Of a DNA stretch of 64,000 nt, positions 1 through 64,000 are shown one piece after another; within the stretch, counting starts at the first letter, position 1; each line of letters opens with the position of its first letter. The translations under genes were made by a program, and so were the position numbers. Location: positions 372,001 to 436,000 of the forward strand of contig NZ_NOIS01000001.1 in assembly GCF_004137765.1 (NCBI RefSeq). Direction: 5' to 3'. Source of the stretch: Rothia uropygialis. GTDB lineage: Bacteria > Actinomycetota > Actinomycetes > Actinomycetales > Micrococcaceae. The notes under the pieces are model-generated. The model did not search any database. It saw nothing but the letters and a program-made list of their open reading frames with translations, and had not been told where the DNA came from.

Positions 1-996
1 CACATGGGCGAAATACGCATCACGGGCCCAGATGCCACCGCGCTTCTCGACTATGCGTTGGTCTCTTCCTTCTCCAAGCTTGCCGTCGGCCGCGCGAAGT
101 ACTCCGTGATGGCCAATGAACAAGGTGGGCTGGTCGACGACCTGATTACGTATCGTGTGGCCGAGGAGGAATACCTCGTCGTTCCCAACGCCTCCAATGC
201 GGACGCCGTCCTCCGTGAGTTCACCGTCCGTGGAACCGAATTCGATGCGAGCGTCCACGAAGAAACCGCGGCCACCTCGCTCGTTGCATTGCAGGGACCC
301 GTGGCGGCCGAAGTTCTGGAGAGCGTCCTCGACGAACTTCAGCTCGCCGAAGGAGGCACGGAACTTCCCGGACTCAAGTATTACGCGTCCGCGCCCGCGA
401 CCGTGGGCGGCATCGACGTTCTGCTCGCCCGCACTGGGTACACGGGTGAGGATGGATTCGAACTGTATGTACCCAACGAGTCGGCCGAGGCCCTTTGGAA
501 ACTTCTCCAGGAGGCCGGGAAGGACAAAGGGGTCGTGCCTGCGGGCCTGGCTGCCCGCGACTCCTTGCGACTCGAAGCGGGCATGCCGCTCTACGGACAC
601 GAGCTCGGAGCCGATATCTCTCCCTATACCTCGGGACTGGGAAGAATGGTCGACGGCGCGCTCAAGAGCAAAGCGGACTTCGTCGGCAGGAGCGCATTGG
701 AGAAGGCACAAAGCGCCGCAGAGGACCCAGACCATCGGGTACTTGTTGGGCTCAAAGGCCTGTCCAAACGGCCCGCACGCGCCGGTTCGACGCTGCTCGA
801 GGGCGATGGGGACGAGGGCCGGGAGATCGGGGAAGTCACATCCGGGATTCCGTCGCCGACCCTGGGCTACCCTGTAGCGCTGGCTTTCGTCGAGGCCCGG
901 CACGCAGACGTGGGAACAACCATCGCGGTCGACATCCGCGGAAAATCCAATGATTTCGAGGTCGTGGAACTGCCGTTCTACAGCCGATCGAAATAG
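1..996 (+). CDS. gcvT: Aminomethyltransferase, glycine cleavage T protein (5' end missing)
   Basis: T protein of the cytosolic glycine cleavage system. It takes the aminomethyl group from the lipoylated H protein and, with tetrahydrofolate, releases ammonia and forms methylene-THF. The window opens inside the gene: codon 1 is the His of the family phrase SHMGEIR, so roughly the first 50-60 residues lie upstream, and the ATG at 4 is internal. Visible family features are ALVSSFSKLAVGRAKYSVM, the folate-binding GRTGYTGEDGFELY-type stretch (as ARTGYTGEDGFELYVP), the ARDSLRLEAGMPLYGHEL segment, and the C-terminal barrel with the GEVTSGIPSPTLG motif. It runs to a TAG at 994-996. sdaA follows 56 bp later on the same strand, so glycine-to-serine-to-pyruvate catabolism is probably co-transcribed. 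Confidence 0.95.
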   Translation, partial: HMGEIRITGPDATALLDYALVSSFSKLAVGRAKYSVMANEQGGLVDDLITYRVAEEEYLVVPNASNADAVLREFTVRGTEFDASVHEETAATSLVALQGPVAAEVLESVLDELQLAEGGTELPGLKYYASAPATVGGIDVLLARTGYTGEDGFELYVPNESAEALWKLLQEAGKDKGVVPAGLAARDSLRLEAGMPLYGHELGADISPYTSGLGRMVDGALKSKADFVGRSALEKAQSAAEDPDHRVLVGLKGLSKRPARAGSTLLEGDGDEGREIGEVTSGIPSPTLGYPVALAFVEARHADVGTTIAVDIRGKSNDFEVVELPFYSRSK

Positions 997-1052
997 ATTC
1001 CGTGACTTCCGGTTCTGCCGAAGCACAAGTACCAGGGGAGGTGTGGAAGGCC

Positions 1053-2501
1053 ATGAAAAGCACCACCGATATCAGCATTTTCGACCTGTTCAGCATCGGT
1101 GTGGGTCCCTCAAGCTCCCACACCGTGGGGCCGATGAGAGCTGCCAACCGATTCGTCACCGAACTGATCGGCGCTGGTCGTCTCGATGACGTCGCAGGGA
1201 TCAAGGTCGACCTCTACGGTTCCTTGGCCGCAACGGGTGCAGGACATGGAACCATGTCCGCGGTCGTCAAGGGACTCCTGGGCTGGGTCCCGGAGACCAT
1301 TGACGTCGCAGAGGCCGAACGGATGGTCTCCGAGAATCAGGCAACCGGAAAGCTCGTGCTCGCTGGATTCGGACCCGAAGTAACTCCGTCCGAGGCGGGC
1401 CGGGACCTCTTGGTCTCCGGACCCGAGGTCGAGGTCAGCGAAGCCGCGATGGTGCTGCGGCCGCTGACCATCCTGGAGCGGCATACCAACGGTATTCGTT
1501 TCACCGCGACCGACGCGGACGGGTTGATGCTGGACGAGAGGACATACTTCTCCGTTGGCGGCGGATTCGTGATCGAAGAAGGCGAAGAAGCCGCCGGGGG
1601 AGACAGCCTCACGGACGTTCCGTACGCGTTCGAATCCGCCGAGGAATTGATCTCACAAGCCAACGAGGCACGCATCTCGATTGCGGAACTCAAGATGGCC
1701 AACGAGATGACGGCGCGTTCTCGCGAGGACGTCGAGGCCGGGATCCTCCGGATCTACCGCGTCATGCGCGAATGCATCGGGTCCTCGCTGACACGGATCG
1801 GATACCTCCCGGGTGCCCTCAAGGTCCGGTGCCGGGCCCAGCGCTGGCATCGGGAACTGCTGGACGAAGATCCCAACAAGGACCCGCAGTACGCGATCGA
1901 TTGGGTCAACCTGATTGCGCTCGCGGTCAACGAGGAAAATGCCTTCGGCGGCAAAGTCGTCACGGCTCCGACGAATGGTGCGGCCGGAATCGTGCCGGCG
2001 GTGCTCCACTACGCGGTGAACTACATCCCGGCGATCCGCCACGGAGGGAGAAAGGTCCGCGAGAAAGCGGTCATCGACTTCTTCCTCGCCGCGTCCGCGG
2101 TCGGGACGCTGTACAAGAAGCGCGCGTCGATCTCCGGAGCCGAAGTCGGTTGCCAAGGTGAAGTGGGCTCGGCCTCGTCGATCGCGGCCGGGGGGCTGGC
2201 GCAGGTTCTCGGCGGCAACGTCGAACAGGTTGAGAACGCCGCCGAAATCGCGATGGAACACAATCTCGGGTTGACCTGTGATCCGGTCGGTGGTCTCGTC
2301 CAGATCCCCTGCATCGAACGGAACGCCATGGCCGCGGCCAAGGCCGTGAATGCAGCGAAGATGGCGATGCGCGGAGACGGGGAGCATCGGGTCTCCCTGG
2401 ACCAAGTCATCGAGACGATGCGGCAGACAGGCGTCGACATGTCCAACAGGTACAAAGAGACCTCTCAGGGCGGTCTGGCCGTCAACGTGGTCGAGTGCTG
2501 A
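1053..2501 (+). CDS. sdaA: L-serine dehydratase (single-chain, iron-sulfur)
   Basis: Deaminates L-serine to pyruvate and ammonia in the cytosol using a [4Fe-4S] cluster. The protein opens with the family signature SIFDLFSIGVGPSSSHTVGP (N-terminal beta domain) and continues into the alpha domain with VVTAPTNGAAGIVPAVL, SGAEVGCQGEVGSAS and NLGLTCDPVGGLVQIPC, whose cysteines are the expected cluster ligands. Length is about 482 aa, normal for the fused alpha/beta type. I chose the ATG at 1053 because the family begins only a few residues before FDLF; the frame is open upstream to a GTG at 1002, and GTG 1041 is another possibility. Purine-rich GGGGAGG (1035-1041) and GGAAGG (1045-1050) precede it. 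It lies directly downstream of gcvT, which fits disposal of serine made from glycine. Confidence 0.95.
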   Translation: MKSTTDISIFDLFSIGVGPSSSHTVGPMRAANRFVTELIGAGRLDDVAGIKVDLYGSLAATGAGHGTMSAVVKGLLGWVPETIDVAEAERMVSENQATGKLVLAGFGPEVTPSEAGRDLLVSGPEVEVSEAAMVLRPLTILERHTNGIRFTATDADGLMLDERTYFSVGGGFVIEEGEEAAGGDSLTDVPYAFESAEELISQANEARISIAELKMANEMTARSREDVEAGILRIYRVMRECIGSSLTRIGYLPGALKVRCRAQRWHRELLDEDPNKDPQYAIDWVNLIALAVNEENAFGGKVVTAPTNGAAGIVPAVLHYAVNYIPAIRHGGRKVREKAVIDFFLAASAVGTLYKKRASISGAEVGCQGEVGSASSIAAGGLAQVLGGNVEQVENAAEIAMEHNLGLTCDPVGGLVQIPCIERNAMAAAKAVNAAKMAMRGDGEHRVSLDQVIETMRQTGVDMSNRYKETSQGGLAVNVVEC

Positions 2502-2847
2502 AGGAGAGGATTGCCCTCGAGGCGGCAATTCGGCAGGGTGCCGACGTCGCCGACCGAGCAGAGCGAGCGTCTCACGGCGACAAACCGCCACTACCACGGG
2601 TGGACAGAACCGTCGGAACCATGTAGAGTAAAAATTTGCGCTTTCCCTAAATTTTTGTGCCTTCATATAGCGGTGGGTACAACTGATGGATCCAGCTCAC
2701 GCTTCCAGGCAACCACGACCACCGACTCACAGAGATCGCCCATTTACGGGTCGAACCTCGTGCGCCTAAGATCGACCGCCGGAACGTGGGAAACCGTGGA
2801 TCCGGGCAAGCCTTCGTGTACAGACAGGTCTGTGGAAGGATCCAATC
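2502..2847 (+). promoter_or_regulatory. rpoB promoter and long leader
   Basis: This 346-bp stretch has no convincing gene. A candidate housekeeping promoter is TGGACA (2601-2606), a 17-base spacer, and TAGAGT (2624-2629), followed by an AT-rich run unusual for the region (about 2630-2655). A transcript starting there would have an untranslated leader of about 210 bases. A GGAAGGA ribosome binding site (2834-2840) sits 7 bases before the rpoB TTG. The promoter is inferred from sequence only. Confidence 0.5.
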
Positions 2848-6363
<3,516 letters not shown>

Positions 6364-6416
6364 ATCTCACTCATCCACACCAGATCCTTCAAGAGTTTTT
6401 GAGAGAAAAGGACCCC

Positions 6417-9400
6417 ATGTCCAACGAATCTTCACTTGGCCTGATGCGGATTGGCCTGGCCACCGCGGAAGACATCCGAAACTGGTCATACGGTGAGGTC
6501 AAAAAGCCTGAGACCATCAACTACCGAACCCTGAAGCCGGAGAAAGAAGGCCTGTTCGACGAGCGGATCTTCGGTCCGACCCGCGACTGGGAATGCTACT
6601 GCGGCAAGTACAAGCGCGTGCGCTTCAAGGGCATCATCTGTGAGCGCTGCGGCGTCGAGGTGACTCGCGCCAAGGTGCGTCGTGAGCGCATGGGCCATAT
6701 CGAACTGGCCGCGCCCGTGACTCACATTTGGTACTTCAAGGGCGTTCCTTCACGCCTCGGCTACTTGCTCGATTTGGCGCCGAAGGATCTCGAGAAGATC
6801 ATTTACTTCGCCGCGTACATGATCACCTGGGTCGATGAGGAAGGTCGTCACGACGATCTGCCGAATCTCCAGGCGGCACACGACAAGGACAAGAAAGCTC
6901 TCGAGACCGAGCGCGACGCCGATATTGCGGCAATCGCCAAGGAAACCGAGGAAGAACTTGCCCGCATCGAGGCCGAAGGCGGCAAGGCCGCAGAGAAGCG
7001 CAAGCTGCGCGACTCCTCGGAGCGTCAGATGGCACAGGTGCGCAAGCGTGTCGATGCCGAGATCGCACACATGGATCAGGTTTTCGACCGTTTCAAGAGC
7101 CTCAAGGTCAGCGACCTCGAAGGTGATGAGGCGCTCTACCGTTCCATGGTCGACAAGTACGGCATGTACTTCGAGGGGTCGATGGGCGCCGAGTCCATCA
7201 AGAACCGCCTCGAGAATTTCGACATGGCCGGCGAAGCCGAAGCGCTGCGCGACATCATCCAGAACGGCAAGGGGCAGCGGAAGACCCGTGCGCTCAAGCG
7301 CCTCAAGGTCATCAATGCATTCCTGACGACCAACAACTCGCCTTTGGGCATGGTCCTCGACGCGGTTCCGGTCATTCCTCCGGAGCTTCGCCCGATGGTT
7401 CAGCTGGACGGCGGCCGTTTCGCGACCTCAGACCTCAATGATTTGTATCGTCGCGTGATCAACCGCAATAACCGTCTCAAGCGTCTGCTGGATCTCGGTG
7501 CCCCCGAGATCATCGTGAACAACGAAAAGCGCATGCTCCAGGAAGCGGTTGATTCGCTGTTCGACAACGGTCGACGCGGCCGCCCGGTCACCGGACCCGG
7601 CAACCGTCCGTTGAAGTCGCTGTCCGACATGCTGAAGGGCAAGCAGGGACGTTTCCGTCAGAACCTGTTGGGCAAGCGCGTCGACTACTCGGGTCGTTCC
7701 GTGATCGTCGTCGGGCCCCAGCTGAAGATGCACCAGTGTGGTTTGCCGAAGCAGATGGCGCTGGAGCTGTTCAAGCCGTTCGTGATGAAGCGCCTGGTCG
7801 ATCTGAACCATGCTCAGAACATCAAGTCGGCTAAGCGAATGGTCGAGCGTTTCCGCCCGCAGGTGTGGGATGTTCTCGAAGAGATCATCACTGAGCACCC
7901 CGTGCTGCTGAACCGCGCGCCGACTCTGCACCGACTCGGTATTCAGGCATTCGAACCGCAACTCGTCGAGGGCAAGGCCATCCAGCTGCACCCGCTCGTG
8001 TGCTCCGCGTTCAACGCCGACTTCGACGGTGACCAGATGGCAGTGCACCTGCCGCTGAGCCCCGAGGCGCAGGCCGAGGCGCGTGTTCTGATGCTGTCCT
8101 CGAACAACATCCTCAAGCCCTCTGACGGTCGTCCCGTGGCGGTTCCGTCCCAGGACATGATCATCGGTCTTTACCACTTGACCACGGTGCGCGAAGGCGA
8201 AAAGGGTGAGGGCCACGCGTTCTCGTCCTTGGCGGAAGCGCTCATGGCCATGGAGCGCAAAGAGATTCACCTGAACTCACGCGTGAAGATCGTTCTCGAT
8301 GACTTCGTCCCATACGAAGGATGGGAAGCTCCCGAGGGTTGGGAACAGGGTCAGCCCGTTCTGGTCGAATGCACCGTCGGTCAGGTTCTCTTCAACGAGA
8401 CTCTTCCTGCCGATTACCCGTGGTTCAATGGCATCGCCGACAAGAAGGGGCTCGGTCAGCTCGTCAACGATCTGGCGGAGAACTACCCGATGGTCGACGT
8501 CGCTCGCACCTTGGACAACCTCAAGGACACCGGTTTCTACTGGGCTTCTCGCTCGGGCGTGACCGTTGCGGTCTCCGATATCGCGACACCTCCGGCCAAG
8601 CCGGAGATCATGGCCGGTTACGAGAAGCAGGCCGACGAGATCCAGGGCCAGTACGAGTTGGGTCTGATCGACGACGACGAGCGCCGTTCCGAGTTGATTG
8701 ACATCTGGACCAAAGCGACCGACGAGGTCGCCCAGGCCATGCGAGACAACTTGACCGATCTCAACACGATCAACCGCATGGTGTCTTCGGGAGCTCGCGG
8801 TAACTGGATGCAGGTTCGCCAGATCGCGGGTATTCGTGGTCTCGTGGCCAACACCCGCGGCGAGATCATGCCCCGTCCGATCAAGTCTTCCTACCGTGAA
8901 GGCCTGTCGGTTCTGGAGTACTTCATCGCGACCCACGGTGCCCGCAAGGGTCTTGCGGATACCGCGTTGCGTACCGCCAACTCGGGTTACTTGACGCGTC
9001 GTCTGGTCGACGTCTCGCAGGACGTCATCGTCCGCGAGCTGGACTGCCAGACGCGCCGCGGCCTGAACCTCCCGCTCGTCCAGATCGACGAGGACACCGG
9101 CTCGGTCATGCTGCACGAGGACGTCGAGAATTCGATCCATGGTCGTATTCTTGCGGTCGATGTCAAGGACGAGGACGGAAACGTTCTGGCCAACGCGGGC
9201 GACGACGTATCGGACACCGTGATCCGGACGTTGTACAAGGCGGGCATCCAGACCGTGCGCGTTCGCTCGGTACTGACGTGCGAGTCTGCGGTCGGCGTGT
9301 GCGCAAAATGCTATGGGCGTTCGATGGCTTCCGGAAACCTGGTGGACATCGGCGAGGCCGTCGGCATTATCGCCGCCCAGTCCATTGGCGAGCCCGGTAC

Positions 9401-10310
9401 CCAGCTGACCATGCGTACCTTCCACACCGGCGGTGTTGCTTCGGCAGAGGACATTACGCAGGGTCTGCCGCGTATTCAGGAGCTCTTCGAGGCTCGTACC
9501 CCGAAGGGCGTCGCGCCGATCTCCGAGATCGCAGGTCGTGTGTCGATCGAGGACACGGACAAGGCTCTCAAGATCATCGTGACCCCGGACAACAAGGACG
9601 ACGAGGCGATTGCCTACCCGATCCTCCGCCGTGCGCGTCTGCTCATTGAAGACGGCGACCGTGTGGAGGTCGGCCAGCAGCTGGTCTCCGGCGCGGTGGA
9701 TCCGAAGGAAGTTCTGCGTATTCGCGGTCCCCGTGAGGCGCAGAAGCACCTGGTGGACGAGGTCCAGGGCGTGTACCGGTCTCAGGGTGTGGGCATCCAC
9801 GACAAGCACGTGGAAGTCATCATCCGTCAGATGACACGTCGTATCACGGTCATCGAGTCCGGAGACACTTCCTTGCTTCCGGGTGAGCTCGTGGAGACCG
9901 TCGCATTCCAGCAGGCCAACAAGAAGGCCATGGTCAACCAGCAGCGTCCCGCGGCTGGTCGTCCGGAGCTCATGGGTATTACCAAGGCTTCGCTGGCGAC
10001 GGATTCGTGGCTCTCTGCGGCCTCCTTCCAGGAGACCACTCGAGTCCTGACCCAGGCCGCGATGGAGGGCAAGTCGGATCCCTTGGTCGGTCTCAAGGAG
10101 AACGTGATCATCGGTAAGCTCATCCCGGCCGGTACCGGTCTCGATCGTTACAACAACATCGAGGTCGAGCCGACCGAGGAGGCTCGCGAAAAGCTGTACG
10201 CCAACTCGACCGGGTTCGGCGATTTCAGCTATGCCGCTGAGAACGACGCCTCCGTGGCGGCCGAGTTCCAGGCCATCCCGTTGGATGACTACGACTTCGG
10301 AAGCAACTGA
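6417..10310 (+). CDS. rpoC: DNA-directed RNA polymerase subunit beta'
   Basis: Largest subunit of RNA polymerase, 1297 aa; holds the catalytic magnesium. The N-terminal zinc site is C60, C62, C75, C78. The absolutely conserved active-site loop NADFDGDQM is at 533-541, with magnesium ligands D535, D537 and D539. A second zinc cluster ([11 protein letters not shown]) and the trigger-loop/bridge region with [19 protein letters not shown] are present. I chose ATG 6417 because [15 protein letters not shown] matches the family start and AAAGGA lies just upstream; the frame stays open back to 6399. An actinobacterial insertion rich in Glu/Lys/Ala lies around residues 150-215. It ends 41 bp before a perfect hairpin that separates it from the pca operon. 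Confidence 0.99.
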
Positions 10311-10325
10311 ATATAGAACGCACGT

Positions 10326-10394
10326 GAGCGGCTGAGTCCGCTCCACGCTCGACGGCGGCCGGCCCTCTCCTCCCGGAGAGGGCCGGCCGCCGTC
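10326..10394 (+). terminator. Tandem hairpin terminator after rpoC
   Basis: A small hairpin (arms 10326-10331 and 10338-10343) is followed by a perfect 20-bp inverted repeat (arms 10351-10370 and 10375-10394) with a 4-base loop. The stem is almost all G+C and no U run follows, as is common for actinobacterial terminators. It separates rpoBC from the pca operon. Confidence 0.85.
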
Positions 10395-10437
10395 GTTGTG
10401 CCGGGGCAGTTGCGGCCCAGGGCCAGCGAATCAAGCT

Positions 10438-10539
10438 TTGACAAGGTCTTGCGCTCTGTTCGCATTGCGTACGCCGAGTCACATTACGAACGGGCAAACG
10501 GTAGATTGACCACTGAACGGGTTATGCATCACACCCGTT
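10438..10539 (+). promoter_or_regulatory. pca operon promoter with candidate regulator-binding repeat
   Basis: TTGACA at 10438-10443 is a good -35 element, but the -10 expected near 10461 is poor. Downstream is a perfect 7-bp inverted repeat, AACGGGT (10516-10522) and ACCCGTT (10533-10539), spaced by 10 bases. The half-site GAACGGG also occurs at 10488-10494. IclR-family regulators bind short palindromes near their target promoters, so these are candidate sites for the IclR protein encoded at the end of this operon. A GGGAG ribosome binding site lies 6 bases before pcaH. Confidence 0.4.
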
Positions 10540-10556
10540 GCGGAAGGGAGATCGAC

Positions 10557-11390
10557 ATGGTGATCGAAGACCACGCCGAGAAAAATCTGGACGAAGAAAA
10601 CTTCACAGAGCGGTCGGTGACGAACCCCGACGCTGCTGCGGACAGTCAAGACTTCATCAACCGGCAGGTTCGGGAACAAAGGGAGCGGTACCAAGCCTCG
10701 GGCTCGGAGGAAACCCAGCCGCGACTCGACTATGCGCCGTATCGCAGTTCGGTTCTGCGGCACCCGACCAAGGACCTGCATCACACCGATCCGGAACTGA
10801 TCGAGTTGACCTCGCCGGCATTCGGTCATCGTGATATTCACGAGCTGGAATCCGATTTGACGATTCAGGGCGGGGGCGAGCCCATTGGTGAGAGGATCAA
10901 GATCCGCGGCCGTGTCATGGACTCGGCAGGGCGTCCCGTTCGCCATCAGCTCGTGGAGATATGGCAGGCCAATGCCGCGGGTCGGTACATTCACAAGCGC
11001 GATCAGCATCCGGCGCCGATTGACCCGAATTTCACCGGGGTCGGGCGATGCCTCACTGGTGAGGACGGCTCCTACGAATTCACAACCATCAAACCGGGGC
11101 CCTACCCCTGGAAGAATCACCGCAACGCCTGGAGGCCCGCGCACGTTCATTTCTCGTTGTTCGGTACGGATTTCACTCAGCGCATGATCACGCAGATGTA
11201 TTTCCCGGGGGATCCGCTCTTCGCCCTGGACCCGATATATCAGTCCATTGTCGATCCCAAGGCGCGCGAACGCTTGGTCGCAACCTACGACCACGGCGTG
11301 TCCGAACACGAATGGCTGTTGGGCTACAACTGGGACATCGTCCTGGGTGGCAGCAACCGTACTTGGATGGAATCGGAGGATGCTCAGTGA
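10557..11390 (+). CDS. pcaH: Protocatechuate 3,4-dioxygenase beta subunit
   Basis: Iron-bearing subunit of the intradiol dioxygenase that cleaves protocatechuate to 3-carboxy-cis,cis-muconate. All four ferric ligands expected from the Pseudomonas enzyme are present: Tyr144 (in AGRYIHK), Tyr183 (in PGPYPW), His196 and His198 (in RPAHVHFS). The core is preceded by the N-terminal PcaH-specific segment containing DYAPYRSSVLRHP. Start ATG 10557 has AAGGGAG 6 bases upstream and gives 277 aa; the frame is open upstream but the extra residues do not look like the family. pcaG follows with its start touching the pcaH stop, as expected for the alpha-beta pair. Confidence 0.95.
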   Translation: MVIEDHAEKNLDEENFTERSVTNPDAAADSQDFINRQVREQRERYQASGSEETQPRLDYAPYRSSVLRHPTKDLHHTDPELIELTSPAFGHRDIHELESDLTIQGGGEPIGERIKIRGRVMDSAGRPVRHQLVEIWQANAAGRYIHKRDQHPAPIDPNFTGVGRCLTGEDGSYEFTTIKPGPYPWKNHRNAWRPAHVHFSLFGTDFTQRMITQMYFPGDPLFALDPIYQSIVDPKARERLVATYDHGVSEHEWLLGYNWDIVLGGSNRTWMESEDAQ

Positions 11391-12034
11391 TGAACCGCGA
11401 GGAAACCGCAATTCCTGTCAGCTATGGTCGACCCGTGGACGCGGCGCCCGAGGACCTCACGCCGACGCCCGGGCAGACGATCGGTCCTTTCTTCGGATAC
11501 GCGACGGCTCATGAGGAAATGGGCCTGCCCTATCGGGGCGGCAATGAGCTCGTGAGCCAGTCGCGTCCGGATTCTGTGCGCCTCTTCGGCCAAGTATTCG
11601 ACGGGGAGGGAGAGGTCATTCCCGACGCGATGATCGAGATCTGGCAAGCCGACGAGAACGGGAACATTCCTGACCAGACGGGGTCGCTGAACCGTGACGG
11701 ATTCACGTTCACCGGATGGGGGCGCCACGCCGTGGACCGGTTGGGGACGTACAATTTCACGACGGTCAATCCGGGGCCTACGGGCTACGGTCACGCACCG
11801 TACTTCCTGATGGTGGTCTTCGCGCGTGGTCTCCTCAACCGTCTTTTCACACGCGTCTACCTTCCGGACGATGACGAAGCATTGGCCGCGGATCCGCTGT
11901 TGCAATCCCTGCCGGAGGACCGCCGCGGAACCCTCATTGCCACTCGACGTGACGACGGTTCGTTGCACCACGACATTCGCCTGCAGGGCGAGGACGAAAC
12001 CGTGTTCCTGAAGTTCCCAGGAATCGAGAGCTAG
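11390..12034 (+). CDS. pcaG: Protocatechuate 3,4-dioxygenase alpha subunit
   Basis: Partner of PcaH in the intradiol dioxygenase; completes the substrate pocket but does not bind iron. The 214-aa product has the PcaG opening TPGQTIGPFFGYA and the MIEIWQADENGNI strand pair. At the positions of the iron ligands it shows GPTGYGHAPYFLM instead of the YPW and HxH pattern, as expected for an alpha subunit. The start is ATG 11390, overlapping the last base of the pcaH stop; GTG 11387 is equally plausible, since GGAGGA at 11375-11380 is spaced 6 bases from it. Second gene of the pca operon. Confidence 0.94.
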   Translation: MNREETAIPVSYGRPVDAAPEDLTPTPGQTIGPFFGYATAHEEMGLPYRGGNELVSQSRPDSVRLFGQVFDGEGEVIPDAMIEIWQADENGNIPDQTGSLNRDGFTFTGWGRHAVDRLGTYNFTTVNPGPTGYGHAPYFLMVVFARGLLNRLFTRVYLPDDDEALAADPLLQSLPEDRRGTLIATRRDDGSLHHDIRLQGEDETVFLKFPGIES

Positions 12035-12037
12035 GGC

Positions 12038-13276
12038 ATGTCTTTCACGGATCTTTTGGTTCCCGGAGGCCACCGTGCCGAGTCCGTCGTCGGGGATGCT
12101 GCGATCCTGGACGCTCTGGTCCGCGCGGAATCCGCCTGGGTTCTCGCGCAGGCCGACGCGGGTTTCGCGGATGCCCCGAGCGCCGTGCGGGTCGCTTCGG
12201 CGATCGATTCCGGCCTTCACGATAACCTGCCGGAGATCGCCGAAGGCTCCGAGGGTGGCGGCAATCCCGTTATCGGCCTGGTCAAAGCGCTGAAATCCAA
12301 GGTCGCTCAGGCCTCGCCGAACGGGGAGGACCCAGGCACAGCTCTGGTGCATCGGGGGCTCACGAGCCAGGACATCCTGGACACGGCTTTGATGCTCGTG
12401 ATCAGGGACTCGTTGGGAAAAACCCATGCGGCACTGTGCCGGGCCGCGGACGACCTGTCCGTGGTGGCCGAAATGCACGCCGAGACGCCGATGGCGGCCA
12501 GGACGTTGGGCCAGCATGCCTTGCCTACGACTTTCGGTGCCCGGGCGGGCCGGTGGTTGGACGCCGTCGCGGCCGCGGCACGGGCGACGGATCCAGGACT
12601 TCTATGGCTTCCGGTCTCCGGAGGTGGCGCCGCCGGAACGAACGCTGCGGTTCTCGACCTGATGAACCTACACGATGACGAATCCCTGAACATGCCTGTT
12701 CCCGACCGCCTCGGGCTGATGTGGGCGCAACGACTGGGCCTGAACGGCCCGGCGGTCGAGCAAGTCTGGCATACGCGACGTCGTCCGATGATCGACGCGG
12801 TGCAACCTCTGGCGCAGGCGGCAACGGCCTGCGGCAAGATCGCGGGCGACATCGTGATTTCGTCCCGCGACGAGATCGCCGAACTCACGGAACCCATCGC
12901 GGCCGGACGCGGAGGATCGTCGTCGATGCCCCACAAACGGAATCCGAGCATGTCGATCCTCATCCGCCGCTCGGCGGTCATGGCGGCCCGATCCATGGGC
13001 GCGCTGTTGGAATCCGAGGCGCTCGCCGTCGAGGAAAGATCTGAACTCGCGTGGCACCTGGAGTGGGAACCGATTCGGTCGGTCGCCCGGCACGGGATCG
13101 TGGCGAGCACTATGTTGTCCGATCTGGTGTCCGGCCTCGAGGTCCACGCCGATGCCATGAACGCCAATCTGTGCCCGGACGGGAGCGAAGCATCGGAAAA
13201 GCGGAATACCGGCAACAGCGCCCATCAGGCTCGAACCGCCGCACGTCGATGGAAGCACGCGAAGGAGAACCAATGA
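12038..13276 (+). CDS. pcaB: 3-carboxy-cis,cis-muconate cycloisomerase
   Basis: Converts 3-carboxy-cis,cis-muconate into 4-carboxymuconolactone, the second step of the protocatechuate branch. It belongs to the fumarase/adenylosuccinate lyase superfamily: the signature GSSSMPHKRNPS lies at about 293-304, and earlier regions include VHRGLTSQDILDTAL and ARTLGQHALPTTFG. The 412-aa length is slightly shorter than the roughly 450-aa bacterial enzymes. It begins 3 bases after pcaG ends, and its stop overlaps the next start in an ATGA, so translational coupling is likely. Context excludes purB or argH as the identity. Confidence 0.93.
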   Translation: MSFTDLLVPGGHRAESVVGDAAILDALVRAESAWVLAQADAGFADAPSAVRVASAIDSGLHDNLPEIAEGSEGGGNPVIGLVKALKSKVAQASPNGEDPGTALVHRGLTSQDILDTALMLVIRDSLGKTHAALCRAADDLSVVAEMHAETPMAARTLGQHALPTTFGARAGRWLDAVAAAARATDPGLLWLPVSGGGAAGTNAAVLDLMNLHDDESLNMPVPDRLGLMWAQRLGLNGPAVEQVWHTRRRPMIDAVQPLAQAATACGKIAGDIVISSRDEIAELTEPIAAGRGGSSSMPHKRNPSMSILIRRSAVMAARSMGALLESEALAVEERSELAWHLEWEPIRSVARHGIVASTMLSDLVSGLEVHADAMNANLCPDGSEASEKRNTGNSAHQARTAARRWKHAKENQ

Positions 13277-14550
13277 GCATCCCGGAACTTACACCAGTGG
13301 CCCTCGGCGAGAACCTCGAGGGATCGCTTCAGGACGCACAGGCACGACGCGCTAAGCCGCTGCTGGTCCTCGGGCCGTCGCTCGGAACTTCCGTGACGCC
13401 TTTGTGGGCGCCTGCCGCAGAGTACCTGAGGGAGAAATTTGATCTCGTCGGGTGGGAGCTGCCCGGTCATGGCCGGGGCGGTGTCGTCGAGGAGGAGTTC
13501 AGCGTCGAAGAGCTGGCCGAGGGCGTGCACGTGCTCGCCCGGCGTGTCCAGGAGGAACGCGGGACCTCGACCGAAGCCTATTTCTACGCCGGGGTTTCGG
13601 TCGGCGGCGCCGTTGGACTTTCCTTGGCACTGGCACACCCCGATGAGCTGAAGGCGATCGCCGCTATCTGCACGGGAGCCAAAATCGGCGATCCGTCGAG
13701 TTGGATCGAGCGCGCGCAACTCGTCGAGACCTCGGGTACCCCTACCCAAGTGATCGGATCGGCCAAGAAGTGGTTCGCACCCGGGTTCCTGGGTGAAGAG
13801 CACGTGGTCGGCACCGAACTCCTGCACAGCCTCCAAGAGGCCGATCGACACAATTACGGCCTCGTGTGCCGGGCTCTCGCCCGGTTCGACGTGCGCGAGC
13901 GCCTCCGAGACCTCCGGGTCCCGGTTCTGACCATGGCGGGGTCGAACGACGTCGCAACGCCTCCCGAGAGTCTCCGACAAATCGCTGAAGGAGTCCAGGA
14001 CTCGAAGGCCGTGGTCTTCGACGAGGCAGCGCACCTCTTGCCCGCGGAACAACCGGGGCGTGCTGCGAGCGAGATCGTCGAGTTCTTCCGCTCCCGGTCC
14101 TCGGGGGCTGCGGAGGACTCCGCCCGAACCGCCGATGCGTCGTCGCCGATCCTTCCGGACCAGGACATGAGCCGCACGGACGTGAAGGCCGCAGGGATGA
14201 AGGTGCGGCGGGAAGTCCTGTCCGATGAGCACGTGAACCAGGCCGAGACTCGAACCACTGCCTTCACGGCTCCTTTTCAAGATTTCATTTCCCGATACGC
14301 GTGGGGCGAGATCTGGACGAGGCCGGGCCTGGACCGGAAAACGCGCAGTGCGATCACTATGACGGCCATGATCGCTCTGGGCCACTGGTCGGAATTCGAG
14401 ATGCACGTCAGGGCCGCGCGTCGTAACGGCGTCACTGTCGAAGAAATCCAGGAGGTCATCCTGCAATCGGCCATCTATTGCGGTGTCCCGGCGGCCAACA
14501 CGGCGTTCGCCCGGGCCCAAGAGGTCCTGCACGCGCTCGGCGACCTCTAA
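13273..14550 (+). CDS. pcaL: Fused 3-oxoadipate enol-lactonase / 4-carboxymuconolactone decarboxylase
   Basis: One 425-aa chain carries two consecutive steps. Residues 1-275 are an alpha/beta hydrolase (PcaD-like) with nucleophile Ser109 in GVSVGG, probable acid Asp226 and His254 in EAAHLLPAEQ; it hydrolyses 3-oxoadipate enol-lactone. After a linker of about 25 residues, 300-425 is a carboxymuconolactone decarboxylase domain (PcaC) with RSAITMTAMIALGHWSEFEMH and the C-terminal helix EVILQSAIYCGVPAAN. The fusion is known in actinobacteria as PcaL, so it is unusual against proteobacteria but not new. The start ATG overlaps the pcaB stop (ATGA). Confidence 0.92.
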   Translation: MSIPELTPVALGENLEGSLQDAQARRAKPLLVLGPSLGTSVTPLWAPAAEYLREKFDLVGWELPGHGRGGVVEEEFSVEELAEGVHVLARRVQEERGTSTEAYFYAGVSVGGAVGLSLALAHPDELKAIAAICTGAKIGDPSSWIERAQLVETSGTPTQVIGSAKKWFAPGFLGEEHVVGTELLHSLQEADRHNYGLVCRALARFDVRERLRDLRVPVLTMAGSNDVATPPESLRQIAEGVQDSKAVVFDEAAHLLPAEQPGRAASEIVEFFRSRSSGAAEDSARTADASSPILPDQDMSRTDVKAAGMKVRREVLSDEHVNQAETRTTAFTAPFQDFISRYAWGEIWTRPGLDRKTRSAITMTAMIALGHWSEFEMHVRAARRNGVTVEEIQEVILQSAIYCGVPAANTAFARAQEVLHALGDL

Positions 14551-14589
14551 GAACCACATATCACGCTCACGAGCACCTGGAAGGACCCC

Positions 14590-15789
14590 ATGAACGACTT
14601 GCACTCTGCGTATGTCTACGACGCGGTTCGCACTCCTTTTGGAAAGTACGGCGGAGGACTCTCCGGCGTTCGTCCCGACGATCTGGCGGCATTCGTGCTT
14701 CGCCGACTCGTTGAGCGGGCCCCGGGGCTTGAAGGACACTCAGTCGATGAGGTCTATCTGGGCAATGCGAACGGCGCGGGGGAGGAGAACCGGAACGTCG
14801 CTCGGATGGCAACACTTCTGGCGGGATTGCCGGACTCCTTGCCGGGCACGACGATCAACAGACTCTGCGGTTCTTCCCTGGACGCTGCAATGCAAGCGAG
14901 CCGCGCCATCAACGTGGGCGAGGCCGACGTCGTGGTCGCCGGCGGCGTGGAATCCATGTCCCGCGCCCCCTGGGTCCTGCCGAAGACGAGCAAGCCATTT
15001 CCCGCCGGGGACCTGAATCTGGCTTCTACGACCCTTGGATGGCGTTTGGTCAATCGCCAGATGAAAGATGAGTGGACGGTTTCACTCGGTGAAGCGACCG
15101 AGCGGTTGGCCGAGAAGTACGGCGTGGAACGCGAAGCGATGGATGAATTCAGTGCGCGTTCGCACCGGCTGACGGCCGAGGCGTGGGCGTCAGGTTTCTA
15201 TGCTGATCTCGTCGAGCAGGTACCCGGCACGGACTTGACGCGGGACGAATCATTGCGCCCGGACAGTACGGCCGAGACGCTCTCGTCTCTGCGCACTGTG
15301 TTCCGAAAGGACAATGGTCGAGTCACGGCCGGTAACGCGTCACCGCTCAACGACGGGGCGTCGGCTGCCCTCTTGGGCAACGAAAAGGCGTCCAATCTGA
15401 TCGGTCTCGATCCGCTCGCGCGCATAGCGGGCCGGGCATCGGCGGCCAATGAGCCCCAATACTTCGGTTATGCCCCGGTCGAAGCGGCCAATCGGGCTCT
15501 GGAACGAGCCGGTATCGACTGGTCTCGTGTGGGAGCCGTCGAGCTCAACGAGGCTTTCGCCGCCCAGTCCCTGGCGTGCATTAACGCGTGGGGAATTGAT
15601 CCGAGCATCGTCAACGCGCACGGCGGAGCCATAGCGATCGGCCATCCGCTCGGCGCCTCCGGCACCAGGATCCTCGGCACGCTGGCACGCTCGATGAGGA
15701 AATCGGGAACCCGATGGGGAGTCGCTGCGATCTGCATCGGCGTCGGGCAAGGACTGGCCGTGGTGCTGGAGAACGACGAGGGAAAGTAG
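14590..15789 (+). CDS. pcaF: 3-oxoadipyl-CoA thiolase (acetyl-CoA acyltransferase)
   Basis: Cleaves 3-oxoadipyl-CoA with CoA to succinyl-CoA and acetyl-CoA, the last step of the beta-ketoadipate pathway. It is a full-length thiolase of 399 aa with the acyl-accepting Cys93 (NRLCGSSLDA), His352 (AIAIGHPLGASG) and Cys382 (AAICIGVGQG). GGVESMSRAPWV and VELNEAFAAQSLA are also standard. AAGGA lies just upstream of ATG 14590. Sequence alone would allow a general acetyl-CoA acetyltransferase; its place between pcaL and pcaIJ makes the 3-oxoadipyl-CoA role the best call. Confidence 0.93.
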   Translation: MNDLHSAYVYDAVRTPFGKYGGGLSGVRPDDLAAFVLRRLVERAPGLEGHSVDEVYLGNANGAGEENRNVARMATLLAGLPDSLPGTTINRLCGSSLDAAMQASRAINVGEADVVVAGGVESMSRAPWVLPKTSKPFPAGDLNLASTTLGWRLVNRQMKDEWTVSLGEATERLAEKYGVEREAMDEFSARSHRLTAEAWASGFYADLVEQVPGTDLTRDESLRPDSTAETLSSLRTVFRKDNGRVTAGNASPLNDGASAALLGNEKASNLIGLDPLARIAGRASAANEPQYFGYAPVEAANRALERAGIDWSRVGAVELNEAFAAQSLACINAWGIDPSIVNAHGGAIAIGHPLGASGTRILGTLARSMRKSGTRWGVAAICIGVGQGLAVVLENDEGK

Positions 15790-15795
15790 AAGTCG

Positions 15796-16482
15796 ATGAC
15801 GCAATTCGTGAACACAGCTGCAGAGGCCGTGAGCCATATTTCGGACGGCTCGACGATCATGATCGGTGGCTTCGGGGTCGCGGGCCAACCCGTTGAGCTG
15901 ATCGATGCCCTGATCGACAACGGCGCGACCGGCCTCACGGTCGTAAACAACAACGCGGGCAACGGTGACGTCGGGCTTGCTCGGCTCATAGAGTTGGGGA
16001 GAGTCAAGAAGATTATTTGTTCCTTCCCGCGACAGACGGATTCGTGGCACTTTGATGAAAAATATCGTTCGGGCGATATAGAGCTCGAGGTGGTGCCCCA
16101 GGGGAACCTCGCCGAACGGATCCGTGCCGCTGGCGCCGGCATCGGAGCATTCTTCACTCCCACCGGTTACGGGACCGAATTGGCCGAAGGCAAGGAAACC
16201 CGCGAGATCGATGGCGTCCACTACGTTCTGGAATACCCTTTGCGGGCGGATTTCGCTTTGACGAAGGCCGAGGAGAGCGACGGCGTCGGGAACCTCACCT
16301 ACCGGAAGACAGCGAGAAACTTCGGGCCGATTATGGCTGCCGCGTCGAACCATTCCATTGTCCAGGTCGCCCGGACGGTCGAGCCCGGAAGCATCGATCC
16401 GGAAGCCGTGGTGACCCCCGGAATCTACGTGGACACGGTCGTGAAGATCGCGGACGTCACAACGAAAGGCGCAGGCTCATGA
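15796..16482 (+). CDS. pcaI: 3-oxoadipate CoA-transferase subunit A
   Basis: Alpha subunit of the enzyme that moves CoA from succinyl-CoA to 3-oxoadipate. The 228-aa protein shows the family's glycine-rich start IMIGGFGVAGQPVELIDALI and the region LVPQGNLAERIRAAGAGI-like (here VVPQGNLAERIRAAGAGIG) followed by GAFFTPTGYGTELAEGKE. It begins 6 bases after pcaF and overlaps pcaJ by an ATGA at 16479-16482, as is usual for the two subunits. Related acetoacetate/succinyl-CoA transferases are similar; pca context decides. Confidence 0.93.
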   Translation: MTQFVNTAAEAVSHISDGSTIMIGGFGVAGQPVELIDALIDNGATGLTVVNNNAGNGDVGLARLIELGRVKKIICSFPRQTDSWHFDEKYRSGDIELEVVPQGNLAERIRAAGAGIGAFFTPTGYGTELAEGKETREIDGVHYVLEYPLRADFALTKAEESDGVGNLTYRKTARNFGPIMAAASNHSIVQVARTVEPGSIDPEAVVTPGIYVDTVVKIADVTTKGAGS

Positions 16483-17204
16483 GTTCACTCCACCAGACCC
16501 CTCGAGTCACCGAGAAGCCCCTGACCCGGGAGGAAATGGCCCGCAAGGTTGCTCAGGACATTCCCTCGGGGGCGTTCGTCAACCTCGGAATCGGACAGCC
16601 GACCAAAGTCGCGGACTATCTCGATCCGGAGAACGGCGTGACTTTGCATACCGAGAACGGGATGTTGGGCATGGGACCTGAGGCCCACGGCGAGGAGATC
16701 GACCCCGACCTGATCAATGCCGGCAAGATCCCCGTCAAGGAAACACCGGGCACGTCCTATTTTCATCATGCGGATTCCTTCGCGATGATGCGTGGAGGGC
16801 ATCTGGATATTTGTGTTCTCGGGGCCTTTCAGGTGGCCGAGAACGGGGACCTGGCGAATTGGTCCACGGGAGCGCCCGGTTCGATTCCTGCCGTGGGCGG
16901 TGCGATGGACCTGGCGATCGGGGCCAAACAGACTTTCGTGATGATGAATCTGCTGTCCAAGGACGGTTCTGCCAAGTTGGTCCGAGAGTGCACATTCCCG
17001 TTGACGGGGGTCGGCTGCGTTTCCCGCGCTTACACCGACCTGGCCATCTTCGAGTTGGACGGAGGCAGAGTCCACGTCCGCGAGACGTTCGGGATCGATG
17101 CCGCCCAGCTCGCCGAAGAGCTCGACGTCGAATTGCACGGTCCCCTCACGGGCCGCGAGGAAAAACCGGGTGCCTCGGAATCCACGGGTTGGGCGCGACC
17201 ATGA
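16479..17204 (+). CDS. pcaJ: 3-oxoadipate CoA-transferase subunit B
   Basis: Beta subunit partner of PcaI. The catalytic Glu that forms the enzyme-CoA thioester is Glu59 in LHTENGMLGMGP. The motif NLGIGQPTKVADYL and the segment GGHLDICVLGAFQVAENGDLANW are family-typical. The 241-aa protein has a C-terminal tail of about 25 residues (REEKPGASESTG) beyond the usual core. Its stop overlaps the start of the IclR regulator gene (ATGA at 17201-17204), tying the regulator to the catabolic operon. Confidence 0.93.
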   Translation: MSSLHQTPRVTEKPLTREEMARKVAQDIPSGAFVNLGIGQPTKVADYLDPENGVTLHTENGMLGMGPEAHGEEIDPDLINAGKIPVKETPGTSYFHHADSFAMMRGGHLDICVLGAFQVAENGDLANWSTGAPGSIPAVGGAMDLAIGAKQTFVMMNLLSKDGSAKLVRECTFPLTGVGCVSRAYTDLAIFELDGGRVHVRETFGIDAAQLAEELDVELHGPLTGREEKPGASESTGWARP

Positions 17205-17986
17205 GCGATGCATACGTGCAGTCCCTGGCCCGTGGGATATCGGTCCTGCGAGCCTTCGACGCCGATCACGCGAGCATGTCCCTGTCTGAAGTTGCGCAGA
17301 AGACGGGGCTAACTCGCGCGACGGCCCGGCGTTTCCTCCACACCCTGGTGGGACTCGGCTACGTCCACACTGATGGGAAAGAATTCCGGTTGAGTCCGAC
17401 CGTTCTGGGCATCGGCTATTCTTACCTCTCCAGCCTGTCACTGCCGGATCTCGCATACCCGCATCTGCGGGAGCTGTCCGGCCGGGTGGGGGAGTCCACG
17501 TCGATGTCGGTGCTGGAAGGTGACGACATCATATACGTCGCCAGGGTCCACGCTCGTCGGATCATGCACGTCGCTATCAGCGTGGGGACCAGCTTCCCCG
17601 CGCACGCGACCTCGATGGGACGCGTGCTGCTTGCCGGGCTGGGGGAGAAGCAGCTTGAGGAGTATCTGGATCGGCAGGGGCCCGAAGAATTTACGGAATA
17701 CACCGTGACGGATGTGGATGAGCTGCGCGCGCGCATCCTGCGTGTGCAGAAGCGGGGATGGGAAGTCGTCGACCAAGAATTGGAACTCGGGCTTCGTTCG
17801 GTGGCCGCTCCGGTGCTCGACGCAAAAGGCCGGCACGTAGCTGCGGTCAATGTCTCGATGCGCGTCGGAACCGACAATGCGCGCGCCGAGAGACTTCAGG
17901 AGAAGATCCTGCCTCGCCTGCGTGAGACCTCGTTGAGAATCGGTCATGCCTATCGTTCCGGAGCCGGACTCAGCTTTCCTGCCTGA
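17201..17986 (+). CDS. pcaR: IclR-family transcriptional regulator of the pca genes
   Basis: A 261-aa regulator with an N-terminal winged helix-turn-helix (about residues 5-70, including MSLSEVAQKTGLTRATARRF split across helices 2-3) and a C-terminal IclR effector domain (about 85-255, with SMSVLEGDDIIYVAR, GTSFPAHATSMGRVLLA and AAVNVS). The PcaR/PcaU branch begins with YVQSLARGISVLRAFD-like sequence, as here. It is the last gene of the operon and translationally coupled to pcaJ. By family it should respond to protocatechuate or 3-oxoadipate; whether it activates or represses cannot be read from sequence. A candidate palindrome lies upstream of pcaH. Confidence 0.9.
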   Translation: MSDAYVQSLARGISVLRAFDADHASMSLSEVAQKTGLTRATARRFLHTLVGLGYVHTDGKEFRLSPTVLGIGYSYLSSLSLPDLAYPHLRELSGRVGESTSMSVLEGDDIIYVARVHARRIMHVAISVGTSFPAHATSMGRVLLAGLGEKQLEEYLDRQGPEEFTEYTVTDVDELRARILRVQKRGWEVVDQELELGLRSVAAPVLDAKGRHVAAVNVSMRVGTDNARAERLQEKILPRLRETSLRIGHAYRSGAGLSFPA

Positions 17987-18383
17987 ACCGAGTCGAGAAG
18001 GGTCACGTCCGCCACATCCATTCGCCAAGACGCCGATCCTGGGGTACTGTTAACCATGAAGTACTCAGTCTCAGTGCGAGTGTGCTGTGTGCAGTGTGTC
18101 TGAGTGGTGCGATGTCGGATTATCATATTCTCCTACGTTGCGAGCTCAGAAACCTTCTCACGGTATGCGACCGGGATGGGCTTCGGAATCAATGGCAGGT
18201 ATGGATACGGTCCTCTGACACACTTTTTTATTTTTTTGTGTCAAAATGCCATCGGTTAATTGTGCCCATTTTCCAAGAAACGCTAGACCGGTTTATCAGT
18301 GCTCTCAGCGCGGCCACTCCGCACGAGGCATACATTTCAAGGCTTTCCCTCCGGGAAGCCAAGATCAAACGGAGAACTCAAAA
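17987..18383 (+). promoter_or_regulatory. str operon promoter and leader
   Basis: There is no gene in this 397-bp gap. A candidate promoter is TTGTGC (18260-18265), an 18-base spacer and TAGACC (18284-18289). Just upstream is a striking T-rich tract, embedded in a 6-bp inverted repeat (GACACA 18217-18222, TGTGTC 18237-18242), in otherwise GC-rich DNA; it could be an UP-like element or the end of the pca transcript. A hairpin (18341-18360) sits right before the rpsL ribosome binding site GGAGA (18371-18375). Confidence 0.5.
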
Positions 18384-18758
18384 GTGCCTACAATTCAGCA
18401 GCTGGTCCGCAAGGGCCGGACTCCCAAGGTCGTGAAGACCAAGGCGCCCGCACTCAAGGGCAGCCCCATGAAGCGCGGCGTTTGCACCCGTGTTTACACG
18501 ACTACCCCCAAGAAGCCGAACTCCGCTCTGCGTAAGGTCGCCCGCGTCAAGCTCAACGGCGGCGTCGAGGTTACGGCTTACATCCCGGGCGAGGGACACA
18601 ACCTCCAGGAGCACTCCATCGTGCTCGTTCGCGGCGGCCGTGTGAAGGACCTCCCCGGTGTTCGCTACAAGATCGTTCGCGGCGCACTGGATACTCAGGG
18701 CGTCAAGAACCGTGGCCAGGCTCGTTCCCGCTACGGCGCAAAGAAGGAGAAGAAGTAA
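18384..18758 (+). CDS. rpsL: 30S ribosomal protein S12
   Basis: Decoding-centre protein of the small subunit, 124 aa starting [12 protein letters not shown] from GTG 18384. Streptomycin-relevant positions look wild type: Lys43 lies in [13 protein letters not shown] and Lys88 in [13 protein letters not shown], so no target-site resistance is encoded. First gene of the str operon; its stop TAA shares a base with the rpsG ATG. Confidence 0.99.
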
Positions 18759-19228
18759 TGCCTCGTAAGGGTCCCGCTCCCAAGCGTCCGCTCGTGGTCG
18801 ATCCGGTTTACGGTTCCCCGCTCGTGACGCAGTTGATCAACAAGGTCCTGCAGGACGGCAAGAAGTCCACCGCAGAGCGCATCGTCTACGGCGCGCTCGA
18901 AGGTGTGGCTCAGAAAACCGATACTGATGCTGTGACAACCCTCAAGAAGGCGATGGACAACATCAAGCCTTCGCTCGAGGTTCGCTCCCGCCGCGTCGGC
19001 GGCGCGACCTACCAGGTCCCGGTCGAGGTCCGTTCGGGCCGCGCGACCGCGCTGGCTCTTCGCTGGCTGGTTGGCTTCTCCAAGCTCCGCCGCGAAAAGA
19101 CCATGACCGAGCGCCTGATGAACGAGATCTTGGATGCTTCCAATGGTCTCGGTGCCGCTGTGAAGCGTCGCGAAGATACCCACAAGATGGCCGAGTCCAA
19201 CAAGGCCTTCGCTCACTATCGCTGGTAA
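18758..19228 (+). CDS. rpsG: 30S ribosomal protein S7
   Basis: Primary assembly protein of the 30S head, 156 aa, standard length. Family stretches include [10 protein letters not shown] at the start, [20 protein letters not shown] and the C-terminal [15 protein letters not shown]. The start overlaps the rpsL stop by one base. In many bacteria S7 represses translation of the str operon; I do not see a clear binding structure here. A 66-bp gap with a small hairpin separates it from fusA. Confidence 0.99.
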
Positions 19229-19240
19229 TTTCTTCCTGTT

Positions 19241-19263
19241 GGCCCGCTCCGTGCGGGCGGGCC
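19241..19263 (+). other. Hairpin between rpsG and fusA
   Basis: A 7-bp perfect G+C stem (arms 19241-19247 and 19257-19263), with an alternative 6-bp pairing (19242-19247 with 19253-19258). No U run follows. Probably a processing or attenuation structure inside the str operon rather than a full terminator. Confidence 0.4.
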
Positions 19264-19294
19264 ATCCGGTTGATCCACCTGAAAGGGAAACATC

Positions 19295-21409
19295 GTGGCA
19301 CTTGACGTGCTTACCGACCTGAACAAGGTCCGCAACATCGGCATCATGGCCCACATCGATGCCGGTAAGACCACCACTACCGAACGCATCCTGTACTACA
19401 CCGGTATCAATCACAAGATCGGTGAGACCCACGACGGTGCATCCACGATGGACTGGATGGCCCAGGAACAGGAACGCGGAATCACCATCACCTCCGCGGC
19501 TACCACGTGCTTCTGGAAGAACAACCAGATCAACATCATCGATACGCCGGGCCACGTCGACTTCACCGTTGAGGTGGAGCGTTCGCTGCGCGTGCTCGAT
19601 GGCGCCGTTGCCGTCTTCGATGGCAAGGAGGGCGTTGAACCCCAGTCAGAGACCGTGTGGCGTCAGGCTGACAAGTACGAGGTTCCCCGTGTTTGCTTCG
19701 TCAACAAGATGGACAAGCTGGGTGCCGACTTCTACTTCACGGTCGACACCATCGTGAAGCGCCTCGGTGCTACTCCGATCGTGATGCAGTTGCCGATCGG
19801 TGCCGAGAACGACTTCATCGGCGTCATCGATCTGCTCGAGATGAAGGCCTACGTCTGGCCTGGCGACTCCAAGGGCGACGTGACGTTGGGTGCTTCGTAC
19901 GAAACCCGCGAGATCCCCGAGGATCTTCAGGAACGTGCGGAGCAGTACCGCAACCAGCTCGTCGAGCAGGTCGCTGAGACGTCCGAAGAGCTCATGGAGA
20001 AGTACCTCGAGGGCGAAGAGCTGACGATCGACGAGCTCAAGGCCGGAATCCGCGAGCTGACCGTCAAGAACGAGGCCTACCCGGTCTTCTGCGGTTCGGC
20101 GTTCAAGAACCGCGGCGTGCAGCCGATGCTCGATGCGGTCATCGACTACCTCCCGTCCCCGCTGAACGTGCCCCCGATGATCGGTCACGATCCGAAGGAC
20201 GAAGAGGTCGAGTTGACTCGCCGTCCTGCCAAGGACGAGCCGTTCTCGGCCCTCGCGTTCAAGGTGGCCGCTCACCCGTTCTACGGACAGCTCACCTACA
20301 TTCGCGTCTACTCCGGTATCGCGAGCTCGGGTCAGCAGGTTCTCAACTCGACCAAGGGTCGCCGTGAGCGCATCGGCAAGCTCTTCCAGATGCACTCCAA
20401 CAAGGAGAACCCGGTCGAGGAGATCCAGGCCGGACACATCTACGCCGCGATCGGTCTCAAGGAGACCACGACCGGCGATACGCTGTGCGATCAGGCCAAT
20501 CCGATCGTTCTCGAGTCGATGACCTTCCCCAAGCCCGTGATCTACGTGGCCATCGAGCCCAAGACCAAGGGTGACCAGGAGAAGCTCTCGACCGCTATCC
20601 AGAAGCTCTCCGCTGAGGACCCGACCTTCACGGTCAACCTCAACGACGAGACCGGTCAGACCGAAATCGGTGGTATGGGCGAGCTCCACCTGGACGTGCT
20701 GGTGGACCGCATGAAGCGCGAGTTCCGCGTGGAAGCCAACGTCGGCAAGCCGCAGGTTGCGTACCGTGAGACGATCAAGAAGGCCGTTGAGAAGGTCGAC
20801 TACACCCACAAGAAACAGACCGGTGGTTCCGGCCAGTTTGCGAAGGTGCAGGTCAACTTCGAGCCGATCGCTCTCGACTCCGAAGAACTCTACGAGTTCG
20901 AGGATAAGATCACCGGTGGCCGTGTGCCCCGTGAATACATCCCTTCGGTGGATGCCGGCATCCAAGGTGCGATGCAGCTCGGCATCCTCGCGGGATACCC
21001 CGTGGTTGGCGTGAAGGCCACCCTGGTTGACGGCGCCTACCACGACGTCGACTCATCCGAGATGGCCTTCAAGATCGCCGGTTCGATGGTATTCAAGGAA
21101 GGCGCACGCCGCGCCAACCCGGTGCTGCTCGAGCCGCTGATGGCCGTCGAAGTTCGCACTCCCGAGGAGTACATGGGCGACGTCATTGGTGACCTGAATT
21201 CGCGCCGTGGCCACATCCAATCCATGGAAGATGTTGCCGGCGTCAAGCTGGTATCAGCCTTGGTGCCGCTGTCCGAAATGTTCGGCTACATCGGCGACCT
21301 GCGTTCCAAGACGCAGGGCCGTGCGGTGTACTCGATGGCATTCGACAGCTACTCAGAGGTCCCGAAGGCAGTTGCCGAGGAGATCATCCAGAAGAGCCGC
21401 GGGGAGTAA
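19295..21409 (+). CDS. fusA: Elongation factor G
   Basis: Translocation GTPase, 704 aa, starting from GTG 19295 behind GAAAGGGAAA. The G1 motif is [14 protein letters not shown]3 is DTPGHVDF and G4 is NKMD. Domains II-V follow, with [20 protein letters not shown] marking domain II and [15 protein letters not shown] in domain III. The second switch region [14 protein letters not shown] is intact. Only one fusA copy is visible here. It lies between rpsG and tuf as in the standard str operon. Confidence 0.99.
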
Positions 21410-21420
21410 TTCTCCGCAAC

Positions 21421-21440
21421 GGCGGCTCTTCCGGGCCGCC
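21421..21440 (+). other. Hairpin between fusA and tuf
   Basis: A 6-bp perfect inverted repeat (21421-21426 with 21435-21440) lies 12 bp after fusA in a 183-bp gap. The rest of the gap is AT-richer and could hold a separate tuf promoter, as in many bacteria where EF-Tu exceeds other str products, but I cannot point to convincing -35/-10 boxes. Confidence 0.35.
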
Positions 21441-21592
21441 TTCCCAACCCAAATAAAACAAAGCCTCGGAAGCTTGCGCTGGTTTTCATACGGGATGATT
21501 TTTCCGTTATTGTTGATCAGGAATCCGTCTTCAACCACGGACTGCGCAGAAAGCCAGCGCAAGTTTCCATCAAACGTTCTAGGAGGAACATA

Positions 21593-22783
21593 GTGGCTAA
21601 GGCAAAGTTCGAGCGCTCCAAGCCGCACGTCAACATTGGTACCATCGGTCACGTTGACCACGGTAAGACCACGCTGACTGCTGCAATTTCCGAGGTTCTC
21701 GCAAACAAGTTCCCGGACCTGAATGAGAAGCAGGACTTCGGTATGATCGACTCCGCTCCTGAGGAGCGGCAGCGCGGCATCACCATCAACATTGCTCACA
21801 TTGAGTACCAGACCGACAAGCGTCACTACGCTCACGTTGACGCCCCCGGTCACGCTGACTACGTCAAGAACATGATCACCGGTGCTGCCCAGATGGACGG
21901 CGCTATCCTCGTGGTCGCCGCTACCGATGGCCCCATGGCCCAGACTCGCGAGCACGTTCTGCTCGCCCGTCAGGTTGGCGTCCCCTCCCTCCTTGTCGCC
22001 TTGAACAAGGCCGACATGGTTGAGGACGAGGAACTTCTCGACCTCGTCGAGATGGAGGTCCGCGAGCTGCTGTCTTCGCAGGAGTTCGACGGGGACAACG
22101 CTCCCGTCGTTCGCGTGTCCGCTCTCAAGGCCCTCGAAGGCGACGAGAAGTGGGTCAAGTCGGTTGAGGACCTCATGGAGGCCGTTGACGACTTCATTCC
22201 GGACCCGGTTCGCGACAAGGACAAGCCGTTCCTCATGCCGATCGAGGACGTCTTCACGATCACCGGTCGCGGCACTGTTGTGACCGGCCGTGCCGAGCGC
22301 GGTACCTTGGCTCTCAACTCGGATGTCGAGATCGTCGGCATCCGCCCGATCCAGAAGACCACCGTTACCGGTATCGAGATGTTCCACAAGCAGCTCGACG
22401 AGGCATGGGCCGGCGAGAACTGCGGTCTGCTCCTGCGTGGCCTCAAGCGCGACGATGTCGAGCGCGGCCAGGTTGTTGCTGCTCCGGGTTCGATCACCCC
22501 GCACACCAACTTCGAGGCGAACGTCTACATCCTTTCCAAGGATGAGGGCGGCCGTCACAACCCGTTCTACTCGAACTACCGTCCGCAGTTCTACTTCCGC
22601 ACCACGGACGTTACCGGCGTCATCACTCTGCCCGAGGGCACCGAGATGGTTATGCCCGGCGACAACACCGAGATGACGGTTGAGCTGATCCAGCCCATCG
22701 CTATGGAAGAGGGCCTCGGCTTCGCTATCCGTGAGGGTGGCCGTACCGTTGGTTCGGGTCGCGTTACCAAGATCACCAAGTAA
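21593..22783 (+). CDS. tuf: Elongation factor Tu
   Basis: Delivers aminoacyl-tRNA to the ribosome; 396 aa from GTG 21593 with an excellent AGGAGGAA site. G motifs are [17 protein letters not shown] and NKADMV, and the switch I region holds [17 protein letters not shown]. Domain II/III residues and the C-terminus [10 protein letters not shown] are intact. Last gene of the str operon, followed by a strong intrinsic terminator. Confidence 0.99.
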
Positions 22784-22837
22784 CATTTCTTTGTGATCCC
22801 GGTGGTCAGCGTGTGATGTCACGTTGACCGCTTCAAG

Positions 22838-22873
22838 AAAGGGCCCCGGCTTTTGCCGGGGCCCTTTTCTTTT
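22838..22873 (+). terminator. Rho-independent terminator after tuf
   Basis: Perfect 13-bp stem (22838-22850 with 22855-22867), loop TTTT, then a T-rich run. This is the clearest classical terminator in the window and ends the str operon. Confidence 0.95.
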
Positions 22874-23109
22874 GCTTTTCAAAGTTTCCTCTCGGTGACC
22901 TCGGGAAATGACGAGATTTTTCTGGAGGGGCGGGGTGCCTTCCGCGTTGGGATCGTGCCGCCAGGGCAGAAAATGAGCGTCCTCCAGGGCGTGGAGAATC
23001 CGATTTCGGAATGAAATTCGGAAGATCGAAATTTCAAGAGAAGTATAAAATGAGAGCGTCTCGTTTCATACGGGATTCACCTATTACTCGCACTTCTAAA
23101 GGTGGAACT
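22874..23109 (+). promoter_or_regulatory. Upstream region of the cholesterol oxidase gene
   Basis: The gap after the tuf terminator holds no gene; an in-frame extension of the oxidase to 23011 is possible but lacks a signal peptide start. It becomes AT-rich from about 22998, with TATAAA (23044-23049) as a possible -10 element and no good -35. AAAGGTGG (23098-23105) is the ribosome binding site for ATG 23110. Confidence 0.35.
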
Positions 23110-24711
23110 ATGTCGTTCAACATAACTCGCAGAACACTTCTCAAGGCATCCGCCGTGGTCGCCGCGGCTGCTCCCGCAGTTGCGGGGGTTGCCCAACCGG
23201 CCGTTGCCACAGGGGGCTCGAACCGGATCGCGATCATCGGTTCCGGGTATGGGGGAGCGGTCGCCGCCCGCAAATTGGCTTTGGCAGGCAAGCAAGTCGA
23301 TTTGATCGAGATGGGCACCGACTGGGACAAGATGCGTCCTATCAATGGACGCATCTTCACGACGATGACCGCACCGTCCTCCCGTTCCATGTGGTTCAAG
23401 GCCAGGACGGATATGCCCTTCAGCTATCTCGGAGGCCTGGACCTGGTCAATCGACGCATTGACCCCGGCGCAGGAGCGCTCGATATCGAGTACTTCGCTA
23501 ACATGAAGGTCTACGTCGGTCGCGGCGTCGGCGGCGGGTCGCTGGTCAACGGGGGCATGGCCGTGACTCCGCGCCGTTCCTTCTTCGAAATGGTTCTGCC
23601 CCAGGTGGACGCGGAGGAAATGTACAACGTGTATTTCCCCCGCGCGAACAGCTCCCTGAGGGTCAACGATCCCGCGATGGACCTGGTCATGAACACTCCG
23701 TGGTATCAGTTCGCCAGGGTCAGTGCGGCGCAGGCCAAGAAGGCCGGCATCGACCACGTCATGGTCCCCAATGTCTACGACTTCGACTACATGCGGAAAG
23801 AAGCCTATGGCCAGGTCCCACGGTCGGCTTTGGACAAGCAGGTGATCTTCGGTAACGACCACGGCAAGAATTCCTTGCCGAAGACGCTGCTCAAGGAAGC
23901 CTTCTCCACGGGTCGGGTCAATCTCATCCCGATGACGGAGGTGCAATCCCTCGAGCGCAAGCCCGACGGAACCTTTCAGCTCCGGACCAAGACCATCGAC
24001 TTCAATGGAAACCTCGTCGAAAGGCGCACGAGGGAATACGACCGCGTGGTTCTTGCGGCAGGTTCCGTCGGTACGACCAGGCTGCTCTTGTCGGCCCAGG
24101 CCGAGGGGGCTATCACGGGTATGTCGGAGTCTCTGGGCCGGGGATGGGGGCCCAACGGCAATACGATGCACGCTCGCAGGCTCAGGACCTGGTCTGGAGC
24201 ACGCCAGTCCACGATTCCGGTCATGGGGCTGTCGAACTGGGACGATTCCGTGGATTCGGTCTTCGCGGAAATTGCACCGTTCCCGGCGGGGATCGACCTC
24301 AGAACCGGTGTGTACCTCGCGATCACCAATAACCCGAACACGGGCACCTTCACTTGGAACCGCGGAAGCCGAAAGATGGAACTTGATTGGGGCCAGGAAC
24401 ACTCCGAACCGTCCGTGCGGGCGGCCCGCAAATTGTTCAATCGCATCAACAACGCCAACCCGGGTACCGGGCCTCGCGGGGATCTCTTCGAACAGAACAA
24501 GACATACTCCGACTACTTCACGTATCACCCTCTGGGCGGGGCGGTTCTGGGGGAGGTCACCGACCTGCAGGGTGAGGTCAAGGGTGTCCCGGGGTTGTTC
24601 GTCATGGACAGCTCCCTCATCCCGGCCAAGATCGGCGTCAATCCGTTCGTGACCATCACGGCTCTGGCGGAACGCAATATGGATCGGTTGCTCGCGGCGC
24701 AGCGGTTCTAG
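23110..24711 (+). CDS. choA: Cholesterol oxidase, FAD-dependent GMC family, Tat-exported
   Basis: Predicted to oxidise the 3-beta-hydroxyl of cholesterol or related sterols with oxygen and isomerise the product to a 4-en-3-one, releasing hydrogen peroxide. The 533-aa precursor has a Tat signal (TRRTLLK, then a hydrophobic stretch to about residue 34), a dinucleotide-binding GSGYGG at 44-49, and GRGVGGGSLVNGGMA near 138-151. Glu387, His473 and Asn511 have exactly the spacing (86 and 38 residues) of the catalytic Glu361, His447 and Asn485 of the Streptomyces class I enzyme. ATG 23110 is chosen because it begins the signal peptide and has AAAGGTGG upstream. A small Tat-exported partner follows 14 bp later. 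Another sterol or bulky alcohol substrate is possible. Confidence 0.88.
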   Translation: MSFNITRRTLLKASAVVAAAAPAVAGVAQPAVATGGSNRIAIIGSGYGGAVAARKLALAGKQVDLIEMGTDWDKMRPINGRIFTTMTAPSSRSMWFKARTDMPFSYLGGLDLVNRRIDPGAGALDIEYFANMKVYVGRGVGGGSLVNGGMAVTPRRSFFEMVLPQVDAEEMYNVYFPRANSSLRVNDPAMDLVMNTPWYQFARVSAAQAKKAGIDHVMVPNVYDFDYMRKEAYGQVPRSALDKQVIFGNDHGKNSLPKTLLKEAFSTGRVNLIPMTEVQSLERKPDGTFQLRTKTIDFNGNLVERRTREYDRVVLAAGSVGTTRLLLSAQAEGAITGMSESLGRGWGPNGNTMHARRLRTWSGARQSTIPVMGLSNWDDSVDSVFAEIAPFPAGIDLRTGVYLAITNNPNTGTFTWNRGSRKMELDWGQEHSEPSVRAARKLFNRINNANPGTGPRGDLFEQNKTYSDYFTYHPLGGAVLGEVTDLQGEVKGVPGLFVMDSSLIPAKIGVNPFVTITALAERNMDRLLAAQRF

Positions 24712-24725
24712 CAGGGGCGGACACC

Positions 24726-25352
24726 ATGAAAGAACATCACTACGCCCGCCTCGGGCGTCGGAGCCTCATGAAGTCGGCTGCGTGGTCGCTGCCGGTCGTG
24801 GCGGTATCCAGCACTGTTCCCGCTATGGCAAGCAGCGTCCCCACGGACTTGGCCATCGATGTCGTCGACCCGCCGTATGACATGGAGACCTGGGAGCCGA
24901 AGCGGGAGACCCCGGTCTATAGGAAATCGACAGGAGAGCGCATCGCGAACACGGGCTCCTTGCCTCCAAGTCTCCGCATCACGAATGTCGGGCGTGTGAT
25001 CGCGATGAATCCCAGCGGCACGGTGGAGATCACCATGCGCGATTACATCTCGGACTATGAACCATGGCGTGCCAACCGGCTCAAGGCGACAACAACCCTT
25101 CCGGGGGTGGTTTGGGCCGAGGACACAACAGGGTCGGGGAAGTCATCGGGTGCCAGATTCAGGTACAAGGTCTCCGGTCAACTCACACCTGGGCAGACTA
25201 TCGAGATCCCTCTGCGATACTTCGTCGACCCGCCATTCGTGCATGTTGCCTTCAACGTGCTGGTGGCGGGGTGGGTGGAGGACGAGCGAGATGGGGACTA
25301 CGACGACAACAGTCTCAGGATCGGGCACGTACCGTACACGAGTGTCTTCTGA
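24726..25352 (+). CDS. Tat-exported protein of unknown function next to cholesterol oxidase
   Basis: A 208-aa protein I do not recognise. It starts with a twin-arginine type leader (LGRRSLMKSAAWSLPVVAVS, cleavage probably after AMA near residue 35). The mature part of about 170 aa looks like a beta-rich domain: alternating hydrophobic residues, LRITNVGRV, a central GTVEITMRDYI and a late stretch TPGQTIEIPLRYFVDPPFVHV, a pattern seen in immunoglobulin-like or DUF-type secreted domains. It has no cysteines and no membrane anchor. It lies 14 bp after the oxidase gene, in the same export class, so a shared operon and a role with that enzyme are likely by inference only. Confidence 0.7.
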   Translation: MKEHHYARLGRRSLMKSAAWSLPVVAVSSTVPAMASSVPTDLAIDVVDPPYDMETWEPKRETPVYRKSTGERIANTGSLPPSLRITNVGRVIAMNPSGTVEITMRDYISDYEPWRANRLKATTTLPGVVWAEDTTGSGKSSGARFRYKVSGQLTPGQTIEIPLRYFVDPPFVHVAFNVLVAGWVEDERDGDYDDNSLRIGHVPYTSVF

Positions 25353-25387
25353 CACCTAGTGGCACTGGCTGCCACGGTATCCTTGAT

Positions 25388-25422
25388 GGTCCGGGGCCGA
25401 TCGATAAAATCGGGCCCGGACC
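25388..25422 (+). terminator. Hairpin terminator after the oxidase pair
   Basis: A 14-bp stem with one mismatch (25388-25401 with 25409-25422) and a 7-base loop, located 35 bp after the unknown Tat gene. It isolates the cholesterol oxidase pair from the S10 operon downstream. Confidence 0.75.
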
Positions 25423-25834
25423 GAATTCTCTGAAGAGTGTCTTTGGCCACTTCGGAGATCCGGGCTTGCGCGGTCCCAAGAGCCTCTGGCAAGATAGAGG
25501 ACGTTGTTCAAGCGCTTGTTGGCGTTGACTTGCCCAAAAATCGGTCCTCGATTTCGGCTCGTCCGCTCAAGCCCAAAATGACCCGGTCCGAAAACTCTGG
25601 AAATGTCTGCGCAACCACTTCGCGACACGCCCGAGTTCGGGGGTCGGTGCTTCAACGAATTGAGGAACCCGGGAATGCCGGATTCAGTTCGTGTGAGGCG
25701 GCGCCAGGAATCCGCATGGAATCTGGACGGTGTCCATCGTCCGGAATACGAGCGGTTACTGCCAGAAGACGCCATACAGAGGGGCCCTTGGGGTCCCTAC
25801 ACAGGGAAGTACTTGAAGAAAGAGAGTCCGACAG
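25423..25834 (+). promoter_or_regulatory. S10 operon leader
   Basis: About 410 bases without a credible gene. A weak promoter candidate is TTGCGC (25466-25471) with a -10-like element near 25491-25497 in CAAGATAG. That would give a leader of over 300 bases before rpsJ, in which several short inverted repeats occur (for example GGACG/CGTCC near 25726-25743). A regulatory leader, such as an L4-type site, is possible but not demonstrated. Confidence 0.35.
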
Positions 25835-26143
25835 ATGGCGGGACAGAAAATCCGCATCCGGCTGAAGTCGTATGACCACGAGGTCATCGACTCTTCGGCT
25901 CGGAAGATTGTTGAGACGGTGACGCGCGCTGGTGCGACGGTTGTTGGCCCCGTGCCGCTGCCCACCGAGAAGAACGTGTACTGCGTAATCCGCTCGCCGC
26001 ACAAGTACAAGGACAGCCGCGAGCACTTCGAGATGCGTACGCACAAGCGGCTGATCGACATCGTCGACCCCACGCCCAAGGCTGTTGACTCGCTCATGCG
26101 CTTGGACCTGCCGGCAGACGTGAACATCGAAATCAAGCTGTAA
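25835..26143 (+). CDS. rpsJ: 30S ribosomal protein S10
   Basis: Small-subunit head protein that also works as NusE in antitermination, 102 aa, standard length. It begins [19 protein letters not shown] and contains [19 protein letters not shown] and [15 protein letters not shown], all family hallmarks. First gene of the S10 operon; the ribosome binding site (AAAGAGAG) is only moderate. rplC follows after 16 bp. Confidence 0.99.
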
Positions 26144-26159
26144 AGAGGATCGCATCCCA

Positions 26160-26816
26160 ATGACTACCAAATTCGAGCGCCAGGTGAAGGGCCTGCTGGG
26201 CACCAAGCTTGGCATGACCCAGGTCTGGGACGAGAACGGCAAGTTTGTGCCGGTCACCGTCGTCAAGGCCGATTCCAATGTTGTCACCCAGCTGCGCGGT
26301 CAGGACACCGATGGTTACAACGCCATTCAGATCGGTTTCGGTGCGATTGACCCCCGCAAGGTAACCAAACCCCTCGTCGGACACTTCGAGAAGGCCGGGA
26401 CCACTCCGCGCCGCCACCTCGTCGAGGTTCGCACCGCGGACGCCTCCGAGTACTCCCTCGGTCAGGAACTGTCCGTTGAGCTCTTCGAAGCCGGCCAGCG
26501 CGTCGACGTCGTGGGCAAGACCAAGGGCAAGGGCTTTGCAGGTGTTATGAAGCGTCACGGCTTCAAGGGCGTCGGTGCTTCGCACGGCCAGCACAAGAAC
26601 CACCGCAAGCCGGGTTCCATCGGCGGCGCGTCCTATCCCGCCCGCGTATTCAAAGGAATGCGCATGGCTGGACGTATGGGCAACAACCGCCACACCACCC
26701 AGAACCTCACGATTCAGGGTGTCGACACCGAGAACAACGTCCTGCTGATCAAGGGTGCCATTCCTGGTCCCAAGGGCGGCGTCGTTCTGGTTCGCACCGC
26801 TGTGAAGGGAGCCTAA
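26160..26816 (+). CDS. rplC: 50S ribosomal protein L3
   Basis: Early 23S-binding protein reaching the peptidyl transferase centre, 218 aa. [16 protein letters not shown] opens the core, and the conserved loop [17 protein letters not shown] followed by [25 protein letters not shown] is intact, including the Gln that is N5-methylated in many bacteria. Second gene of the S10 operon, 5 bp before rplD. Confidence 0.99.
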
Positions 26817-26821
26817 CTCCA

Positions 26822-27445
26822 ATGGCTACTGAAACCGTAAAGGTTGATCTGCCGGCCGATGTCTTCGGCGTCGAGCCCAACGAGGCTCTGATGCATCAGG
26901 TCGTCATCGCGCAGTTGGCCGCTGCCCGCCAGGGCACCCACAAGGCGAAGAACCGCGGCGAGGTCTCCGGTTCAGGCCGCAAGCCGTTCAAGCAGAAGGG
27001 TACCGGCCGCGCCCGCCAGGGTTCGGTCCGTATGCCGCAGCACACCGGCGGCGGCGTCGTGCACGGGCCTGTGCCGCGCAACTACTCGCAGCGCACGCCC
27101 AAGAAGATGAAGGCTGCTGCTCTGCGCAGTGCCCTCTCCGACCGCGCGAACCACGGCCGCATTCATGTGGTCAATTCGCTGGTCGCTGAGATCTCCACCA
27201 AGGCAGCCAAGGCCGCTTTGAGGGACTTGACCTCTCGCAAGAACGTGCTGGTTGTTATCGACCGCAAGGAAGATAACGCCGCCCTTTCCGTTCGCAACCT
27301 CGAGTTCGCCCACGTCCTGTACGCGGACCAGCTCAACACGTACGACGTGTTGCGCGCCGACGACGTGGTCTTCACGAAGGATGCCTACGACGTGTTTGTG
27401 GCAATCGCCAGCAAGGCTGGAAAGAACCAGGAGGACGCCAAGTGA
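26822..27445 (+). CDS. rplD: 50S ribosomal protein L4
   Basis: Large-subunit protein lining the exit tunnel, 207 aa. The tunnel loop [21 protein letters not shown] is present with the macrolide-relevant KGTGRAR segment in its usual form. In Escherichia coli L4 also autoregulates the S10 operon. Its stop overlaps the rplW GTG (27442-27445), indicating coupling. Confidence 0.99.
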
Positions 27446-27744
27446 GCGCCACCATCAAGGATCCCCGCGACGTCATCATTGCGCCTGTCGTCTCGGAGAA
27501 GAGCTACGGGCTGATCGACGAGGGCAAGTACACCTTCGAGGTCGACACTCGCTCGAACAAGTCGGAAATCAAGGATGCCGTTCAGCGTATCTTCGGCGTC
27601 AAGGTTTCCAACGTCAACACCATCAACCGTGCCGGCAAGCGGAAGCGCACGCGCTTCGGCTGGGGAGCCCGCAAGAGCACCAAGCGTGCGATTGTGACCC
27701 TGAGCGAAGGCACCATCGATATCTTCGGCGGTCCGCAGGCCTAG
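27442..27744 (+). CDS. rplW: 50S ribosomal protein L23
   Basis: Exit-site protein that docks trigger factor and the signal recognition particle, 100 aa. It carries the family core [37 protein letters not shown] and [23 protein letters not shown] (given here in pieces). It starts with GTG in a 4-base overlap with rplD; rplB follows after 35 bp. Confidence 0.99.
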
Positions 27745-27779
27745 CGCCCGCGGAGACCACTTTAACGAGGAACTAAATT

Positions 27780-28619
27780 ATGGCTATCCGTAAATACAAG
27801 CCGACAACGCCGGGCCGTCGTGGCTCGAGCGTTGCCGACTTCGCAGAAATCACGCGATCGACTCCCGAGAAGTCGTTGCTGCGCCCGCTGTCCAAGAGCG
27901 GCGGACGAAACAACAGCGGTCGCATCACGACCCGTCACAAGGGCGGTGGACACAAGCGGGCTTACCGTTTGATCGATTTCCGCCGTCACGACAAGGACGG
28001 TGTCGATGCTCGCGTCGCACACATCGAGTACGATCCCAACCGCACGGCGCGCATCGCGCTGCTGCACTATGTCGATGGCGCCAAGCGTTACATCATCGCG
28101 CCGAACCGCCTGAAGCAGGGCGACGTCGTCGAGTCCGGCCCCAACGCGGACATTAAGCCCGGCAACAACTTGCCGCTGCGCAACATCCCTGTTGGTACCG
28201 TGATCCACGCCGTTGAGCTCCGCCCCGGTGGCGGCGCCAAGCTGGCTCGTTCAGCCGGTGCTTCGGTCCAGCTGGTCGCGAAGGAAGGCAAGTACGGTCA
28301 GCTCCGTCTGCCCTCCGGCGAGATCCGCAACGTCGACGTCCGCTGCCGCGCAACCGTCGGTCAGGTCGGCAATGCCGAGCAGACCAACATCAGCTGGGGC
28401 AAGGCCGGCCGTAACCGCTGGAAGGGCATCCGCCCGACCGTTCGCGGCGTCGTCATGAACCCCGTCGATCACCCTCACGGTGGTGGCGAGGGCAAGACGT
28501 CCGGTGGTCGTCACCCCGTCAACCCGAACGGCAAGCCCGAGGGACGCACCCGTCGCCCCAATAAGGAAAGCGACAAACTCATTGTGCGTCGTCGTCGTAC
28601 TGGCAAGAACAAGCGCTAA
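27780..28619 (+). CDS. rplB: 50S ribosomal protein L2
   Basis: One of the most conserved 23S-binding proteins, needed for subunit association and peptidyl transfer; 279 aa. [18 protein letters not shown] begins the protein. The C-terminal [20 protein letters not shown] carries the conserved His of the catalytic-centre approach. It lies 12 bp before rpsS in the standard order. Confidence 0.99.
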
Positions 28620-28631
28620 GGAGCCTGAAAC

Positions 28632-28913
28632 ATGCCTCGTAGTTTGAAGAAGGGCCCTTTCGTTGACCAGCACCTCTTCCTGAAGGTTGCCGCTCAGAAC
28701 GATAAGGGTTCCAAGAACGTCATCAAGACGTGGTCCCGCCGCTCGATGATCGTCCCCGACATGCTCGGGCACACGATCGCCGTGCACGACGGACGCAAGC
28801 ACGTACCCGTGTTCATCACCGAGTCGATGGTCGGGCACAAGCTCGGCGAATTCGCTCCCACGCGGACTTTCCGCGGCCATGTGAAGGACGACCGCAAGGG
28901 TAAGCGTCGCTAA
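28632..28913 (+). CDS. rpsS: 30S ribosomal protein S19
   Basis: 30S head protein forming a complex with S13, 93 aa. The sequence [15 protein letters not shown] and [21 protein letters not shown], then [16 protein letters not shown], is typical. It is followed by a 62-bp gap before rplV, longer than most spacings in this operon; no clear hairpin is visible there. Confidence 0.99.
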
Positions 28914-28975
28914 GTCGGTTCCGACCGATTTGGCAGCGTGTAACTCTTCGGCAATAGACGAAAGAGAGATAGGCA

Positions 28976-29341
28976 ATGGAAGCCAAGGCATCTGCGCGCT
29001 ACGTTCGCGTGACGCCTATGAAGGCCCGGCGCGTCGTCAACCTGATTCGTGGCAAGCAGGCGAATGAGGCACTGGCGATTCTGAAGTTTGCCCCGCAGGG
29101 TGCTTCGGAACCGGTATTCAAGATTGTCGAGTCGGCAGTGGCCAACGCCCGCCAGCTCGCTGATCGCGATAGCGTCGCTTTCAAGGAAGAAGAACTCTTC
29201 ATCAGTGAAGCGTTCGTCGACGAGGGCCCGACCATGAAGCGGTTCCAACCGCGAGCTCAGGGTCGTGCATACCGCATCAACAAGCGAACCAGCCACATCA
29301 CCGTGGTTCTCGCTACCCCGGATAATGAGGAGGACCGCTAA
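28976..29341 (+). CDS. rplV: 50S ribosomal protein L22
   Basis: Tunnel-constriction protein, 121 aa. It begins [28 protein letters not shown] split over the first helix, and the beta-hairpin [23 protein letters not shown] that reaches the tunnel is intact, with no insertion or deletion typical of macrolide resistance. The stop is immediately followed by the rpsC GTG. Confidence 0.99.
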
Positions 29342-30169
29342 GTGGGACAGAAAATTAACCCGCACGGATTCCGACTGGGGATCACTACGGACCACAAGTC
29401 GCACTGGTTCGCTGACTCCAACAAGGAAGGCCAGCGCTACAAGGACTTCATCCGCGAGGATGTGAAGATCCGTGAGCTCATGTCGAACGGCATGGAACGC
29501 GCAGGCATCGCCAACGTCGAGATCGAACGCACCCGTGATCGCGTCCGTGTGGATATCCACACTGCGCGCCCGGGCATTGTGATCGGTCGCCGCGGCGCCG
29601 AAGCCGACCGCATTCGCGGAGAGCTCGAAAAGCTCACCGGCAAGCAGATCCAGCTGAACATCCTCGAGGTCTCGAATCCCGAGGTCAACGCTCAGCTGGT
29701 GGCGCAGGGAGTTGCCGAGCAGCTCGCTTCTCGTGTGGCTTTCCGCCGCGCGATGAAGAAGGCCATCCAGTCCGCTCAGCGGGCTGGAGCCAAGGGCATC
29801 CGCATCCAGTGCGCTGGTCGTCTCGGCGGCGCCGAGATGTCCCGCTCGGAGTTCTACCGAGAGGGCCGCGTGCCCCTGCACACCCTCCGCGCAAACATCG
29901 ACTACGGCTTCTTTGAAGCCAAGACCACTTTCGGTCGCATCGGTGTCAAGGTGTGGATCTACAAGGGTGATCTGACCGATAAGGAACTTGCTGCTCAGCA
30001 GGCCGCGCAGGGCAACCGCCGCGGCAACGATCGTCGCGGAGGCGGCGAGCGCCGTCGTCGCAACACCGCCGGTGGCGCAGGTCGTCGCGGTGGGCGCAAC
30101 GAGCAGCAGAACAGCGCTTCGGAGGCCCCGGCCAACGAAGCCAAGACTGCAGAAAACGGTGAGGCATAA
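29342..30169 (+). CDS. rpsC: 30S ribosomal protein S3 with basic C-terminal tail
   Basis: 30S entry-site protein, 275 aa. It has the KH domain with [16 protein letters not shown] and the C-terminal S3 domain ending KVWIYKGDL. Beyond residue about 218 there is a tail of some 55 residues, first Arg/Gly-rich ([18 protein letters not shown]) and then Ala/Glu-rich, probably disordered. Such tails are common in actinobacterial S3. GTG start, adjacent to rplV and to rplP. Confidence 0.99.
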
Positions 30170-30586
30170 ATGCTGATTCCCCGTCGCGTAAAATACCGCA
30201 AGCAGCACCACCCGAAGCGCAGCGGCGTCGCCAAGGGCGGCACCACCGTTTCGTTCGGTGAGTGGGGCGTTCAGGCGCTGGCACCCGCGTATGTGACTAA
30301 CCGTCAGATCGAGGCTGCTCGTATCGCCATGACCCGCTACATCAAGCGTGGCGGTAAGGTCTGGATCAATATCTTCCCGGACCGTCCGCTGACCAAGAAG
30401 CCTGCCGAAACCCGCATGGGTTCCGGTAAGGGTTCGCCGGAGTGGTGGGTTGCCAACGTCAAGCCCGGTCGTGTCGTGTTCGAACTGGCCGGCGTGAGCG
30501 ATGAAGTCGCCAAAGAGGCCTTGCGCCTGGCAATCCACAAGCTCCCCATGAAGGCACGCATTGTGCGTCGCGAAGGTGGTGAATAG
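30170..30586 (+). CDS. rplP: 50S ribosomal protein L16
   Basis: Large-subunit protein near the A site, 138 aa. Landmarks are [41 protein letters not shown] (in pieces) and the loop [19 protein letters not shown]. The start codon directly follows the rpsC stop; rpmC follows after two bases. Confidence 0.99.
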
Positions 30587-30588
30587 AA

Positions 30589-30915
30589 ATGGCAGTAGGA
30601 TCCAAGGATCAGTCCATCGAGCAGCTGGCTGAATTGGACAACGGAGCTCTCACCGAGAAGCTGCGTTCGTCCAAGGAGGAGCTGTTCAACCTCCGTTTCC
30701 AGAAGGCCACCGGGCAGCTCCAGAATGCGGGCCGCTTCAAGGCTGTCAAGCGCGATATCGCGCGCATCTACACGGTGTTGCGTGAGCGCGAACTGGGCAT
30801 CCGACCCGAGGCCGAGTCTTCGGACGATGCCTCTGACAAGAAGGCCGACAAGAAGGCTGCAAAGGCAGCGAAGAAGGCCGATACGGCTAGCGCTACCGAA
30901 GGTGATGCCAAGTGA
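30589..30915 (+). CDS. rpmC: 50S ribosomal protein L29 with long Lys/Ala tail
   Basis: Exit-site protein contacting L23, here 108 aa instead of the usual 60-75. The normal helical-hairpin core is residues 8-70 ([20 protein letters not shown], then [15 protein letters not shown] and the [13 protein letters not shown] end). The remaining 35 or so residues ([20 protein letters not shown]) form a charged low-complexity tail, likely disordered. Its stop overlaps the rpsQ GTG. Confidence 0.98.
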
Positions 30916-31184
30916 GTGAACAGAAGACGGAAGAGCGTAATCTCCGCAAGACCCGTCGCGGCTATGTCGTCTCCGACAAGATGGACAAGACGGTCGTCGT
31001 CGAGGTCGAAGACCACGTGACCCACGGTCTGTACGGCAAGGTTATGCGTCGTAGCCACAAAGTGAAGGTGCACGACGAGCAGAACGCCGCCGGCGTTGGT
31101 GACCTCGTGCGCATTATGGAGACCCGTCCCATGTCCGCCAACAAGCGTTGGCGGATCGTGGACATCGTCGAGCGCGCCAAGTAA
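30912..31184 (+). CDS. rpsQ: 30S ribosomal protein S17
   Basis: Primary 16S-binding OB-fold protein, 90 aa. [20 protein letters not shown] and [10 protein letters not shown] match the family. It starts from GTG in a 4-base overlap with rpmC and is the last gene of this half of the ribosomal cluster. A terminator follows, and the usual next gene rplN is found only 11 kb downstream, beyond the iron island. Confidence 0.99.
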
Positions 31185-31211
31185 GGCACGCTGGGCGATC
31201 CGCTCCCACTG

Positions 31212-31249
31212 AAACCCCCTCCCGCTCCGCGCGGGAGGGGGTTTCTGCG
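31212..31249 (+). terminator. Terminator of the S10 operon
   Basis: Perfect 14-bp stem (31212-31225 with 31231-31244), 5-base loop, followed by a T-containing stretch. It lies 27 bp after rpsQ and ends the S10 operon before the accessory region. Confidence 0.9.
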
Positions 31250-31942
31250 TTAAATGGCCGGGCCAAGGGTTTCGCCGGTTTTCTTTTGGTCCTCGGGGCG
31301 AGTTCATGGAAACGCTTCCGACGGCTGCGGGCGCCTTCACACCGCCTCATCGGGCGTCGTCGGGCTGCCGAGGGGAGACTCGCGCACGCGTTGGTCTCGA
31401 TGTCCTGCCGCACCGCGCCTCGGGCGTGGGGGGTACCCGATGGAGCACTGTCTACCCCCCCATGAGGGGATGCTTAAATCCCCACCTAACGACGGATACC
31501 ACCCCCTTAACCAGATAAACGCCACTCGACAGCGAGCTCCGGATGCGCACGACGTCGCCCCCCCGCGAGGTGGCAAGGCCGTGGGGTGTACCCGGCGATG
31601 TGACAACCCTGTACGCTCGACAGCCTGCGGCGGCAGCACCGTGTGTATTCGGCGTCGATTCATACACAAAGCGGCCACCTTGGTACTCCGCCTGCGACCC
31701 GCGAATCTCGACGCTAGGTGGGCCCCTTCAATCCACATGCCTCGTTCATCGGCCGAAGAGGTGTATCAGACCGTCGAGGATTCCCTCGGACGAGGAATAT
31801 ATATGGTTCGCGGTAGACGGGAGATGACGGCGTCGATGACAGTCGTGACGGCTGTCCAGAATTCGCCGTTGCGCTTGAGCCAATGAGCCGGGATCAAGCG
31901 CCCTTCGGGTGTGCGGCCCCATTCGTCCAAGCCAGGTGTGCA
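31250..31942 (+). other. Intergenic stretch between S10 operon and iron island
   Basis: About 700 bases with no credible complete gene. Reading frames are open by chance on both strands but are Arg/Pro/Ser-rich and lack ribosome binding sites. The part from about 31430 to 31740 is irregular, with runs of C or G. The 31766-31984 part resembles a coding remnant on the minus strand and is listed separately. No terminal inverted repeats or transposase motifs are visible, so I cannot show that a mobile element placed the island. Confidence 0.5.
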
Positions 31943-31984
31943 ATGACAAAGACCGCGAGAAGACAGTAAAATGAGGGTTGCCAT
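31766..31984 (-). pseudogene. Possible remnant of a minus-strand gene
   Basis: On the minus strand this stretch reads as a protein-like sequence of 72 residues from MATLILLSS, containing LDEWGRTPEGRLIPAHWLK and NGEFWTAVTTVIDAVISRL. Its composition (Trp, Phe, Ile, balanced charge) is more protein-like than the neighbouring chance frames. There is no good ribosome binding site, it is short, and its start overlaps the promoter of the iron operon on the other strand. It may be the conserved end of a decayed gene, a small real gene, or chance; I do not recognise the family. Confidence 0.3.
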
Positions 31985-31999
31985 ATCGGGGGATAAGGG
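31943..31999 (+). promoter_or_regulatory. Candidate promoter of the iron-transport operon
   Basis: ATGACA (31943-31948), an 18-base spacer and TAAAAT (31967-31972) form a plausible promoter. Directly downstream, 31972-31987 matches the DtxR/IdeR iron-box consensus at 9 of 16 positions, which is weak. AAGGGA (31994-31999) is the ribosome binding site for ATG 32011. Confidence 0.45.
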
Positions 32000-32010
32000 A
32001 ACAGTTAATA

Positions 32011-33045
32011 ATGAATCGCTTGGCGCGTCGGCGTGATCGGAATGTCCGGAATCTGTTGAGGGCGTTCGTTGCCCTGGTGGTCGCGGTGACAACCATGGCG
32101 TGCCTCAGCGGGTGCGGTGTTTTCGCATCGAGTGGGACCACCGAGCACGCGACGGAGCGGGTGATCAAGGACATCGACGAGGCCGAGGTGCGCGTACCGG
32201 AAAAGCCGAGCCGCGTCGTCGCACTCTCGGAACCCACCCTGGACGCCGCACTTGCGCTCGGCGTGACCCCCGTGGGCACGGTCTCCGGCCGAGGACAGAA
32301 CTCCGTACCGGGCTATCTCGCCGACAAAGCCAAGGACATCCCCCTGGTCGGTGGGATCGGAGATCTGGACTACGAGAAGATCTCCAGCCTCAAACCGGAC
32401 CTGATCATCGTGGACGGCACCAGCGTCAACAACCGGCCGGACGTCCTGGAGATCCTCCGGCAGATCGCCCCCTTGGTCTTCTGCGGTTACGCCGGCGGAC
32501 CCTGGGAACTGAACTTCGATACCGCCGCCCGGGCGCTGAACCTGAAAAGCAAGGGCGAGGAGATCAAAGCTGCTTTCCGGGACAAGGTCGAGCAGGGGAA
32601 GTCCCGGCTCGCAGAGAAGTACGGGAACAAGACCTTCTCGATCGTGCGATGGCAGGGCAGCGGCCCGTCTCTGATCCTCAAGGAGCTTCCGGCGGGACAG
32701 GTTCTGGAGGGACTCGGGCTGAATCGGCCTCAATCCCAGGACCGTGAGGGGAGAGGACACTCGGATCCCGTCTCCCTGGAGAACCTCGCGACCATCGACG
32801 CGGATTACATGTTCTTCGGAACGCTCGGCGGTGCAAGCCAAGCCAACCCGCACTCCGGCTCGACCGCTGATCGGAACGGTGCGGCTCAGGCCCTCAGGAC
32901 CGCCGAGAACACCTCGGGGTTCACCGACCTTTCCGCGTACAAGAACCACCACATCATCACCGTCGATGGATCCCGATGGACCTCCACCGGCGGCCCCTTG
33001 CTGATGAACGGCATCGTCGACGACGTCCTCGCCGAGCTCCCCTGA
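32011..33045 (+). CDS. Iron-complex ABC transporter substrate-binding lipoprotein (FecB/FepB type)
   Basis: Cell-surface receptor lipoprotein of the iron importer encoded downstream. The 344-aa precursor has a basic N-region, a hydrophobic stretch and a lipobox LSGC with acceptor Cys35. The mature part is a class III periplasmic-binding fold: VPEKPSRVVALSEPTLDAAL begins lobe one, YEKISSLKPDLIIVDG and LEILRQIAPLVF are the family's ligand-cleft segments, and the end reads LLMNGIVDDVLAELP. The start ATG 32011 is preferred to an upstream TTG at 31978 because it gives a proper lipoprotein signal. The ligand (ferric siderophore or heme) cannot be read from sequence. Two different permeases downstream favour siderophore import. 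It opens a six-gene cluster. Confidence 0.9.
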   Translation: MNRLARRRDRNVRNLLRAFVALVVAVTTMACLSGCGVFASSGTTEHATERVIKDIDEAEVRVPEKPSRVVALSEPTLDAALALGVTPVGTVSGRGQNSVPGYLADKAKDIPLVGGIGDLDYEKISSLKPDLIIVDGTSVNNRPDVLEILRQIAPLVFCGYAGGPWELNFDTAARALNLKSKGEEIKAAFRDKVEQGKSRLAEKYGNKTFSIVRWQGSGPSLILKELPAGQVLEGLGLNRPQSQDREGRGHSDPVSLENLATIDADYMFFGTLGGASQANPHSGSTADRNGAAQALRTAENTSGFTDLSAYKNHHIITVDGSRWTSTGGPLLMNGIVDDVLAELP

Positions 33046-33124
33046 ACCAAACCTCCGGTCGGAGCCGCCCCGGCGGCGTCGGGCCCTCCCTGTCAATGAT
33101 CGAAGAAGAACTTCATAACCCATC

Positions 33125-35434
33125 ATGAACATCGGAACCTCTCGCGACTTCACCCTCCCTCGCAGACGCACCAGAACAGCCCTCTCGCTCTTCCTCGCCG
33201 TGCTCCTGACCGTGACCGCTTGGCTGTTCCTCCCCGGCGCCTCGGCCGACGACGCGTCGAACAAGCAAACTGTCAGGACCAACGAACAGACCGCCGAAGT
33301 CTCCGGCCCCCGGACGGTCGAGGGTGCGGACAAGATCCGCGTCGAAGGCCGGGGCTGGACGAATTCCGTCGCCGGAGGGGCGCGGATCGCCGTGAAATAC
33401 GACAAGGGAACCGTGTCGGTGGACGGCAAGAGCATCGTCAGCGAATTCGAGGCCGGTCCGGACGGAACCTTCTCCGCCGAGCTGCCCTTCCCCACGACAA
33501 GGAATTCGGACAAGCCCTGGCTCCCCGGAACCGACCATACGATCCACTTCCTGAGCGGGAGCCTCAAAGACGGTGACAAGTCCCGCAACGCGGTGCTGAA
33601 GGTCACTGTCGCCGGAAAGGCGGACTCGCCCGCACCGGAGCTGCCGTGGGTCTCCGCGACGTCGACGCCGGAGTCAGGGGAGCCGGCAACCATCGAGGTC
33701 GCGCCGTTCACCACCGGGGAAGACGCGGCTCTGCACCTGGTCGGCAAGGGGTGGAAGACCGCGGACGGAAAGTCGGGATCCATTGTCTCGATCAAGGTCA
33801 ACTATCAGTCAGCCTCCGGACGCATCGACCAATACGCCAGGGGCGACCAGGCAATCAGCGATCACTTGGCTTCCCTCGGAAAATCCAAGGACCCGACCTC
33901 CTGGGTCCTGCTTGTCCCGAAGGGCACGGTCACCGAGGACCCCGAGCACGGCTTGTACACGATCGACCCGATGGGCTCCTTCGACATCACCGTCAAGGCC
34001 CCTGAAGAACTGCGCCGTGCCACGACCGGGCAGTACCTGACCATCACCGCGCAGTCCGGCCGGAACCTGGACGGGGACGTGCAGCGTCGAGCGGTCACCG
34101 CGCCGATCCCCGTGAACGGGGAGGCGGCTCAGCCGATACAGGACATCTCGGACGTCCAATGCACCACAACGGCCAGACGTCCGACCGCACGGATAGAAAA
34201 CAAGAATATCCCCCGTGGCGAGAAGCTCCACCTGGTCGGCGAGGGCTGGTGCAACCCCGGAGGCAAAACCGGGGCCCCGAAGGTCGCGGTGAAACTGGAC
34301 GACGGCGCCATCTCACACTTGGACGAGAAAGTTCACTCCAACAAGACCATTTGGGCGCTCGTCGACCCCGATCCTGCCACCGGCGCCCTCGATGCATGGA
34401 TCGATCTTCCGGACGGAACAGCCGCCACGTCCGCGCCCGCGTTCCCGGAAGGCGCCCACAGCTTACGTCTTCTGTCGGGGTCCCTTCGCCCGGGCGACCT
34501 CTCGGTGACCTTCGGTGGACGCGGTGCCCTCGACTTCACCCTGGGCGAGTACCGACCCAACGGAACGCCGCCGGCCCTTGGGCTCGACGAGCTCTCGGAG
34601 AGCTCACGCCAGGGTGTCCGAGTCAACCGTGAGGGCACACGGATCACGGTTGAGGTCCCCGGAGGGCAACCCGGGCAGTGGGTCCGGGCAACCCCCTACG
34701 CTGAGGGTGCGCCGCGCAACCCGTGGGGCAGTGGGTGGGTCCGTCTGGCCTCCGACCGCTCGTTGACTTACTCCCTGCCTGACGATGCCTCGCCGGGGGA
34801 GTATCGCCTCGTGGTCCAGAACGGTGAGAACGACGACTTCGGAAAACTCCTGGGGTGGGGCCGCTTGACGGTTCCCGAGAGCGACGGTGACTCACCCGCC
34901 GCTGCCGGCCTTGATCACGGCAACCGTACCCACGGTTCGACGCCGCGCCGTCAGCCACGGGCGTTCGCGGCACGGGCTTTGGACGACCATTCCCGTTCGG
35001 GGCAGACGAGCGCCTCCACTGCGGCCCCCGTGGACCCGGCGGCCGTGCGGGAGATGACGACTCTGGGGCGGCTCCAGGACCAGATGCCGCGCCACGCCCG
35101 CGTTCTCCGAGTTTCAGGTCTGCCCGCGCATTCCTCGCGGATTCCCGCCCAGCGTCCAGCCAAACGCGTTGCGGCCCCGCCCCAGGAATCTCCGAAGGCT
35201 TCTCATCACACCGCGCGACCCTTGGCCTCCCCCTCGTCCCGGGGCCAAGTGCGGAATCCACAGGACCAGGAATCTCAGGAGACCAGTGAGGCCGGACAGG
35301 AAGCAAAGTTCCGACAAAAAGTCTTCACCTGGAACAACGTGCTGCTCGCGCTCGCCGGGGCACTGCTTCTGGCCGTGATTCTGTACTCGACTCGCAAGCC
35401 ATCCGAGCCCTCCTCAGAGACTTCAGAGGAATAA
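33125..35434 (+). CDS. Membrane-anchored surface protein with repeated SGSL-type modules (iron island)
   Basis: A 769-aa exported protein of unknown function. Its signal peptide is at residues 15-41 (LSLFLAVLLTVTAWLFLPGAS). Module A (about 70-162) contains AVKYDKGTVS and FLSGSLKDGD, identical to stretches in the beta-propeller protein at 39575. A diverged copy spans about 190-335 (LVGKGWKTADGKSG). A third spans 355-475 (LVGEGWCNPGGKTG, VAVKLDDGA, LRLLSGSLRPGD). A shorter beta domain spans 495-585. Then comes a Pro/Arg-rich linker, one transmembrane helix (about 735-756) and a short charged tail, with no sortase motif. Position between the binding lipoprotein and the permeases suggests ligand capture or relay at the cell wall. 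That function is inference; I know no name for the module. Confidence 0.8.
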   Translation: MNIGTSRDFTLPRRRTRTALSLFLAVLLTVTAWLFLPGASADDASNKQTVRTNEQTAEVSGPRTVEGADKIRVEGRGWTNSVAGGARIAVKYDKGTVSVDGKSIVSEFEAGPDGTFSAELPFPTTRNSDKPWLPGTDHTIHFLSGSLKDGDKSRNAVLKVTVAGKADSPAPELPWVSATSTPESGEPATIEVAPFTTGEDAALHLVGKGWKTADGKSGSIVSIKVNYQSASGRIDQYARGDQAISDHLASLGKSKDPTSWVLLVPKGTVTEDPEHGLYTIDPMGSFDITVKAPEELRRATTGQYLTITAQSGRNLDGDVQRRAVTAPIPVNGEAAQPIQDISDVQCTTTARRPTARIENKNIPRGEKLHLVGEGWCNPGGKTGAPKVAVKLDDGAISHLDEKVHSNKTIWALVDPDPATGALDAWIDLPDGTAATSAPAFPEGAHSLRLLSGSLRPGDLSVTFGGRGALDFTLGEYRPNGTPPALGLDELSESSRQGVRVNREGTRITVEVPGGQPGQWVRATPYAEGAPRNPWGSGWVRLASDRSLTYSLPDDASPGEYRLVVQNGENDDFGKLLGWGRLTVPESDGDSPAAAGLDHGNRTHGSTPRRQPRAFAARALDDHSRSGQTSASTAAPVDPAAVREMTTLGRLQDQMPRHARVLRVSGLPAHSSRIPAQRPAKRVAAPPQESPKASHHTARPLASPSSRGQVRNPQDQESQETSEAGQEAKFRQKVFTWNNVLLALAGALLLAVILYSTRKPSEPSSETSEE

Positions 35435-35453
35435 GGAAGGAATCGAAACCATC

Positions 35454-36464
35454 ATGATCACCTCGCACTTCCATCGGTCACTCACGGTCCTTTGGGCCGT
35501 GGTGGTGGTTCTTCTACTGGGGATCACGGCATCCTCCGCGCTTCCGCCGGGCGGCGCGAAAAGTAGCACGCAGGGAACCTCGTCCTCTGTCTCACCGCGC
35601 ACACTCAAGGCCGGTGACACCATCCACTTCACCCTGACCGGGTTCCCAAAGAACGAGCAGGTCTACGTCAAGATCGACAACGGCGATGCGTGCCCCGCGG
35701 ATGCGGCCCAGGGTGCGTGCGTCGTGCACCAGCAGAAATCGGACGGAAACGGGCGTGTGGACGGTTCGTTCGTCCTGCCGAAGGACCTGAAGGATGGCAA
35801 GCACACGCTCCGCTTCCTGGCCACGGAGCTCCTTCCGGGCAAGGGAAGCAAGGGTTTCACCAACATCAGCCCGGAATTCACCACGGCTGGGGTCAACCAG
35901 AACTCCTCGGGAGGTCACCGTTATAACGTCACGTCAGAGGAAATCCTCTCCAGCGGCACACGGCAAGATGCCGGATCCGGCGATCACGCGGAGAATCGAG
36001 GCGGCAACGGCAGCGGATCGCCAGGGGGCGGGCAACAAGCGAATGCCGGCCAGCCCGGGGAACAGGCCGGGGGAGCCGGTGAGAGCGGACAGGGAAACGA
36101 AACGATCGAGTATGTGGACGCCGAGGGCCGCCCGATCTCCAAGGAGGAATACGACCGGCTGATGGCCGGCTCCTCGGAGACGGATGAGGCGACCGGCTCG
36201 GAGTATCGCGACGGCGCAGAGAACAAGGAAGGGGAGAACGGAAAGAGCGAGGACACCAAGGACAAATCGAAGCGCAAGGCCACGGCGAGTCCTCGTGCCA
36301 CCTCCAAGGATTCAGGGGGCCACGCCGAGAAGACCTCCGCCGAGACCAAGGGCGACTCCGTGGAATTCCCTTGGGTCGGCACCATCGTCTTCGCCATCAT
36401 GGCCCTGATTGCCGCGATCGTCTGGTACATGCGACGACGTCGTACCGCCACAGAGGAGTCCTAG
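35454..36464 (+). CDS. Small membrane-anchored surface protein of the iron island
   Basis: A 336-aa exported protein I cannot assign to a named family. Residues 1-30 are a signal peptide. Residues 43-145 form a compact beta-rich domain with Cys80 and Cys89, which may form a disulfide, and the phrase DGKHTLRFLATELLPGKG, which parallels the GAHSLRLLSGSLRPGD end of the module in the preceding protein, so the domains are probably distant relatives. A long low-complexity Gly/Ser/Glu/Lys region (150-300) would span the cell wall. It includes IEYVDAEGRPISKEEYDRLM, a short conserved-looking island. One transmembrane helix (306-326) and an RRRR stop-transfer end the protein. GGAAGGAA precedes the start; the gene lies 19 bp after its larger neighbour. 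Confidence 0.75.
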   Translation: MITSHFHRSLTVLWAVVVVLLLGITASSALPPGGAKSSTQGTSSSVSPRTLKAGDTIHFTLTGFPKNEQVYVKIDNGDACPADAAQGACVVHQQKSDGNGRVDGSFVLPKDLKDGKHTLRFLATELLPGKGSKGFTNISPEFTTAGVNQNSSGGHRYNVTSEEILSSGTRQDAGSGDHAENRGGNGSGSPGGGQQANAGQPGEQAGGAGESGQGNETIEYVDAEGRPISKEEYDRLMAGSSETDEATGSEYRDGAENKEGENGKSEDTKDKSKRKATASPRATSKDSGGHAEKTSAETKGDSVEFPWVGTIVFAIMALIAAIVWYMRRRRTATEES

Positions 36465-36518
36465 GCGGCGATGCGAGGTGATCTCTGCTCTCGCCGCCAT
36501 GCCGCGGAGGGCGGACCC

Positions 36519-37532
36519 GTGACGGCGCCGGCCGGGTACCACCGTTCGCTGGGTAGGGTCACGTGGTGCGGACTCTTTGGGCTCTGCACGGTGGCGGTCG
36601 TTCTGGCCTCGCTGCGCTTCGGATCCAACGGGCTGACCGGCTCCGACGTCGCTGAGGTCTTCCGCGGTACGGGTTCGGCTACTGCCCGCACCATCGTGAT
36701 TGAACAGCGGATTCCCCGTACTCTTCTGGGTCTCCTCTGCGGTGCAGCCCTGGGCGTCGCGGGCTCCCTGATGCAGTCACTGACACGCAATCCTCTGGCC
36801 GAGCCCGGCCTGATGGGAATCAACTCGGGGGCGTCCGTCGCCGTCGTGCTCTCCGTGGTGTTGTTCGGGCCGCAGAGCATCCACGTCTACATGCTCGCGG
36901 CATTGGTGGGGGCGGCCGTGGCCGGCACTGGGGTTTTCGTCTTGGGTCGTGGGGAAACGGGTTCGGTTGTCCGGCTTGCGCTCGCAGGTGTTGCCCTCTC
37001 CGCCGCCCTGATGGCGGTCAATCAGGCGTTGGTTCTGTCCAATCGGGACGCGTTCGACGAATTCAGGCTGTGGGTCGCAGGGTCCCTCGAGGGGAGGGAC
37101 ATAACGATCGTGGAGTCGGTCGGCCCCATGATCGCGCTGGGACTGATCCTCGCTGTTGCCGTGGCACCTTCAATCAACGCGTTGGCCCTCGGAGAAGAAT
37201 CCGGTGTTGCACTCGGTGTTCGCCTCGCCAGGACACAGACGATCACCCTGGTATCCGTGGCCCTGCTGACGGGAGCGGCCACCGCGGCCATGGGACCGGT
37301 GGCCTTTGTAGGGCTGGCGGTTCCGTTCGTGGTCCGTCGAGCGCTGGGCAACGACATCCGCTGGGTCAACGGGGGCTCCCTCCTTCTGGGGCCTGCGTGG
37401 TTGCTGGCTGCTGACATCCTGGCTCGTATCGTCATCGCCCCGGAAGAAACACAAGTGGGGATCATTGCGACCCTGGCCGGAGGCCCGCTGTTCATGGCCA
37501 TGATGGCCGGCCGGCAGGTGAGGTCGCTGTGA
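36519..37532 (+). CDS. FecCD-family iron-complex permease, first subunit
   Basis: Polytopic permease of the importer, 337 aa from GTG 36519, predicted to have nine or ten transmembrane helices. Family marks are RIPRTLLGLLCGAALGVAGS, MQSLTRNPLAEPGLMGINSGA (split), and GPVAFVGLAVPFVVRRALGN near the coupling helix that meets the ATPase. I prefer GTG 36519 because GGAGGG lies 7 bases upstream; ATG 36471 in the same frame is an alternative. It overlaps the second permease by GTGA. Paired but different permeases form a FepD/FepG-type heterodimer, more usual for siderophores than for heme. Confidence 0.9.
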   Translation: MTAPAGYHRSLGRVTWCGLFGLCTVAVVLASLRFGSNGLTGSDVAEVFRGTGSATARTIVIEQRIPRTLLGLLCGAALGVAGSLMQSLTRNPLAEPGLMGINSGASVAVVLSVVLFGPQSIHVYMLAALVGAAVAGTGVFVLGRGETGSVVRLALAGVALSAALMAVNQALVLSNRDAFDEFRLWVAGSLEGRDITIVESVGPMIALGLILAVAVAPSINALALGEESGVALGVRLARTQTITLVSVALLTGAATAAMGPVAFVGLAVPFVVRRALGNDIRWVNGGSLLLGPAWLLAADILARIVIAPEETQVGIIATLAGGPLFMAMMAGRQVRSL

Positions 37533-38611
37533 GTACGGGAACTGATCGTCCGTCGAGGTCCAAGGCGCCGCTTCGGAAGGACTTGTCCGGCCGATCTGTT
37601 CTGGCGGTGAGGCGTGGCATCAGTGCGGACATTCCGGTCCGCCGGTTGATCGTGCACCTGATCCTCATGCTGATACTGGGAGCGGTCTCGGCCTGGGCCA
37701 TGATGCAGGGCGAACGGAACTTAGACCTCTCGGGCGTCTATGAGGCGCTCATGGGTAGGGGAGACCGGCTCGATGTCTACTTCGTGAATCAGGTCCGTCT
37801 GCCCCGGGTGGTCACCGCGATCGCGGTCGGCTCCGCACTGGGCCTCTCGGGGGCCGTCTTCCAAGTCCTCTCCGGAAATGCCCTGGGCAGCCCCGACATC
37901 ATCGGCTTCACCCACGGTGCGGCCACAGGGGCGCTGTTGCAGATACTCGTTCTCGACGCCGATCCACTGGGCGTTGCCTTTGGGGCGATCCTCGGCGGAT
38001 TCGGTACGGCCCTCGTGGTGTATCTACTGACTCGGCACACCGGGTTGCGGGGATATCGACTCGTTCTGATCGGAATAGGCACCGGTGCCACGTTGGGGGC
38101 GATCAACTCGCTCCTGGTCGTTCGGGCTTCGTTGACGCAGGCGCAGACCGCTGCCTCCTGGCTCGCGGGTTCTTTGAACACCATGAATTGGTCCAAGACC
38201 CTCCTGATCGCAACCGGCCTGCTGGCTCTGACCCCGCTGCTGATGAAGGCCTCCAGGCCGCTGGCCATGCTGCGGTTCGGCGACCAGATTGCCGCGGGGA
38301 GAGGGGTACGGGTCAACACGTGGCGAGTGACCGGCATGTTCGTGGGTGTTCTTCTGGTCAGTCTTGCCACCGCTATTACTGGTCCGCTGGCCTTTGTCGC
38401 GCTGTCAGCCCCGCACATCGGGCGCACCCTCGCCCCCTCTCGCGGCGCGGGGCTGATCACCACGGCGCTCGTGGGGTCGGTCATTGTCCTCTGCGCGGAC
38501 GTGATAGGCCAGTATCTTTTGCCAGTCTCGCTCAATGCGGGCGTGGTGACCGGTGCTTTGGGTGGGCTGTATCTGGTGTATCTGATCATCGTGGAGCGGA
38601 GGAGAGCGTGA
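37529..38611 (+). CDS. FecCD-family iron-complex permease, second subunit
   Basis: Second channel subunit, 360 aa from GTG 37529, overlapping the first permease's stop. After a basic cytoplasmic N-terminus of about 40 residues come the transmembrane helices. Motifs include RLPRVVTAIAVGSALGLSGA, VFQVLSGNALGSPDIIGFTHG (split) and GPLAFVALSAPHIGRTLAPS, the equivalent of the coupling loop. It is FepG-like by position and by difference from its partner. It overlaps the ATPase gene by GTGA at 38608-38611, so the three transporter genes are translated together. Confidence 0.92.
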   Translation: MSTGTDRPSRSKAPLRKDLSGRSVLAVRRGISADIPVRRLIVHLILMLILGAVSAWAMMQGERNLDLSGVYEALMGRGDRLDVYFVNQVRLPRVVTAIAVGSALGLSGAVFQVLSGNALGSPDIIGFTHGAATGALLQILVLDADPLGVAFGAILGGFGTALVVYLLTRHTGLRGYRLVLIGIGTGATLGAINSLLVVRASLTQAQTAASWLAGSLNTMNWSKTLLIATGLLALTPLLMKASRPLAMLRFGDQIAAGRGVRVNTWRVTGMFVGVLLVSLATAITGPLAFVALSAPHIGRTLAPSRGAGLITTALVGSVIVLCADVIGQYLLPVSLNAGVVTGALGGLYLVYLIIVERRRA

Positions 38612-39417
38612 GCAGCACGAATACCTGGCGGAGCAACTTGTACGCGGAGGGTATCACCGTGGGCTACGGCCAGGATGCGGTGTTGCCGGGCATTGACTTC
38701 GAGGTTCCCGACGGCGAGCTGACCGTGATCCTGGGGCCGAATGCCTGCGGCAAATCCACTCTGCTCAAGACGCTGGCGCGGGTGCTGACCCCGTCTGCGG
38801 GGAAGATCTTCCTGCACGGGGTCCCCATGGAAAAGAGTCGAACCAAGGACATTGCCAGGGTTATGGCGATGCTGCCGCAATCACCTGAAGCCCCCTCGGG
38901 ACTGTGCGTGGCCGACGTCGTCGCTCGCGGTCGATACCCGCATCAGTCCCTCCTGAGGGCGTGGACCGATGAGGACGAACGCGCGTGCCTGGAGGCGATG
39001 ACCGCTGCGGATGTCCTGCCTCTCAGAGAGCGGCCGTTGGAAGCGCTTTCCGGCGGCCAGCGCCAACGGGTGTGGATCGCGATGACATTGGCTCAGGACA
39101 CGCCTCTGATCTTGCTGGATGAGCCCACCACCTATTTGGACATCACTCATCAGATCGAGGTGCTCAATCTGACGCGGCGGCTCCACCGGTCCGGCCGAAC
39201 GATCGTCATGGTCCTCCACGACCTCAACCTCGCATTCAGGTACGCGACTCGGGTGGTCATGATGCGGGACGGAAGGATCATCTCTCAAGGAAACCCCCGC
39301 GAGATTGTGGATGCCGAGCTGGTTGACCAGGTATTCGGCCTCGATGCCTTTGTGACGAGGGATCCCGTGACCGGCGCGCCCATGGTCGTCCCCGCCGAAA
39401 GTACTTTCCAAGGGTAA
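38608..39417 (+). CDS. Iron-complex ABC transporter ATP-binding protein (FepC type)
   Basis: Cytoplasmic ATPase that powers the importer, 269 aa. Walker A is GPNACGKST, the Q-loop is MLPQSPEAP, the signature is LSGGQRQRVWIAM, Walker B is LILLDEPTTYLDI and the switch His is in VLHDLNLAFRY. The DVVARGRYPHQ segment after the Q-loop is characteristic of the FecE/FepC group. GTG start 38608 follows GGAGGAGAG and overlaps the second permease. Last gene of the six-gene cluster; a probable iron box lies between it and the beta-propeller gene. Confidence 0.95.
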   Translation: MSSTNTWRSNLYAEGITVGYGQDAVLPGIDFEVPDGELTVILGPNACGKSTLLKTLARVLTPSAGKIFLHGVPMEKSRTKDIARVMAMLPQSPEAPSGLCVADVVARGRYPHQSLLRAWTDEDERACLEAMTAADVLPLRERPLEALSGGQRQRVWIAMTLAQDTPLILLDEPTTYLDITHQIEVLNLTRRLHRSGRTIVMVLHDLNLAFRYATRVVMMRDGRIISQGNPREIVDAELVDQVFGLDAFVTRDPVTGAPMVVPAESTFQG

Positions 39418-39435
39418 CTAAGGTTACCGTGAATA

Positions 39436-39454
39436 GAAGAATAGGCTAACTTTA
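39436..39454 (+). promoter_or_regulatory. Probable DtxR/IdeR iron box
   Basis: These 19 bases match the IdeR/DtxR consensus at 13 of 19 positions, including the unbroken nonamer TAGGCTAAC (39442-39450). A related half-like sequence, AAGGTTACC, lies at 39420-39428. The site is in the 157-bp gap before the beta-propeller gene, so that gene is probably repressed when iron is plentiful. This is a by-eye match to a known consensus. Confidence 0.65.
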
Positions 39455-39574
39455 ACACGTACCAAGGGTTGCCGTTGTGGCAATAGGGATCGGCCGCGTG
39501 AACGTGGCTCGTATCGGTGTCCATTCCGGCGGCTCGTGGACATCAATCGCATCCAGAGAAATATGAGGATCACT

Positions 39575-42073
39575 ATGTTTTCCTACAACAACTTTCGTCC
39601 TCGAGGGATCAGGGCATGGGCTGTGGTCACCGCGGCAACGGCGCTGACCTTCGCTGGTACGCTCACGGCGGCCCAGGCCGAGGGGGAGAGTTCCCCAGGA
39701 GCTCCGCTTCACGATTCCTCCGCGGCAGCGTGCGAGTTCCGCACCTTCGACGTCCGCGCTGAGCAGACCCAGGGCCTGCCGGGCCAGTATCAGCTCGCCT
39801 ATTCGAAGAAGAATGACGCTCTTTGGGCCACCGGCACGGTCCTCGGAGGGGCAAGTACCACTGCAACTCTCGCCCGGATCGACCCACAGACCATGAAGAT
39901 CGAGAAGACCGTCGCCCTGGACACTGTTCCCTATATTCCAAAGGGCGGGAAGGAGGCCGCCGGTGTCCAGCTCAAGGGCCCCTTCGGGATCGACGTGGAC
40001 GAGGTGAATAACACCGTATGGGTGACCAACACCGTCGCGAACGAGGTCACCGCCTATGACCAGGCTACTTTGAAGGAGGTGTTCTCCACTTCCAAGATCT
40101 CGGCCGAAGATCGCGCGAAAATCGAATTTGCCCATCCCCGGGAGGTCCGTATTGCTGACGGAAAGGCCTTCGTGGGTGTGCGTGGCTCCGTGGTGGTCTT
40201 CGACACGAAGACGTACGCGTTCCTGCAGAAGATCAACGTGGCCGATGCCGAGGACAAGACCACCGCCGTGATGAACATGTCGGTGGACGAGTCCGAAGGG
40301 AAGGCATACTTTCCCGTTCGCATGAGGGATGAGGTCAAGGTCTACGATTTGAAAGACCTGTCGCATCCGGTTCAAGTGATCAAGCTTCACAAGAAGGACC
40401 CCGACGCCAATCTCTACGCATCCGATGTTGCCGTCGACCAATCCCTGAACGAAATCTACGTCTCGTCCCAGGGCGAGAAGGGGAAGAACTCCGGCGTAGG
40501 CGTATACGACAAGACCACCGGTGAGTTCAAGGCGTGGATCGATCTCGGCGGGAGGGCCTTGTCTCTGGACGCCGATGAGGCCAACGACGTCGTCTATCTC
40601 ACGGATTTCGATGGCAACTCTCCTGACAAGGGTGTTTATGTGATCGACGGCCGCACTCACACGGTTGCCGCCACCGTCGCCAAGAACTCCATGGGCGCTC
40701 CCTTCGGCGTCAATGATGTGGTTGTGACTCCGAAGGGCGTGTTCGCCGTCGACAAGGGTGGGGCGTATAAGAACGCGGAGGTGCCCTTCACCATCGACTA
40801 CCGCACTGGAGAATTCACCACCTCGTCGACGTCCGTCAAAGGTGTGCAAAACAAAGCCCCTGAGGGTGCACCCGCCGATTGGCAACCCGCCGAACCGACC
40901 CCAATCAACGCGGACACTCTCCTCAAACTGACGACGACGCCGACAGGCGCGGTCAAGGGCCAGAATAAGACCGCTTCGGGTGCCGAGACCCAAGTGAAGA
41001 CCGTCGAGTCCAAGCAGGATCCGGAGGCGAAGGTCACCGGCGCTACTGTGGTCTCCGAGGGTCAGAGCATCAAGGTCTCGGGGACGGGATGGAAGTACCC
41101 GAATGGATCGGAAGGTTCCAAGGTGGCCGTCAAGTACGACAAGGGCACGGTCTCCATCAATGGTGACCCCGTAATTGCCACCGTCGAAGCAGATCATCAG
41201 GGGAACTGGGAGCTGAGCCTGCCGTATCCGACGACCGGGAATTCCAGTGTCAAGGAAGGCGCGTGGGGCCCTGGAACAACACACACCCTCTCTTTCCTGT
41301 CGGGTTCTCTCAAGGACGGTGACGTGAGTCGTGGTGCGAACCTCGAGATCACCGTCGCTCAACAGACGTGGGATGCTCCGGAGGCGTTGCGCATTACCCC
41401 GACGACGAAGGATTTCCAGGGATACGGGCCCCTGGTTGGCCCGAGAGTCGGGGACGCTGTGACTGCTCCGGGTGAGCCGGGCAAGCAAGATCCGTCACCA
41501 ACCCCGAGCCCTTCGGCTCCGGAAAATCCGCAGGCCCCCGGTACTGACAATGGGGGCAAGGGTTCCGACGAACAGGTCCCTGGTGGCGCCAAGGATGACA
41601 AGGGCCCTGGCGGGCAGGACCCCGGAACTCGCATCGGGGACAAGGGTTCGGGTGAACATGCTCCCGGAGAATCGGACGGTGGGACCGGAATGGATGGTGG
41701 CATGAAGGGCGGCCAGGAAAACACCGCCACGGAAGGCTCCGCTGTTGCCGGTGAAGGCCGGGAGAAGTCTCCGGAAAGCTCAGAGCACCACGGTGAGGCC
41801 GGAGACGGTGTGGCCAGCAACGGCACGGGCGGCAACGGAACGAACGGCAACGGCCCGGTCGTAGGAGCCTCGGGCTCTCAGAGCCAGAACGCGGCGAACG
41901 GCTCGGATGCGAACTCACAGACTCCGGCCTCGTCGAAGGGCTATGCACAGGCCGGACAGCCCGGACTGGCCCACACCGGTGCCGGGAAGCTCATGTGGCT
42001 TGCCGGTGCTGGTGCGGCGGCAACGGCTGCCGGCGTCGCGGTTGTGACCCTTCGTCGCAAGAGGGCGCACTGA
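39575..42073 (+). CDS. LAHTG-anchored surface protein: beta-propeller plus SGSL module
   Basis: An 832-aa wall-anchored protein. Residues 1-35 are a signal peptide. Residues about 52-422 look like a YncE/NHL-type beta-propeller, with repeated blades such as GPFGIDVDEVNNTVWVTN, SDVAVDQSLNEIYVSSQ and DVVVTPKGVFAVDKG. Residues 482-594 are the module also found in the 33125 protein, with identical AVKYDKGTVS and FLSGSLKDGD. A Pro/Gly/Ser-rich wall-spanning linker follows (about 625-790), then LAHTG (798-802), a hydrophobic helix and RRKRAH, matching the LAxTG signals attributed to class E sortases. ATG 39575 has GAGGA 5 bases upstream; ATG 39563 is possible. With an iron box upstream, it may be an iron-regulated ligand or hemoprotein receptor; this is inferred. 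Confidence 0.82.
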   Translation: MFSYNNFRPRGIRAWAVVTAATALTFAGTLTAAQAEGESSPGAPLHDSSAAACEFRTFDVRAEQTQGLPGQYQLAYSKKNDALWATGTVLGGASTTATLARIDPQTMKIEKTVALDTVPYIPKGGKEAAGVQLKGPFGIDVDEVNNTVWVTNTVANEVTAYDQATLKEVFSTSKISAEDRAKIEFAHPREVRIADGKAFVGVRGSVVVFDTKTYAFLQKINVADAEDKTTAVMNMSVDESEGKAYFPVRMRDEVKVYDLKDLSHPVQVIKLHKKDPDANLYASDVAVDQSLNEIYVSSQGEKGKNSGVGVYDKTTGEFKAWIDLGGRALSLDADEANDVVYLTDFDGNSPDKGVYVIDGRTHTVAATVAKNSMGAPFGVNDVVVTPKGVFAVDKGGAYKNAEVPFTIDYRTGEFTTSSTSVKGVQNKAPEGAPADWQPAEPTPINADTLLKLTTTPTGAVKGQNKTASGAETQVKTVESKQDPEAKVTGATVVSEGQSIKVSGTGWKYPNGSEGSKVAVKYDKGTVSINGDPVIATVEADHQGNWELSLPYPTTGNSSVKEGAWGPGTTHTLSFLSGSLKDGDVSRGANLEITVAQQTWDAPEALRITPTTKDFQGYGPLVGPRVGDAVTAPGEPGKQDPSPTPSPSAPENPQAPGTDNGGKGSDEQVPGGAKDDKGPGGQDPGTRIGDKGSGEHAPGESDGGTGMDGGMKGGQENTATEGSAVAGEGREKSPESSEHHGEAGDGVASNGTGGNGTNGNGPVVGASGSQSQNAANGSDANSQTPASSKGYAQAGQPGLAHTGAGKLMWLAGAGAAATAAGVAVVTLRRKRAH

Positions 42074-42116
42074 ACGGTAACGCAATGAGCGCTCATCGAG
42101 CAGCGCCTTGACCCTC

Positions 42117-42170
42117 AAACGGGCCGGGCCGAGGCCGATCCTCGCGATCAGCCTCGGCCCCGACCCGTTT
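42117..42170 (+). terminator. Terminator after the beta-propeller gene
   Basis: An extended hairpin: inner 10-bp perfect stem (42126-42135 with 42151-42160) and outer 7-bp stem (42117-42123 with 42164-42170), ending in TTT. It closes the iron island. Confidence 0.85.
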
Positions 42171-42534
42171 CCACGGTGGGCGTGATGAACGTCAAGTCCA
42201 TTCCGTCCTCTAGCCCCCGGTGGCCCTACCCTGAGGAAAACCCCTGTGGTAGCCTTGATTACTTGTGTGGGTCCACTCGGCCTGCGCGCAACCACGGATT
42301 TTTCGTGCCAGTGCATAATGCCGCTGTCAACGGGTGCATGCGCCCGCCATCGAAGCGGGACCAGATGTTCCTGGCATGGACTGTCCCAGGCGCAACCGCC
42401 AACTTCCATTCCTGATGAAATGGCAGACCGGTGCGTCAATCATCCCGAACACAGTGTTCCGCAAGGCCCACGTCGCGTCAGTCAGAGATCTTCTGACGGC
42501 GTCGTGAGAACCGGCGAGACGACAGGAGTATTCA
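42171..42534 (+). promoter_or_regulatory. spc operon upstream region
   Basis: About 360 bases without a credible gene. It must contain the promoter for rplN and the spc genes, which here are separated from the S10 operon by the iron island. A possible extended -10 is TGGTAGCCT (42247-42255), with no good -35. The ribosome binding site ACAGGAG precedes the rplN GTG. Confidence 0.35.
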
Positions 42535-42906
42535 GTGATTCAGCAAGAGTCACGGCTCAAGGTCGCCGATAACACGGGAGCCAAGGAAATCCTTGCTATC
42601 CGTATTCTCGGTGGATCTGGCCGTCGCTACGCAGGTATTGGCGACATCATCGTCGCCACCGTCAAGGACGCAATTCCTGGCGGTAACGTCAAGAAGGGTG
42701 ACGTCGTCAAAGCCGTCATCGTTCGTACCAAGAAGGAGACCCGTCGTGCAGACGGCTCCTACATCAAGTTCGACGAGAACTCGGCAGTGATCCTCAAGAA
42801 CACCGACGGCGAGCCCCGCGGTACCCGTATTTTCGGGCCGGTTGGGCGCGAGCTGCGCGACAAGCGGTTCATGAAGATTATCTCGCTTGCTCCGGAGGTG
42901 CTCTAA
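42535..42906 (+). CDS. rplN: 50S ribosomal protein L14
   Basis: Intersubunit-bridge protein of the large subunit, 123 aa, from GTG 42535. [18 protein letters not shown] opens it, and the S8e/L14 signature region [17 protein letters not shown] and the end [12 protein letters not shown] are standard. It normally follows rpsQ directly; here it restarts the ribosomal cluster after the 11-kb accessory stretch. Confidence 0.99.
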
Positions 42907-42909
42907 CTC

Positions 42910-43245
42910 ATGGCTAAGATCAAGAGCGGTGACCTGGTACAGGTCATTTCTGGTTCCGAAAAGGGCAAGCAGGGCAAGGTCCTGAAGGTATTCCCGGAGA
43001 CCAACCGTGTCCTCATCGAGGGCGTCAAGGTTGTAACCAAGCACACCAAGGCCAACCCCAACACCGGTGAAGGTGGCGGCATTCAGAAGGTCGAGGCCCC
43101 GATCCACGTGTCCAACGTCGCGATCGTCGATCCCGAGACCAAGAAGCCCAGCCGCGTTGGCTACCGCGAAGAGACCGTAGAGCGTGACGGACGTAACCGC
43201 ACCGTTCGCGTGCGCGTGTCCAAGAGCTCGGGTAAGGACCTCTAA
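42910..43245 (+). CDS. rplX: 50S ribosomal protein L24
   Basis: Assembly-initiating 23S-binding protein, 111 aa. The KOW motif is at the N-terminus ([20 protein letters not shown]), followed by [16 protein letters not shown] and the C-terminal part [18 protein letters not shown]. The last base of its stop is shared with the rplE start. Confidence 0.99.
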
Positions 43246-43805
43246 TGACCGAAACCAAGATCACTCCCAGCCTCAAGACCAAGTTCAAGGACGAGGTCGT
43301 TCCGGCGCTGCAGGAACAGTTCAACTACGGCAACCCCATGCAGTCGCCGAAGCTCGTCAAGGTCGTCGTCAATATGGGCGTCGGAGAAGCTGCACGCGAC
43401 TCCAAGCTCATCGATTCGGCCGTGCGCGACCTGACCCTCATCACGGGCCAGAAGCCTCAGGTGACCCGCGCCAAGAAGTCGATCGCACAGTTCAAGCTGC
43501 GCGAAGGCCAGCCCATCGGCTGCCACACGACTCTTCGCGGAGACCGTATGTGGGAATTCCTTGATCGTCTGATTTCCCTGGCTCTTCCCCGAATCCGCGA
43601 CTTCCGCGGACTCTCGGATCGCCAGTTCGACGGCAACGGTAACTACACTTTCGGCTTGACCGAGCAGTCCATGTTCCACGAGATCGATCAGGATGCGATC
43701 GACCGTGTGCGCGGCATGGACATCACCGTGGTCACCACCGCCAAGACCGACGACGAGGGACGCGCGCTGCTCCGCCAGCTCGGTTTCCCGTTCAAGACCA
43801 ACTAA
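43245..43805 (+). CDS. rplE: 50S ribosomal protein L5
   Basis: 5S rRNA-binding protein of the central protuberance, 186 aa. [20 protein letters not shown], the loop [20 protein letters not shown] and [16 protein letters not shown] are family-typical. It is followed by 71 bp before rpsH, with no rpsN (S14) in between; the type Z S14 gene often found here in Gram-positives is absent. Confidence 0.99.
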
Positions 43806-43876
43806 CTGCTACGTTTCAGGTCCGCTTCCGGTCTTCCGGAGAGCGGAAACCGTAACGAGGAAGGGCAAGTGCCCAC

Positions 43877-44275
43877 ATGACCATGACAGATCCTGTCGCA
43901 GATATGCTTACGCGTCTGCGCAACGCCAATTCGGCACACCACGATTCCGTGTCCATGCCGTACTCAAAGCTCAAGGCCCGGATCGCTGACATCCTCAAGG
44001 CCGAGGGTTACATCAAGGACTGGCACGAGGAAGAGGCAGAGGTCGGCAAGACCCTCGCTCTCGACCTCAAATTCGGTCCGAACCGCGAATCCTCCATTGT
44101 TGGAGTTCGTCGTATTTCCAAGCCGGGCCTGCGCGTTTACGCGAAGTCCACCAACCTGCCTCAGGTACTTGGTGGCCTCGGCATCGCCATCCTGTCCACG
44201 TCTTCGGGGCTGCTTACCGACAAGCAGGCCTCCAAGAAGGGCGTGGGCGGCGAAGTCCTGGCATACGTCTGGTAG
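43877..44275 (+). CDS. rpsH: 30S ribosomal protein S8
   Basis: Central-domain 16S-binding protein, 132 aa; in Escherichia coli it is the spc operon autoregulator. It starts [20 protein letters not shown], and the C-terminal [22 protein letters not shown] stretch (split) is conserved. ATG 43883 in the same frame is a possible alternative start. It directly follows rplE because S14 is missing at this position. Confidence 0.99.
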
Positions 44276-44302
44276 TCGGTCACAAGAGAAAGGAAGAGAA
44301 GA

Positions 44303-44839
44303 ATGTCACGTATTGGACGTCTCCCCATCTCGGTGCCGGCTGGTGTTGAGGTAAAGATCGACGGCTCCCTCGTGAGCGTCAAGGGTCCCAAGGGAGAACT
44401 CTCCCAAGAGATCGCTTCGCCGATCACCGTCTCCCTCGATGGAGATACCCTCACAGTCAACCGTCCCGACGACGAACGCGAGTCTCGTTCGCTGCACGGC
44501 CTGAGCCGTACGCTGATCAATAACATGATCATCGGCGTCTCCGAGGGTTACAGCAAGAAGCTCGAGATCGTCGGCACCGGTTACCGCGTGCTGGCCAAAG
44601 GCTCCGACCTGGAATTCGCGCTGGGCTACAGCCACCCCGTTTCGGTGAAGGCTCCGGAAGGAATCACTTTCACCGTGGAGGGCAACAACAAGCTCACCGT
44701 TTCCGGTATTCACAAGCAGCAGGTCGGCCAGGTGGCCTCCAACATTCGAAGCCTCCGCGCGCCCGACCCCTACAAGGGCAAGGGTGTTCGCTACGAGGGC
44801 GAGCAGATCCGCCGCAAGGTCGGAAAGGCTGGTAAATAA
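44303..44839 (+). CDS. rplF: 50S ribosomal protein L6
   Basis: Large-subunit protein near the GTPase centre, 178 aa with two similar alpha/beta domains. [17 protein letters not shown], the [19 protein letters not shown] stretch and the C-terminal signature [19 protein letters not shown] (given in full as 19 residues) are standard. A GAAAGGAAGAG run precedes the start; rplR follows after 2 bp. Confidence 0.99.
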
Positions 44840-44841
44840 AC

Positions 44842-45204
44842 ATGGCTAATAAGACGAAGTTCGCTGCTCGCAAGCGTCGCCACACGCGCGTTCGCAAGCA
44901 CGTCTCCGGTACCGCCGCGCGTCCCCGTCTCTCGGTATTCCGTTCGACCAAGCACATGTTCGTGCAGGTCATTGACGATACTCAGGGCAACACGTTGGCC
45001 TCGGCATCCACCCTGGAAGCCGAGTTGCGTTCCGCAACCGATATGGACAAGACCGCCAAGGCCAAGCGCGTTGGCGAGCTGGTCGCCGAGCGTGCCAAGG
45101 CCGCCGGCGTCGAGTCCGTCGTATTCGATCGTGGCGGCAATAAGTACCACGGCCGTGTGGCCGCTGTTGCTGAAGGCGCCCGGGAAGGTGGGCTGGCACT
45201 GTGA
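44842..45204 (+). CDS. rplR: 50S ribosomal protein L18
   Basis: 5S rRNA-binding partner of L5, 120 aa. It has the basic N-terminal tail [20 protein letters not shown] and the core [20 protein letters not shown] and [20 protein letters not shown]. Its TGA overlaps the GTG of rpsE. Confidence 0.99.
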
Positions 45205-45911
45205 GCGAGCAGACCGCAAACGAAAAGGAAAATCAGGTGGCAGAGAACAACGCTGCAACTGAGAACTCCGAGAAAGACAACTCCTCGAAGCGCGACGACC
45301 GTCGCGGCGGCAACCGCGGTGAGCGCGGCGGCCGTGGTCGCAATGACCGCAACGATCGTGGTGGCCGCGGTGGACGCGGTGGCCGCGATGAGGAGAAGGA
45401 CAAGTACATCGAGCGCGTTGTCACCATCAACCGTGTCTCGAAGGTCGTCAAGGGCGGCCGTCGCTTCAGCTTCACCGCACTCGTCGTCGTAGGCGACGGG
45501 CAAGGTTTGGTCGGCGTCGGCTACGGCAAGGCCAAGGAAGTTCCCTCGGCCATTGCCAAGGGCGTTGAAGAAGCCAAGAAGAACTTCTTCCGCGTTCCCC
45601 GCGTCGAGGACCGCACCATCCCGCACCGTGTGCAGGGTGAAGCGGCCGCTGGCGTTGTCATGCTCCGCCCCGCTACGGCCGGTACCGGTGTTATCGCCGG
45701 TGGCCCGGTGCGTGCGGTACTCGAGTGCGCTGGCATCCACGACGTGCTGTCCAAGTCCCTCGGTTCCACGAACCAGATCAACATCGTGCACGGGACCATT
45801 GAGGCCCTGCGTCAGCTGGAAGAGCCCGTTGCCGTTGCAGCCCGCCGTGGTCTGCCGAACGACGAGGTCATCCCCAGCTACCTCATGCGCGATGAGAAGG
45901 CAGGTGCGTAA
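45201..45911 (+). CDS. rpsE: 30S ribosomal protein S5 with RGG-rich N-terminus
   Basis: Decoding-fidelity protein, 236 aa; the conserved S5 core starts near residue 68 ([20 protein letters not shown]), with [20 protein letters not shown] and the C-terminal domain from [19 protein letters not shown]. The first 65 residues are disordered, with many RGG-like repeats ([20 protein letters not shown]). GTG 45201 overlaps the rplR stop; GTG 45237, with AAGGA spaced 7 bases, is an equally good start that shortens the tail by 12 residues. Confidence 0.98.
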
Positions 45912-46120
45912 TGTCCGGTAAGCGTATTCAGCCCAGCGATTCCAAGCTGGAGATCACGCAAATGAAGTCCTACGTTGGCCAGAAGCAGAATATGCGCGAC
46001 ACTCTGCGCTCACTGGGACTCAAGCGTCCGGGCAACAAAGTTGTCCGCACCGCCGATCCGGTGACCTGCGGTATGGTCAACACCGTCGCTCACCTCGTGA
46101 AGGTTGAGGAGGTCAAGTAA
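45911..46120 (+). CDS. rpmD: 50S ribosomal protein L30
   Basis: Small large-subunit protein, 69 aa. The core [20 protein letters not shown] and [20 protein letters not shown] followed by [15 protein letters not shown] is complete. Its ATG shares a base with the rpsE stop; two bases separate it from rplO. Confidence 0.98.
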
Positions 46121-46122
46121 AA

Positions 46123-46593
46123 ATGGCAGATACCAACGAAGAGCGCCAGGCCATCAAGCTCCACGATCTGCGTCCGGCCAAGGGATCCCACAAAGCCAAG
46201 GCCCGTGTGGGCCGCGGTGAAGGGTCCAAGGGCAAGACCGCTGGTCGTGGTACCAAAGGCACCAAAGCTCGTTACCAGGTCAAGGCAGGTTTCGAAGGCG
46301 GGCAGCTTCCGCTGCACATGCGCCTTCCGAAGCTCCGTGGCTTCAAGAACCCGTTCCGCGTGGAGTACCAGGTCGTGAACCTGGACCGTATCTCGGAGTT
46401 GTTCCCCGAGGGTGGCGACATCACCGTCGAGTCCCTCGTGGCCAAGGGTGCGGTTCGCAAGAACCAGCCCGTCAAGGTTCTGGGCCAAGGCGACCTGACC
46501 GTCAAGGTCAACGTCACCGTTGACAAGCTCTCCGCATCCGCTGTGGAGAAAATCGAAGCCGCCGGTGGCACCGCCACCGCAACCGGCAAGTAG
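46123..46593 (+). CDS. rplO: 50S ribosomal protein L15
   Basis: Large-subunit assembly protein, 156 aa. [20 protein letters not shown] and [20 protein letters not shown] form its glycine-rich N-terminal tail, and [20 protein letters not shown] the next conserved segment. It is the last ribosomal gene before secY and is followed by a hairpin terminator. Confidence 0.99.
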
Positions 46594-46631
46594 AACTGCG
46601 ATCGGGCTGATGCTCGAAGGCATTTCATAGG

Positions 46632-46671
46632 GATGAGGTCCTTCCCCGGAAGCCCGGGGAGGGGCCTCATC
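46632..46671 (+). terminator. Terminator after rplO
   Basis: An 18-base stem with two G-U pairs (46632-46649 with 46654-46671), 4-base loop. It separates the spc operon from secY; TAGACT at 46739-46744 is a possible -10 of a secY promoter. Confidence 0.8.
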
Positions 46672-46827
46672 TTGTCTGCGCCCCGGCACGTTGTGGCGGG
46701 GTGACGGACGTAATCGGGTTCCCGCGACGCATTGCCGTTAGACTAACGAGGGACCTATTGGCTCGGCAGCTGTCTGCGGACGGCAAACGCCGGGATTCCA
46801 ACTGAACAAACTTTTACAGGAGGCCAA

Positions 46828-48138
46828 GTGCTCGGCGCTTTCGGACGGGCGTTCAAAACCCCCGACCTACGACGCAAGCTGCTGTTCACACTCGCGGTCA
46901 TTGTGATCTACCGCGCCGGTACTTTCGTGCCAGCGCCGGGTGTTGACTACGGGAACGTCCAGCAGTGCATCGCCATGGGAGGTACCACCGGTGGTATCTA
47001 CGACATGGTCAACCTCTTCAGCGGTGGCGCGCTCCTACAATTGTCGATCTTCGCGTTGGGCGTGATGCCGTACATCACTGCGTCGATCATCGTGCAGCTT
47101 CTTCGAGTCGTGATTCCGAGATTCCAGGAATTGCATGAAGAAGGCGGTCAGGGCCAGCAGAAGCTGACTCAGTACACGCGCTACCTGACCATGGGTCTGG
47201 CGCTCCTGAACGCCACGACAATCATCTCCTTGGCTCGCTCGGGTGCTCTGCTGGGCAACTGCCCGCTCCCGGTTATCCCGGATGACTCGATCCTCATGAT
47301 CATCGTCATCATTATCACCCTGACCGCGGGCACAGGCATCATCATGTGGCTGGGCGAGCAGATCACGGAGAAGGGTGTCGGCAACGGCATGTCCTTGCTG
47401 ATCTTCACGTCGATCGCTGCTTCCTTCCCGTCCGCACTCGGCCAGATCTTCAAGACCCAGGGATGGGGCGTTTTCGCCGCGATCCTCGGCATCGGTCTCG
47501 TCGTGATCATCGCGGTGGTGTTCGTCGAACAATCCCAGCGCAGGATTCCAGTGCAATACGCCAAGAGGATGGTCGGCCGGCGCACGATCGGCGGCACGAC
47601 CACGTATATCCCGCTCAAGGTCAACATGGCCGGCGTGATACCGGTGATCTTCGCGTCGTCGCTGCTGATGTTGCCCGGGCTGATCGGGCAGTTCTCGACC
47701 CCCAAGGACGGAACGCCTCCTCCCGAGTGGGTCAATTGGATCAACGGCAACCTGGTCAAGGGCGATCACCCGCTCTACATGATCTTGTACTTCCTGTTGA
47801 TCGTTGGTTTTGCCTACTTCTATGTTTCGATCACGTTTAACCCGCAAGAGGTGTCGGACAACATGAAGAAGTACGGCGGATTCATCCCCGGGATTCGTGC
47901 CGGGCGTCCGACCGAGCGGTATTTGGGATACGTCCTGAACCGCATCACCCTCCCGGGCTCGCTGTATTTGGGCATCGTGGCGCTGATACCTCTGATTGCA
48001 CTCGTGATGTTCAATGCGAACCAAAATTTCCCGTTCGGTGGCACATCGCTGCTGATCGTGGTCGGCGTCGGCTTGGACACCATCAAGCAGATCGACGCTC
48101 AGTTACAACAACGACACTATGAAGGACTTCTGCGATGA
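46828..48138 (+). CDS. secY: Preprotein translocase subunit SecY
   Basis: Channel subunit of the Sec translocon, 436 aa with ten predicted transmembrane helices. [20 protein letters not shown] begins it, and [37 protein letters not shown] and [20 protein letters not shown] are family marks. The GTG start 46828 has AGGAGG upstream. Its stop overlaps the adk ATG (ATGA). The cytoplasmic C-terminal tail is short. Confidence 0.99.
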
Positions 48139-48698
48139 ACCGTTTGCTCATCATCGGGCCTCCCGGCGCCGGAAAAGGAACACAGGCCGCCAAGATCTCC
48201 GAGGAATTGTCGATCCCGGCCATTTCCACGGGCGATATCTTCAGGGCCAACATCAAGGAAGAAACTGAATTGGGTCGCGAGGCCAAACAGTATATGGACG
48301 CCGGTAACCTGGTCCCCGATTCGGTCACCAACCGCATGGTTCGGGACCGCTTGGCTCAGGACGACGCGAGTCGCGGCTTCCTGCTGGATGGTTATCCCCG
48401 CAACACGGCGCAGGTCGAGGAACTCGATTCGATCCTCAATGAGCTGGGTCAGAAGATTGACGGCGTTTTGCTGCTGACCGCGGACAACGAGGAGCTCGTT
48501 CAGCGTCTCCTCGGACGCGCCAAGGATCAGGGTCGCAGCGACGACACGGAAGAAGTGATCCGTCACCGTCTGGAGGTCTACGCCCAGGAAACCGAGCCGA
48601 TCGTCGGTTTGTACGAGGCACGAGGCATCGTGACTCGCGTGGATGGCCTCGGAAGCATCGACGAGGTCAGTCAGCGTCTGCTGGCTGCCATTCGATAG
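48135..48698 (+). CDS. adk: Adenylate kinase
   Basis: Balances adenine nucleotides (ATP + AMP to 2 ADP) in the cytosol. The 187-aa protein has the P-loop [11 protein letters not shown], the AMP-binding region [11 protein letters not shown] and [10 protein letters not shown], and a short LID without the zinc-type insertion, usual in actinobacteria. Coupled to secY by a 4-base overlap and closed by a strong hairpin. Confidence 0.98.
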
Positions 48699-48725
48699 TT
48701 CGATTTCCAGTCTCTCAGGAGACCC

Positions 48726-48767
48726 AACGACGGGCCCCCGGCGCATCCTGCTCGGGGGCCCGTCGTT
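48726..48767 (+). terminator. Terminator after adk
   Basis: Perfect 15-bp stem (48726-48740 with 48753-48767), 12-base loop, then a T-containing end. It closes the secY-adk unit. Confidence 0.88.
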
Positions 48768-48826
48768 CTACCCGGCGATTGGTCCGGATGAACCAACCAA
48801 ACAAAACCTGATGAGGAAGTGCCCGG

Positions 48827-49654
48827 ATGTTCGGCCGACGCAAAATCGAGTACAAGACCAACGAGCAGCTCCGTGTCATGGCGCGTGCCGGCGTCGTGAC
48901 CTCACGAGCGCTCGACGCCGCCGTCACGGCGACCGCCCCCGGCGTGACAACGGCACAATTGGACCAAACTTTCCGCGAAGTTCTTGCGGAAAACCACGCG
49001 ACGTCGAACTTCCTCGGTTACTACGGCTTTCCGGCAACTATCTGCGCTTCTCCCAATGACATCGTCGTCCATGGCATTCCCAACGATGAACCGTTGCGCG
49101 ACGGGGACATCATCTCGATCGATGGTGGCGCAATCGTCGACGGATGGCACGGGGACTCTGCGCGCACCGTATTGGTCGGAAACGCGAGCACGCAGGACCA
49201 AGAGTTGTCAGAAATGACCCGAGCTGCGATGTGGCACGGTATCGCCGCCGCGGCTACAGCTGGGCGAGTGGCGGAGATCGGTGCAGCTATCGAGGATTTT
49301 GTCCGCAAGGAATCGGGCGGGACCTACGGGATCGTCGAGGATTACGTGGGCCACGGTATTGGAACCGAGATGCACATGGCCCCCGACGTTCCGAATTACC
49401 GCACTCGTGACTCAGGTCCCAGGCTCAAGGCGGGTATGGCCCTGGCGATCGAACCGATGCTTGTGACAGGATCGACGGAGACCGTGATCTTGGACGACGA
49501 CTGGACGGTCAAGACCATCGATGGCTCCCATGCGAGCCAATGGGAACATTCGGTGGCATTTCATCGGGACGGCATCTGGGTCCTGACCGCTGAAGACGGC
49601 GGTGCCGAAGAACTGGCCGCCCTGGGGGTCTCAGTGGCCCCGATTCCCGACTAA
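48827..49654 (+). CDS. map: Type I methionine aminopeptidase
   Basis: Removes the initiator Met from nascent proteins, 275 aa. The metal-binding pattern is complete: the Asp pair in [20 protein letters not shown], His in [12 protein letters not shown], Glu in [11 protein letters not shown] and the last Glu of SQWEHSVAF, with the substrate His in [12 protein letters not shown] 48827 follows GAGGAAG-like sequence. It stands alone between two short gaps, near the usual secY-adk neighbourhood. Confidence 0.98.
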
Positions 49655-49692
49655 GCACCACACACGCCGCACACAGGAAAAGGGGCACTACC

Positions 49693-50868
49693 GTGTCATC
49701 CGAGACTTCGACCCCCGTGGAGATCACCTCCCGGCTCGAACCCGGCAAAATCTTGCTCAAGGCTCCTCGACGGGCCAAACCGCCGCGTCACATCGCTGAT
49801 ATGGATCTCGCGGGACGCAAAGAATTTCTCAAGGAACTCGGCCATCAGCCGTTCCGAGCCTCACAGCTGTCCAAGCACTATTTCGAGCGTTTGGTCACAG
49901 ATCCCCAGGAGATGACGGACCTTCCGGCAGCGTCCCGTGAGCAGATGGTCGCCGATGCGATGCCTAAGCTGCTGACCACAGTGAACACCCTGGAGGCCGA
50001 CGGCGGAGACACCCTGAAACTGGTGCACCGTCTCTTCGACGGCGCACTGGTGGAGTCCGTGATCATGCGGTATTCCAACCGCGTGACCATGTGCATCTCC
50101 TCGCAGGCCGGTTGCGGCATGAACTGTCCCTTCTGCGCGACGGGTCAGGCCGGCCTGACTCGAAACCTTTCCACGGCGGAAATCGTGGAACAGGTGGTAG
50201 CGGGGGCGCGCATGGTCAAGACGATGAAGGGGCTTGAAAGCGCCGCGGACGGTCCAGAAGAGACCAAGCCCTTGCGTATCTCGAACATCGTCTTCATGGG
50301 AATGGGCGAAGCCCTCGCGAATTACAAGTCTTCGCTGGGCGCCGTGCATCGGCTGATCGATCCCTCGCCCGAAGGCCTGGGAATCTCCGCTCGAGGGATC
50401 ACGATGTCGACGGTTGGCTTGGTTCCTGGGATGTACAAGTTCACCCAAGAGAACCTGCCGGTTACTTTGGCCCTGTCCCTGCACGCCCCGGACGACGAGC
50501 TCAGAGACGAGCTTATCCCGATCAACAACCGGTGGAAGGTCGACGAGACCCTTGACGCTGCGTACGACTATTACCGTCAGACCGGACGTCGGGTTTCGAT
50601 TGAGTACGCGCTCATCCGGGACATCAACGATCAGGGCTGGCGCGCGGACCTGCTGGGCAAGAAATTGGCCCAGAGGGGCCGGGGCTGGGTCCACGTCAAT
50701 CCCATTCCGCTTAACCCGACACCGGGTTCCAAATGGACGGCCTCTCGTCCCGGCGTCGAGCAAAACTTCGTCGAGCGTCTTCGGGCGCATGGTATCCCGA
50801 CCACGGTTCGGGACACTCGCGGATCAGATATCGACGGGGCATGCGGCCAGTTGGCGGCAGCGAGCTAG
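49693..50868 (+). CDS. rlmN: Dual-specificity 23S rRNA/tRNA adenine C2-methyltransferase RlmN
   Basis: Radical SAM methyltransferase acting on A2503 of 23S rRNA and A37 of some tRNAs. The cluster motif CGMNCPFC lies in [33 protein letters not shown] and the C-terminal methyl-carrying Cys in GACGQLAA are present. It is 391 aa with an N-terminal extension of about 45 residues before the helical accessory domain. GTG 49693 is 38 bp after map. Its place between map and infA is not the most common location. A Cfr-type resistance enzyme is unlikely, as the sequence looks like housekeeping RlmN. Confidence 0.95.
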
Positions 50869-51191
50869 GGGAGTTCAGGGCACTGACGCCATGGCCTGAA
50901 CCCTTGAAGTCCCACCTGTGAGCGCGTGTATCCCATACAAACGCACACAATGGACTGGTTCTGCCCCGGAACCGTGGATTTCCGGCCTTCCATCGGCGCG
51001 AAAAGGACTGAGCGAGGGAAGTCACAACGGTTCCTGACCAGTTGCTGGGTTAACATACAGCAAAGTATGGCGTACACTTGTCTGTTGGTTGTGTCTGCCG
51101 TGCGCGCGCACATTTTTGGTGGTGTGATGGCAGAAAGAATCATTCAATTGCCTCTCGCACAGCGCGTGGGGCACCGACGTTAGCGGAGGAT
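50869..51191 (+). promoter_or_regulatory. infA promoter region
   Basis: A 323-bp gap without a gene. The best promoter candidate is TTAACA (51050-51055), a 17-base spacer and TACACT (51073-51078), giving a leader of about 105 bases. GGAGG (51185-51189) precedes ATG 51192. Confidence 0.6.
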
Positions 51192-51413
51192 ATGGCCAAG
51201 AAAGACGGCGTAATCGAGATTGAGGGCTCTGTGGTGGAAGCCCTGCCCAACGCAATGTTCCGCGTTGAGCTGGACAACGGTCACAAGGTTCTTGCACACA
51301 TCTCCGGAAAGATGCGTCAGCACTACATTCGAATCCTCCCCGAGGATCGGGTAGTCGTTGAACTCTCTCCGTACGATCTCTCACGTGGTCGCATCGTCTA
51401 CCGCTACAAGTAG
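51192..51413 (+). CDS. infA: Translation initiation factor IF-1
   Basis: Small OB-fold factor binding the 30S A site, 73 aa. It reads [20 protein letters not shown] and continues with the conserved [19 protein letters not shown] and [11 protein letters not shown]. The ATG at 51192 is preferred, since the frame is open far upstream without family similarity. It heads the infA-rpmJ-rpsM-rpsK-rpoA-rplQ group. Confidence 0.99.
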
Positions 51414-51420
51414 ATCTCAT

Positions 51421-51507
51421 CTCCGCCTCGTGCGGAGGGTGAAGGGCACCGCCCAGACGGGTGGTGCCTGTCTGCGTGCATGAGATCCGACTGCGTGTCG
51501 GGTCTCG
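51421..51507 (+). other. Three successive hairpins between infA and rpmJ
   Basis: Arms 51421-51426/51432-51437, 51445-51450/51463-51468 and 51483-51492/51498-51507 (one G-U pair). None has a clear U run. They may attenuate or process the message, or the last may terminate part of the infA transcripts. Confidence 0.4.
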
Positions 51508-51543
51508 TAACAACTACAAGTTGCAACAACGCAAAGGAATGCG

Positions 51544-51657
51544 ATGAAGGTTCAGCCGAGCGTGAAGCCCATCTGCGATAGCTGCAAAGTGATCCGCCGT
51601 CACGGCGTGGTCATGGTTATCTGCAGTAACCCGCGCCATAAGCAGCGTCAGGGCTAA
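51544..51657 (+). CDS. rpmJ: 50S ribosomal protein L36
   Basis: Smallest ribosomal protein, 37 aa, [20 protein letters not shown] then [17 protein letters not shown]. The zinc-binding set Cys11, Cys14, Cys27 and His32 is complete, so this is the zinc-containing form rather than the zinc-free replacement used in starvation. A GGAATGCG sequence precedes the start. It sits in the expected place between infA and rpsM. Confidence 0.97.
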
Positions 51658-51809
51658 TAGCCTTCTGATGCAGCCGGTTACCGCCGGCATCTAATACAAG
51701 GCACCGCTCCCCATCAGTGGGATACCTCCGGATACAGAGGCCGGAGACCGAGGAAACTCGGGCAGTGATGCTGTAAACCTCTGGATCAACTACAAGGAGA
51801 ACCGCCACT

Positions 51810-52178
51810 ATGGCTCGTCTCGCAGGAGTAGATCTTCCCCGCGAAAAGCGCGTGGAAATTGCTCTCACGTACATCTACGGCGTGGGTAAGACCCGTGCCC
51901 TCGAGGCCCTGACCGCCACCGGCATCAGCCCGGACATCCGCGTCAAGGACCTCTCCGACGCCCAGCTCGTTCAGCTGCGTGACTACATCGAAGGCAACTT
52001 GAAGGTTGAGGGCGACCTCCGCCGCGAGGTGGCAGCCGACATCCGCCGCAAGGTTGAGATCGGCAGCTACCAGGGACTCCGCCACCGCCGCGGCCTTCCC
52101 GTACACGGCCAGCGCACCAAGACCAATGCGCGTACCCGCAAGGGTCCGAAGCGCACGGTCGCCGGTAAGAAGAAGTAA
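51810..52178 (+). CDS. rpsM: 30S ribosomal protein S13
   Basis: 30S head protein contacting the large subunit, 122 aa. [20 protein letters not shown], the helix-two-turn-helix motif and the C-terminal basic [17 protein letters not shown] are family-typical. ACAAGGAG precedes it. The 152-bp gap before it contains a hairpin at about 51673-51688. Confidence 0.99.
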
Positions 52179-52206
52179 TCACCCTTTCGCGTAGGAGAAG
52201 TTTTTA

Positions 52207-52611
52207 ATGCCCCCAAAGACTCGTGCTGCGGCCGCTCGTAAGCCCCGCCGCAAGGATAAAAAGAATATTGCCGCCGGTCAGGCGCACATCAAGTCCACAT
52301 TCAACAACACCATCGTTTCGATCACCGATCCCTCGGGCGCCGTGATTTCCTGGTCTTCCGCCGGTGAAATGGGCTTCAAGGGTTCGCGCAAGTCGACGCC
52401 GTACGCCGCGCAGATGGCTGCTGAGTCCGCCGCAAAGCGCGCCCAGGAGCACGGTGTTCGCAAGGTTGACGTGTTCGTCAAGGGTCCGGGTTCGGGCCGC
52501 GAAACCGCTATCCGCTCGCTCCAGGCCACCGGCCTTGAGGTAGGTTCCATCTCTGATGTGACCCCGAGCGCGCACAACGGTTGCCGTCCCCCGAAGCGCC
52601 GCCGCGTCTGA
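52207..52611 (+). CDS. rpsK: 30S ribosomal protein S11
   Basis: Platform protein of the 30S subunit, 134 aa. [40 protein letters not shown] and the signature [20 protein letters not shown] are present, ending [12 protein letters not shown]. rpsD (S4), which follows in many bacteria, is absent from this position; rpoA comes next after 173 bp. Confidence 0.99.
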
Positions 52612-52784
52612 TCCAGACGTTGCCGTCCGCCAGGCTGGTGTATCCCTTGTTCGGGAACCGCAAGCCTGGGATCTCATGGCTCCGGCCACGAGACATCCGG
52701 GTGCCGCAACCGCGGCCCCTTATCCCTTGTTTTCCCCAACCTGTGTTGCGTCATATAGCGGATGCTCGCTGAAAGGAAACATCA

Positions 52785-53792
52785 GTGCTCATTGCACAGC
52801 GCCCTACCCTGAGTGAAGAAGTCGTCGAGGATAACCGCTCGCGCTTCACGATCTCGCCCCTCGAACCCGGATTCGGCTACACGCTGGGTAATTCCTTGCG
52901 TCGCACGCTTCTGTCCTCCATTCCCGGTGCCGCCGTGACCAGTATCCGTATTGACGGTGTGCTGCACGAGTTCTCCACCGTGGACGGCGTAAAAGAAGAT
53001 GTCACCGAGATCATCCTGAACATCAAGAAGCTTTCGGTTTCGTCCGAGAACGACGAACCCGTCGTGGCATACCTGCGCAAGCAGGGCCCTGGCGAACTGA
53101 CCGCTGCCGATATCGAGGTTCCGGCCGGTGTGGAGATCCACAACCCGGAGCTCCGCATCGCAACCCTCAACGCCAAGGGAAGTTTCAACGCCGAACTGAC
53201 GATCGAGCGTGGCCGCGGCTACGTTTCGGCCTCGCAGAACAAGGCGGGCGCCGGAGAGTCCGAGATTGGCCGCATCCCGGTCGACTCGATCTACTCCCCG
53301 GTCCTCAAAGTCACTTTCCGCGTTGCGGCGACTCGTGTCGAGCAGCGTACCGACTTCGACAGCCTTGTGCTCGATATCGAGACCAAGGAAGCCATCGCTC
53401 CGCGCGACGCGGTTGCCTCCGCGGGCAGCACCTTGGTCGAGCTCTTCGGGCTCGCTCGGGAACTGAACACCGAGGCAGAGGGCATCGAGGTAGGACCTTC
53501 TCCGGCCGACGAGTCCATGGCCGCCGATATGGCCCTGCCGATCGAGGACCTTGACATGTCCGTGCGTTCGTACAACTGCCTCAAGCGTGAGGGCATCCAT
53601 ACTGTGGGTGAACTCGTGACGCGCTCCGAGGCGGATCTGATGGACATTCGGAACTTCGGTGCCAAGTCCATCGACGAGGTCAAGGACAAGCTGGCTGAGT
53701 TGGGGATGTCCCTCAAGGACTCGCCCGCAGGCTTCGATTTGGCAGCTCGCGCGGCCGAGGACGAAGAGGCCGACGAGGAAGAGTCCTTCTAG
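52785..53792 (+). CDS. rpoA: DNA-directed RNA polymerase subunit alpha
   Basis: Assembly subunit of RNA polymerase, 335 aa from GTG 52785. The N-terminal dimer domain has [20 protein letters not shown] and the beta-contact region; a linker leads to the C-terminal domain (about 245-318), with [20 protein letters not shown] and [18 protein letters not shown], which binds UP elements and activators. An acidic tail ([11 protein letters not shown]) ends the protein. Confidence 0.99.
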
Positions 53793-53888
53793 TCCCTCGG
53801 ACGGCAACGAGCCGACCACAGTTCACACCAATCTTTGGTCCTCGCGATGTGAGTTCGCGGGAACCATGACCAATGGAGAGAAACTCAT

Positions 53889-54608
53889 ATGCCTACTCCC
53901 ACAAAGGGGCCGCGCCTCGGCGGTAGCCCCTCACACCAGCGCCTCATTTTGGCCAACATGTCCCAGCAGCTCTTCGAGCACAAGCGCATTACGACCACCG
54001 TGACCAAGGCCAAGCGCCTTCGCCCAGTGGCAGAGCGTTTGATCACTTTCGCCAAGCGCGGGGATCTCGCGGCCCGCCGTCGGGTGATGCGTTCGTTGAC
54101 GGACAAGTCCGTCGTCCACGAGCTGTTCACCACGATCGCTCCGGCCATGGCCGAGCGCCCCGGTGGATACACCCGCATCACCAAGATCGGATCGCGTTCA
54201 GGGGACAATGCGCCCATGGCCGTGATCGAGCTCGTGATGGAGCCCGTCGCGTCGAAGGCCGTTGTTGACGAAGCAACCCAGGCAGCCAACGCTGCCGCTT
54301 CCGCCAACCAGTCGGACTCCGCAGCGCCGACCGAGGCGCCGGCCGCTGAGCCCGCAGCCGAGGAAGCCGCAGCTCCCGAGGCACCGGCTTCGGATCTGCC
54401 CGCAGGCTCGCACGCTCCGCTCGAGTCCGGCGAAGCCCCCGAGGGCTTCGAGGTCAAGGGCAACCGCGACTCCATGAAGTACCATGTTCCCGGTTCGCGC
54501 TGGTACTCCAGCACGCGTGCCGAGATCTGGTTCGACACCGCAGAATCCGCTATCGCGGCCGGCTACGCGCCGGCTGGTGGCGCTGCCGCTCAGAAGGTTT
54601 CCGAGTAA
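53889..54608 (+). CDS. rplQ: 50S ribosomal protein L17 with extra C-terminal domain
   Basis: Exit-side large-subunit protein, 239 aa, about twice the usual length. Residues 1-125 are the normal L17 core ([19 protein letters not shown] to APMAVIELV). Residues 126-183 form an Ala/Pro/Glu linker. Residues 184-230 form a small domain, [20 protein letters not shown] then [20 protein letters not shown], whose pattern (SxxYHxPGSxxY followed by WF and AxAAG) resembles small Ada-like or 'sunset'-type modules. The extra domain is probably surface-exposed on the ribosome; its role is unknown. Confidence 0.98.
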
Positions 54609-54645
54609 GGATCCCTTCTGCGCGCTGCGTTGCGCGATGATTGAG

Positions 54646-54678
54646 GCCCCGTCCACCGTTGCGGTGGGCGGGGCTTTG
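54646..54678 (+). terminator. Terminator after rplQ
   Basis: A 13-bp stem with one G-U pair (54646-54658 with 54662-54674), 3-base loop, followed by a T-rich end. It ends the alpha operon. Confidence 0.88.
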
Positions 54679-54722
54679 TTCTTGGTATCCCTGCAATTGT
54701 CCGGAGAAGCGGAGGACACGTC

Positions 54723-55772
54723 ATGACTCAGAAGGACACCGTCGTATCGTCGAATGAACCCGATTCGGCAGGCCCGGCGACTTGCCCGACTCCCGGAGCG
54801 GTCAGAGGAGAAAGCGTGGTCGGGGATCTGGGTATGGTCGTGGTTGCGGACAACAACAGTGTGCGGGTTCGTGTGGACCTTTGCTATGACGGTGCCCCGT
54901 TTTCCGGTTGGGCCAAGCAGCCCGGCCTCGTGACCATAGAGGGGTGCCTCGAAGAGGCAGCACGCCTCGTTCTTCGCCGGGACGTTCGCTATACGGTGGC
55001 CGGTCGCACCGACGCTGGAGTGCACGCCGATCACCAGGTGGTCCATTTCGATCTTCCGTCGGATGTCTGGAACCGCTTGAGAGGGCGCGTACGTAAGGGG
55101 AGCGACGCCGCGCCGGATACTCCCGCCGAATCGTTTGTTCGGAAAATGAACGGTGCCCTGGCGCGGGTCCTGTCCTCGGTTGCGCCGCCTTTGAGGCCCG
55201 GTTCCCGGGGTGCCGCCATGGGCTCGATCGTGATTAGATCAGCCACAATAGTTCCGGCAGGTTTTGACGCTCGCTTCTCGGCAATGTCTCGTTCCTATGT
55301 CTACAGGATTGCGGACGGGCTCGAGCGCCAGGGACCACTGAATCGGACGACGTCGTACTGGACCAGATTTGCTTTGGATGTCGAGACGTTGAACAGGGCG
55401 GGCGAACGTCTGCTGGGACTGCACGACTTCTTGTCGTTTTGCAAACCTCGTCCTGGTGCGACCACGATCCGTGACCTGAAGTCGGTTCGATTCGAGCGCA
55501 CGGTGGGCGGCCTCATCGAAGCTCGTATCCGGGCAGATGCTTTTTGCCACAACATGGTCCGGTCCATCATCGGTTCGTGTGTTTCGGTCGCGGAGGGCAG
55601 GAGAGACCTTGCATGGTTGGATTCCAGGATTGCCGTGCCGGTTCGCGACTCCAGCGTTCGCCTTGCTCCTCCCGAGGGTCTGGTTCTGGAATCGATCACG
55701 TATCCTTCGTCACCCGCCGACTGGGTGACGCGTGCGGAGCAGACCCGGGCGAGGAGGGCGGCGGATCACTGA
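54723..55772 (+). CDS. truA: tRNA pseudouridine(38-40) synthase TruA
   Basis: Isomerises U38-U40 in the tRNA anticodon arm, 349 aa. The catalytic Asp97 lies in VAGRTDAGVHA. VRVDLCYDGAPFSGWAKQPG begins the domain, and RADAFCHNMVRSIIGSCVSV the C-terminal one. The roughly 47 residues before the domain are not conserved. The start at ATG 54723 is supported by GGAGGA upstream, but a downstream start is possible. An insertion (RVRKGSDAAPDTPAESF) lies before the second half. Confidence 0.94.
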   Translation: MTQKDTVVSSNEPDSAGPATCPTPGAVRGESVVGDLGMVVVADNNSVRVRVDLCYDGAPFSGWAKQPGLVTIEGCLEEAARLVLRRDVRYTVAGRTDAGVHADHQVVHFDLPSDVWNRLRGRVRKGSDAAPDTPAESFVRKMNGALARVLSSVAPPLRPGSRGAAMGSIVIRSATIVPAGFDARFSAMSRSYVYRIADGLERQGPLNRTTSYWTRFALDVETLNRAGERLLGLHDFLSFCKPRPGATTIRDLKSVRFERTVGGLIEARIRADAFCHNMVRSIIGSCVSVAEGRRDLAWLDSRIAVPVRDSSVRLAPPEGLVLESITYPSSPADWVTRAEQTRARRAADH

Positions 55773-55830
55773 GTGGGCCGGTCGGCGGAGGCCGATGTGG
55801 GGGATATCGCGGTGGACTTTCTGCCACCTG

Positions 55831-55859
55831 TGGATTAAGCCAGGATACTCCGGTATAGT
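55831..55859 (+). promoter_or_regulatory. Candidate rplM promoter
   Basis: TGGATT (55831-55836), a 17-base spacer and TATAGT (55854-55859). The -10 is strong, the -35 moderate. The leader to the rplM GTG would be about 200 bases and shows no obvious open frame. Confidence 0.55.
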
Positions 55860-56063
55860 TACTAGCTGTTGTGCGTGTCCCACCTCGGTTCATGCGCCCG
55901 GTTCATTCGCCCAGTTGCAGGGCACAAGGATGATCTAGGCGGCGAGACTTCGGGACGGAACGGATGTTGTCTGGCCCTCACCCAGACCCCTTCGAGCGCA
56001 CCTGATCTGGCGTGACACCCAACTAGCGCCAATGAAGTAATTCCGACACGAAGGCAAATTAAC

Positions 56064-56507
56064 GTGCGTACGTACACTCCGAAGCCCGGCGACATCGATC
56101 GCCAGTGGCATGTCATCGACGCCACCGACGTTGTCCTGGGTCGCCTTGCCAGCCAGTCCGCAACACTGCTGCGCGGCAAGCACAAGCCGACCTTTGCTCC
56201 TAACGTGGACACCGGTGACTTCGTCATCATCATCAACGCTGAGAAGGTTGCCCTGACAGGCGCCAAGCTCGAGAAGAAGCGTGCATTCCGCCACACCGGT
56301 TACCCGGGTGGCCTGCGGTCCGTTTCCTACACCGAGTTGTTGGCGAAGAACCCGACCAAGGCTGTCGAGAAGGCTGTCAAGGGCATGCTGCCTAAGAACA
56401 AGCTCGCGGCCGAACAAATCAAGAAGCTCAAGGTTTATGCGGGTGCCGAGCACCCCCATGCTGCTCAGCAGCCCAAGACCTACGAGTTCGGCCAGATCGC
56501 CCAGTAA
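56064..56507 (+). CDS. rplM: 50S ribosomal protein L13
   Basis: Early assembly protein of the large subunit, 147 aa, from GTG 56064. [40 protein letters not shown] and [20 protein letters not shown] are conserved. rpsI follows after 33 bp, the standard pair. Confidence 0.99.
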
Positions 56508-56540
56508 TCGGGCCTACGAAGACAACTACAAGGAGAAATC

Positions 56541-57044
56541 GTGGCTCAGAATACTGAAGACCAGATTAATACCGAGGGCGAGGAAGTCACCAGCTATACC
56601 TCCGAGTCCACCGAGCCCGTCGCCGAAGCCACTGTGACCGAGCGTCCGGCTCTGACCGTTTCCGGGGCCGCAGTTGGCCGCCGCAAGCAGGCTATTGCCC
56701 GCGTTCGCGTGATCCCGGGGTCGGGACAGTGGACCGTCAATGGTCGCCCGCTTGAGGTTTACTTCCCGAACAAGCTGCATCAGCAGGAAGTCAACGATCC
56801 GTTCAAGCTCCTCGAGCTCGAAGGTGCCTACGACGTCATCGCCCGCGTTCACGGCGGTGGCCCCTCTGGCCAGGCCGGTGCAATGCGTCTCGGCGTTGCT
56901 CGTGCGCTGAATGAGATTGATCTCGAGAATAACCGTGCAGCCCTCAAGAAGGCTGGTTTCTTGACTCGCGACGCCCGTGTCATCGAGCGCAAGAAGGCCG
57001 GTCTCAAGAAGGCCCGCAAGGCTTCGCAGTTCTCCAAGCGCTAA
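56541..57044 (+). CDS. rpsI: 30S ribosomal protein S9 with N-terminal extension
   Basis: 30S head protein reaching the P-site tRNA, 167 aa. The core begins near residue 42 ([20 protein letters not shown]) and ends with the conserved [12 protein letters not shown] tail that touches tRNA. The first 40 residues are acidic and Thr/Glu-rich, as often seen in actinobacteria. GTG start behind AAGGAGAA; a terminator follows. Confidence 0.99.
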
Positions 57045-57063
57045 ACCGCTCCGAAACTGCTCG

Positions 57064-57104
57064 AAAACCCCTCATCGTCCGTTTGGGACGGTGAGGGGTT
57101 TTGC
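57064..57104 (+). terminator. Terminator after rpsI
   Basis: A roughly 17-base stem with one G-U pair (57064-57080 with 57085-57102), 4-base loop and TTTT within the descending arm. It ends the rplM-rpsI operon. Confidence 0.92.
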
Positions 57105-57182
57105 GTTTCCGATGGGCCCCGGGTCCGCGCGTGCAGCGCATAAAATAGAGGCTGTCCGCACTGGGGAAAGGAAAGATGTTCA

Positions 57183-58295
57183 ATGACGAACACTCAACGC
57201 AAGAAAACCTCCGAGCCGTCCGGAGACCAAGGCGCAAGCCGGAAGGATTCGGGACAAGCATCGGCGGAAAGCCGTCAAGCCGCCGAACAGATCACCATCC
57301 GGGGGACCAAGGCACGCGGGGCCGGCAATGAAGCGACGCCTGCCGTGACCGAAGCGCTCAAAAAACAGGAGCGCCGGGTCTCCGTGACGGAGGACTACGC
57401 CGCAGAATTGGACGAGATCGCCTCGCTCCAGCACCGGCTGCACCAGGAACATTCGACTTCGGAAGTCTGGAAGATTGGGTACCCCTACGAGGAGAAGCTC
57501 AAGCGCAAGGAATATGAGAAGACCAAGCGGGCACTGCAGATCGAGCTTCTCAAGCTACAACTGTGGGTCAAGGAGACAGGTCAGAAGATCCTGCTCATTT
57601 TCGAAGGACGTGACGCCGCAGGCAAAGGCGGTTCGATCAAACGGTTCACCGAGCATTTGAATCCGCGGGGGTCCCGGGTTGTGGCCCTGGAGAAACCGAC
57701 CGAGATCGAACAAACCCAGTGGTACTTTCAGCGTTACATCCAGCACCTTCCTTCGGGCGGAGAAATCGTGATGATGGACCGCTCCTGGTACAACCGTGCC
57801 GGCGTCGAGAGGGTCATGGGCTACTGCACGCCGCACCAGTATTACGAATTCATGCGCCAGACTCCGGAGCTCGAGCGGATGCTCGTCAACTCCGGGATCA
57901 AGTTGATCAAGTTCTGGTTCTCGGTCACGCGAGCCGAACAGGTCGCGCGGTTCGAGGCGCGACGCACCGACCCGGTACGGCAGTGGAAGCTCTCTCCCAC
58001 TGATCTGGCTTCTCTCGACAAATGGGACGACTACACCGAGGCGAAGGAAGCGATGTTCTTCTACACGAACACGGGTGATGCTCCCTGGACCATCGTGAAG
58101 TCCAACGACAAGAAGAGAGCCCGTTTGGAAGCCATGCGGTACGTCCTGTCCCAGTTCGAGTACCCGAATAAGGATCACAGCGTCGTCGGCCAGCCCGACC
58201 CGTTGATTGTGGGGCCAGCTTCAGACATCTTCGAAGCCGAGGAACAGAACAACCGAGAAGGGTTTCCGGTGGTCAAGTCGGAGGATGCCGACTGA
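57183..58295 (+). CDS. ppk2: Polyphosphate kinase 2
   Basis: Uses inorganic polyphosphate to phosphorylate nucleotides (class I type, mainly NDP to NTP), 370 aa. The Walker A motif FEGRDAAGKGGSIKRF is at about 140-155 and Walker B with lid MMDRSWYNRAGVERVMG near 207-223; WKLSPTDLASLDKWDDY is also family-typical. The first 85 residues are hydrophilic and probably disordered. ATG 57183 follows AAAGGA. It lies 20 bp before glmM, so the two are likely co-transcribed. Confidence 0.93.
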   Translation: MTNTQRKKTSEPSGDQGASRKDSGQASAESRQAAEQITIRGTKARGAGNEATPAVTEALKKQERRVSVTEDYAAELDEIASLQHRLHQEHSTSEVWKIGYPYEEKLKRKEYEKTKRALQIELLKLQLWVKETGQKILLIFEGRDAAGKGGSIKRFTEHLNPRGSRVVALEKPTEIEQTQWYFQRYIQHLPSGGEIVMMDRSWYNRAGVERVMGYCTPHQYYEFMRQTPELERMLVNSGIKLIKFWFSVTRAEQVARFEARRTDPVRQWKLSPTDLASLDKWDDYTEAKEAMFFYTNTGDAPWTIVKSNDKKRARLEAMRYVLSQFEYPNKDHSVVGQPDPLIVGPASDIFEAEEQNNREGFPVVKSEDAD

Positions 58296-58315
58296 CATGC
58301 GTAGAATGATTTTCG

Positions 58316-59674
58316 ATGTCTAGATTATTTGGAACCGACGGTGTTCGAGCTCGTGCCAACAGTGAACAGATGAGTGCACGTTCCTCTTTGGAATTGGCGC
58401 AGGCGGCCGCTGTCGTACTCGGATTCGACCAGGTTCCCGGGGGGGAACGCCCCAAAGCAGTCATAGCGCATGATTCCCGTGTCAGCGGTGAATTCATCGG
58501 GGCTGCGATCATGGCCGGGTTGGCTTCTTCGGGAGTGGACGTATACGACGCCGGGATGCTTCCGACGCCGGCCGCGGCGTATCTGGTGGCCGATCTGGAC
58601 GCGGATTTTGGCGTGATGATTTCTGCCTCGCACAATCCTTTCTACGACAACGGAATCAAGTTCCTTGCCCGTGGTGGAAAGAAGCTACCGGACGCGGTGG
58701 AGGACAAGATCGAGGCATTGTTCAAATCGCAGGATTTCCGTTTCCCCGACGGCGGACAGGTAGGCAAGATTTCCCGGTTCTCCGACGCCGAGGACCGATA
58801 CGTCACCCACCTGCTGTCCACCTTGCCAGGTCGACTGTCCCTGGACGGGCTGAGCATTGTCCTGGATTGCGCCAACGGTGCTGCCTCGGGATGTTCGCCG
58901 GACGCTTTCCGCATTGCGGGGGCGAAGGTCCATGTGGTGGCCGCCGAGCCGAACGGTACGAACATCAATGACGGCGTGGGCTCGACCCATCTCGAAGGTC
59001 TCCAGGCCAAAGTCAAAGAGCTAGGGGCCGATCTGGGGATCGCCCACGATGGCGACGCCGACCGCTGCCTCGCTGTCGACGAACGCGGTGAGATCGTCGA
59101 CGGCGACACCATCATGTCGGTTTTGGCGCTTGCACGACGCGACGCCGGAAAGCTCAAAGACAACACCCTGGTCGCTACCGTCATGACCAACCTCGGGATG
59201 GAGCAGTACCTCGCGTCCGAAGGCGTGACGATGCTTCGCACCAAGGTAGGGGACCGGTACGTCCTCGAGGCGATGAACCAGTACGGATACAATTTGGGTG
59301 GCGAGCAGTCCGGACACGTGATCATGAGCGATTACGCGACGACCGGAGACGGTATCCTGACCGGTCTGCATCTGGCCGCCGAGGTGAGCCGGACTGGTCT
59401 GACCCTGTCGACCTTGTCGCACCGGTTCGAGCGTGCTCCGCAAACGATGATCAATGTTCCCAACGTGGACAAGGCAGCCGCCGATTCGAATGACGCCGTG
59501 CAGAATGCAGTCGCCTCGGTGGAGAGGGAACTCGGCAAGGCTGGTCGCGTGCTGCTCAGGCCTTCCGGCACCGAACCGCTGGTTCGGGTGATGGTCGAAG
59601 GACCCGACCAGGAGTCGGTCGATCACCATGCGAGCCGTTTGGCCGACGTCGTGGCGAAAGAGCTTGCCCTGTAG
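58316..59674 (+). CDS. glmM: Phosphoglucosamine mutase
   Basis: Converts glucosamine-6-phosphate to glucosamine-1-phosphate for peptidoglycan precursors, 452 aa. The start [13 protein letters not shown], phosphoserine Ser105 in MISASHNP, metal loop DGDADRC, and the sugar loop GGEQSGHVI are all in place, and [14 protein letters not shown] closes domain four. Closed by a perfect 24-bp hairpin that also serves the convergent mscL gene. Confidence 0.97.
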
Positions 59675-59696
59675 CTGCTTACGCTCCAATACATCT

Positions 59697-59748
59697 CCAC
59701 GAGCAGGAAGGCCCCGCACCGAATGGTGCGGGGCCTTCCTGCTCGTGG
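59697..59748. terminator. Bidirectional terminator between glmM and mscL
   Basis: Perfect 24-bp inverted repeat (59697-59720 with 59725-59748), 4-base loop, lying between two convergent genes. The longest perfect hairpin in the window. Confidence 0.92.
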
Positions 59749-59767
59749 AGGAATGAGCCTGACGGTG

Positions 59768-60193
59768 TCAGTTCTTGTTGGCTTCGGGATCCATGTACGA
59801 GGATGCGCCCGTGACGTTCTTGTTGGAGATCAGGGCGTCACGGATCTCGGTGAGCAGTGCGACCTCAGGCTCGGTGTCGTCCCCTTCTTCCAAACCGAGC
59901 CTGCGGGCACGGCGAGTGTTCATGGTGTTGATCGGCATGACGATGCAGAAGTAGAGGGCCGCGGCGATGAGCAAGAAGTTGACGACGGCGGTCAGGAACA
60001 CGCCGACCTTGATCTGGCCGAAGACCAGGAAATCATCGAAGTTGGGGGCGCCGACCAACATTGAGATGGCCGGCATAATGACTGACTCGACGAGAGCGTT
60101 GATGACGGTGCTGAACGCACTACCGATGATGACACCGACGGCCAGGTCGATGACATTGCCCTGCATGATAAATTCTTTGAATCCTTTAAGCAT
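59768..60193 (-). CDS. mscL: Large-conductance mechanosensitive channel
   Basis: Osmotic emergency valve in the cytoplasmic membrane, 141 aa. The amphipathic N-terminal helix (LKGFKEFIMQGNVIDLAVGV) leads into transmembrane helix one with the pore-lining VIIGSAFSTVINALV; helix two is VGVFLTAVVNFLLIAAALYF, followed by a cytoplasmic bundle. On the minus strand, downstream of coaA and convergent with glmM. Confidence 0.97.
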   Translation of the reverse strand: MLKGFKEFIMQGNVIDLAVGVIIGSAFSTVINALVESVIMPAISMLVGAPNFDDFLVFGQIKVGVFLTAVVNFLLIAAALYFCIVMPINTMNTRRARRLGLEEGDDTEPEVALLTEIRDALISNKNVTGASSYMDPEANKN

Positions 60194-60292
60194 GCGGACA
60201 TACTATCCAAAGAATCACCCATAGGGGGTGAATTTTGCGTAGCTTTGCAATTGTCGCGTTTGGAAACTCTGGGTGAGTTCTAGCACTCATAT

Positions 60293-60312
60293 TCCGTACC
60301 TATGGGTACGAA
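60293..60312 (-). terminator. Weak hairpin downstream of coaA
   Basis: A 6-bp perfect stem (60295-60300 with 60305-60310) extended by imperfect AT pairs, just after the coaA stop on the minus strand. Possible weak terminator; the same 125-bp gap must hold any mscL promoter. Confidence 0.4.
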
Positions 60313-60318
60313 ATATAT

Positions 60319-61275
60319 TCAGTTCTTCCGAAGGAGTACTCGTCGCGTCGAATGGTCCGCGTCTTTGGAAAGGATGAGTTTGGCTCGTCCTCGGGTTGGT
60401 CTGACGTTGTGCAGCAGGTTTGGCTCGTTGATGCGCCGCCAGATATCCAAAGCCGTGCTCTTGGCTTCCTCGTCCGAGAGATTCGCGTATTTGCGGAAAT
60501 ACGATTCGGGGTCGGTGAACGCAGAACTTCGAAGTTTGAGGAAACGGTCGACGTACCATTGTTCTATATCGCTGGTGCGCGCATCCACGTAAATTGAAAA
60601 ATCGAAGAAATCGCTCAATGCCAAAGCAGCCTTGTCGTCGGGGCGCAACTGTGCCGGGGCCAGAACGTTCAAGCCCTCGACAATGAGAACGTCCGGGCGA
60701 GTAACCACGGTCTCATCGTTTTCGAGGATGTCGTAGGTCAAATGCGAATACTTGGGCGCGGTGACAACGGGCGCGCCCGACTTGATCTCCGAAACGAAAC
60801 GGAGAATGGCTCGCCGGTCGTAGGATTCGGGGAACCCTTTGCGCTGCATCAAACCTCTGGCTTCGAGCTCCGCATTGGGATATAGAAATCCGTCCGTAGT
60901 GACCAGCTGAACGTTGGGTGTGGTGGGCCAACGGCTCATCAGGGCTCGCAACAAACGGGCGGTCGTGGACTTGCCAGCGGCCACGGAACCGGCCACGCCG
61001 ATGACGAAGGGCGTGCGCTGATGATCCTCGTGAAGGAACTGGTTCGTCTTCTGATTCAGGTCCCCGACCGAATTCGCATACAGGTTGAGCAGCCTGGAGA
61101 GGGGGAGGTAGACCTGGCGGACTTCCTCAACGTCGAGGGTCTCGCCGAGTCCACGGAGTCTTTCGATTTCTTCGGATGAGAGTGGCACATCGATTTCGTC
61201 CGATAGGCGCGACCAGGTTTCCCGGTCGAGCGACACGAACGGAGAAGTGCGTGATAATGCCGTCGCTTGGCTCAT
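60319..61275 (-). CDS. coaA: Type I pantothenate kinase
   Basis: First step of coenzyme A synthesis (pantothenate to 4'-phosphopantothenate), 318 aa. The P-loop is GVAGSVAAGKST; VTTDGFLYPNAELEARGLMQ, YSHLTYDIL and VLIVEGLNVL are type I hallmarks, and the C-terminal NLSDEEAKSTALDIWRRINE region is typical. This is the E. coli-like enzyme sensitive to CoA feedback. Divergent from the mannitol genes. Confidence 0.97.
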   Translation of the reverse strand: MSQATALSRTSPFVSLDRETWSRLSDEIDVPLSSEEIERLRGLGETLDVEEVRQVYLPLSRLLNLYANSVGDLNQKTNQFLHEDHQRTPFVIGVAGSVAAGKSTTARLLRALMSRWPTTPNVQLVTTDGFLYPNAELEARGLMQRKGFPESYDRRAILRFVSEIKSGAPVVTAPKYSHLTYDILENDETVVTRPDVLIVEGLNVLAPAQLRPDDKAALALSDFFDFSIYVDARTSDIEQWYVDRFLKLRSSAFTDPESYFRKYANLSDEEAKSTALDIWRRINEPNLLHNVRPTRGRAKLILSKDADHSTRRVLLRKN

Positions 61276-61519
61276 TGAAAAAAGTCTACGGCGGCTTGCT
61301 GACTATTCCGAATTCATTTCAGCAGGACCCCTCCGGCGCGAGAGTATCTTCGGCTTGGGCGAACCGGATAGGATACAGCCAAGCCGGACCCGCGGATGTC
61401 CTCGTCGGTCGCCGGTTTTGTCGATTTCACTTTCTCGGCCACGTTGTCCCGGATCCTCGTTTGGTCCTGGGTTCCGACCCCGGTTCGCAGAACGTGATCC
61501 CCCTGAACCTGGAGTCATC
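61276..61519. promoter_or_regulatory. Divergent promoter region coaA / mtlA
   Basis: A 244-bp gap between divergent genes; it must contain both promoters. I see no convincing -35/-10 pair or operator, and no mtlR-type regulator gene lies inside the window. Confidence 0.4.
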
Positions 61520-63556
61520 GTGTCCACCACATCTACCGCTTCCAGCGAGAAGAAGAAGGTCGGCGCGCGCGTGCGCGTGCAGAAATTCGGAACTTTCCTC
61601 TCCTCCATGATCATGCCGAACATCGGCGCATTCATTGCCTGGGGTCTGCTCACGGCCCTTTTCCTCTGGTCGGAAGACCCACAAGGAGGTCAGGGGCCGT
61701 TTGCCAATGAATACATCAATGCCGCACTGGGCCCCATGGTCACCTATCTGCTACCCATCCTCATTGCGTACACGGGCGGCAAGCTGATCCACGACGTCCG
61801 CGGCGGCGTCGTCGGCGCCGTGGCGACCATGGGCGTCATCCTGGCTACCTCGAGCCCGGTCTTCATCGGGGACAGCCCCGGCTCCCCGATGTTCCTGGGA
61901 GCCATGATCATGGGCCCCTTGTCGGCATGGATCGTCAAGAAATTCGACCAATTCATGGAGGGCCGGATCAAACCCGGGTTCGAGATGTTGGTCAACAACT
62001 TCTCCTCGGGCATCATCGGCGCGGGCCTCTCGATCGCTTCGATGTTCTGGTTGGCCCCGATCATGCATCTGCTGATGAATGTTGCGGGAGTAGCAGTTCA
62101 GTGGCTCATCGACATGCGTCTGCTGCCTCTCGCATCGATCTTGATCGAGCCAGCCAAGGTCCTGTTCCTGAACAATGCGATCAACCACGGAATCCTGACG
62201 CCTCTCGGCACGGATCAGGCGCTGCAGCAGGGCAAATCGATCCTGTTTCTCCTGGAATCGAACCCGGGTCCCGGCCTGGGGGTTCTCCTCGCGTACATCA
62301 TCTTCGGACGCGGGAGTGCACGTGCCTCGGCCCCCGCAGCCGCTCTGATCCACGCGCTCGGTGGCATTCACGAGATCTACTTCCCTTACGTCCTGATGAA
62401 GCCGCAACTGTTGATCGCGACCATCTTCGGCGGAATGTCAGGGGTCTTCGTGGAACTCTTGTTCAACGCGGGCCTGCGCTCACCAGCGGCCCCGGGATCG
62501 CTGATCTTCCTCTATGTCAATGCGCCGCCGAACGCGATGTTGGGTGTGACCTTCGGGTGGGTCACCGCAACGATCGTTTCTCTGGTGATCGCCTCGGTGA
62601 TACTCAAGGCCTCGAAGCAGGGCGATGACGATCTGGCCAAGGCCACATCCGACATGGAACGCATGAAGGGCAAGAAGTCCTCCGTGGCCGGTACTCTCGC
62701 GGGAGACCAGGGCAAGAACACGACGATCCGATCGATCGTTTTCGCCTGTGACGCCGGTATGGGCTCGTCCGCAATGGGCGCTTCCGTACTGCGCAACAAG
62801 ATCAAGGACGCCGGATACGGCAACGACATCACCGTCGTCAACAAGGCGATCAACTCCCTGCAGGATGAGTTCGACCTCCTGGTCAGCCACGAGGATCTGG
62901 CGGATCGCGCGGCGGCCCCGACCCCCTCGGCTGCACACGTCACCGTGGACAATTTCATGAGTTCGCCGAGATACGATGAAATCGTCGAGCTGATCCGAGA
63001 ACAGCGAGAAGGCACTACGAACGAAGAACCGGCCGCGGATCCGGCAGGGTCGACCGCAGCGGGAGCGACGGCATCGGGAGCGACACCGACGCCCACCGAC
63101 ACGCCCAGCCAGGAGGGAAGCGACCAGGAAATCCTGGGGGTTTCCTCGATCGTTCTGGGCGGTACCGCCACGAGTCGAGACACGGCGATCGACGAGGCGG
63201 GCAAACTGCTCGTCGATACGGGCAAGGTCGATCCCTCGTACATCGACTCGATGCACGAGCGCGAAGGCTCGGTTTCGACGTTCATGGGTAACGGTCTCGC
63301 TATTCCCCACGGCACCAACGAGGCGAAATCGGCGATCCATTCCTCGGCCATGTCCTTTGTGCGTTACGACGGCGGAGTCGACTGGAACGGCAAGCCGGCA
63401 CGGTTTGTCATCGGCATCGCAGGTGCCGGTGGCGAGCACCTGAATCTGTTGCAGAAAATTGCAAAGATCTTCTCGAACAAAGAATCGGTGGCCCAGCTCG
63501 AGGCCGCCCAGACACCTGAGGAGATCCTCGAGATCTTCGGAAAGGTCAACGCATGA
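61520..63556 (+). CDS. mtlA: PTS mannitol transporter subunit EIICBA
   Basis: Imports and phosphorylates mannitol, giving mannitol-1-phosphate. The 678-aa chain carries three units in order. The first is the membrane EIIC (about 18-365, with [16 protein letters not shown]). The second is EIIB (about 400-495, phosphocysteine Cys410 in [17 protein letters not shown]). After an Ala/Thr/Pro linker comes EIIA (about 535-678, phosphohistidine His597 in [15 protein letters not shown]). The frame is open upstream, but GTG 61520 behind GGAG gives the family start [20 protein letters not shown]. It overlaps mtlD by ATGA. Confidence 0.95.
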
Positions 63557-64000
63557 AAGCATTGCATTTCGGCGCCGGAAACATCGGGCGCGGATTCGTC
63601 GGCGTCCTGCTCCACGAGGCCGGCTACGAATTGGTCTTCGCGGATGTAGCCCAACCACTGATCGATTCGCTCAACGCCCAGCCGGCCTATACCGTTCACG
63701 AGGTCGGCAACGAACCCCGCGATGTTGAGGTGACCAATTTTTCCGGAGTCAACTCTGCTGATGACCCGGACGCATTGACCGAGCACATCCGCACCGCGGA
63801 TATCGTCACGACGGCAGTTGGACCCACGGTCCTCAAGATCATCGCCCCCGCCATCGCCGAAGGTCTCCGGGCGCGTGCCGAATCGGGCGCGGGCAAGGTG
63901 GCCGTGATGGCATGTGAGAACGCGATCAACGCGACCGACGGTCTCGCCGAGGCGATTCGAGCGGCCTATCCGCAAGCGGACGACGTCGCCATTTTCGCGA
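63553..64000 (+). CDS. mtlD: Mannitol-1-phosphate 5-dehydrogenase (3' end missing)
   Basis: Oxidises mannitol-1-phosphate to fructose-6-phosphate with NAD. The first 149 residues are visible: the N-terminal NAD-binding motif [20 protein letters not shown] and the conserved [20 protein letters not shown] and [12 protein letters not shown]. The ATG at 63553 overlaps the mtlA stop; the gene runs past the window's end. With mtlA it forms a complete uptake-and-entry route into glycolysis. Confidence 0.94.

Follow-up and report, generated by a model that had tools for sequence, protein, structure and literature searches.

A seven-gene island between two ribosomal protein genes of Rothia uropygialis raises the question of what it imports, and what three surface proteins with a common module contribute to that import. 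The window is the whole stretch of DNA that was analysed (64,000 nucleotides); positions refer to it, and all features described lie on its forward (+) strand.

Gene content of the island

The island is bounded on the left by rpsQ (30912..31184) and on the right by rplN (42535..42906), two ORFs that were named from reading of the sequence and occupy the same place in relatives. Between them lie genes for a FecB-type lipoprotein (hereafter, BP), two exported single-helix proteins (MODA and MODB), two FecCD permeases (PERM1 and PERM2), an ATPase, and a beta-propeller protein with an LAHTG anchor signal (PROP). The ORF list places all seven genes where the sequence-only reading had put them, and the tight run that it described for the first six holds (gaps of 79, 19, 6, -4, and -4 bp); the propeller gene starts 157 bp after the ATPase gene.

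The importer type was confirmed by matches above the Pfam gathering cut-offs (Peripla_BP_2, FecCD twice, and ABC_tran) within one operon. BP (32011..33045; the longest ORF has a TTG start at 31978) is a substrate-binding lipoprotein of the FecB type with the lipobox LSGC (Peripla_BP_2, E 1.2e-23), PERM1 (36471..37532) and PERM2 (37529..38611) are FecCD permeases (PF01032, E 1.4e-78 and 2e-69, respectively), and the ABC ATPase (38608..39417) is of the FecE/FepC type (ABC_tran, E 7.2e-29). No NCBIfam equivalog for a named siderophore reached its cut-off: the best equivalogs of the ATPase were FecE (296.6 of 375 bits) and the enterobactin ATPase, both under cut-off, and the permease models PRK10441 (272.1 of 428) and PRK10440, the enterobactin permease (272 of 422), also fell below theirs. 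The best NCBIfam match of PERM2 was an iron-enterobactin permease, with a score under the cut-off. By profile, the closest solved relatives of BP are YfiY, SirA, and FecB; it is nearer to these than to enterochelin binders, which counts against a catecholate cargo. The FecBCDE, FepBDGC, and FhuBCD importers have the same Peripla_BP_2 lipoprotein, two FecCD permeases, and FecE/FepC-type ATPase in one operon, but the island belongs to a Gram-positive bacterium and encodes three dedicated, module-bearing surface proteins, two of which have their genes immediately behind that of BP.

Iron may regulate the island. A DtxR/IdeR-like site before the propeller gene (39436..39454) matches 13 of 19 positions, a score reached by 1/175 stretches of the window, and it is weak as evidence. 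No site within 3 mismatches of the 19-bp box was found in the window, and the region before BP reaches 10 of 19. Sites with 15-16 of 19 occur just before BP in only 7/53 rows (L059, L060, L063, L068, L069, L072, and L099).

An unnamed module in three surface proteins

The island encodes five copies of an unnamed, Ig-like module (three in MODA, one each in MODB and PROP), and none was found beyond these five in the genome of the window species. MODA (33125..35434) has a hydrophobic N-terminus, three modules, a conserved C-terminal domain, a linker, and one C-terminal hydrophobic helix (residues 733-758). Its modules A1 (33317..33610), A2 (33710..34096), and A3 (34211..34507) were detected with iE-values of 1.2e-33, 7e-24, and 1e-28. 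The C-terminal domain (approximately 34553..34876), covered by 29/30 aligned rows, is apparently not another module, judging from hhalign comparison with the module (12%) and with A3 (7%). MODB (35454..36464) has the same type of ends (helix at residues 302-328), a linker, and one module, B1 (35601..35858).

The kinship of these copies differs in strength. A1 and P1, the module of PROP, share the identical decapeptides AVKYDKGTVS (residue 89 in MODA, 518 in PROP) and FLSGSLKDGD (residues 142 and 574, PROP being numbered from the ATG at 39575), as had been reported from the sequence, and their alignment scores 243, whereas shuffled sequences average 29 (z 40). The further diverged copies suspected in MODA are real (residues 196-324 and 363-461); pairwise comparison of A2 with A1 is unclear (z 2.9), and A1, A2, and A3 are linked through profile comparison (hhalign 99.6-99.9%). 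In MODB, the same reading saw a related-looking ending: a module is present, but it is a full, diverged copy placed N-terminally (residues 50-135). B1 was not significant with a two-sequence seed (E 2.5) and reached significance only once the search had been iterated over relatives (iE 2.7e-22); its pairwise scores are z 6.3 against A3 and 6.6 against P1, and unclear against A1 (z 3.6) and A2 (z 0.1).

No Pfam or NCBIfam family reached its cut-off in any of the three proteins, leaving the module without a named family, as had been supposed; NEAT and other named Ig families were rejected as candidates on the same searches. NEAT was also absent from the 8 families that a Pfam scan of 71 modules matched at E<=0.01. 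The module is predicted to form a strand-rich sandwich. The AlphaFold model of MODA (mean pLDDT 89.8 over residues 45-600), searched as a whole, matches generic Ig chains, including complement and S-layer chains, at Z of about 7-8.6; the best (SlaB S-layer, Z 8.6) is near what the search tool regards as common, and the absence of NEAT entries among the matches listed proves nothing. By profile, the module matched PDB entries only at E 0.03-0.46, and MODA alone matched none at E<=1.

The propeller protein

PROP (39575..42073; a GTG at 39536 is a possible alternative start) is an exported protein that combines a beta-propeller, module P1 (41051..41356; iE 3.9e-35), a Pro/Gly-rich linker, and an LAHTG sorting signal followed by a hydrophobic helix and a basic tail (41966..42070). 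The propeller part (approximately 39734..40915) is predicted to have the YncE-type fold (Foldseek TMt 0.78-0.81; mean pLDDT of the PROP model 85.6), even though PROP scores 55.9 bits against the cut-off of 400 for the YncE equivalog NF052280. The tail matches LPXTG_anchor and Microco_LAVTG under their cut-offs, and the genome encodes three sortases above cut-off; with this LPXTG-like motif, helix, and basic tail, PROP would be attached to the wall by a sortase. Its predicted fold is shared with YncE (3vgz), and BtuG2 (8ptf), a propeller lipoprotein of the cell surface whose structure was solved in complex with cyanocobalamin, ranks 34 among the fold matches; unlike both, PROP bears a module and a sortase signal. 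A tblastn search of plasmids with PROP matched a single Streptomyces propeller, and only weakly.

Distribution of the importer and module

A single-sequence scan of genome contigs with the module yielded 164 pattern stretches, none of which was confirmed; a second scan was therefore done with an alignment of the lipoprotein. This recovered 50 loci with a close BP (13 named actinobacterial genera plus MAGs), of which 48 have the module and at least 44 have a module gene directly after the BP gene. One locus (L097) has a close BP and no clear module within 2.7 kb downstream. In a module-first search of all open frames, 11/15 non-Rothia genomes carried such a transporter inside the same ~20 kb, a proportion that may favour the importer-linked form since the profiles were built from Rothia copies (A1) and importer-near copies (A3). 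The expectation that module genes cluster with FecCD/FepC genes is thus borne out in many actinobacteria, and homologues are not usually found away from iron transporters; the mucilaginosa clade has extra module proteins that do lie away from transporters (L050 and L051). More distant BP relatives in Gordonia (35-38%) adjoin EntF-type genes in 6/7 loci without any module, and catechol uptake may therefore not need it.

Association with enterobactin-type siderophore genes

In R. mucilaginosa (L061/L184), R. aeria (L186), and a further genome (L187; G010), the genes for BP, MODA, MODB, PERM1, PERM2, ATPase, Fes, EntE, and EntF follow one another on one strand; only one module is seen in the MODA protein of R. 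mucilaginosa, and the R. aeria EntF gene is fragmented. R. mucilaginosa ATCC 25296 has been shown by LC-MS/MS and NMR to produce enterobactin (PMC7190385). Six Rothia genomes carry Fes-, EntE-, and EntF-type genes between the ATPase and PROP genes (G005, G014, G027, and G028, loci L036-L039; G008 and G011 on broken contigs), the domains having been checked on the L036 set. These genes are thus linked to the importer in relatives. The window island itself has none of them; in the window species they are unlinked, in a locus (G000:C5) with EntF-, EntE-, Fes-, isochorismatase-, dhbA-, and isochorismate-synthase-type genes. Across the 50 close-BP loci, Fes- and/or EntE/EntF-type matches, some weak, occur in the flanks of 27, and neither type in those of 23, many from Corynebacterium (flanks of 10 kb at most, some shorter).

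Presence across 35 Rothia genomes supports this association. BP was found in 18 genomes, PROP in 17, and an EntF-type NRPS (best match of 470 bits or more) in 17. This threshold counts an EntF-type gene in pieces as present in G001 and another as absent in G024. PROP and EntF agree in 35/35 genomes (34/35 if the broken G024 gene counts), and BP and EntF in 34/35 (33/35 with that gene), the exception being G016 (65% complete). Fisher p-values for such co-occurrence ignore kinship. Independent contrasts were taken on an rpoB tree, leaving out G016 and G004 (65% and 87% complete); G001 and G023, which have no whole rpoB match, are not in the tree. BP and EntF agree in 6/6 contrasts (p 0.031; 5 or 6 of 6 with the G024 gene counted) and Fes in 4 to 6 of 6. 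Joint loss is partly mechanical where the NRPS and importer share one island (the G005/G014/G027/G028 clade and G008); G013 versus G031 is the clear unlinked contrast.

Cargo and role of the surface proteins

Ferric siderophore or heme was left undecided as cargo by the sequence-only reading; linkage and co-occurrence indicate that it is most likely a catecholate siderophore. Were heme or hemoproteins taken up instead, the module proteins would be a sequence-unrelated stand-in for HtaA/HtaB. The island layout does parallel htaA-hmuTUV-htaB, the ATPase scores 233.6 of 261 bits against a heme ATPase model, and HtaA is present in 15/18 genomes with BP versus 4/17 without (p 0.0006, kinship ignored). 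This correlation holds in plain counts, but on the rpoB tree HtaA agrees with BP in 3/6 contrasts and does not differ in the other 3, compared with 6/6 for EntF. The same genome also encodes true HtaA domains, at other sites (G000:C3 and C2), and the recurring neighbours that could be identified are of the Fes, EntE, and EntF types. The module also lacks kinship with HtaA, in agreement with the earlier statement that no HtaA-like sequence is present: PF04213 matched neither the three surface proteins (E<=1) nor 71 modules (E<=0.01), and hhalign of the module against 6 Rothia HtaA domains gave 0.4%. Heme uptake is weakened by these results, and we regard it as very improbable.

We consider it likely that the species makes a catecholate siderophore of the enterobactin/salmochelin kind and that the island takes up its ferric form along a path through the surface proteins. 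That it mainly imports the siderophores of neighbours, with the own product entering through a second BP and FecCD pair in the C5 siderophore locus, seems unlikely. This pair could be the importer of the own siderophore, and the window island has no Fes/EntE/EntF genes; yet the C5 FecCD protein best matches B12-type models, and, over the genus, the island and EntF mostly persist or disappear jointly, a pattern that piracy does not call for. Somewhat less doubtful is that the modules are Ig-like stalks, spacers, or adhesins that accompany the importer to serve its assembly or its placement at the wall and make no contact with the siderophore. The generic Ig matches of MODA, the varying number of modules detected per MODA-type protein (1 to 6), and the module proteins away from transporters would fit such a scaffold. 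The position directly after BP speaks against it, as does conservation of Lys (87%) and Trp or Phe (90% together) in 274 aligned modules and of Arg (71%) in 208, which hints, short of proof of binding, that the module is more than a spacer.

Since the importer is encoded beside module proteins and tends to accompany enterobactin-type siderophore genes, the set probably catches such siderophores at the cell surface. In the siderophore path that we favour, sortase-anchored PROP would concentrate the ferric siderophore outside the wall, and the Ig-like modules, first those of PROP and next those of membrane-tethered MODA and MODB, would hold or pass it across the wall space; alternatively, they may hold parts of the system together. 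BP would receive the siderophore and load the FecCD/FepC-type importer, and a Fes-type esterase, encoded elsewhere in the genome of the window species, would free the iron inside. A stronger version, which we put forward tentatively and at less than even odds, is a dedicated relay, spread over actinobacteria, in which a new Ig-like siderophore-binding module moves ferric catecholate siderophores intact through the Gram-positive wall: the wall-anchored propeller would gather the siderophore, and membrane-tethered module chains would hand it to the importer.

Relation to known systems and implications

Two heme systems offer comparisons. The corynebacterial HtaA/HtaB-HmuTUV system combines an ABC importer and its binding protein with two exported proteins that end in a C-terminal helix, one having several domains and the other a single one. 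The suggestion that the module proteins take the HtaA part is reasonable as an analogy because a multi-module and a one-module protein with C-terminal helices beside an ABC importer resemble that layout; unlike it, the island has no HtaA domain, accompanies enterobactin-type genes, and leaves HtaA domains to other parts of the genome. In the Isd/NEAT heme relay of firmicutes, Ig-like modules anchored by sortase or tethered to the membrane stand beside a lipoprotein and ABC importer. These are the same kinds of part as in the island, whose module differs in having no NEAT match and whose cargo is most likely a siderophore.

Further counterparts are the Rothia enterobactin clusters, where R. mucilaginosa and others have the importer and module genes contiguous with Fes, EntE, and EntF. 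Enterobactin-like Rothia clusters flanked by ribosomal protein genes are described in PMC13347742, and the claim of an undescribed system does not extend to them. Within our searches it applies to the module and to the set of surface proteins: the accessible text of PMC7190385 and PMC13347742 treats biosynthesis and does not mention the module, MODA/MODB, or the propeller protein, and no title or abstract on the module or a surface siderophore relay was found in a literature search whose coverage lies outside most subscription journals. The anatomy proposed for the island is supported: an ABC importer of the iron type, accompanied by three dedicated surface proteins that have an unnamed module in common.

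Siderophore uptake in Gram-positive bacteria is usually drawn as a lipoprotein and an ABC importer that the siderophore reaches by diffusing freely through the wall. A conserved surface set tied to enterobactin-type uptake in actinobacteria of the mouth, of animals, and of the environment would change this picture and would give a name to a widespread, unnamed domain family. It would also open the question to testing in R. mucilaginosa, a species with a known siderophore. If true, the relay would do for siderophores what the Isd and Hta relays do for heme.

Structure of the iron-acquisition island

In the 2.96 Mb genome of Rothia uropygialis, the island is bounded by the ribosomal genes rpsQ (30912-31184) and rplN (start at 42535). 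The sequence-only reading had described seven genes here, and the ORF listing returned all of them at the same coordinates. Four passed Pfam cut-offs and together constitute a siderophore-type ABC importer (a FecB-type lipoprotein, hereafter BP; two FecCD permeases; a FecE/FepC-type ATPase). The other three, MODA (33125), MODB (35454), and the LAHTG-anchored propeller protein PROP (39575), matched no Pfam or NCBIfam family at cut-off. By rpoB, the genome nearest to R. uropygialis is G003, followed by G006, and the R. koreensis lipoprotein (NZ_NOIQ01000001.1) shares 85% identity with BP. The ribosomal-gene flank of Rothia siderophore clusters is already described in print (PMC13347742). Four Rothia loci (L042-L045) carry propeller genes without the importer at the rpsQ-rplN site. 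In another (L040, genome G015), three tandem propeller genes, two of them module-bearing, lie between rpsQ and rplE, with the importer elsewhere (L181). Across families, Corynebacterium sp. HS2168-gen11 (L098) has the same gene set between rpsQ and rplN as Rothia.

A repeated module in the surface proteins

Using iterated profiles seeded with the MODA and PROP copies named in the sequence-only reading, we located five copies of an Ig-like module: A1, A2, and A3 in MODA (residues 65-162, 196-324, and 363-461), B1 in MODB (residues 50-135), and P1 in PROP (residues 493-594, numbered from the ATG at 39575). A profile search of the whole R. uropygialis genome revealed no further module at E ≤0.01. 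The similarity of A1 to P1 is strong (z of 40 over shuffled sequences), and the kinship of B1 and A2 is clear only through profiles or against certain copies. The C-terminal domain of MODA is conserved and has no match to the module. Confident AlphaFold models (mean pLDDT: MODA 89.8, PROP 85.6) predict MODA as a chain of strand-rich sandwiches and a YncE-like propeller within PROP. Among 274 modules in a profile alignment, a particular Lys is conserved in 87%, a Gly in 98%, and a Pro in 94%; of the 208 rows long enough to cover the position of a conserved Arg, 71% retain it. A ferric catecholate, being negatively charged, would pair well with these conserved basic residues. Module proteins of >2000 residues adjoin the lipoprotein gene in three Coriobacteriales MAGs (L076, L083, L100).

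Distribution of the lipoprotein and the module

A lipoprotein-alignment scan of named genomes recovered 75 loci; because it requires one of two exact peptide patterns, it cannot reveal the full spread. Fifty loci (L052-L101) match the alignment at 48% or more, under titles that include Rothia, Corynebacterium, Nocardioides, Nesterenkonia, Microbacterium, Leucobacter, Pseudoclavibacter, Gulosibacter, Klugiella, Cellulomonas, Tessaracoccus, Micropruina, and Buchananella, together with Coriobacteriales and other MAGs. One of them, titled Curtobacterium sp. S6 (L053), is probably mislabelled; its genome (G031) groups within Rothia in the rpoB tree. The module was found in the fetched DNA of 48 of these 50 close loci. 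Of the two lacking it, L099 has a contig that ends after a further 233 bp, and L097 shows no clear module in the 2.7 kb downstream, which holds a long open frame, making it, on present evidence, an exception to lipoprotein-module linkage. The open frame of the module gene starts <200 bp after the lipoprotein gene in 44 of the 50. Among the other six, it begins upstream and overruns this point in L071 and L077 and lies 361 bp away in L054, and the loci L083 and L099 stop at a contig edge. No module was detected in the other 25 loci (7 Gordonia; 18 Paenibacillus or other firmicutes), where lipoprotein identity is 24–38%. The Gordonia loci (L102-L108) encode lipoprotein relatives at 35–38%, with an EntF-type gene nearby in 6/7 and the module in 0/7, and possibly represent a module-free version.

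Module searches matched 7 of 394 class-level sampled genomes (profile A1, E ≤1e-3) and 15 of 396 order-level sampled genomes (profile A3, E ≤1e-6), the two samples together giving 15 genomes outside Rothia. The clustering with FecCD/FepC genes that the sequence-only reading proposed to test was seen in 11 of these 15, which carry such permeases and ATPase within the same fetched ~20 kb as the module. In G676, G783, G126, and G771, the last with 17 kb up to the contig end, the fetched stretches held none. Profile A1 derives from Rothia copies and A3 from copies near importers, so this proportion may be biased towards the importer-linked form. Two of the 11 (G209, L177; G224, L176) encode a weak-module protein with ten copies directly adjoining an EntF-type gene; this protein has ~1160 residues and lies near the importer. 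Like the importer-free propeller genes at L042-L045, some module genes within Rothia are exceptions to this linkage: next to a ClpB-like gene, L050 and L051 encode two additional small proteins with the module, away from transporters, and L050 has a VTC-domain gene nearby as well.

Linkage to siderophore synthesis in Rothia

Enterobactin-type esterase (Fes) and synthesis (EntE, EntF) genes lie between the ATPase gene and PROP in six Rothia genomes (G005, G014, G027, G028, G008, and G011; the islands of the last two are on broken contigs). The domains of these genes were checked in the L036 set. R. mucilaginosa, R. aeria, and G010 carry the importer, MODA, and MODB elsewhere, running directly into Fes, EntE, and EntF. 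One module was detected in R. mucilaginosa MODA. The R. aeria EntF gene is in several pieces (G001, L186), as is rpoB in the same record, and these splits may be sequencing errors. Production of enterobactin by R. mucilaginosa ATCC 25296 is reported in a published paper (PMC7190385); the genome analysed here is from another strain.

Among 35 Rothia genomes, BP is present in 18, PROP in 17, an EntF-type NRPS (≥470 bits) in 17, Fes in 19, and HtaA, the corynebacterial-type heme protein domain, in 19. PROP and EntF agree in 35/35 genomes and BP and EntF in 34/35, with the single mismatch in a genome of 65% completeness, G016 (Fisher tests ignoring kinship: p = 2.2e-10 and 4.2e-9). When G024, whose EntF-type gene is in pieces and below 470 bits, is counted, agreement is 34/35 and 33/35 (p = 4.2e-9 and 7.2e-8). 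Independent contrasts were drawn on a 33-genome rpoB tree, with 31 genomes counted. BP and EntF agree in all six contrasts (p = 0.031, sign test); if G024 is included as a carrier of EntF, five or six of the six agree (p = 0.031–0.063). In some of these contrasts the NRPS and importer are physically linked, which lessens the weight of those contrasts. Fes contrasts agree in 4 to 6 of 6; for HtaA, three agree and three are without difference.

The siderophore locus of R. uropygialis

The R. uropygialis island itself holds no siderophore-synthesis genes. These lie outside the window on contig C5 of the same genome (G000:C5:56600-75000; L170, L171), where EntF-, EntE-, and Fes-type genes accompany an isochorismatase, a dhbA-like dehydrogenase, and an isochorismate synthase. 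An iroB-like glycosyltransferase (57–59% over 98–99%) and an iroC-like exporter (49–50% over 99%) match genes of enterobacterial plasmids, and a salmochelin-like product is therefore likely, judging from these matches. The iroB-like gene occurs in 4 of the 35 Rothia genomes, and a search of titles and abstracts returned nothing on a salmochelin-type locus in Rothia.

A candidate surface route for ferric siderophores

Alongside the observed genes, gene order, sequence signals, predicted folds, linkage, and co-occurrence, we propose a route in which PROP would gather ferric siderophore outside the cell, the modules of MODA and MODB would pass it on or position the parts, BP would deliver it to the ABC importer, and Fes would release the iron. 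That the modules instead form a scaffold is a less likely but plausible alternative. In R. uropygialis, the C5 locus also holds a further BP and FecCD gene, which could be a rival importer of the organism's own product. The island may carry this salmochelin-like product. Iron control is plausible from sequence signals: good DtxR/IdeR-like boxes occur in 7 of 53 rows, but the signal in the window is weak. A literature search, largely of openly available papers, listed none that deals with the module, with MODA or MODB, or with a relay of siderophores at the cell surface. The importer and the siderophore are of known kinds, and the module that accompanies them is unnamed and widespread.
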